From positions 1-25,858 of the IMG/VR virus record IMGVR_UViG_3300044701_003469: a stretch of DNA of 25,858 nucleotides; one strand, given 5' to 3'. How positions within the stretch are numbered: the first letter of the stretch is position 1; each line of letters opens with the position of its first letter. The DNA comes from a virus. Below the pieces are notes generated by a model. The model was given only the letters and a program-made list of their open reading frames with translations. It did no database searches and was not told the DNA's origin. A program made the translations under genes and the position numbers. Of the stretch, positions 1-25,858 are shown one piece after another.

Positions 1-81
1 GCAGCACCGATGCCGTTCCAGCGGCTCTGGCTGTGGTGTGATAAAGGTTTGCGCTTCCCTCTGGAACGGCATCGGTGCTGC
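1..81. repeat. Perfect 21-bp inverted repeat at the window edge
   Basis: Bases 1-21 are the exact reverse complement of bases 61-81, separated by 39 nt, inside the fibre gene. The match stops at base 22/60, and its outer limit is cut by the window edge. It could be a crossover-site pair of an invertible fibre segment, or an assembly or amplification artefact. Confidence 0.85.
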
Positions 82-649
82 CGGGAGAAGCTGATATTTC
101 TATGTAAGCGCTACCAGACCAACGGTAGGTTCTGTTGGTATCGAGCGTCACATAAATCACACCTGCCGAGCCGACCCCAGGGAATGCGGCAAGGTTCGCG
201 AACTCCAACACATCATCTACAAATGAGGGCAAATATGTCGATGCGATCTTGCTCGACCCATCGAGCGGCGCGACGCCATTCGCTGCGCCTTTTTCGCTTG
301 CTGGGATCGCAGCATCCGCCTTTGCACCCTGAGCGGCAGTCGCAAAATCTGTTGCCGCAGCCGTTGCGGCAGTTCCAAGACCGAGCGTGGTGCGAGCCGC
401 ATTAGCACTTGTATCGTCAACGAGGGTAGCGCCAAACGCTGAGATGCCATGTGCCGTATTTGAGCCAGTGTGTGATGCTAGGGTTGACGCCGAAGCCACG
501 TTGCTGAGATTGGCTCCAAGAGCCGTCTGTACAGCGTTGACGGCATCGGCCAGCGCATTGTGGTGCGGAGCATGATCATTAGCGGTAACGGTGCTCTCGC
601 CTTTGTCCGCCGCAATGTTGTCAAGGGCTCCAGGAAATACGCTTGCCAT
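1..649 (-). CDS. Tail fibre/collar-like protein, 3' part missing
   Basis: The gene starts at the ATG read leftward from 649 and stays open to the window edge, giving about 216 residues with no stop. The N-terminal half is rich in Ala, Thr and Asn (for example NAVQTALGANLSNVASAS), as in the shaft region of phage fibres. It is followed by a block containing FVDDVLEFANLAAFP, GVIYVTLDTNRTYRW and STDAVPEGSANLY, which I recognise from many phage tail-fibre and collar proteins. The expected role is in the tail tip or receptor-binding fibre. It lies 11 nt after the preceding gene and ends the virion cluster. The last 81 nt carry a perfect 21-bp inverted repeat, so the final visible residues may belong to an invertible segment or an assembly artefact. 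Confidence 0.75.
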   Translation of the reverse strand, partial: MASVFPGALDNIAADKGESTVTANDHAPHHNALADAVNAVQTALGANLSNVASASTLASHTGSNTAHGISAFGATLVDDTSANAARTTLGLGTAATAAATDFATAAQGAKADAAIPASEKGAANGVAPLDGSSKIASTYLPSFVDDVLEFANLAAFPGVGSAGVIYVTLDTNRTYRWSGSAYIEISASPGSTDAVPEGSANLYHTTARAAGTASVL

Positions 650-660
650 TTCTTACTCCC

Positions 661-1038
661 TTAGGCGTGAGTGATTGTGGCGGAATTGATCGTGATGACC
701 TGACCGGCGTTGATCGAGGTGTTGTCGAGCACAATGTCAGCGTCAGATGTGCCCACGGTGAGACCCGTGATCACATCGGTACCCGCGCTATCGCGGATGC
801 GCGCAGCAGCGGCAACACCTGTGTTGTTGGCAGCAGTGTCGCTCTTTGGAAATCCAGAGAACGTCAATACGCCGTTGGTCGCGGTCGCCGATGGGTCTGA
901 CAGAGTGATCTCCGCGAGAACAGTCGCCATCCCAGCGCTACCGATTTGCAATACGCCTGGGCCAGAGCCCGCGTCGATTTGATCTCGTACCGCCAATAAT
1001 CTGGCGTTTTTTACTGCGGTGCTATAAATAACTGCCAC
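661..1038 (-). CDS. Unknown phage structural protein (125 aa)
   Basis: The product starts MAVIYSTAVKNARLLAVRD and continues with a repetitive beta-rich pattern such as ATVLAEITLSDPSA and DIVLDNTSINAGQVITI. Small proteins of this look lie between head and fibre genes in several tailed phages, where they are annotated only as hypothetical or structural. There is no membrane segment or signal peptide, and no catalytic motif. It sits 23 nt after the BppU-like gene and 11 nt before the fibre gene, so it is probably co-translated with virion proteins. A virion or tail-tip role is inferred from position and composition only. Confidence 0.6.
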   Translation of the reverse strand: MAVIYSTAVKNARLLAVRDQIDAGSGPGVLQIGSAGMATVLAEITLSDPSATATNGVLTFSGFPKSDTAANNTGVAAAARIRDSAGTDVITGLTVGTSDADIVLDNTSINAGQVITINSATITHA

Positions 1039-1061
1039 GATGTGCTCCTATCTCAAAACGG

Positions 1062-1403
1062 TCAAACGGACGTCGCGAATTTCTCACGGACATGAAACTG
1101 CAACGGCTCAAAGACCGTTTGCACCTCGCCATCAAAATCAATCTCAACGTCGCCGAAGTAGTGACCGGGTTTTACTTCAAGCGTGTCACCTGGAAAATTG
1201 AAAATTACCTTTCCGGTCACGCCGTCATTGACCTTTGTGGTCGAAATGATCGTCAGGACCTCTTTGCTTTGAACGCTTCGAAAATAAATTCGAACCGTCG
1301 TTGTGGTATCACTCAAGTCGATGGCGGAACCTGCATCATCCGTAAGACTCAGCGTGACGAACGGTCGGTTGTCGCCCTGTACCAGATTGATTACGGAAGA
1401 CAT
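1062..1403 (-). CDS. BppU-like N-terminal Ig-fold baseplate/virion protein
   Basis: This 113-residue protein opens with VINLVQGDNRPFVTLSLTDD, continues with IDLSDTTTTVRIYFRS and has a GKVIFNFPGDTLEVKPGHYFGD block. This is the pattern of the BppU N-terminal family: a polarised or coupled ligand phrase, then a strand pair ending in FDGEVQTVFEPLQFHVRE. Such domains anchor baseplate or fibre components in siphophages, and free-standing versions occur next to connector genes. Here it follows the connector-like gene by 10 nt. Family assignment is by recognition of the strand pattern and not by a search. The exact virion position is unknown. Confidence 0.6.
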   Translation of the reverse strand: MSSVINLVQGDNRPFVTLSLTDDAGSAIDLSDTTTTVRIYFRSVQSKEVLTIISTTKVNDGVTGKVIFNFPGDTLEVKPGHYFGDVEIDFDGEVQTVFEPLQFHVREKFATSV

Positions 1404-1413
1404 CGCGGCACCC

Positions 1414-2169
1414 CTATGCGCGTCCCAAACGGACGCTCCAGTCGATGTACTTGCCGATATAGCTCAGGGCGTTACGGCAGACCGCCAGATTCAGGGTCGG
1501 GCGGGGTCGGTAGAACTGAGACACCTCACCAACGGTGGAAGACTGCAAGCCCTCCTGAATATCGCGCTCTATCGGACTGCCGCCGAGCAGATAGTCGGCC
1601 TGCATCAGCTGCGCCTTGCGAAAGTCATTGAGCTGCTTGGTCGTCAGACGATCAAAGGAGTCTTCGTCGAGCTCCTCAATGGTCGCAATCTCAATCTCAC
1701 CATCGGTGTAGCGGAACTCATAGGAAAACGAGTTCAGCTGGTCGAATGCCCGGAACAGGGCGAACTTGCGGGTTTCCTCAGACGCTGCGCTCCAGCCATT
1801 AAGGGGAACAACGGCCCGAGCGATGATGAGTGCCGTCTCGTACGTCATGAACGAGTTGTCGGGCACCACGAAGAGCTGCTGCTCCTCGAGCAGATAGTCG
1901 ACCAGGACGATCTCAGTTGTCGCCGCCGTAATGGTCAGCTCGACCCGCCGAAAGCCAATGGTGTTGTCGACGAGGGCATTTGTCGCAGCTGAAATAAGTA
2001 GATTGATCTTCGTTCCGGTCGGGATGGAGACCGTGGTGCTGGCTTGAACCTCGTCGCCCTCGTCATCGAGAACGCGGTAAGCCAAAGCGGTAGGCGTAAG
2101 AGGCCGACCCTCATCATCAATGAGCGGGATACTCAGAGGCACTTCAGTCGCGGCCCGGTAGACTTTCAC
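1414..2169 (-). CDS. Putative head-tail connector/adaptor with Ig-like N-terminus
   Basis: The 251-residue product has two parts. Residues 1 to about 95 look like a beta domain (VPLSIPLIDDEGRPLTPTAL, then FRRVELTITAATTEIVLVDY). Residues from about 105 onward are helical, with MTYETALIIARAVV, and end in VGEVSQFYRPRPTLNLAVCR before NALSYIGKYI. The ending resembles head-tail connector proteins of the gp6/gp15 type, where a short signature precedes a terminal helix. It would join the portal to the tail or head-completion ring. It overlaps the previous gene by 4 bp (ATGA), so the two are translationally coupled. The connector assignment is inference from position and helix pattern. Confidence 0.5.
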   Translation of the reverse strand: MKVYRAATEVPLSIPLIDDEGRPLTPTALAYRVLDDEGDEVQASTTVSIPTGTKINLLISAATNALVDNTIGFRRVELTITAATTEIVLVDYLLEEQQLFVVPDNSFMTYETALIIARAVVPLNGWSAASEETRKFALFRAFDQLNSFSYEFRYTDGEIEIATIEELDEDSFDRLTTKQLNDFRKAQLMQADYLLGGSPIERDIQEGLQSSTVGEVSQFYRPRPTLNLAVCRNALSYIGKYIDWSVRLGRA

Positions 2170-2654
2170 ACCTGGGCTCCGAGGATCTTGTCGATCAACT
2201 CAACGACGGAGCGACCCTTGACGCCCTTTGACTCGCCAATCGAGCGAAGTCCGTCGATGCCCCGCTTGTCGGCGATGGCTTCGAGCTGGGCGCGGGTGTA
2301 GACATCGCGAACCTGACCGCCCACCAGCTCCTTGGTCGGGGTCGTGTCGATCTCGGCAGCCTTCTCGACCGTCTTCGTCTCCGGGACGTAAGCGGGAGCG
2401 GCATCTTCGTCGCCCACCGGGTAGGTGATCGTCTGGGCGGCGATGCTGGAGGGCGAGTCGTGAATCGGGTAGGTCGAGGGGTGCAGCCGACGACCGTCCT
2501 GGTCGTAGCACTCGAGCGATGAGCCAATGCGAAGGGCGGCGCGAAGCGGGATCGTGCCCGTCGACTTGCCGTCCTTGAACAAATACGTTCCGAGCGGGCC
2601 GGTGTACCCTTCCCAACCGGCAGCTTTGATGATCACCGAGACTGGTTCAGCCAT
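2166..2654 (-). CDS. Small head protein with C-terminal Rho-N/SAP-like motif
   Basis: I chose the ATG at 2654, giving 162 residues starting MAEPVSVIIKAAGWEGY, because GGTGAG lies about 8 nt upstream. A longer open frame upstream runs through a terminator hairpin. The C-terminus (YTRAQLEAIADKRGIDGLRS followed by KGRSVVELIDKIL) matches the small helical Rho-N/SAP-like module common in phage proteins encoded just after the capsid. The centre is low complexity with many Pro, Glu and Thr residues. Such proteins are probably head decoration, head completion or nucleic-acid-contacting virion proteins; which one applies here cannot be told. The gene has its own promoter-like motif upstream, placed in an unusual overlap with a terminator. 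Confidence 0.65.
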   Translation of the reverse strand: MAEPVSVIIKAAGWEGYTGPLGTYLFKDGKSTGTIPLRAALRIGSSLECYDQDGRRLHPSTYPIHDSPSSIAAQTITYPVGDEDAAPAYVPETKTVEKAAEIDTTPTKELVGGQVRDVYTRAQLEAIADKRGIDGLRSIGESKGVKGRSVVELIDKILGAQV

Positions 2655-2670
2655 TATTCTCACCAAAATC

Positions 2671-2700
2671 AAAAAGGGGCAGAGGTTTCCCTCTGCCCCT
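2671..2700 (-). terminator. Intrinsic terminator after the capsid gene
   Basis: Read on the minus strand, an 11-bp perfect stem (arms 2690-2700 and 2675-2685) with a GAAA loop is followed by a run of T (2675-2671). It should end capsid transcripts that read past 2732. The promoter-like site 2701-2722 would start transcripts inside its first arm. Confidence 0.85.
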
Positions 2701-2704
2701 AGTA

Positions 2705-2722
2705 TAAGTCGCTCGTGACTTA
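2705..2722 (-). promoter_or_regulatory. 18-bp palindromic motif, site 1, with promoter-like boxes
   Basis: The plus strand reads TAAGTCGCTCGTGACTTA, close to the consensus TAAGTCACNNGTGACTTA. On the minus strand TTGGCA, an 18-nt spacer holding the motif, and TATACT (2706-2701) form a sigma70-like promoter for the gene starting at 2654. Confidence 0.7.
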
Positions 2723-2731
2723 TTTGCCAAC

Positions 2732-3637
2732 TTAGATGTTGGTCAGACCCTTGACGCGGGCCAGCGACTGGGTGGACTTCAGCGCAACGCCGCAGTACCA
2801 CTTCAGACGAACGCGCCATGCATCCTTGTTCTGAACGGTGCCGACTTCCTCGACACGGATACCAGCGGACGGACCGCCGTAGATGCCGTGCAAGCCGTCG
2901 AGCTCGTTCAGACGAACCGCGTACACCGAGCAGGTCACCGAGCTCGAACCCTGGACTTCGTTGCCCGGGAGGAAGTCGTTGACGAGGATCGGAACGCCGT
3001 TGTGGGTCAGCATCGGACGCGAGAAGTTCTCGAGCTGGAGCATCGAGGCGTCGGTGCCACCACCGATCGTACGAAGGAGGTCCTTGTACGCACGGATCGT
3101 GCCCGAACGCATGACAATCGCGTCTGCGCCATTCGGCACCATGTCGAGCAGCTGGTCGAGCATGCCCAACGTGAGAGCCGCACCGTTGGCACCAGCCGTC
3201 ATCGTCTGACCGGCGACCGACAGAGCGGCCATACCGTCAAACTCCTTGGCATTGGAGCCCGAGTTACCGATGGCGAGGGTGCGCTCGAACTTGCGAGCCA
3301 GAGCCTTGCCCTTGAGCGCAATCTGAACGGCCAACTGGTCGTTCGTATCGCCCATGGTTTCCATGAGGAACTTGTCCACGTCCACATCGCCCGCGAGGAT
3401 GCGAAGGTTCGTGGTGACCTCAGTAAACGTGGCTGCGCCTTCGTTCACCGTGTCGTTCGGATCAAGGAAGTCACCTTCGGAGATGCTGTTCTCACGATTG
3501 TAGACGTAAGCCTTGCCGTTGACAGGCACGAAGGGCAGGACATTGAACACGCTGTCCTTGGTGATGATCTCTTCGATCACACCGCGAACGAGCTCATTTC
3601 GGGAGAGCTTTGCAGCTTCCGCCTTCAGAAGAGCCAT
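2732..3637 (-). CDS. Major capsid protein, HK97 fold
   Basis: This 301-residue protein has the order and spacing of compact HK97-fold capsids without a delta-domain protease site. An N-terminal helix with RNELVRGVIEEI is followed by VFNVLPFVPVNGKAYVYNRE (the extended E-loop start), a spine-helix segment DDLAVQ-like region (NDQLAVQIALKGKALARKFE) and an A-domain block with GVPILVNDF. The end, DAWRVRLKWYCGVALKSTQ, is typical of this subfamily. It would assemble into the procapsid with the scaffold encoded just upstream. The start ATG at 3637 has AAGGAG about 9 nt upstream. A palindromic promoter-like motif lies 51 nt upstream and a strong terminator follows, so the gene can be expressed as its own unit. 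Confidence 0.9.
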   Translation of the reverse strand: MALLKAEAAKLSRNELVRGVIEEIITKDSVFNVLPFVPVNGKAYVYNRENSISEGDFLDPNDTVNEGAATFTEVTTNLRILAGDVDVDKFLMETMGDTNDQLAVQIALKGKALARKFERTLAIGNSGSNAKEFDGMAALSVAGQTMTAGANGAALTLGMLDQLLDMVPNGADAIVMRSGTIRAYKDLLRTIGGGTDASMLQLENFSRPMLTHNGVPILVNDFLPGNEVQGSSSVTCSVYAVRLNELDGLHGIYGGPSAGIRVEEVGTVQNKDAWRVRLKWYCGVALKSTQSLARVKGLTNI

Positions 3638-3687
3638 GTAATCCTACTCCTTGCAAGAAAAAACCTAACGCGCAGGTGGGAAACAGT

Positions 3688-3705
3688 TAAGTCACCCATG
3701 GCTTA
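3688..3705 (-). promoter_or_regulatory. 18-bp palindromic motif, site 2, before the capsid gene
   Basis: The plus strand reads TAAGTCACCCATGGCTTA. On the minus strand it abuts TTAACT, a plausible -10 (3690-3685) at the same offset as in other sites. The -35 is weak. It is placed to drive the capsid gene separately from portal and scaffold. Confidence 0.65.
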
Positions 3706-3736
3706 CATTCTACAGCCTGGAACTGATAACTGTCTA

Positions 3737-4591
3737 CTACGAGCGCGCAAACTTCTTAAGACCGCCCGAGCGAATGGCATCGGCGATACGACTTACCCCG
3801 GAAGTATTCCCGGCTGGGTCGCTCGACTTAGTTTTCACTCCGGCAGTGCCCGAGTCCGCTCCCTGCTTGATTTTTGCCTTCAGAAGCGCGTCTCGGTCCG
3901 GATCAACTTCCACGAGCTTCTTGAGGGCGGCGTCAAACGACAGCGGGTTGCCCTGACCGTCGACGAGCGGCGCACGACCCTCGCTGCCGGACGGCTTGTC
4001 ATACGCAATGACACGCCCTTCGGCATCACGTTCGAAGTGCGAGCCGTAAACGGTCCGCGCCTTCGAAGGAGTCAGCACCAACTCATCAGCAATGAACTTC
4101 GAACTGGAGAACGCCTGACCGACGGTCAACTGGTCAATCTGACCGGCGTAGGCACCGAGCTTCTGGTTGAGCTCCTCGATCTTCTGAGCAAGCGTCTGCT
4201 TTTCCACGTTGTGGGCCTCGAGCATCTGCTGGCGAATCTTGTCCCATTCGCCTTTCTTTTCCATCTGCTTGAGTTCCGCATCGCGCTTTTCCTGGACTAG
4301 CTTCCGGACATCCTCCGGATTCAGGCCTTCCCAGTTCTTCAGCTGGCTGGAGTATTCATTGAGCTTGGACTCAAGCTCCTTGATTTTCTCCTTGCGGCTC
4401 ATGGACTCCCGGAGAAGCTCACGCTCCTTGTCGGTCATCCCACCAGAATTCTGTGCACCGCTGTCACCAGCCGCCTCAGAACTCGCCGCAGGGGCAGCAC
4501 TGGAGCTAGCCTCGTCACCACTACCCGGATTCTGGGTGGTGCCTTCGGGAGCGCCGTTGTTGCCTTCGTTCACACTTGCTTCAGTCGTCAT
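3737..4591 (-). CDS. Capsid scaffolding protein
   Basis: The 284-residue product begins with a Gly/Ser/Ala/Glu-rich disordered stretch (to about residue 50). Next comes a long charged coiled-coil with MTDKERELLRESMSRKEKIK, KELESKLNEYSSQLKNWE and EKQTLAQKIEELNQKLGAYA. The C-terminal half has short conserved-looking elements (LVLTPSKARTVYGSHF, GNPLSFDAALKKLVEVDPD) and a basic tail ending GGLKKFARS. This organisation is the usual one for phage scaffolds, whose basic C-terminus binds the capsid protein. The location between portal and capsid genes fits. No protease motif is seen, so the scaffold probably exits rather than being cut by itself. Confidence 0.85.
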   Translation of the reverse strand: MTTEASVNEGNNGAPEGTTQNPGSGDEASSSAAPAASSEAAGDSGAQNSGGMTDKERELLRESMSRKEKIKELESKLNEYSSQLKNWEGLNPEDVRKLVQEKRDAELKQMEKKGEWDKIRQQMLEAHNVEKQTLAQKIEELNQKLGAYAGQIDQLTVGQAFSSSKFIADELVLTPSKARTVYGSHFERDAEGRVIAYDKPSGSEGRAPLVDGQGNPLSFDAALKKLVEVDPDRDALLKAKIKQGADSGTAGVKTKSSDPAGNTSGVSRIADAIRSGGLKKFARS

Positions 4592-4642
4592 TGCTTTGAC
4601 CTCTCTCTTGGTCGAACTTCGCCCAGTCTCTCGGGCTTAACA

Positions 4643-6265
4643 CTATTCCCGCTCAGGATCTGCGGTCGTGCCAAGTGGCTCTGGCTGGACCGCGCCCTGA
4701 GTGGGCTCCTGGGAATCGCCGAGATCGTCCGAATCGCTGTCCGAGTCGCTTGGGGACTCGAGCATCTCTTCGACCGATTCCGGCCACTCCATCAACTCTT
4801 TGTCGATCTCCGCTCGCTCGGCATCGGAGATGACCGGCAGCATCTTGTCGACCAGCTTGCTCATCTGGATGCGGCGAATGATCGCCGGGGCGCTGATCTT
4901 CTGGAGCTTCGCCGCCATGTCGAACTCGTCGACCAAGCCGCGAACATCGAACGTGTCTGAATACTTGACCCACTTGGAACGATCGGTGTCCGAAGCCACC
5001 GTGTCGCCGTTCCACATCATCACGAGCTCGACGATCTCCTGCTCCGCGCTCTCGAGGGAGTGCGCCTTGGTGCTCAGGAGGGCATTGATGCGCTCGAAGT
5101 CGTAGGCCTTGGCCACGCCTGAGCTGTTGTCGATGCCCATCGAGTTGTCTTGCTTGGTACGCTCACCGGCCATGCCGACTGAGTGGTAGATCTCGTTGAT
5201 CACCTGGCGAATGGCCGTGATGATCACATCCACCTGCTTGGGGTCGGGCGATAGAAACTCAGGCGCAACACCGGCTTCGGCGTTGTAGAGGAAGATCCTC
5301 TTGGTGCCCATCTCTATAAGCTTATTCTTGGTCTGCTCTTCCTCGCCTGGCATGAGGGCTTGAGCAGGAATAGCCAGCTGCGAAAAGGTCTGGTCTTGGA
5401 TGATGGCATCCAGGTTACTGAGGTAGTTCGCAACCGCCCGGTCCTGGTACGCGATGTCATTGATGAGCGACGGCGCGTAGTAATCGCTGTAGTGCTCGAC
5501 GTGATCGTGGACGATCACCGGCACCCTCCCGAGGCCATGAGTTCCCTCTCCCAGCTTCGTGACCGTATAGCGGTACGAATCGACTTCAGTGACGATGACA
5601 TCCACCGGCACTTCGTCACCCTGCTTGTATTCGCTCAGCTGGTAAAGCACCCAGCCGGTGCGAGTCCACAGGCGCAGTCGCTCCTCGACGTCGCCCGATG
5701 AATTTTCGAAGTCCGAGTCGTCGCGGTAGGTTTCCCGGATCAGAATCCAGTTGAGCTCGTCGTTTTCGTCGAAGCTCATGTCCACCGCGTCGATCGGGTT
5801 GACGATGTAGGCAAAATTGCGGATGCCTGCCCGTCGGGCGTCGGCCACCGAAATCGGACCTGCGATCTGGTTCGTGGAGTCGACGACGATATAGACCCGG
5901 CCCATGATCGACGCCTGCTTCGAGACGTTCCTCATGAAGTAGTCGATATCCATGCCGTCCTTGGTCGTCTGCATCCAGAACCGGATGACGCTCTGGGGGA
6001 CGTTGTCGACGCCACGGGCAATCTGGGTGCGGAACAGGTACTTGTTGACCAGGTCCACCACTTCGCGGCTGTGGTTGAAGCGGTAAGCACGGGACTTGCG
6101 GGCCTCGTACTCTTCCTCGCCTTCCTTCCAGTACTGGAACAGGTTCTGATCGAACCATTCGCGTCCGCCGTCGTAGCAGACACGCAGGAACTCCCAGTGC
6201 TCGAGCCGGTCGTCGTACTCGGGGTGTCGTCGCAACAGGGCTTTGGCGAGTGCTTTCTCTGACAT
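4643..6265 (-). CDS. Portal protein
   Basis: The 540-residue protein lies between the large terminase and the scaffold, as portals do. It has the expected features of an SPP1/T7-like portal: an N-terminal WFDQNLFQYWKEGEEEYEAR, then YLFRTQIARGVDNVP, FWMQTTKDGMDIDYFMRNVS with SIMGRVYIVVDS, a central stem and crown region with DIAYQDRAVANYLSNLDAII, and an acidic low-complexity tail (SPSDSDSDSDDLGDSQEP). It forms the dodecameric ring through which DNA is packaged and to which the terminase docks. A possible Shine-Dalgarno AAGG sits about 10 nt before the start. A palindromic motif with promoter boxes lies 27-44 nt upstream. Confidence 0.9.
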   Translation of the reverse strand: MSEKALAKALLRRHPEYDDRLEHWEFLRVCYDGGREWFDQNLFQYWKEGEEEYEARKSRAYRFNHSREVVDLVNKYLFRTQIARGVDNVPQSVIRFWMQTTKDGMDIDYFMRNVSKQASIMGRVYIVVDSTNQIAGPISVADARRAGIRNFAYIVNPIDAVDMSFDENDELNWILIRETYRDDSDFENSSGDVEERLRLWTRTGWVLYQLSEYKQGDEVPVDVIVTEVDSYRYTVTKLGEGTHGLGRVPVIVHDHVEHYSDYYAPSLINDIAYQDRAVANYLSNLDAIIQDQTFSQLAIPAQALMPGEEEQTKNKLIEMGTKRIFLYNAEAGVAPEFLSPDPKQVDVIITAIRQVINEIYHSVGMAGERTKQDNSMGIDNSSGVAKAYDFERINALLSTKAHSLESAEQEIVELVMMWNGDTVASDTDRSKWVKYSDTFDVRGLVDEFDMAAKLQKISAPAIIRRIQMSKLVDKMLPVISDAERAEIDKELMEWPESVEEMLESPSDSDSDSDDLGDSQEPTQGAVQPEPLGTTADPERE

Positions 6266-6291
6266 AAGAACGACCTTATAGATTGCGATAG

Positions 6292-6309
6292 TATGTCACG
6301 GCTAACTTA
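6292..6309 (-). promoter_or_regulatory. 18-bp palindromic motif, site 3, before the portal gene
   Basis: The plus strand reads TATGTCACGGCTAACTTA. On the minus strand TTGTAA (6318-6313), 17 nt, then CATACT (6295-6290) can be drawn as a promoter with the motif between the boxes. The terminase stop codon overlaps the -35 box. Confidence 0.65.
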
Positions 6310-6312
6310 GTT

Positions 6313-7581
6313 TTACAAATTCAAGCCAACGAGCTTGATCTGCCGTAACGGAAACTTGAATTCGATGCAGTAGCCCAAGGCGTCGGTGGCGTGCTCCATG
6401 CCGAGCGCCTTGTCGACTTCTCGCGAGCCTTCCTTGTAGACGGTCTGCTCGAGCGAAGCGATCGTGCTCTTGCACTTGGCGTCGACCCGCATCTTGATCG
6501 AACCGTCGGCGGCCTTGAGGAGGCGGTTCACGCAGTTCACGCGGTCGGCCACCTTGGGGTGCTTTCGACGGAAGTAGATCCGGTTCAATCCACGCTGCCG
6601 GAAGATATCCAGGTCGGTCTCACCCCGGGCGTGCTGGTGGTAGATGCCCGCAGGGTCCGGAAACATGGCGATGTTGTTCAGGTGTCGCCAGTAGCGGCGC
6701 TCGATCTCGTTGACCGCTTCTTCGGTGGACGAGTTACGCAAAATAATCTCATCGACGATCCAGACCTCCCCGTTCGACTGGAGCTGCATCACCACGCCCG
6801 ACATGGGGTCGCGGTTGAAGTCCTGGCCGATCCAGAGGGGCAGATCCGGGTTGAACCGGTAGTCGCCGACGTGGACCTTGCGGTCGAACGGGTAGTAGAC
6901 GCGCCCACCCATCGTCTCGAAGCTCGCCTCGAGCTCCTGCTTGAACGACTTCTCGTCCATTTCCGCCCTCGCCTGCTCGATTTCCTCGGGCGGGACGAAG
7001 GGGCTGTCGACCGAGCGGAACTGCCAGGAGTGCCAGCGGTGGGCTTTCTGGAGCTCCGGGCGCTGCCCGAGCATGTACAGATCGTAGAGGTGGTTGAAGC
7101 TCTTCGGGGTGCCGATGAACGTCGCCTTGCCCATGGTCGTGGCCAGGGTCGGGCGAATGATCTTTACCCAGACGTCCGGAGACATGTCCTGGAACTCGTC
7201 CAGCACAACGTAGTTCAGGCCCACGCCGCGAAGGGTGTCGGGGTTGTCCGCACCCTTGCACATGATTCGGGTGCCGTTGACCAGCTTGATGGCCATCTTG
7301 GTTTCGTTGGTCTTCTGAATCCATTGCGTCGGTACGCTGTCCAGAAGGTCGACCCACATGATGTCCTTGGCCATGGGGTAGGTCGGGGCGACGTACCAGA
7401 TCAGCTGGTTGGGCTTGATGCCCGCCGTCGCCAGGATGGTCGTCTTGGCGTAGTTGGTCTTGCCCCAGCGTCGTCCGGCGACGATCACCTTGAAGCGGGC
7501 GGGCGTTTGCCAGACTTCCATCTGCCCGGGATGCAGGGCAATCCGCTTGGCCGTCGAGACGGCTGCGTCACCCAGCATCAT
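6313..7581 (-). CDS. terL: Terminase large subunit
   Basis: This 422-residue DNA-packaging motor has both expected domains. The ATPase has Walker A AGRRWGKT at about 35-42, an adenine/C-motif region with IWYVAPTYPM, Walker B VVLDEF at about 125-130, and the coupling motif FIGTP at about 155-159. The RNase H-like nuclease has the first acidic residue in GQDFNRDP (about 252-259), further acidic residues near FPDPAG and DAKC, and a late Asp in HATDALGY (about 398-404). It translocates DNA into the procapsid through the portal and cuts concatemers. It overlaps the small-subunit gene by 14 bp, which implies coupled translation. Confidence 0.95.
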   Translation of the reverse strand: MMLGDAAVSTAKRIALHPGQMEVWQTPARFKVIVAGRRWGKTNYAKTTILATAGIKPNQLIWYVAPTYPMAKDIMWVDLLDSVPTQWIQKTNETKMAIKLVNGTRIMCKGADNPDTLRGVGLNYVVLDEFQDMSPDVWVKIIRPTLATTMGKATFIGTPKSFNHLYDLYMLGQRPELQKAHRWHSWQFRSVDSPFVPPEEIEQARAEMDEKSFKQELEASFETMGGRVYYPFDRKVHVGDYRFNPDLPLWIGQDFNRDPMSGVVMQLQSNGEVWIVDEIILRNSSTEEAVNEIERRYWRHLNNIAMFPDPAGIYHQHARGETDLDIFRQRGLNRIYFRRKHPKVADRVNCVNRLLKAADGSIKMRVDAKCKSTIASLEQTVYKEGSREVDKALGMEHATDALGYCIEFKFPLRQIKLVGLNL

Positions 7582-8203
7582 CGGGCTTGGTCTCCTCTTG
7601 TTCGATCTTCTCGACGAACTGCTTCAGCTCCTCGTCGGATACATCGTCCTCGACCGCACCGCCGTCATGTCGGTTTCGGATCGCTTCGATTTCGGCTGCC
7701 GTCATCTCGGTCACGATCAGCGCCGGGATCTCGTCACCCGTGTTCTCGTCGCGGTCGAGGCCCAGCACGCGGAAGCGTTCATCCCGAGCGATCGAGATTG
7801 CCGTCATGGCGTCCTTGATCGTACGAATGTCATCCCGAGCGCCGTGAATGCTCTGCTTGTTCTTGACCTTGTTGGCGATGATCTGAAAGGTCAGCTTCGC
7901 CAGGGTCTGGGCAAACTGGTAATGCTCGTCCTTGGTCTCGGCGACCCGCTTCATCTTCTGGGCGTGGACGTCGACCAGGGTCTCGCGCACCTTCTCCGTG
8001 GCGGCTGCTGCGAGCTCGCGGCTCTTGATGCCCTTCTTGACGCCCCGCTTCGACAGTTCACGGGACAGGAACGTCGGATTGACGAGGAACTGCTCCGCCA
8101 GCTGCTCGAGCGTCACCGTGCCGGACGCCCACATCTCCTCAATCGTCGCCCAGTCTGCGGCTGACAGACGGGTCTTCTTTTCCTTGGAGTCCTTATCGCT
8201 CAT
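7568..8203 (-). CDS. terS: Terminase small subunit
   Basis: The 211-residue protein precedes and overlaps the large subunit gene. Residues about 16-55 form a helix-turn-helix of the small-terminase type (DWATIEEMWASGTVTLEQLA, then NPTFLSRELSKRGVKKG). This is followed by a long helical oligomerisation region with KMKRVAETKDEHYQFAQTLA and an acidic C-terminus that usually contacts the large subunit. It recognises the packaging site and loads the motor. The start codon is unusual: no Shine-Dalgarno is visible, and a 12-bp hairpin followed by five U residues ends directly at the ATG, so translation may be controlled by RNA structure. Confidence 0.85.
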   Translation of the reverse strand: MSDKDSKEKKTRLSAADWATIEEMWASGTVTLEQLAEQFLVNPTFLSRELSKRGVKKGIKSRELAAAATEKVRETLVDVHAQKMKRVAETKDEHYQFAQTLAKLTFQIIANKVKNKQSIHGARDDIRTIKDAMTAISIARDERFRVLGLDRDENTGDEIPALIVTEMTAAEIEAIRNRHDGGAVEDDVSDEELKQFVEKIEQEETKPDDAG

Positions 8204-8249
8204 AAAAATGGGGTGCTCGACCTTGGGAGGGAGGAACGTCGAGCACCCC
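8204..8249 (-). terminator. Terminator-like hairpin touching the terS start codon
   Basis: On the minus strand, arms 8249-8238 and 8221-8210 form a perfect 12-bp GC-rich stem with a 16-nt loop. ATTTTT follows and then immediately the ATG. It could terminate the upstream ParB/ABC/GNAT transcript, act as an attenuator, or block or position ribosomes. Confidence 0.75.
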
Positions 8250-8274
8250 GTTGAGGATGTTCGACCATTCTACC

Positions 8275-8292
8275 ATAGTCACCGCTTACGGC
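8275..8292 (-). promoter_or_regulatory. Degenerate 18-bp palindromic motif, site 4, before terS
   Basis: The plus strand reads ATAGTCACCGCTTACGGC; only the left half-site matches well. On the minus strand GTGAC is followed directly by TATGGT (8277-8272), a -10 at the offset seen in other sites. It would start transcription about 60 nt before terS, upstream of the hairpin. Confidence 0.5.
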
Positions 8293-8409
8293 ATTTTTCA
8301 TCGCCGCTTCAAAAATTCTTATTTTCATGACTATATTGTCGTGACAACGGAACCGACGACCCTCCCCCGGGAACCTTCTTTTAGAAGAAGAGAAGAATAA
8401 GAAGGCCAT

Positions 8410-8709
8410 CTATAGGTCCCCAAAGAGAGCAGCTAACTGTTCAGCCGTCTTATCAAGCTCTTTCCTTAGCGTTGAATAACTCTCGGCCGTCGGTGAATAC
8501 ACGATCCGTGACCGTAACCGTCGGCGTTCCCGCCGATGCTTCATGATGAGGTTCTTGGAGATCAACGAGCGGAGCGTGAACTGCATCGACTGCTTGGTCG
8601 TACGCCGTTCGACGCGCTCGAGGATCTGATCCAGGTCCACGAAGGTACCGTCAGGATTACCTCGAAAGATAACCTCGAGGACGTCACGTTGGTGGTCGGT
8701 CAAGTGCAT
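8410..8709 (-). CDS. Winged-helix DNA-binding protein (99 aa)
   Basis: The sequence MHLTDHQRDVLEVIFRGN, with LDQILERVERRTTKQSMQFT and a SLISKNLIMKHRRERRRLRS segment, matches a winged-helix fold: helix 1, a helix-turn-helix, then a basic wing (MKHRRERRRLRSR) ending in IVYSPT. A C-terminal helix (YSTLRKELDKTAEQLAALF) may mediate dimerisation. It is the last gene of the ParB/ABC/GNAT operon and overlaps the acyltransferase gene by 26 bp. It could be the operon's regulator or a DNA-targeting part of its machinery. It is one candidate for the protein binding the palindromes in this window, though nothing proves that. Confidence 0.65.
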   Translation of the reverse strand: MHLTDHQRDVLEVIFRGNPDGTFVDLDQILERVERRTTKQSMQFTLRSLISKNLIMKHRRERRRLRSRIVYSPTAESYSTLRKELDKTAEQLAALFGDL

Positions 8710-9610
8710 GTGTCAGTAGGTCCACGCGGAGTGGTTCGTTTGGCTTCTGAAGATCGAAGGCCATCAGTGGCATGCGTTCAGGAAGCTCTCGGCCCACATC
8801 AGGGTTGAGATAGACGCCATACATCGGGCTGGCGAATACAAGCTGCTGCAAATTTCGCAGCACCTCGTAGAAGCCCATGTCGTTAACCCGTGAAATATCC
8901 TTTGCACCGTTCTTCTTGGTCTTCTCCATCGCGGAGTGATCCCAGTAGAAGCTTCGGATGCGCTTAAGGACGACTGCCTGCTGCTCCGGTGGCATCTCGT
9001 CGTATTCGTTCTTGATGGCAATGAAGTCCACCGGGTCGGACTTGAAGGTCGTTGCAAAGAACACAACGCCATCTTCGTAGCAGGGGTGCTGCTTCGGTTT
9101 GGCGAACACGAACCCGGCCTTTTGGGCGAAGGTGTTGAACCGCGACATCGAAGACTGAATCTCGATGATCTTTCGCCCTTCAGAGCGCCCAGCAAGGTTT
9201 AATAGCCGATATGCGACACCGATGCCCCGGTACATCGTGTCGACGACGGTGCGACTGTTGAGCGCGATATTCGCGTTAAGCCACTTGTAGCGATACGTGT
9301 TGGTGTACTTGCTGTCACCCGATCCGGGCTTTAGGTTCGGGAAGAGATCGTGTCGAGGAGCCAGCAGACCGCGTGGCTGGGTCATGATGCAGACGCCGAC
9401 CAGTTCGCCCCGCAGCGTGCAGCGGTAATAGCGCCCACCGGTTCGACCTACGGCCTTGTAGTGCAGCTCATGGAGAGCCTCCCAGTCTTCCCGGGTGCCA
9501 GGCTCGAATACCATCTCGCGAAGCAGGGAGAATTCCCCCTGGGAAGCCGCATGACGCTCAACTTCCCAAAAGTCCTCGTCGAGGATCACTTCAGGCTGCG
9601 AGCTGAACAT
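8684..9610 (-). CDS. GNAT-fold acyltransferase, COG2401-type domain
   Basis: The 308-residue protein has a GNAT signature. A central strand (ELVGVCIMTQPRG) precedes VVDTMYRGIGVAYRLLNLAG (about 122-141), which holds the acetyl-CoA pyrophosphate-binding RxxGxA-like motif. This is followed by IIEIQSSMSRFNTFAQKAGF. The phrase of a serine or alanine before R-F/Y-N-x-F-x-x-K-A-G is the hallmark I associate with the acyltransferase half of COG2401, an ABC ATPase fused to a predicted acetyltransferase. Here the ATPase is the adjacent, overlapping gene (20 bp). The C-terminal half is of unknown type. The substrate is unknown; protein, tRNA or DNA base are all possible. Confidence 0.65.
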   Translation of the reverse strand: MFSSQPEVILDEDFWEVERHAASQGEFSLLREMVFEPGTREDWEALHELHYKAVGRTGGRYYRCTLRGELVGVCIMTQPRGLLAPRHDLFPNLKPGSGDSKYTNTYRYKWLNANIALNSRTVVDTMYRGIGVAYRLLNLAGRSEGRKIIEIQSSMSRFNTFAQKAGFVFAKPKQHPCYEDGVVFFATTFKSDPVDFIAIKNEYDEMPPEQQAVVLKRIRSFYWDHSAMEKTKKNGAKDISRVNDMGFYEVLRNLQQLVFASPMYGVYLNPDVGRELPERMPLMAFDLQKPNEPLRVDLLTHALDRPPT

Positions 9611-10226
9611 CCACCTTCTCTCGGAAACGCTTGTGGACCGTGACCGTCGGTCCGAGCTCCTCGCTCAGGTCCGTATGGGTCGTGGCGACCACGAGGGTCT
9701 TGCCCATCTTCCGGGCGATCTTCTGCATCGAGTAGGCGACGATCTTCGCGGTGATTCGATCGAGAACCGCCCCGAATTCGTCAGCAATCCAGACGTCCGC
9801 ATCGCTTTCCATCAGATGGGCGAGCTTCATGCGATACCGCTGCCCGTCGGAGAGCTCCGAGGGCTTGCGAATGAACAGGTAGGCGTCGTTCAGACCCGCC
9901 TTGGAGAGCAATTCGAGCGAGGTACGGGTGTCCTTGCCCAGCTGGTCGACCAGCGGCACTTCCGGAAGGTTGACCTTCTCGATATTCGCGATTTTCTGCC
10001 CGGAAGCCTCCATGGCTTCAGCTAAACGACGCAGGAGGACGCTTTTTCCGCTTCCGGACTGCCCGGTGATGTAGACCACATCGCCCGGATTGATATCCAG
10101 CTCGAGATTTTCGAAAACCGTGAAGGCTTTTTCGTCCAGGCCGAGTCCGAACGCTTCGGCGACCTCGAGAACGCGCTTGGAACGCTCTACTCGGGTCTGG
10201 AATGCCTGGCTGATGACGTATTTCAT
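9591..10226 (-). CDS. ABC-class ATPase without membrane partner, COG2401-type
   Basis: All ABC nucleotide-binding motifs are present in 211 residues: Walker A GQSGSGKS (55-62), a Q-loop-like region around LVDQLG, signature LSDGQR (125-130), Walker B VWIADE (145-150), a D-loop LDR and switch His in TTH (about 182-184). No permease gene or transmembrane segment lies nearby, so it is not a transporter. The spacing between Walker A and signature is short (about 63 residues), as in COG2401 proteins, where this ATPase is fused to an acyltransferase; here the two are separate genes. It overlaps the ParB-like gene by 4 bp. It is likely a DNA- or protein-remodelling ATPase. Confidence 0.8.
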   Translation of the reverse strand: MKYVISQAFQTRVERSKRVLEVAEAFGLGLDEKAFTVFENLELDINPGDVVYITGQSGSGKSVLLRRLAEAMEASGQKIANIEKVNLPEVPLVDQLGKDTRTSLELLSKAGLNDAYLFIRKPSELSDGQRYRMKLAHLMESDADVWIADEFGAVLDRITAKIVAYSMQKIARKMGKTLVVATTHTDLSEELGPTVTVHKRFREKVDVQLAA

Positions 10227-10921
10227 CGTCCGTTCACCCGGACGAACTCTTCGCAGAACTTTCCGAGGGCGATTGCGCCGTCTTCCTCATTGGTTGTGGC
10301 CTGAATCATCACGAGGAAGTCAGTAATCGCCCGGGCATAGTCACCCGGAACGTGCTTGAACCCGAAGACCTGGTGGATATTGATCTGCCGACTGTTCAGC
10401 GACGCCAGGAGCTCGTCGGTCTTGCTGATTTGCGACTCGGTCGCCTCTTCGATGTCGGCGATTGTTTCATCGGTGTTCAGATCGGCGAAGTCATTGATCG
10501 AAAAGTCGAGTTCCTTCTTCGAGAACCCGAGCTCCATCAGCTCGTCCATCGACAGATCGTCGGCACTGATCAGCCCATCGAGCTCGATCTTGAGGCGATC
10601 CGCATCGTCATCGGTGCGGGCCACGCGGTTGTCGACGATTCTCGACGCATTGGCTTCGGCGGCCGTCAGGTCCGTTCGGACAATGGTCGGAAACTGTTTC
10701 ATGCCGAGAAGCTTGGCGGCCATCCAGCGTCCGTGACCCTTGATGATCACGCCTTCGCCGTCCACGACGATCGGCTGATCGGGTCCGAAACGCTTGATCG
10801 AGGCGGCAATCTCCTTCACCTGCTCTTCGGTGTGGATTTTGACGTTGTTCTCGTACGGTCGGATGTCTTCCAGCGACCAGGATTCGACGCGCTCTACCGC
10901 TTTCTTCTCGACTGCACTCAT
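10223..10921 (-). CDS. ParB-like nuclease/CTPase-domain protein 1
   Basis: The first 120 or so residues form a ParB N-terminal domain: SWSLEDIRPYENNVKIHTEE, then VKEIAASIKRFGPDQPIVVD, the GHGR box in VIIKGHGRWMAAKLLGM (about 58-74) and AEANASRIVDNRVART. The IVDNR phrase is typical of the phage and methyltransferase-associated ParB branch rather than chromosomal ParB. No HTH typical of centromere-binding ParB is obvious. The C-terminal half is unassigned. It overlaps both neighbours by 4 bp (ATGA). A nucleotide-dependent DNA-binding or nicking role in the operon is inferred. Confidence 0.75.
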   Translation of the reverse strand: MSAVEKKAVERVESWSLEDIRPYENNVKIHTEEQVKEIAASIKRFGPDQPIVVDGEGVIIKGHGRWMAAKLLGMKQFPTIVRTDLTAAEANASRIVDNRVARTDDDADRLKIELDGLISADDLSMDELMELGFSKKELDFSINDFADLNTDETIADIEEATESQISKTDELLASLNSRQINIHQVFGFKHVPGDYARAITDFLVMIQATTNEEDGAIALGKFCEEFVRVNGR

Positions 10922-11568
10922 GACGCACTCCAGTTCTTTAGGACATGAACGAGGGCATCACCGGCATTCGTCAGTGAGTCAGAATCGGTCAGCCCCTGTG
11001 ACTTGATGACCTTGGAAATCAGGCTTGACACCCACTCCGCGTCCTCCACGGGTACCTTGAATCGCATGATCTGATGGGTTGGCCCCGACGACACTTCGGT
11101 CGGTTTCAGCTCGATCTCGTCGTCGTCGCCGTCGATGTCCAGCGAGTCGAAGTCGAGCTCGTCGGTCTTGAAGATCACCTCGAGTTCCTTGTCCGAGTAC
11201 GGCAGAAACGTCGCGAGGTCCGACGGTTTACCTAGGTTCTTGAGTAAATTGGCGAGGCCTTCTGCGTCATCGACGCCGTAGCGTCCGTTATCGACGAGAC
11301 CGATCTCCTTGGCAGTGTCGTCATCCAGGCTGCCGAGGTTGATCACCGGCACCGTGCCAAGACCCAGCCGCTTGGCGGCCTCCCAGCGATGCTGACCGCC
11401 GAGGATCTCAAGCTCCTTCCCGACCTGGCGAGCCAGAATCGGCTTGAAGATGCCGAAGCGCTTCAGGCTTTCGTCGAGCTTGGCCTCGTTGTCCGGAGAG
11501 ACAACGTTGGTGTTCCACGGGTTGGGCCGCAGACGCTTTACATCAACTTCGAGGTGTTCGTATTGCAT
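10918..11568 (-). CDS. ParB-like domain protein 2, first gene of the operon
   Basis: The 216-residue protein starts MQYEHLEVDVKRLRPNPWNT and carries the ParB fold with LDESLKRFGIFKPILARQVG and the GGQHR box in ILGGQHRWEAAKRLGLGTVP (about 55-74), followed by the GLVDNGR phrase. The GxxR box differs from that of its neighbour (GGQHR against GHGR), so the pair are diverged paralogues that may form a heterodimer. A strongly acidic linker (DFDSLDIDGDDDEIE) separates a C-terminal domain of unknown type. Its promoter can be drawn just upstream in the divergent region shared with the helicase gene. Confidence 0.75.
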   Translation of the reverse strand: MQYEHLEVDVKRLRPNPWNTNVVSPDNEAKLDESLKRFGIFKPILARQVGKELEILGGQHRWEAAKRLGLGTVPVINLGSLDDDTAKEIGLVDNGRYGVDDAEGLANLLKNLGKPSDLATFLPYSDKELEVIFKTDELDFDSLDIDGDDDEIELKPTEVSSGPTHQIMRFKVPVEDAEWVSSLISKVIKSQGLTDSDSLTNAGDALVHVLKNWSAS

Positions 11569-11570
11569 GC

Positions 11571-11626
11571 ACTGAAAATAAGTCAGCCGTGACGTATACT
11601 ATAAGCGCGATGCTTATACTTTGCAA
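11571..11626. promoter_or_regulatory. Divergent promoter region with a shared operator
   Basis: Plus strand: CTGAAA (11572-11577), 17 nt, TATACT (11595-11600). Minus strand: TTGCAA, 17 nt, TATAGT, reading toward the ParB operon. A second TATACT lies at 11615-11620, exactly 20 nt after the first. The palindromic motif 11579-11596 lies in the plus-strand spacer and at the minus-strand transcription start, so one protein could control both directions. Confidence 0.65.
11579..11596 (+). promoter_or_regulatory. 18-bp palindromic motif, site 5, between ParB and helicase units
   Basis: The plus strand reads TAAGTCAGCCGTGACGTA. It fills the spacer between the -35 and -10 boxes of the helicase promoter. 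Confidence 0.75.
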
Positions 11627-11631
11627 ATACG

Positions 11632-13188
11632 ATGGCTGGCCGAATCACCCTGGCCTATAACGCGGTCAACGCGAAGTTGATCGATGCGGACCGGGATACT
11701 GCCCTTCTGGTCTCGAAGCTCCTCAGCTACGAAGTTGACGGAGCCGAGAACATGGAGGCCTTCAAGTCAGGCCACTGGGACGGTCGAAGTTCCTTCTTCG
11801 AAATGCGCCAGGCCCGCTTTCCAGCGGGCTTTGTGCATCTGGTGTCGCAGCAGCTCACGAAGCGCGGCTACCAGGTGCAGGTACTTCGCAAACCGCTGCC
11901 GCTGCCGAAAGGCCCCGAGCGACCGCTCTTCGACAAGTTCGGCTACTCGAGTTCCGACTACGACTACCAGCCCGAGACGGCCGATCGACTGATTCGTCAC
12001 GGTCGCCTGATCGCCCAGATCGCAACCGGTGGCGGTAAATCTCGCGTCGCGCAGGTGGTGACGGCCCGCATCATGCGCCCGACCCTGTTCCTCACGACGC
12101 GCAGCGTCCTGATGTACCAGATGAAGGAACACTACGAGTCGATGCTCAAGGGGCTCGCAGAGTTTCACCCGGGCATGGGATCGATGGCCAAACACACGGT
12201 GGGCGTTTTAGGGGACTCCGTGTGGGACCCCCGCAAGTTCATCAATGTCGGGATGGTGCAGACGCTTATAGCGCGTCTGAAAGAGCCCGACCCGTTCGCA
12301 GCGCCCGACAAGCAGGCCGAGCAAGCGAAGATCCGGGCCGCAACGATCCGGCTACTCGAGTACTTCGAGCTGGTGATTCTCGAGGAGGCCCACGAGGCGT
12401 CCGGCAACAGCTACTACGACATTCTTTCGCACTGCAAGTCCGCCCATTACCGCCTGGCACTGACTGCCACGCCCTTCATGAAGGACAGCGGCGAAGCCAA
12501 CATGCGCCTGATGGCGGTCTCCGGCCCGATCGGCATCCGGGTCACCGAGAAGCAGCTGATCGATGCGGGAATTCTCGCCAAGCCCCACTTCAAGTACATC
12601 GACCTCGAGAAGCCGCTTGGCCTGATGAAGCGCACCCGCTGGCCCAACTGCTACACCTTGGGTGTCACTGAGAATGCGACCCGCAACGCGGCGATCATCA
12701 AGGAAGCGGTTCGGGCGACCTACTACAAGCTTCCCGTGATGATCCTGGTCCAGCGCAAGGATCACGGAAAAGTCCTCGAGAAGGCCCTTAAAGAGAACGG
12801 CATCAAGACCGCCTACATCTTCGGCGACTCAGATCAGGCTGCCCGCAAGAAAGCCCTGACCCAGCTCGCCAAGGGCGACATCCAGATTCTCATCGGCTCC
12901 ACCATCCTCGATGTCGGCGTCGACGTTCCCGCGATCGGCATGGTGATCCTTGCCGGGGCGGGCAAGGCCGAGGTTCAGCTTCGTCAGCGCATCGGTCGCG
13001 GACTTCGGGCCAAGAAGTCCGGTCCGAACGTCGCCCTGATCGTCGACTTCTCGGACAAGGGCAACGAGTATCTGTCCAGCCATGCCGCCCAGCGACGCAA
13101 GATCATCGAAGACACCCCCGGTTTCGGCGAGAACGTACTGCCGCCGGGTGCCGATTTCGACTTCAAAGCCCTAGGACTCGACCAATGA
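11632..13188 (+). CDS. UvsW-like superfamily 2 DNA/RNA helicase
   Basis: The 518-residue protein has an N-terminal UvsW-type domain (MEAFKSGHWDGRSSFFEMRQ near residue 41), then the helicase core: Walker A ATGGGKS (131-137), motif Ia LFLTTRSVL, motif II EEAH (251-254), motif III LTATP (277-281), motif V GSTILDVGVDVPAI (about 422-435) and motif VI QLRQRIGRGLR (449-459). T4 UvsW unwinds branched DNA and R-loops and shifts replication from origins to recombination. Motif II starts with Glu where Asp is usual. The ATG at 11632 has no visible Shine-Dalgarno. The stop overlaps the next start (ATGA). Confidence 0.9.
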   Translation: MAGRITLAYNAVNAKLIDADRDTALLVSKLLSYEVDGAENMEAFKSGHWDGRSSFFEMRQARFPAGFVHLVSQQLTKRGYQVQVLRKPLPLPKGPERPLFDKFGYSSSDYDYQPETADRLIRHGRLIAQIATGGGKSRVAQVVTARIMRPTLFLTTRSVLMYQMKEHYESMLKGLAEFHPGMGSMAKHTVGVLGDSVWDPRKFINVGMVQTLIARLKEPDPFAAPDKQAEQAKIRAATIRLLEYFELVILEEAHEASGNSYYDILSHCKSAHYRLALTATPFMKDSGEANMRLMAVSGPIGIRVTEKQLIDAGILAKPHFKYIDLEKPLGLMKRTRWPNCYTLGVTENATRNAAIIKEAVRATYYKLPVMILVQRKDHGKVLEKALKENGIKTAYIFGDSDQAARKKALTQLAKGDIQILIGSTILDVGVDVPAIGMVILAGAGKAEVQLRQRIGRGLRAKKSGPNVALIVDFSDKGNEYLSSHAAQRRKIIEDTPGFGENVLPPGADFDFKALGLDQ

Positions 13189-13394
13189 AAGCAACGCTTA
13201 CCTATCTGGTCAACGGCGAACCCCAACAGCTTGAGTTCGACTCTGCCTCCGATGCAATCGATGCAGGCGTGCAGAAGCTTCTGTCCTACGAGGGGTACCC
13301 AGTCTCGGTCACCTATAACGGCGAGACCCTCGCCACGCAGGGCGACTTCTCGATCCTGTGGGACGACTGGCTTCGATCTGAATCTCGACAATAA
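13185..13394 (+). CDS. Small unknown protein (69 aa)
   Basis: The ATG overlaps the helicase stop codon as ATGA, which argues for translational coupling. The protein starts MKATLTYLVNGEPQQLEFDS and has alternating hydrophobic residues suggesting two beta-hairpins around one helix (SDAIDAGVQKLLSYEG), ending WDDWLRSESRQ. No family is recognised. Its stop codon lies inside palindromic motif site 6, so the next transcription unit starts at its very end. A function tied to the helicase is suggested only by the overlap. Confidence 0.7.
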   Translation: MKATLTYLVNGEPQQLEFDSASDAIDAGVQKLLSYEGYPVSVTYNGETLATQGDFSILWDDWLRSESRQ

Positions 13395-13409
13395 GTCACG
13401 AGTGATCTA
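13392..13409 (+). promoter_or_regulatory. 18-bp palindromic motif, site 6, with promoter boxes
   Basis: The plus strand reads TAAGTCACGAGTGATCTA. TCGACA (13385-13390), 17 nt and TAGTCT (13408-13413) flank and overlap it. The predicted start of transcription is within a few bases of the ATG at 13423. Confidence 0.65.
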
Positions 13410-13422
13410 GTCTGTGGCGATT

Positions 13423-13848
13423 ATGGCCGCCGTGTTTGGAGCCGATGTCCCCGCCGAAGCTGGACCGAACTTCGTTCCAGAGCTCGTCGACATCCTTCAT
13501 AGCCACATCCCACCGCTTGCCATCAACACACAGGTCCTGCTCGAACAGCCCTGGATGTCGTTCCGGGCACGCCACGAGCTTTCGAAATATGGCGTGGGCT
13601 GCATTCCGTTCGAAGACCAGTGGCCAACGCTTAGCCGAAACGTCCAAACCGTGGCAGCCATGAACTCCACGGACATCATCGTGATCATGCTCCCGCAAAC
13701 CACCCTCGACGACTTCGAGAACGGACATCGTCACACAATTATCGAACAAGCGGTCATCGCCATGGGCCTTCACCGCAGCGTGCTCTGCAACAACTACACG
13801 GCACTTGGGACATTCATATCGCGACGACTAGAAGAGTCTCCACAATGA
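13423..13848 (+). CDS. Unknown protein (141 aa), probably near-leaderless
   Basis: I chose the ATG at 13423; an in-frame GTG at 13414 is also possible but would lie upstream of the predicted transcription start. The protein begins MAAVFGADVPAEAGPNFVPE and contains VPELVDILHSHIPPLAIN, a central RARHELSKYGVGCIPFED and a hydrophobic STDIIVIMLPQTTLDDFENG segment resembling a Rossmann-like strand and turn. No catalytic motif or family is recognised. The stop overlaps the next ATG (ATGA). No Shine-Dalgarno is seen. Confidence 0.65.
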   Translation: MAAVFGADVPAEAGPNFVPELVDILHSHIPPLAINTQVLLEQPWMSFRARHELSKYGVGCIPFEDQWPTLSRNVQTVAAMNSTDIIVIMLPQTTLDDFENGHRHTIIEQAVIAMGLHRSVLCNNYTALGTFISRRLEESPQ

Positions 13849-14135
13849 ACGAAGTCCACCCCCAGGCCCCGGAACTGTTGAAACTCATGGTTGAACTGTC
13901 AGCCAAGCACTTTCGGGGCGAATGGGGTGAGGACTTCGAGTATCTGCTGTATGAAAGCCTGCTTATTGGCCCCATTCGAATCAACGGTCACTGGGTCGAC
14001 CGAATGGACATCGACCGTGTCCGGATATTGTCCGGACGGGTAAACGGCTGGTGGACCCGCACAGAAGGCGAGTTCCACTTCGTGCCGCTCCACATCTGGC
14101 ACGCCCACTTTGAATCCGAACAGCGACTTGGCTAA
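13845..14135 (+). CDS. Unknown protein (96 aa)
   Basis: It begins MNEVHPQAPELLKLMVELSA with the ATG overlapping the previous stop. The second half is rich in aromatic residues (GHWVDRMDIDRVRILSGRVN, then GWWTRTEGEFHFVPLHIWHA), suggesting a compact beta-rich domain. No family is recognised. It belongs to the run of short plus-strand genes between helicase and deformylase. The reading frame keeps the codon bias of its neighbours (C or G at third positions), which supports it as a real gene. Confidence 0.65.
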   Translation: MNEVHPQAPELLKLMVELSAKHFRGEWGEDFEYLLYESLLIGPIRINGHWVDRMDIDRVRILSGRVNGWWTRTEGEFHFVPLHIWHAHFESEQRLG

Positions 14136-14139
14136 CCCT

Positions 14140-14355
14140 ATGGACTACTTGGTCTTCTACCGTGTTCTCGAGTCCACCCACGCCCGTTGGGGCCACCAGT
14201 GGAGCCACCGCTACGACGTCGTCAGCCTGAGTGAGCCGATCTCGTGCACCGAAGACGTCACCGCAATTCAAAATCATCTCGCCAAGGAACACCCAGGCAA
14301 GCGACTCGAGCTCACGTCGGTCACGCCAACAGCCGCGAAATTCAGTCAGCCGTGA
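14140..14355 (+). CDS. Unknown protein (71 aa)
   Basis: The ATG at 14140 lies 4 nt after the previous stop. An upstream in-frame ATG at 14110 would overlap the preceding gene by 26 nt and is less likely. The product starts MDYLVFYRVLESTHARWGHQ and contains VSLSEPISCTEDVTAIQNHL, then AKEHPGKRLELTSVTP. This resembles short phage proteins with a strand-helix-strand layout; no named family is certain. Its last codons form the left half of palindromic motif site 7. Confidence 0.6.
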   Translation: MDYLVFYRVLESTHARWGHQWSHRYDVVSLSEPISCTEDVTAIQNHLAKEHPGKRLELTSVTPTAAKFSQP

Positions 14356-14359
14356 CTAT
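14342..14359 (+). promoter_or_regulatory. 18-bp palindromic motif, site 7, with TATATT box
   Basis: The plus strand reads TCAGTCAGCCGTGACTAT and is followed without gap by the -10-like TATATT (14357-14362). It would start transcription about 20 nt before the membrane-peptide gene at 14389. The -35 is weak. Confidence 0.65.
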
Positions 14360-14388
14360 ATTAGCCATACCAACACACGGAGTCCGCC

Positions 14389-14520
14389 ATGAGCATCTGG
14401 TTCGGCATCGCACTTCTGTTTCTGGGCGCAACCCTTGGCTTCTTCACGGCCGCCATTCTTTCCATTAACCGACTCGAATCTGATCGAGAGGACCGCCATG
14501 CCGAAGATCGTCGCCCTTAA
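14389..14520 (+). CDS. Small single-span membrane protein (43 aa)
   Basis: The ATG at 14389 has GGAG 6 nt upstream. Residues about 3-26 (WFGIALLFLGATLGFFTAAI) form one transmembrane helix, and the tail is charged (RLESDREDRHAEDRRP), so the C-terminus is probably cytoplasmic if the N-terminus is out. The last 23 nt overlap the next gene in another frame. The function is unknown; small phage membrane peptides include spanin-like, superinfection-exclusion and lysis-timing proteins, and nothing here distinguishes them. Confidence 0.6.
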   Translation: MSIWFGIALLFLGATLGFFTAAILSINRLESDREDRHAEDRRP

Positions 14521-14749
14521 ACCCGGCAACAACCCCGATGCAGAGGAAGCCCACAAAGCCATCCTCGACTTTGCCGAAGCCGCTAAAGAAAACGGCGTGA
14601 CCAGCATCATGATGATCGGGATTTCCCCGACCCAGCATGTGTGCTCGAACTTTCTGGTCGCCCCGGGTGAGCACCTGCGGCTGCTTGGCATCCTTCGGGT
14701 TCTGAATCTTCAGCTCGAACTGACGGTTCTTGAGGAATTCGAAGAGTGA
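14498..14749 (+). CDS. Unknown protein (83 aa)
   Basis: I chose the ATG at 14498 because GAGAGGA lies about 6 nt upstream; a longer frame starting at 14435 would lie inside the membrane-peptide gene. The product begins MPKIVALKPGNNPDAEEAHK, continues with a helix (AILDFAEAAKENGVTSIMMI) and ends with a hydrophobic helix and acidic tail (LTVLEEFEE). It looks like a compact alpha/beta protein. The stop overlaps the GTG start of the deformylase (GTGA), so the two are probably translated together. Confidence 0.65.
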   Translation: MPKIVALKPGNNPDAEEAHKAILDFAEAAKENGVTSIMMIGISPTQHVCSNFLVAPGEHLRLLGILRVLNLQLELTVLEEFEE

Positions 14750-15246
14750 TTCGCCCGATTCTCCACTACCCGCACCCGACCCTGCTGGAGTACGCCCAGC
14801 CGGTCACCGAGATCACCCCGGAGCTCACCCAGCTCGCCACCGACATGATCGAGACGATGTACGCCTATGGTGGCATCGGGCTCTCGGCACCCCAGGTGGG
14901 CGTCTCCGTAAGGCTAATCATCGTTCGCTCAGAGAAGCCGAACGACTTCCCCGCCATCGTGTTCAACCCTGTGATCACCCACCACGAGGGCAGCACCATT
15001 ACTAAAGAAGGCTGCCTGTCGGTCCCCCGGGTCTACGACTGGGTGAAACGCTCCCGGACCATCACGGTCGAGGGTCTCGCCATTACGGGCGACCCGTTCC
15101 AGGAAACGGTCACCGGCCTTCAAGCCGTCATCTACCAGCACGAAGTCGACCATCTGAACGGGGTCGAGTTTCTGGACCACCTGACCCCGGGCAAGCGACT
15201 TTTGGCACTGAAGAACTCGGCGAAGTACCGAACCTTCACCAAGTGA
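14746..15246 (+). CDS. def: Peptide deformylase
   Basis: The 166-residue protein carries all three deformylase motifs: GIGLSAPQVG (43-52), EGCLS (88-92) and HEVDH (132-136, the QHEVDHLNG box). Cys90, His132 and His136 would bind the catalytic metal and Glu133 would act as base. The enzyme removes the N-formyl group from new proteins. Phage versions are known from marine phages, where they may speed maturation of particular nascent proteins. The length is normal for the family and no residue is missing, so activity is expected. The start codon is GTG, overlapping the previous stop. Confidence 0.95.
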   Translation: MIRPILHYPHPTLLEYAQPVTEITPELTQLATDMIETMYAYGGIGLSAPQVGVSVRLIIVRSEKPNDFPAIVFNPVITHHEGSTITKEGCLSVPRVYDWVKRSRTITVEGLAITGDPFQETVTGLQAVIYQHEVDHLNGVEFLDHLTPGKRLLALKNSAKYRTFTK

Positions 15247-15247
15247 G

Positions 15248-15523
15248 ATGAGCAAGACCCGCCGCGATCGTGACCGTGTCAAGATGCGGAAAGCGCTCGA
15301 GGCGTGGAGGGACGCTGGCCCAAACCGGGGGCCGCTACCACCCGATCTCGAGGCGTACTACCGCACCTGGACCCAGCGTTACCCCCATTGGTGGGATACC
15401 GTTCATCATCATGCCCCGAGCCGTAGGATGAATCGGGACAAGCTGCGGAAGGTCATGAAGGAAGAAGCCCCAGACGACGGGAACTGGGCAGACCACAAAA
15501 AGCCACACAAGTACTACTGGTAG
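15248..15523 (+). CDS. Basic unknown protein (91 aa)
   Basis: It starts 1 nt after the deformylase stop. The product is strongly basic (MSKTRRDRDRVKMRKALEAW, then RRMNRDKLRKVMKEEAP) and rich in Trp and His, ending DHKKPHKYYW. The charge suggests nucleic-acid binding, but no motif is recognised. It is the last plus-strand gene of this block. The following hairpin (15725-15760) is 200 nt away and points mainly to the other strand. Confidence 0.6.
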   Translation: MSKTRRDRDRVKMRKALEAWRDAGPNRGPLPPDLEAYYRTWTQRYPHWWDTVHHHAPSRRMNRDKLRKVMKEEAPDDGNWADHKKPHKYYW

Positions 15524-15724
15524 ATCCAAGCCCTATAAGGACCCGAATCCAAATCCACGGAAAATTCAGGCAGAAGGGTTCCGGGGATAAGAGAGTAGGA
15601 ACTGATGGGTTGGGAGGTTGGTAACTGAGGGCTGGGAGGATCTATAAGGGCCCGGGGTGGATTTCAGGAAAATTTTGGCACCAAGGCCTGGCCAGCCCGA
15701 TTTTCCGCCCTAGGACTTCCGTCC
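15524..15724. other. Intergenic stretch without a gene
   Basis: This segment separates the convergent ends of the plus-strand block and the gene at 15765-16400. It is G-rich on the plus strand and contains the words TTGGTAACTGAGG and CTATAAGG (twice). The first resembles the reverse complement of the 21-bp tandem repeat at 20193-20349. No open frame with a start signal is seen. Confidence 0.6.
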
Positions 15725-15760
15725 AAAAAAAAGGGCCGCCCCGTCCATAGGGCGGCCCTT
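15725..15760 (-). terminator. Intrinsic terminator of the 15765-16400 gene
   Basis: An 11-bp perfect stem (15731-15741 with 15750-15760) and 8-nt loop are followed on the minus strand by eight T (15732-15725). In the plus direction the hairpin has only a short, interrupted T tract, so it is mainly a minus-strand terminator. Confidence 0.85.
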
Positions 15761-15764
15761 CGTG

Positions 15765-16400
15765 TCACGCGCCCTTGACAACGAGGGGTGACGATTCGCG
15801 TACGATCGTCGCGAGTCGTCGCGCTGTATCAGAGTCAGTCCAGCGCATGAGCCCGACGCGCCCTTGCGTCGATTCTTCGATGAGCCCGAGCGAGCGCAGC
15901 GCATATGCGCTACTGCTACGCTGCGTGGGCGCAGTGCCCGTGACACTCACGAAACACTCACGGGCGATGCCCTTGTGTACATTCTCGTTCGTGTCCCAAT
16001 CGTCAGACAATGCGAGAATGCAGGCCCTGTGCAAGTCGCTCATGCTGTGATGTTTCGACCCTGACGCGAGCGAGCGTACAATCGACGCGAGTTTCACGAG
16101 CCCGTAGACGGGAGCCCGTTTCCCGTCTACGTCAACAAGGGCGCCCAATGCGCGCTCGATTGTCGCGCTGCTAATGTCTCCCTGTGCTACGAGTTTAGCA
16201 GCGTCATCGAAGAGGGAGGGCGTGAGGGTTACGCGCAATTCGTTCGCCCATTGTTTCGCAGTCTTTTCGTGCTTCGCGTCAGTGAGCGCGAGCCCTTCGA
16301 AATGCGCGATAGCAGCGCGGGCAGAATCGATAGCCCGTGATTCAAGGGCGCGGGCGTCAATTGTGTTTGTGAGGGCGGGAGTCTTGATTTTCTTCGACAT
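15765..16400 (-). CDS. Unknown protein with possible winged-helix end (211 aa)
   Basis: The product starts MSKKIKTPALTNTIDARALE and is mostly helical and Ala/Ser-rich, with HEKTAKQWANELRVTLTPSL and APVYGLVKLASIVRSLASGS. The C-terminus (QRSSSAYALRSLGLIEESTQ, then GRVGLMRWTDSD) reads like a winged helix. No family is recognised. The gene stands alone on its strand between two intergenic regions, has its own terminator and operator-like repeats, and lies beside an AT-rich segment and a palindrome array. An initiator, partition or regulator protein is therefore plausible but unproven. Codon choice (many GCG and CGC, few of the GTC/GAC runs seen next door) suggests separate acquisition. Confidence 0.7.
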   Translation of the reverse strand: MSKKIKTPALTNTIDARALESRAIDSARAAIAHFEGLALTDAKHEKTAKQWANELRVTLTPSLFDDAAKLVAQGDISSATIERALGALVDVDGKRAPVYGLVKLASIVRSLASGSKHHSMSDLHRACILALSDDWDTNENVHKGIARECFVSVTGTAPTQRSSSAYALRSLGLIEESTQGRVGLMRWTDSDTARRLATIVRESSPLVVKGA

Positions 16401-16429
16401 GATGTTGTCTCTCTCTGTTAGTTAGTGAT

Positions 16430-16466
16430 CGTGCTAGTTGTCTAGCACGGGATCAAGTCTAGCATG
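16430..16466. promoter_or_regulatory. Operator-like CTAGCACG repeats
   Basis: CGTGCTAG (16430-16437) and CTAGCACG (16442-16449) form a perfect inverted repeat with a TTGT centre, and a third half-site CTAGCATG follows at 16459-16466. They lie 30-66 nt before the gene starting at 16400, a position suited to autoregulation. Confidence 0.65.
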
Positions 16467-16469
16467 ATT

Positions 16470-16633
16470 CATGACTCGTGCAATTATTTTTGCATGGAAC
16501 TGAAAAGAAAAAGATTCATTCTGAATGCTTCGATGCATAGCAGAAAAGCGGTGTCAAGTATTTTCTGATTCAAAATGAATGTTTTTTATCTTGACAAAAA
16601 GAAAAACGTCATTCCCGAAAGTGTACTAAAATA
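16470..16633. other. AT-rich intergenic segment
   Basis: This stretch is visibly AT-rich in an otherwise GC-rich window, with runs such as AATTATTTTTG and GTTTTTTATC. It holds isolated half-sites (GTGTCAAG near 16552, CTTGACA near 16590) of the palindrome family that follows, and repeats of ATTCA and TGAATG. It contains no gene. It could be a duplex-unwinding element or an acquired promoter region. Confidence 0.65.
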
Positions 16634-16814
16634 TTGACATTCAGAGTGTCAACTAAAATTTACACTTCCCGAGTGTCAATCGGAATTGACAGTCACACTG
16701 TCAATCGGAATTGACACTTCCCTCGGGCGTCAAGGATTTGACGGGTGTCAAGGATTTGACGCGGACCCGGTTCGGCAGGCGGACGTTGCGCGGAAGGTAC
16801 GTCAAACGGTTGAC
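16634..16814. repeat. Array of TGTCAA-TTGACA palindromes
   Basis: Six inverted repeats share TGTCAA and TTGACA half-sites: 16634-16652 (halves everted), 16674-16691 and 16699-16716 (identical TGTCAATCGGAATTGACA), 16729-16742 and 16747-16760 (identical GTCAAGGATTTGAC), and 16801-16814 (GTCAAACGGTTGAC). The last four are GTCAA, four bases, TTGAC. Three successive start distances are 29, 18 and 54 nt. This is a protein-binding array in layout. Confidence 0.85.
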
Positions 16815-16831
16815 GTTGCGCGGAAGGTACG
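16782..16831. repeat. 20-bp perfect direct repeat
   Basis: GACGTTGCGCGGAAGGTACG occurs at 16782-16801 and again at 16812-16831, a 30-nt period. The last palindrome of the TGTCAA array lies across the gap. Confidence 0.9.
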
Positions 16832-16841
16832 GCTGCGTGGT

Positions 16842-16912
16842 GGACGCGGACGGTTCGCGGACGCGGACGGTTCGCATCGGCGACGCGGATGCGGATGCGG
16901 ATCGTTCGCATC
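16842..16912. repeat. 17-bp tandem repeat and GCGGAT repeats
   Basis: GGACGCGGACGGTTCGC is repeated head to tail at 16842-16858 and 16859-16875. It is followed by short GCGGAT units near 16885-16902 and variants of GTTCGCATCG. No gene overlaps it. Confidence 0.85.
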
Positions 16913-16920
16913 GCGGCGGT

Positions 16921-17060
16921 GCCATGGAAAGCCCTTCCAGGGCTCCAGAGGCTGCGTCGCCTTAGGCTATGGCCGTTCCATAGGCCGTGCCGTTTCCTAT
17001 GGCCCACGCATAGGCGGCTCAGTGAGAGGATTCCTAACCAGGCTCCATGGAAGTTTCCGA
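16921..17060. other. Intergenic stretch rich in CCATGG/CTATGG hairpins
   Basis: CTATGG paired with CCATAG (from 16967) and CCTATGG with CATAGG (near 17000-17015) make short hairpins, and CCATGG occurs twice. The 15-mer CGCCTTAGGCTATGG at 16958-16972 recurs at 19554-19568. No open frame here has a convincing start. Confidence 0.6.
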
Positions 17061-17109
17061 GCCCGACAAAACGGACAGCCCTTGGGCAATCCGTCTTGTG
17101 AGGGGCTGG

Positions 17110-17346
17110 CTAGTTCCAGCTGGGTTCACGCCCATTCAGCAGCGGCTCCCAGTTTGGGAGGTCGTCCCATTCGAACTCCGTGTTGCCCAGTCTCTTAGGC
17201 CCCGACAGATACGCAAACTCGGTGAGTTCGGGCTCTTCCAGGGTCTCGGGGTCCAGAAGCTGACTGTCGAGGGCGTTGGTCTCGAAGGGATCGACGGATC
17301 GGGCTGAAACGCGTTCTAAGCGGTTCTGGGTGGTTTTGCGACTCAT
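17110..17346 (-). CDS. Unknown acidic protein (78 aa)
   Basis: The ATG at 17346 has GGAG about 8 nt upstream. The product begins MSRKTTQNRLERVSARSVDP and is acidic further on (LLDPETLEEPELTEFAYLSG, then NTEFEWDDLPNWEPLLNG). It has no membrane segment or metal motif and no family is recognised. It stands alone between repeat regions, upstream of the palindrome array on the same strand as the gene at 15765. Confidence rests on the start signal and codon use. Confidence 0.5.
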   Translation of the reverse strand: MSRKTTQNRLERVSARSVDPFETNALDSQLLDPETLEEPELTEFAYLSGPKRLGNTEFEWDDLPNWEPLLNGREPSWN

Positions 17347-17608
17347 CTCAGTGCTCCATAGTGGGTTGTATTTAAATCGGCCCTAAAGCGTTTTAATCAC
17401 GATTTAAGACTAAGTAAGCACTGAGCGGATGTCGAATGGCTTATCGTCGGCGGGATGAAGTTCCAACTAGGTGGTGAATCGGGTGGCGGTCCATGGCGTC
17501 GTGTTGGCCGGATTTAGATAAACCCGTCCACGCGGGCTGCCGGAGTTCCATGGACGTATATACGCGCACGTATAGGCGCTGATGTGCGCCTATACGGGTG
17601 GGTGGAAG
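17347..17608. other. Intergenic stretch with a 10-bp hairpin
   Basis: It holds an AT-rich segment (17365-17415) with AAGCGTTTTAATCACG, which recurs in similar form at 20850. It also holds a perfect 10-bp hairpin, GTATAGGCGC with GCGCCTATAC (17570-17579 and 17586-17595), next to the palindrome CGTATATACG. The hairpin follows the gene at 17609 but has no T run, so it is not a typical terminator. CCATGG occurs twice. Confidence 0.6.
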
Positions 17609-17992
17609 TTAACCGGCGTGTATCTCCGTCGCACCCTTCGCGAGGGCCGCGAGCACCACGTCCTTGAACGCGTAAAGCGGCGAACGCAGCGATCCGTACT
17701 CGTTCGCGGGCGGCGTGATGGCGATCGCATCGTTGATTCGAGTGATCAGATTCCAGCTCACGGGAATCGTGGTGGCGTACGTGTCCTCCGGGACCACGTG
17801 CCCGACCCGCTCGAAGATGGCAAACGCGGTGGCGTACCCGACGTGCATGGAGTGTGCGTCGTTGGTGAAAACGACCACCCCACAACCCTTGCAGTCGGAA
17901 CACTCGGGTGTCGGCGAGGAATTCCAGACGCAGGTGCACTCGTACACCTTGGAGATCTGCTCGTCGCCCTCGAAGAAAATGGACATACCCAT
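17609..17992 (-). CDS. Unknown Cys-cluster protein (127 aa)
   Basis: I chose the ATG at 17992 (MGMSIFFEGDEQISKVYECT) because CAGGAG lies 8 nt upstream; the open frame runs further up through a terminator and a duplicated leader and is not credible there. Five Cys within residues 19-37 (CTC, then ECSDCKGCG) suggest a small zinc-binding module. The rest includes YATAFAIFERVGHVVPEDTY and SPLYAFKDVVLAALAKGATE. No family is recognised. It is preceded by a segment duplicated near 22927. Confidence 0.65.
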   Translation of the reverse strand: MGMSIFFEGDEQISKVYECTCVWNSSPTPECSDCKGCGVVVFTNDAHSMHVGYATAFAIFERVGHVVPEDTYATTIPVSWNLITRINDAIAITPPANEYGSLRSPLYAFKDVVLAALAKGATEIHAG

Positions 17993-18021
17993 GATTGAAA
18001 CTCCTGGCTTGTTGTGACTCT

Positions 18022-18073
18022 CGACCCTGAAAGTCTCGCAAGCCGGGTGCTGGATGTCGGCTGGATAATGCGC
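18022..18073. repeat. Leader segment duplicated at 22927-22981
   Basis: From CGACCCTG to GGATAATGCGC this stretch aligns with 22927-22981, sharing CTCGCAAGC, GTCGGCTGGATAA and most bases between. At the other copy the DNA also encodes the end of a zinc-ribbon gene (YPADFQPIACE). Here it would read YPADIQHPACE with no intact gene, so it is likely a remnant of a duplicated gene end plus leader. Confidence 0.7.
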
Positions 18074-18116
18074 GGCAGATGGGCGGCTACATTCGGGTCC
18101 ATGGAATGCCCACAGC

Positions 18117-18143
18117 CCAAGAAAAGGCGGAGACTTCCCCGCC
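18117..18143 (-). terminator. Intrinsic terminator after the 18162-18350 gene
   Basis: On the minus strand GGCGGGG, loop AAGT and CTCCGCC form a 7-bp stem including one G-U pair, followed by TTTTCTT. It separates the small genes above from the gene at 17609-17992. Confidence 0.7.
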
Positions 18144-18161
18144 CTTCCAAGTTTCAGCCCT

Positions 18162-18350
18162 TTAGCGGGTGGCCCGAGTCTTCTCAATGGGCTGGAGCTG
18201 ATACCCATACGCCCAGTGTCCGTTGTCCAGGTCGTAGACCACCTCGTCGTTCTTCTCGCCCGTGTTGTCCACAATCGTCGCGGGCTTGGGCATCTGCCTG
18301 CCAAAGGCCCCGCTCCACATGACCCGCTCGCCAATCTTGAACTGCTGCAT
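18162..18350 (-). CDS. Unknown small beta-rich protein (62 aa)
   Basis: The ATG at 18350 lies 2 nt after the previous stop codon. The product begins MQQFKIGERVMWSGAFGRQM and continues with PATIVDNTGEKNDEVVYDLD and GHWAYGYQLQPIE, a pattern typical of small SH3-like or KOW-like barrels found in phages. The function is unknown. It lies in a two-gene unit with the membrane protein before it and ends at an intrinsic terminator. Confidence 0.6.
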   Translation of the reverse strand: MQQFKIGERVMWSGAFGRQMPKPATIVDNTGEKNDEVVYDLDNGHWAYGYQLQPIEKTRATR

Positions 18351-18352
18351 GA

Positions 18353-18496
18353 TCAGCCCTCCGCCTGGGCGTACTCGACGATCGCGACCGTGCCCACCAG
18401 AACCAGCGACGCGATCATCAGCTCCACGAAGCCCGTGACGACGGACAACACGAACAAGGCGACCCCGAACCATGTGATTGCATTGACTGATTTCAT
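18353..18496 (-). CDS. Small two-span membrane protein (47 aa)
   Basis: The ATG at 18496 has GGAGAG 5 nt upstream in the recurring leader GGAGAGTCAC-ATG. Hydrophobic segments ITWFGVALFVLSVVTGFV and LMIASLVLVGTVAIV are split by a single Glu, so it forms either a hairpin of two helices or one long re-entrant helix, with a short acidic tail EYAQAEG. The function is unknown; holin-like and exclusion peptides have similar shapes, but no lysis gene is nearby. Confidence 0.6.
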   Translation of the reverse strand: MKSVNAITWFGVALFVLSVVTGFVELMIASLVLVGTVAIVEYAQAEG

Positions 18497-18504
18497 GTGA
18501 CTCT

Positions 18505-18522
18505 CCAGTTATGGGTGACTTA
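18505..18522 (-). promoter_or_regulatory. 18-bp palindromic motif, site 8
   Basis: The plus strand reads CCAGTTATGGGTGACTTA, so the strong half faces right. It lies 9 nt before the start of the membrane-protein gene at 18496. No good -10 is seen on the minus strand, so it may act as an operator downstream of a promoter. Confidence 0.6.
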
Positions 18523-18534
18523 CTACGCTATCAG

Positions 18535-18590
18535 TATTCAACCCCAAATGCTGGATAACAAGCATTCCAGCAATGCTACCTATCAAGCAC
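18535..18590. other. Short inverted repeats between two units
   Basis: AATGCTGG and CCAGCA, and AATGCT with AGCATT, form competing small hairpins after the gene at 18591-18929. There is no T run, so they are not scored as a terminator. Confidence 0.4.
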
Positions 18591-18929
18591 CTATCGGATC
18601 TTTCTTCCAAGTACCGTCAGGTCCTGCTCTTCCGTGATGTACTGAACCGCGCCTTTATTGAATTGCGGTGCGAGTCGCTTTGACTTGGCGATGATCGCTT
18701 GCTGAACCTCTGGAGATTCACGCGCCAGCATGACCGGGTCCATGACCGAGTTTCGCACGGGCTGAAACGGCGTCGCCGTAACAACACTCGGAAGGTGCGA
18801 CACGTCCGCCCGACGATACGGGCCTGAAGCCAGCTGGAGATCACGAAAGGGCGGCTTGGGTAACTTCCGCGAGACAATCTTGGATTTCTTGCGTCGCCGT
18901 GACTTGGGCACTGCCGTGTACACCAACAT
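18591..18929 (-). CDS. Unknown phage protein (112 aa)
   Basis: The protein has a basic N-terminus (PKSRRRKKSKIVSRKLPKPP). Its C-terminal part includes PVMLARESPEVQQAIIAKSK, RLAPQFNKGAVQYITEEQD and a final GRKIR. I recognise the C-terminal pattern (ESPEVQ, then KSKR.AP.YNKGAVQYIT) from many phage hypotheticals of unknown role. The basic stretch suggests nucleic-acid binding or a peripheral virion role. It lies 9 nt after the preceding gene, with TTGAGG before its ATG. Confidence 0.7.
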   Translation of the reverse strand: MLVYTAVPKSRRRKKSKIVSRKLPKPPFRDLQLASGPYRRADVSHLPSVVTATPFQPVRNSVMDPVMLARESPEVQQAIIAKSKRLAPQFNKGAVQYITEEQDLTVLGRKIR

Positions 18930-18938
18930 GGCCGTACC

Positions 18939-19127
18939 TCAACCCAACTCGTCCAGGGTGGCGATGATCTGGTGGGCGACATCAGCCGCATCCATGCCAT
19001 CCTCAAACGCGATGACATAGGGAAAGTCGGACAGGTCCCGACAGCCTACCCCGATCTCAGAATGAAGCCGGGTGTCGATCTCCGTCATGAACTGTTCGAA
19101 CTGAACCTCGTAACTCGTCGCTGCCAT
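18939..19127 (-). CDS. Unknown small protein (62 aa)
   Basis: I chose the ATG at 19127 because GGGAGAG lies 5 nt upstream in the recurring leader; a longer frame starts at 19160 without such a signal. The product MAATSYEVQFEQFMTEIDTR continues with a Cys (GVGCRDLSDFPYVIAFEDGM) and ends in helix AADVAHQIIATLDELG. It looks like a compact alpha/beta protein. No family is certain. Confidence 0.65.
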   Translation of the reverse strand: MAATSYEVQFEQFMTEIDTRLHSEIGVGCRDLSDFPYVIAFEDGMDAADVAHQIIATLDELG

Positions 19128-19189
19128 GTGACTCTCCCGAAGGGCTGATCCAACAGTCATCTGACTGCCCGAACAGTGTCATGCTGGAT

Positions 19190-19207
19190 TAAGTCACCAA
19201 CAAGTGT
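19190..19207 (-). promoter_or_regulatory. 18-bp palindromic motif, site 9
   Basis: The plus strand reads TAAGTCACCAACAAGTGT; only the left half is well conserved. On the minus strand GTGAC is followed by TTAATC, a weak -10 at the usual offset. It lies 63 nt before the gene starting at 19127. Confidence 0.55.
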
Positions 19208-19397
19208 GTTTCGTTGGCAAGTAGACGGCTAAATTCAGCCCTTACCATGGTCAGACTTTTCGGCGGCCATAAGAGATCTATTCTTCTATTCTCCTAGTTC
19301 TTCTTTTCTTAAAGAGAGTTTCCCCTGGCAGCGGTTCTTTTATAGGTGACGGTAAGAGAATTTTTCATCATGGTAATAGGCGAAATGATGCCCAAAC
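19208..19397. other. Intergenic stretch without a gene
   Basis: It contains a pyrimidine-rich run near 19272-19310 (repeats of TTCTTCT) resembling one near 8380-8400 on the other strand, and one CCATGG. No open frame with a start signal is seen. Confidence 0.5.
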
Positions 19398-19665
19398 CAT
19401 GGAAACCGTCCATTTCGCCTGTTACCACGACCATCTTGCGCACCATGGCAGCACGCCGTGCCAAGTCTCCATGGACTCGTGCCGTACCGTATCCATGGCA
19501 CGCCTTGCCATGTCTCATTCAAGGCAAAGCCATGGCCTCGCCACGTCTTTGATCGCCTTAGGCTATGGAAAACCCATAGCCAGGCAATACATCCATACCC
19601 GCCTATATGGCAATTTCGAAAGATCAAGCTCTATGGCTTCCCAGGGAAGAAAACTTCCATGGCTA
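19398..19665. repeat. Cluster of CCATGG and related hexamers
   Basis: CCATGG occurs six times in under 270 nt, with CTATGG, CCATAG and TCATGG variants between. CGCCTTAGGCTATGG (19554-19568) is identical to 16958-16972 and is followed by a perfect GGCTATGG/CCATAGCC hairpin (19561-19581). No gene fits this segment. Confidence 0.75.
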
Positions 19666-19681
19666 AACAAATCAATCATCC

Positions 19682-19718
19682 AAAAAGAAGCCCGGCAAGG
19701 TTTTCACCGTACCGGGCT
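19682..19718 (-). terminator. Intrinsic terminator with no upstream gene
   Basis: On the minus strand AGCCCGG and CCGGGCT (19718-19712 and 19695-19689) pair, with an inner GGT/ACC helix and a TTCTTTTTG run after. No convincing minus-strand gene lies above it for more than 1.3 kb, which suggests a non-coding transcript. Confidence 0.75.
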
Positions 19719-19982
19719 AAAGTTTCACTAACTAACAACACCATCTTCCCAGACACACTCAATCGGTGCAACCCGAGGACTCCTCAAGGGCTGCCAGGTT
19801 CGAACCGACGATCGGGCGGTGACAGCTCTCCGGGGGGCGAGTCACCAACCCAGCGAAGACACACACCAGTACCGTCCCGATCGTCGGCCCCAAACAGTCA
19901 GTCTCCCGACTGTCAGACCGAGTCCAGCGCGACAGCCACAGACGGGATCAACGTCTCGGGCTGCCATCCCGTGCTCGACTCG
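19682..19982 (-). ncRNA. Candidate structured RNA
   Basis: Five inverted repeats at 19805-19982 nest without crossing: 19805-19816/19876-19887 (12 bp) enclosing 19818-19823/19841-19846; 19894-19899/19908-19913; and 19919-19924/19977-19982 enclosing 19942-19948/19966-19972. The minus-strand terminator at 19682-19718 would define the 3' end. No clear promoter is seen. Strand and boundaries are inferred. Confidence 0.4.
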
Positions 19983-20029
19983 ATGAGTGAACTGTAGACC
20001 CCCAAGGGACGGATGTCGGTAGGCATCTG

Positions 20030-20160
20030 GGTGGTAAACAAAGGGCCCCAGCCATGGCACTTCACCATGGCCAACTTTTGGAAAGATCATCATGGCGCAC
20101 CTGGCCTGATTTCCATGGACTGGTCCAGGTCAAGAACACAGCAGGAAATGGATTCGTGGA
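20030..20160. other. Intergenic stretch with more CCATGG sites
   Basis: CCATGG occurs three times (AGCCATGGCAC, ACCATGGCC, TCCATGGAC) together with TCATGG. No gene is convincing. The segment connects the candidate RNA with the tandem repeat. Confidence 0.5.
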
Positions 20161-20192
20161 ATTTTGGGTCGAGGCGGCCCTATTCCTCTACC

Positions 20193-20349
20193 CCTCAGTT
20201 ACCGTCTCCTCAGCTCCTCTACCCCTCAGTTACCGTCTCCTCGGCCTCAGTTACCGTCTCCTCGGCCTCAGTTACCGTCTCCTCAGCCTCAGTTACCAAC
20301 ACTTCAGCCTCACTTCCCAACACTTCAGCCCCAGTCACCAACACTTCAG
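20193..20349. repeat. 21-bp tandem repeat, seven units
   Basis: Units begin CCTCAGTTACC: 20193-20213, then after a 10-nt insert 20224-20244, 20245-20265, 20266-20286, 20287-20307, 20308-20328 and 20329-20349. The first four end GTCTCCTC(A/G)G; the last three end AACACTTCAG. The plus strand is C/T-rich. A 21-bp period keeps frames open by chance, so open frames here are not evidence of a gene. Confidence 0.9.
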
Positions 20350-20389
20350 TTCCTCAGTTCCCAGTTACCTACTTCTCAGCCCACTCATG

Positions 20390-20849
20390 ACAGACCATCC
20401 CTAGTTCCCATTCATGGTCTATCTATCCCTTGGGATGGCTGTACTCATGGGGAGCCGTGTCTCTTACTGCCTTCCTTGGTGCGGTAGAGGTAAACCCTTG
20501 CTGCTATGGCGGGAGATCTTTCCTAGATAGATCACTCCCTATGCTCTCCATGGTCTTTGCTATGGGGTTTGATGGCATTCCTGGGTGATCTCTGTACGGA
20601 AGCTGAATTGACTCCGGGAATTGCCAACTGAATGGGATGGGCTGCCGTGATTGTTCTCTTGATGAAATGGCATTCCCGAACTTTTAGAAAGTTGGCTTTG
20701 ACTGACTTACATGTCCATCTCAAATCCCATTTCTTGACCTTGGATTTCAGACGGGAAATTCCGCTTCGGGGCTTTGCTTTTGGTAAGTCCTTGGTGAATA
20801 AGGGCTTTTAGGTGGAAGTATAAGTTCTTGAATGGAGATTCTTGCTCCG
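20390..20849. other. Intergenic stretch without a gene
   Basis: A further CCATGG/CTATGGGG pair occurs near 20548-20565. TGACTTA at 20703-20709 matches one half of the 18-bp palindrome without a second half. No open frame with start signal and normal codon use was found on either strand. Confidence 0.55.
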
Positions 20850-20879
20850 AAGCGTTTTAAGACGATCTGGGACTAGGTA
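20850..20879. repeat. Copy of a 30-bp element also at 17386-17416
   Basis: AAGCGTTTTAAGACGATCTG followed by GGACTAGGTA aligns with AAGCGTTTTAATCACGATTT followed by AAGACTAAGTA at 17386-17416, with one or two gaps. Both lie in intergenic DNA. The role is unknown. Confidence 0.55.
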
Positions 20880-20880
20880 C

Positions 20881-21071
20881 GGGGTGGGGGTGGGTCAGGG
20901 TAGTGGGTCTGTCTGCACCTACGCTGGCCGGGCTTCTGCGTTCGTTCTGTGCGTTGGTGCGGGGTGGGGTCTGGGCTTGGGTTGCGGGTTGTTGGAGTGG
21001 GGGCTTGGGTCTGCCATGGTGGTTGGGTGGGGTGGGCAAAGGCGTTGGTGCCCTTGCCGACCTTTGTGGGG
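20881..21071 (+). other. G-rich tract with quadruplex-like motifs
   Basis: The plus strand is strongly G/T-rich. 20881-20900 (GGGGTGGGGGTGGGTCAGGG) and 20961-20988 (five G runs) fit the four-G-tract pattern, and 21024-21036 nearly does. It follows a C-rich tract, so strand composition switches within about 600 nt. No gene is seen. Confidence 0.6.
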
Positions 21072-21290
21072 TCAGTCTGTGGATTCGAGATCGTCGATCC
21101 GCTCTTCTTCGTCGGAGTTGAGATTCCACTCCTCGATCAGATCCTCGTCGTCCATGTTCTCGTAGCCGTCATAGACGCCTTGTGGGCCGGTGGCGAACAG
21201 TTCGCGAAGGTACAGGTCGGGGCTGCCTTCCTCATAGATCGCGTCCATGCGACGGTTGATAAGGCCTTCGATCAGTTGGTCACGAGTCAT
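21072..21290 (-). CDS. Unknown acidic protein (72 aa)
   Basis: The product MTRDQLIEGLINRRMDAIYE has a helical N-terminus and a very acidic C-terminus (DGYENMDDEDLIEEWNLNSD, then EEERIDDLESTD). The ATG at 21290 overlaps the previous gene by 11 bp, and GGAG lies about 12 nt upstream. The charge suggests DNA mimicry or a protein-binding role, but similar acidic peptides are common in phages. No family is recognised. Confidence 0.65.
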   Translation of the reverse strand: MTRDQLIEGLINRRMDAIYEEGSPDLYLRELFATGPQGVYDGYENMDDEDLIEEWNLNSDEEERIDDLESTD

Positions 21291-21510
21291 GGGTGGGGTC
21301 TCCGTATTGGGTTTTGAGGAAATTTGCCGTGTCTACGAGAAGATCGACGACGTTGGTACGTGGCGAATCCTCAAGGGGTCGCCATATCGACAGCCAGTAG
21401 TTGTCCTTGTGGTCGGGGTTTTCGACTGCGGTGAGAATGCGGTCGAAACTCCAGTCCTGCGGGAAGTCGGACAGGAACAGCCGACAGGCATTCAGTTCAT
21501 GCTTGGTCAT
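21280..21510 (-). CDS. Unknown protein (76 aa)
   Basis: It begins MTKHELNACRLFLSDFPQDW and continues SFDRILTAVENPDHKDNYWL, then VVDLLVDTANFLKTQYGD. The helical pattern with conserved-looking aromatic residues suggests a small helical domain. It starts 3 nt after the stop of the zinc-ribbon gene and overlaps the next gene, so it belongs to the operon led by the gene at 21848. No family is recognised. Confidence 0.65.
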   Translation of the reverse strand: MTKHELNACRLFLSDFPQDWSFDRILTAVENPDHKDNYWLSIWRPLEDSPRTNVVDLLVDTANFLKTQYGDPTHDS

Positions 21511-21513
21511 GGG

Positions 21514-21711
21514 CTAGTCCTTGAGATCAGTAGGTGAGCCGTCGTCAACGGCGTAGCAGTCCTCGCAGTACCACCAGAGGGGCTCTGCCTCTGAATCCAC
21601 CTCGACGAACTGGAGATCACCGTTTAGGGACTCCCGATGCCATGTCGGGAGCGCGATCTGGACGTTTTTCGAGCCGCAAGTCGGGCAGCTCCAACGGGGA
21701 TGGGCCGTCAT
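21514..21711 (-). CDS. Small zinc-ribbon protein (65 aa)
   Basis: I chose the ATG at 21711 (MTAHPRWSCPTCGSKNVQIA), which overlaps the preceding stop as ATGA; a longer frame upstream covers the neighbouring gene. CPTC (C9, C12) and CEDC (C49, C52) form a four-cysteine zinc ribbon around a short beta-hairpin with LWWYCEDCYAVDD. Such ribbons bind nucleic acid or act as structural modules. The partner is unknown. Confidence 0.75.
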   Translation of the reverse strand: MTAHPRWSCPTCGSKNVQIALPTWHRESLNGDLQFVEVDSEAEPLWWYCEDCYAVDDGSPTDLKD

Positions 21712-21848
21712 GACTGCCTCCAGAGGCGGGCCATATAGGCGTACTGGCGAAAGGTTCCGCCAGGGATACACCTCGGGTCGGGTTCCTTGTAGATGCAGAC
21801 GGGCCGTCGGGGGAGCACGGCGTCAAGGAAGGCATGAATGAACTTCAT
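21708..21848 (-). CDS. Small unknown protein (46 aa), first in its operon
   Basis: The ATG at 21848 is preceded by GGAGAGTC, the leader shared by several genes here. The peptide is MKFIHAFLDAVLPRRPVCIY followed by KEPDPRCIPGGTFRQYAYMA and RLWRQS. It ends in an ATGA overlap with the zinc-ribbon gene. Two Cys and several Arg are the only notable residues. The start signal, operon position and overlap support it although it is short. Confidence 0.6.
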   Translation of the reverse strand: MKFIHAFLDAVLPRRPVCIYKEPDPRCIPGGTFRQYAYMARLWRQS

Positions 21849-21863
21849 GAGACTCTCCTGCGG

Positions 21864-21881
21864 TTGGTCACCGCTGACTTA
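21864..21881 (-). promoter_or_regulatory. 18-bp palindromic motif, site 10
   Basis: The plus strand reads TTGGTCACCGCTGACTTA. It ends 16 nt before the gene starting at 21848. No -10 box is evident at the usual offset, so operator function is more likely than a full promoter. Confidence 0.6.
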
Positions 21882-21887
21882 GTTTGG

Positions 21888-22394
21888 CTAGCAAATCTCG
21901 AAACCTTCGGAGGCCCGACAGAACTCGGCGAACTCCTTGACGTTCCCGACGTCGAACGGATAGTGGGCTTTGAAGGGGCGGACATGACCCACGCCGTCGC
22001 AGCCGTTGCACCAGCCTATTTGCCCTGCGCGGGGGTGGCCAACCTGGTCTGCGGGGATCGGACGCTGGGGCATCCTCATCTCCTGCCCGATGCGGTCCGT
22101 ACGAATTCCCGTGCCCTCGCACCACTGGCACTGCTCGTCCGGGAGGGCCTCGATGGAAGCCTGACGGAGGGCTGCGTATTCGGCCGTCCGACCCGATGCG
22201 ATTTCCGCCTCGAGAATGTCGGCCAGCCTGGCTGCGTTGTCCGCGCTCAAGCCGTCGCCGTCGTTCGTGTGCCAGTGCTTGCAGTTGGCTGCGACATCTG
22301 GCGCGATCTCTAGGATGTAGTCTGCCAGGGGATGCCACCACCACACGTTGTTGCGAAAATAGTTTCCAGATTTGCCGTAAACATCCATACCCAT
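21888..22394 (-). CDS. MGMDVYG-family phage protein with two CxxCxGxG motifs
   Basis: The 168-residue protein starts MGMDVYGKSGNYFRNNVWWW, has HTNDGDGLSADNAARLADIL and ends FAEFCRASEGFEIC. I recognise this layout from phage and plasmid hypotheticals. Two DnaJ-like zinc motifs, CQWCEGTG and CNGCDGVG, should bind one or two zinc ions. Such motifs bind unfolded peptides in DnaJ, but no J domain is present. The molecular role is unknown. GGAGAG lies about 7 nt before the ATG. Confidence 0.75.
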   Translation of the reverse strand: MGMDVYGKSGNYFRNNVWWWHPLADYILEIAPDVAANCKHWHTNDGDGLSADNAARLADILEAEIASGRTAEYAALRQASIEALPDEQCQWCEGTGIRTDRIGQEMRMPQRPIPADQVGHPRAGQIGWCNGCDGVGHVRPFKAHYPFDVGNVKEFAEFCRASEGFEIC

Positions 22395-22406
22395 GATGAC
22401 TCTCCG

Positions 22407-22898
22407 TTAGATGTGGGCCATGTAAAGTTCGTACGCCGCGTCCTCGTGCATCCCGTTGAGGATGCGGCCAGGGGAGCGCAGCAGCGAGGGGTTGGCAATG
22501 ACTGCCTGAATTTGCTCCTTGCTCATGCGCTTCGTCTCCATGAGACGCCCGAGGTTGTCCACGAAAACGATGCGGTCACGCAGCAACTTGGTCAGATGGG
22601 AACGCTTGTGCCAACGCTCGAATGCGTCGCCAATCAGCAGATCGGCGTTGTAGATCAGCTCCATCTTGCGCGTGGGGTCCATCGGGTCGTCGTATTCCGT
22701 GACCATCGGGGGTAGCGTCTTGCCGTAGGCATTGAGCGCCTGCTCCAGACTCCAGGGCGTGTACTCGTTGGGTCCGCCGCGCCCTGCGTTGCGCACCGTG
22801 CCTGAGCGGGTGCCGTTGATGTAGACGCTGGCTTCGAAACAGTCGGTTTCTTCGCTGGCGAAGGCCGCGTGCTTGACGTTTTTCAATTCAATCCGCAT
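22407..22898 (-). CDS. Unknown accessory protein (163 aa)
   Basis: Two ATGs lie at 22904 and 22898. AAGGAG ends 2 nt before the first but 8 nt before the second, so I chose 22898 (MRIELKNVKHAAFASEETDC). The family phrase KNVKHAAFASEET, then EASVYINGTRSGTVRNAGRG, occurs in many proteobacterial and phage hypotheticals. The C-terminal part is helical (LLRDRIVFVDNLGRLMETKR). The function is unknown. It overlaps the end of the zinc-ribbon gene before it. Confidence 0.7.
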   Translation of the reverse strand: MRIELKNVKHAAFASEETDCFEASVYINGTRSGTVRNAGRGGPNEYTPWSLEQALNAYGKTLPPMVTEYDDPMDPTRKMELIYNADLLIGDAFERWHKRSHLTKLLRDRIVFVDNLGRLMETKRMSKEQIQAVIANPSLLRSPGRILNGMHEDAAYELYMAHI

Positions 22899-23151
22899 TT
22901 GCATGACTCCTTGTGCCGGGTCGCTGCGACCCTGTAGCGTTATGCTCGCAAGCGATGGGCTGGAAGTCGGCTGGATAACGCTTGGCCCCTTCAAGTGCCG
23001 TCTCGCTACACTGGACGCAGTAGTAGGCTGCGAACGCTGGCCCATCGAGATCCGCCAGCGCGATCTCAATGGCGGGCCACGCGCCACAAACGGAACAGCG
23101 AACCCGGAGCCCTACGTGGTGCGGCTCCACCTTGATGGGTTGGAGGTTCAT
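22888..23151 (-). CDS. Zinc-ribbon protein (87 aa)
   Basis: I chose the ATG at 23151 ([20 protein letters not shown]), which overlaps the previous stop as ATGA. Two Cys pairs, CSVC (C19, C22) and CVQC (C45, C48), form a zinc ribbon. The segment KRYPADFQPIACEH near the C-terminus also occurs in degenerate form at 18022-18073, indicating a former duplicate. It overlaps the start of the next gene by 11 bp. A nucleic-acid-binding or structural role is possible. Confidence 0.7.
   Translation of the reverse strand: MNLQPIKVEPHHVGLRVRCSVCGAWPAIEIALADLDGPAFAAYYCVQCSETALEGAKRYPADFQPIACEHNATGSQRPGTRSHANAD
22918..22932 (-). promoter_or_regulatory. Leader hairpin before the 22898 start
   Basis: GGGTCGC, one base, GCGACCC make a perfect 7-bp inverted repeat on either strand. 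On the minus strand it lies a few bases before AAGGAG. It overlaps the C-terminal codons of the upstream gene and could modulate ribosome access. Confidence 0.45.
22927..22981. repeat. Segment duplicated at 18022-18073
   Basis: It shares CGACCCTG, CTCGCAAGC and GTCGGCTGGATAA in the same order with 18022-18073. Here it is inside the 3' part of the zinc-ribbon gene. Confidence 0.7.
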
Positions 23152-23444
23152 GTCCGCTCTTCTTCGGGTTTGGGTCGGGCGGCCGCAAGGGCTAGCCGTG
23201 CAGCCCACTTGGCCGTGCGTCGGGTTTCGGACGTTTCTTTCGTGCCGTCGAACTCGGGCATGGCGAGCATCAGCTCCAAGGCCTCGTAGAGGTTGGGTGC
23301 CGCAGCGATCAGCCGCGCGTCCGACTCACCGCAGCCCAGTTTCGTCAGAGTGGCGCTGCCTTCCTGCTGCGGGTAGTCGATGAACCAGTAACCGTGACGG
23401 GTTGACTGCCGCAATTCCCAAGGTCCAGGGGTGTGGGCACTCAT
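23148..23444 (-). CDS. MSAHTPGPW-family protein (98 aa)
   Basis: The start [20 protein letters not shown] and the phrase [20 protein letters not shown] mark a very common family of short proteins in proteobacterial phages and prophages. Its function is unknown. The ATG overlaps the RadC stop as ATGA, and its own stop overlaps the next start, so it is in a tightly coupled operon. The protein ends with a basic Ala-rich helix ([20 protein letters not shown]). Confidence 0.8.
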
Positions 23445-23938
23445 ATCAGGCCCCGCTCGGCGAACGACACATGGCCTGCGTGCGTGGCGATGATGTGGTC
23501 GAGCACACGGACGTCGATGAGCGCCAATGCGTCCCTGAGGCGCGTCGTGATGTTTTCGTCGGCGCGACTGGGCTCCGTGACGCCGCTCGGGTGGTTATGA
23601 ACGAGGATGACGGCCGCCGTGTTGCGGGCCAGCACCTCCTTGACGACTTCGCGTGGAAAGACCGACGCACCGTCGATCGTGCCGCGAAAGAGTTCCTGAC
23701 ACTCGATCAGGCGATGCCGATTGTCGAGATGCATGATGGCGAACACCTCGTGCTCAAGTGAGCCGAAGCGCAGCCGGCAGTACTTCGCCGTCTCGCGTGG
23801 GCTGGCCATAACGAGCGGCTCGACGAGTCGCATCCGTCGCTCGAGAATCTCCAGAGCCTGATTGATGATCGAATCCTCGTTATCGACCTTGGACGGGAGA
23901 TAGGCCACTGCCGCCTCCGATCGCACTTGCTTTGCCAT
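23441..23938 (-). CDS. radC: RadC-family JAMM-domain protein
   Basis: The 165-residue protein is a RadC/JAB domain: Glu64 in [11 protein letters not shown], the HNHPSG box at 114-119 and Asp127 in [11 protein letters not shown] make the JAMM metal site, followed by [12 protein letters not shown] and a terminal SFAERGLI. The usual N-terminal HhH-like domain of chromosomal RadC is missing, as in most mobile-element versions. Despite the name, a DNA-repair function is doubtful; an anti-restriction or protein-processing role has been suggested but is unproven. The gene leads an operon of at least four overlapping genes. Confidence 0.9.
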
Positions 23939-23951
23939 GTCGTGACTCCTT

Positions 23952-23965
23952 GCGGCATGTGCCGC
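23952..23965 (-). promoter_or_regulatory. Leader hairpin before radC
   Basis: GCGGCA, two bases, TGCCGC form a perfect 6-bp hairpin. On the minus strand it directly precedes AAGGAG. It lies within the short leader between palindrome site 11 and the start codon. Confidence 0.5.
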
Positions 23966-23987
23966 GTTACGCTTGATGTAGAGTCAT

Positions 23988-24005
23988 CATGTCACGGGTT
24001 ACTTA
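23988..24005 (-). promoter_or_regulatory. 18-bp palindromic motif, site 11, before radC
   Basis: The plus strand reads CATGTCACGGGTTACTTA. On the minus strand GTGA is followed by CATGAT (23991-23986), a fair -10 at the usual offset; the -35 is weak. Confidence 0.65.
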
Positions 24006-24051
24006 GGATTGCGGCTGGAACAAGGGTGGCTGATGCAAGTGCCTAAAGACC

Positions 24052-24519
24052 TCATGGCGCGACTGGAGGGTATCCGGGGATACGCTCGGGGAGCGTACCA
24101 ACATCCTCACCCTCAAGATTCACCAAGATCCGTACAAAGTAGTTGGTGCAGGGCTTGGTTGGCTTGAACGTTGCAGCCATCGCGCCAAATATCGTCGTTG
24201 GCTGGGGCGGGCACTCCGTACGCATCTCGTACCGATACGGGTTCGCCTGCCACTTTGCGAGACGCTCCGCCTCGCGCCGCTTCCTAGACTCTTCCATGCG
24301 GACGAGGATTTTCTCGATCTCTCGTCTGGTCAGCGTGGCGTCTTCCGCCATTACCCGGGACCAGAGCTCCGCCTCAATGATCGAGGCGCGATCACGCAGC
24401 TCCGCGTCATGTCTTTCAACTTCCGCCCGCAGACGCTGGATTTCTGCCGGATCGACCTTCTGGGCCAAGGCGAGTTGACTCACCAGGGCCACTCCTACCG
24501 CGAGTGCAACCCTTTTCAT
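24052..24519 (-). CDS. Exported protein with coiled coil (155 aa)
   Basis: I chose the ATG at 24519 (MKRVALAVGVALVSQLALAQ), since it overlaps the previous stop and gives a clean signal peptide: Lys-Arg, a hydrophobic core and an ALA-Q cleavage site near residue 19. Residues about 22-95 are a charged helix (EIQRLRAEVERHDAELRDRA, then RREIEKILVRMEESRKRREA). The C-terminal part has two Cys (RTECPPQP, KPCTNYF) that could pair in the periplasm. It could be a periplasmic phage factor, for example an exclusion or lysis helper, but nothing proves this. Confidence 0.65.
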   Translation of the reverse strand: MKRVALAVGVALVSQLALAQKVDPAEIQRLRAEVERHDAELRDRASIIEAELWSRVMAEDATLTRREIEKILVRMEESRKRREAERLAKWQANPYRYEMRTECPPQPTTIFGAMAATFKPTKPCTNYFVRILVNLEGEDVGTLPERIPGYPPVAP

Positions 24520-24854
24520 GCGACGTCCACCTTGTAGCCGCGATTCATCCACGCTTCCATCTTAATGTTTCGCAGCCAATCTTCGACAGATGGGATCCGC
24601 CCGCCGCAGTCTTCCTTGACATGCTGCTCGCCGATATAGCGAACAGGCACTTCGCGACCGTCCGAGTTGACGATGATCCGTCCGAATACACGCTCCGCCT
24701 CGAAGATGCCTTGCGCGTGATGACGGAGCGCCCGATGACGGGCATCCGCGAACATCTCCTTCGTTGCGTCGAACCAATCGTGGATCGCCGCGTAGTCCTC
24801 GGGCTTGCCGCCCCACTTCTTGACCGTAGTCATTGCGTGATGGTGCGGGTGCAT
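24516..24854 (-). CDS. DUF6915-like protein (112 aa)
   Basis: I chose the ATG at 24854 (MHPHHHAMTTVKKWGGKPED) because GGAGG lies 9 nt upstream. The sequence has SVKKWGG-like VKKWGGKPEDYAAIHDWFDA, ADARHRALRHHAQGIFEAER and IGEQHVKEDCGGRIPSVEDW, a pattern I associate with DUF6915, common in phages and mobile elements. The many conserved His residues (HRALRHH, EQHV) suggest a metal-binding site. The reaction is unknown. The stop overlaps the exported-protein gene. Confidence 0.75.
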   Translation of the reverse strand: MHPHHHAMTTVKKWGGKPEDYAAIHDWFDATKEMFADARHRALRHHAQGIFEAERVFGRIIVNSDGREVPVRYIGEQHVKEDCGGRIPSVEDWLRNIKMEAWMNRGYKVDVA

Positions 24855-24855
24855 A

Positions 24856-25047
24856 TCAGCCCTCCTCAACATCGACGGTTTCCGCCTCGTCCACCCATGC
24901 CGCAGTATTTTCGTAACCGGCCCAGTCGTAGATTGTGGACAACACTTTCTGCACCACCTCTACAGCCTCATCGGCCGCATCGCTATCCGGGTCGTCGATG
25001 CCGTCGAACTCGAATACGGCGACAACACGCAGTTTCTTGCCCGCCAT
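24856..25047 (-). CDS. Small acidic unknown protein (63 aa)
   Basis: I chose the ATG at 25047 (MAGKKLRVVAVFEFDGIDDP), with GGAGG 6 nt upstream; the longer frame lacks a start signal and overlaps another gene. A first strand (LRVVAVFEF) is followed by an acidic turn, a helix (AADEAVEVVQKVLSTIYDW) and a strand with an acidic tail. It looks like a ferredoxin-like half-domain. No family is recognised. The leader GGAGGTGTGAGATGG is identical to that of the gene before it. Confidence 0.65.
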   Translation of the reverse strand: MAGKKLRVVAVFEFDGIDDPDSDAADEAVEVVQKVLSTIYDWAGYENTAAWVDEAETVDVEEG

Positions 25048-25048
25048 C

Positions 25049-25210
25049 TCACACCTCCTCGCGTTGGTTGGCGCTGATCTCGATGGCTTCACGCAGGAGT
25101 AACTCCAACTCGCTGATGCGTGCCTCCAAATCTTTAATCTGCTTCTCGCGCAAGGCGATGACACGGTACAGCAGGTGTTCATGCTTCTCGCTCATTTGTT
25201 CCGCGTCCAT
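25049..25210 (-). CDS. Short coiled-coil protein (53 aa)
   Basis: The ATG at 25210 (MDAEQMSEKHEHLLYRVIAL) has GGAGG 6 nt upstream. Nearly the whole peptide is a heptad-patterned helix (REKQIKDLEARISELELLLR, then EAIEISANQREE), so it is likely a dimer or a partner of another coiled coil. It lies between two genes with 1-nt gaps. The function is unknown. Confidence 0.6.
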   Translation of the reverse strand: MDAEQMSEKHEHLLYRVIALREKQIKDLEARISELELLLREAIEISANQREEV

Positions 25211-25211
25211 C

Positions 25212-25697
25212 TCACACCTCCACGTTGAACAAGTGGGTATCCGTCTCTGTGTAGTTGACGCCAACTTCCAACTCGATGACGGGCTCGCCACTGTTGTCGA
25301 ACTTGACCGTGAACGTGCCTTGTCCACCGTCGTTGTTGTACCAATCCAGTCCGGTCTGACTCAGTGCCTCGTAGCACACCTGTTCCAGCACCATCGTGAT
25401 GTCCTTCTCGGGTACTCGGACCTCGCTGTCCTCCCAACTCCGCGTCATGTCGTTGTAGACGGACTTCTTCTCCCAGGCATTGGCGAACATGACGCCTTCC
25501 AGTTTGATGGGGCTGCCGGGCAGCCAGGCGGACTCATCGCTCTTTTCAGCCGAATACGCCATCACGCTGTCGATCGCGCCACTGTCGCCGCCTCCGGAGA
25601 ACGAAACCTCCAGGAGCGCGACACCAAGGGATTTCAACTGCGCCATAAGGCGGTCCTTGTCGTCTAATGTTGGAAAGATTCCGCTGATTTCTGACAT
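25212..25697 (-). CDS. DUF6878-like protein (161 aa)
   Basis: The ATG at 25697 has AGGAGG about 6 nt upstream. The protein MSEISGIFPTLDDKDRLMAQ contains VALLEVSFSGGGDSGAIDSV, a central KDITMVLEQVCYEALSQTGL and the end DWYNNDGGQGTFTVKFDNSG. The F-x-G-x-G-D-S-G-x-I-D-S phrase and the W-Y-N-N-D-G-G-x-G phrase mark a family often found in phages and mobile elements (I believe DUF6878). The biochemical role is unknown. It heads a run of five closely spaced genes. Confidence 0.7.
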   Translation of the reverse strand: MSEISGIFPTLDDKDRLMAQLKSLGVALLEVSFSGGGDSGAIDSVMAYSAEKSDESAWLPGSPIKLEGVMFANAWEKKSVYNDMTRSWEDSEVRVPEKDITMVLEQVCYEALSQTGLDWYNNDGGQGTFTVKFDNSGEPVIELEVGVNYTETDTHLFNVEV

Positions 25698-25714
25698 AGA
25701 GTCCTCCTGGGCCC

Positions 25715-25801
25715 TTAGGCCCAAACCATCCAAATGAGAAATGAAACCGCTGCCACAACCTCAACGGCCGCGAGCAACCCTGCGCCGCTGTGCTTTTGCA
25801 T
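25715..25801 (-). CDS. Possible 28-aa membrane peptide
   Basis: From the ATG at 25801 the reading gives MQKHSGAGLLAAVEVVAAVS followed by FLIWMVWA. It is one hydrophobic helix with a single Glu, ending 17 nt before the next gene's start. TGGGG about 10 nt upstream is a weak ribosome site. It follows a terminator. It may be a real micro-gene or chance. Confidence 0.35.
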   Translation of the reverse strand: MQKHSGAGLLAAVEVVAAVSFLIWMVWA

Positions 25802-25822
25802 CCAAATGAACCCCAGAACTGT

Positions 25823-25853
25823 GGAAAGAAGGCGGGGTCCGTGAAGACCCCGC
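25823..25853 (-). terminator. Intrinsic terminator of an upstream unit
   Basis: On the minus strand GCGGGGTC (25853-25846), a 6-nt loop and GACCCCGC (25839-25832) are followed by CTTCTTTCC. It would end a transcription unit that begins beyond the window. Confidence 0.75.
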
Positions 25854-25858
25854 TCCTG

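Follow-up and report, generated by a model that had tools for sequence, protein, structure and literature searches.

We identified a gene, here called X, and a noncoding array of short half-sites beside it that, judged by comparison among relatives, appear to form a conserved module, of varying specificity, that many phages and phage-plasmids of one group share. We treat the two as a unit because the array is found repeatedly beside X and its half-site is lineage-specific. Our favoured but tentative reading is that the array is the origin of phage (vegetative) replication and that X is its origin-binding protein. The window, meaning the whole stretch of DNA analysed, is a 25.9-kb virus record and apparently a fragment of a phage genome. 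Its locus is laid out as follows, with the strand given where one was assigned.

15730-15761, minus strand: predicted intrinsic terminator after gene X, a 13-bp stem plus T run
15765-16400, minus strand: gene X, an ORF of 211 aa belonging to an unnamed family, with a helical N-terminal part and a C-terminal predicted winged helix
16441-16660: AT-rich segment from a GC scan, between gene X and the array core, a candidate unwinding element
16508-16526: left arm of a 19-bp inverted repeat (89%), inside the AT-rich segment
16552-16557, minus strand: isolated half-site TGTCAA from the motif scan, in AT-rich DNA left of the array
16568-16586: right arm of the 19-bp inverted repeat (89%), inside the AT-rich segment
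16591-16596, plus strand: isolated half-site TTGACA in AT-rich DNA, 33 bp from the TGTCAA at 16552-16557
16634-16652: everted pair TTGACA-N7-TGTCAA, from the motif scan
16674-16691: palindrome TGTCAATCGGAATTGACA, copy 1, from the repeat search and motif scan
16699-16716: palindrome TGTCAATCGGAATTGACA, copy 2, 25 bp from copy 1
16728-16743: palindrome CGTCAAGGATTTGACG, with GTCAAGGATTTGAC at 16729-16742, from the repeat search
16746-16761: palindrome TGTCAAGGATTTGACG, with GTCAAGGATTTGAC at 16747-16760, 18 bp from the CGTCAAGGATTTGACG palindrome
16782-16801: first copy of the 20-bp direct repeat GACGTTGCGCGGAAGGTACG, left of the last palindrome
16800-16815: last palindrome, CGTCAAACGGTTGACG, with GTCAAACGGTTGAC at 16801-16814, 54 bp from the TGTCAAGGATTTGACG palindrome
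16812-16831: second copy of the 20-bp direct repeat of GACGTTGCGCGGAAGGTACG, right of the last palindrome

The half-site array of the window is real and clustered beyond chance. The interval 16541-16830 contains 14 GTCAA/TTGAC half-sites, whereas 5,000 first-order Markov simulations gave 1.3 on average and never more than 7. It also contains five palindromes of the form GTCAA-N4/6-TTGAC, against 0.006 by simulation. Across the whole window these palindromes are confined to the array (5 found, 0.12 expected, maximum 1 in 60 simulations), and the strongest-clustered 6-mer of the window is TGTCAA. The initial annotation had described an array of six palindromes beside an AT-rich segment. All the elements that it named are present, including the two identical 18-mers, the two identical 14-mers and the isolated half-sites in the AT-rich DNA to the left, but the half-sites at 16634-16652 stand in the opposite, everted order and form a different kind of palindrome from the others, leaving five. 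Spacing is irregular, at 25, 29, 18 and 54 bp. The lowest-GC 150 bp of the window (at 16481-16660, 0.31 GC against 0.578 for the window) touches the array, bearing out the AT-rich neighbour. TTGACA is also the -35 box of sigma-70 promoters; a reading of the half-sites as such boxes was rejected, as no paired -10 was found in the array and relatives use motifs that are not promoter-like.

Capsid, terminase and portal genes, two ParB-N proteins, ABC-type genes and a UvsW-like helicase tie the window to a group of phages of about 100-120 kb that includes Stenotrophomonas BUCTxx99, Pseudomonas nickie, Salmonella SSU5 and Rhizobium RHEph10. By gene content, then, the phage from which the window comes is a relative of the SSU5-, nickie- and RHEph10-type phages and phage-plasmids. 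A plasmid-like prophage group has been proposed with RHEph10 and pLM21S1 as its archetypes (PMC4447125), and B1VFA and V1VFA-S carry parA, parB and repC (PMC12509600). Searches of IMG/VR with X or the helicase alone returned no close relatives of the window, and a search of viral contigs for the tandem TGTCAA palindrome pattern returned seven contigs; the two for which ORFs were listed (L009 and L011) look unrelated.

The X protein has no notable match in PHROG or in Pfam, where none is above cut-off. Its family, for which neither collection holds a model, occurs in more than 40 phages or phage-plasmids. A tblastn search with the window protein reached Rhizobium phages at about 30% identity (E 4e-3), and further homologues were found in more Rhizobium phages, 29 viral contigs and seven genome contigs, and in 115-120-kb plasmids of Pararhizobium, Shinella, Methylobacterium, Rhizobium and Sinorhizobium. 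Aligned to the family profile with hhalign, the window protein matches over a C-terminal region with a conserved TQxSS motif at a pairwise E value, as opposed to one from a database search, of 5.5e-10 (probability 96.6%). The segment GTAPTQxSSxxxAL..LG is common to the window and the family, with invariant Y, K and T..TQxSS..A..G positions. The co-linear gene of BUCTxx99 is similar to X but weakly so (E 0.005). Two candidates were set aside: SSU5_120 (E 0.047, homology not established) and nickie gp019 (no match), both with neighbouring repeats on the 3' side; for these reasons neither is counted as support. In RHEph10 the annotated gp103 (L016:11171-12061) lies in a different frame from the X-homologue ORF at 11256-11954, and the deposited annotation therefore appears to be wrong-frame.

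A confident structure model (pLDDT 91) of the homologue L110, of RHEph10 type, shows helices at the N-terminal end and a winged helix at the C-terminal end. In fold comparison its residues 126-232 matched AF1382 (2qvo, Z 9.3) and MepR (4ld5, Z 8.7), and the C-terminal part of X is thus predicted to have a MarR/ArsR-like fold. The same part resembles numerous further winged helices, among them those of the pNOB8 centromere-binding protein (4rs8, Z 7.8, rmsd 2.4 over 74 residues), TubR (6aht) and ORC/Cdc6. The modelled fold is a common one and gives no function.

The initial annotation had proposed looking for the array in relatives, and many X homologues indeed have a half-site array beside them, with lineage-specific motifs. 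We ranked the most clustered 6-mers of each complete genome without using the window motif. The array upstream of X or its syntenic gene is the top cluster in V1VFA-S, X66, BUCTxx99 and N1_10, and third or fourth in RHEph10, pLM21S1 and M. oryzae. It falls outside the listed top eight in Pararhizobium and pAMS5a, and Shinella and SSU5 gave no clear case; the top cluster of nickie lies on the 3' side of a gene without demonstrable homology to X. Some X loci have no recognisable array (for example L112, L114-L116 and L122), and among 80 loci retrieved with the ParB-like gene, X homologues are common and the nearby repeats are mostly of CTAGG type or unclear. In N1_10 the array occupies the largest annotated intergenic gap, of more than 1 kb, the next being about 525 bp.

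The half-site varies by lineage (GTTGACA, CTTTACA, GGTTTACA, GGTTGCA, GGTTGTC and GGGGACA), and a GTTGACA core is common to the window, N1_10, RHEph10, Y2_11 and Pararhizobium. Mapped onto the X tree, the motif classes, assigned by eye, require 6 changes against a shuffled mean of 10.2, a value as low in 1 of 200 shuffles. This clustering fits co-inheritance of X and its putative sites and partly reflects relatedness. Several alphaproteobacterial members share an arrangement in which direct half-sites, spaced at 10-11 bp, are followed after 31-33 bp by an inverted half-site. A possible remnant of a phage-plasmid was also seen in the 371-kb conjugative plasmid pAvCG78b of Agrobacterium vitis (L062/L137), which has a GTTGACA array and a truncated X lacking the winged-helix part.

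We propose that X would load on the half-site array through its C-terminal winged helix, that the AT-rich DNA beside the array would open, and that the phage-encoded DnaB-type helicase and primase would be recruited to the opened DNA; in temperate alphaproteobacterial members RepC would separately run replication of the plasmid state. We infer binding of X to the array from adjacency and co-variation, and propose melting of the AT-rich DNA and a start of replication at the array as further steps. N1_10 encodes a DnaB-like helicase, a primase, Pol III alpha and epsilon, and SSB, and would thus need a loading site for them. The array is largely confined to one locus, in the window it has AT-rich DNA beside it, and the site neighbouring the predicted winged-helix protein changes between lineages; all of this fits an origin-binding protein. 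Against a vegetative origin, none of 11 genomes showed a difference in third-position GC skew from one side of the array to the other, the relatives' array regions contain no DnaA boxes, and X matches none of the initiator families searched. Winged helices are also common to repressors and centromere binders, the homology of the BUCTxx99 gene is weak, and some X loci, as noted, have no recognisable array. A bolder form of the proposal, possible but in our view doubtful, is that X founds an unrecognised family of phage origin-binding initiators, that the vegetative origin of SSU5/RHEph10-type phages is separate from and roughly opposite the RepC plasmid origin, and that the binding sequence switches between lineages.

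The layout had been likened at the outset to iteron origins and partition sites. The conserved module and the prediction that the neighbouring gene encodes a winged-helix DNA-binding protein suggest that an origin or partition-type site with its own binding protein was the right class of idea; a classical iteron origin it is not. Rep_3 iteron origins and lambda-type origins (O protein, iterons and AT-rich element) likewise consist of a site cluster by AT-rich DNA beside the gene for a site-binding protein, here predicted, and the window does have an adjacent AT-rich element, whose unwinding is predicted. However, the half-sites here are palindromic or of mixed orientation and irregularly spaced: in place of regularly spaced direct repeats there are palindromes in the window and, in several alphaproteobacterial members, short runs of direct sites at 10-11-bp intervals, together with an inverted one. 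X matches none of the named initiator families searched, no Rep_3 (PF01051) initiator is encoded beside the repeats, the array regions of the relatives lack a DnaA box, and the origin role here is predicted. 

The same AT-rich DNA, site array and adjacent gene for a DNA-binding protein could mark a plasmid replication origin of the prophage state, as in iteron plasmids, and since the window covers its phage genome only in part, that phage could lack RepC or Rep_3. We nevertheless consider this very unlikely. RepC domains (PF03428 and PF11800) were present in 10 of 10 alphaproteobacterial relatives tested, not at the array locus and, where measured, 54-58 kb from the array; of nine genomes tested, SSU5 alone had Rep_3, located at 60 kb and a long way from the helicase-side locus. 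For pLM21S1, replication has been assigned to RepC (PMC4447125, PMC5537653), and RepC is likely the plasmid initiator of the complete alphaproteobacterial relatives. The RepC/repABC replicon of pLM21S1 and RHEph10 occurs in the same replicons as X and its array, but X matches no RepC Pfam model and RepC is not encoded at the locus. With RepC so distant and ParA separate, plasmid replication by RepC in those relatives probably does not start at the array. Extrachromosomal replication from phage-borne origins is described for mycobacterial prophages, some with a RepA-like protein and most RNA-based (PMC7157519); those are different phages, and their origins were demonstrated by experiment for the prophage state, whereas the array here is a predicted origin.

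The array could instead be a centromere-like segregation site, which X would coat and link either to a motor or to the host nucleoid, so that the phage in its plasmid state would not be lost as cells divide. In the winged-helix centromere systems TubR/tubC and pNOB8, a repeat array is bound by a winged-helix protein encoded alongside, and the locus would share this arrangement, although the modelled fold similarity is generic, with 4rs8 and 6aht standing among many winged-helix matches. A single-locus array with lineage-specific motifs would also suit incompatibility, and several X-bearing genomes are recorded as plasmids. However, no ParA, ParM or TubZ was recognised next to X in the window, a partial genome, and X is larger than those centromere binders, with an N-terminal helical part. 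In the alphaproteobacterial members ParA lies about 5-8 kb from the array with a small neighbour gene of its own. ParA was not found in BUCTxx99 or nickie, and BUCTxx99, where Rep_3 and RepC were not found either, keeps a similar gene and array. On balance we regard a segregation role as unlikely.

A role as an operator array, with X as an immunity or autoregulatory repressor acting on promoters in or next to the array, seems to us somewhat unlikely. The predicted winged helix resembles MarR/ArsR-type regulators, repressors likewise change specificity between phages, and in both the window and BUCTxx99 a distance of 150-500 bp separates X from the array upstream of it, which makes autoregulation possible there. 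In the alphaproteobacterial members, however, the noncoding array is 1.0-1.35 kb upstream of X, and few promoter-like sites lie near the arrays. Terminator-like hairpins separate array and X in N1_10 and L110, and promoter-like sites stand close to X in L110 and L017; in L110 these weaken simple autoregulation, consensus scans being weak evidence. No forward terminator was found between array and X in V1VFA-S (L002) or L060. A global repressor would also be expected to have dispersed sites, but in the 118-kb genome of V1VFA-S the array holds 4 of 4 CCTTTACA and 6 of 7 CTTTACA copies, and in X66 4 of 4 and 6 of 8, which argues against a dispersed regulon, at least there. Members of the GTTGACA group have the shorter motif at other places in the genome too, about as often as expected by chance.

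A packaging or terminus site, or a functionless remnant, is the most improbable of the readings. The repeat region is noncoding and the relative B1VFA has direct terminal repeats (PMC12509600), but the array lies about 9 kb from the terminase genes of the window and about 20 kb from the start of the V1VFA-S record, and its conserved association with X speaks against a remnant. Taken across the relatives, an overlooked replication origin or segregation site would fit the conserved pair of X and array better than chance or a promoter. To our knowledge, how phage-plasmids keep plasmid-state and lytic replication apart has been worked out in detail for only a few models, P1 among them. A conserved protein and array with lineage-specific sites is a concrete candidate for a second origin or segregation site; existing Rhizobium phages would allow it to be tested, and it could be a source of markers for incompatibility or typing.

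The neighbourhood of the module holds further features. Downstream of X, some alphaproteobacterial relatives have another X-like gene, on the opposite strand and with weaker similarity (E 2.5e-5 to 1e-8), at L211:2953-3567, L223:3033-3599, L224:3762-4358 (minus) and L017:9815-10387 (minus); in N1_10, AGCGCG-rich DNA lies on the 3' side of this gene. Between array and X, alphaproteobacterial members have a noncoding hairpin and T run (L002:3000-3130, L017:7150-7240) that is possibly a small RNA; an Rfam search of the relatives returned tRNAs only and no match for this stretch. CCATGG palindromes occur 23 times in the window, more often than expected (7.7, and at most 17 in 60 simulations); 17 of the 23 fall within 16922-21014, the 4 kb right of the array, and many relatives also have CCATGG/CATGGG clusters near gene X. 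At 20184-20363 a 21-bp unit with the consensus CCTCAGTTACCAACACCTCAG is repeated in tandem about 6.6 times, and similar words in inverse orientation lie near 15605-15640.
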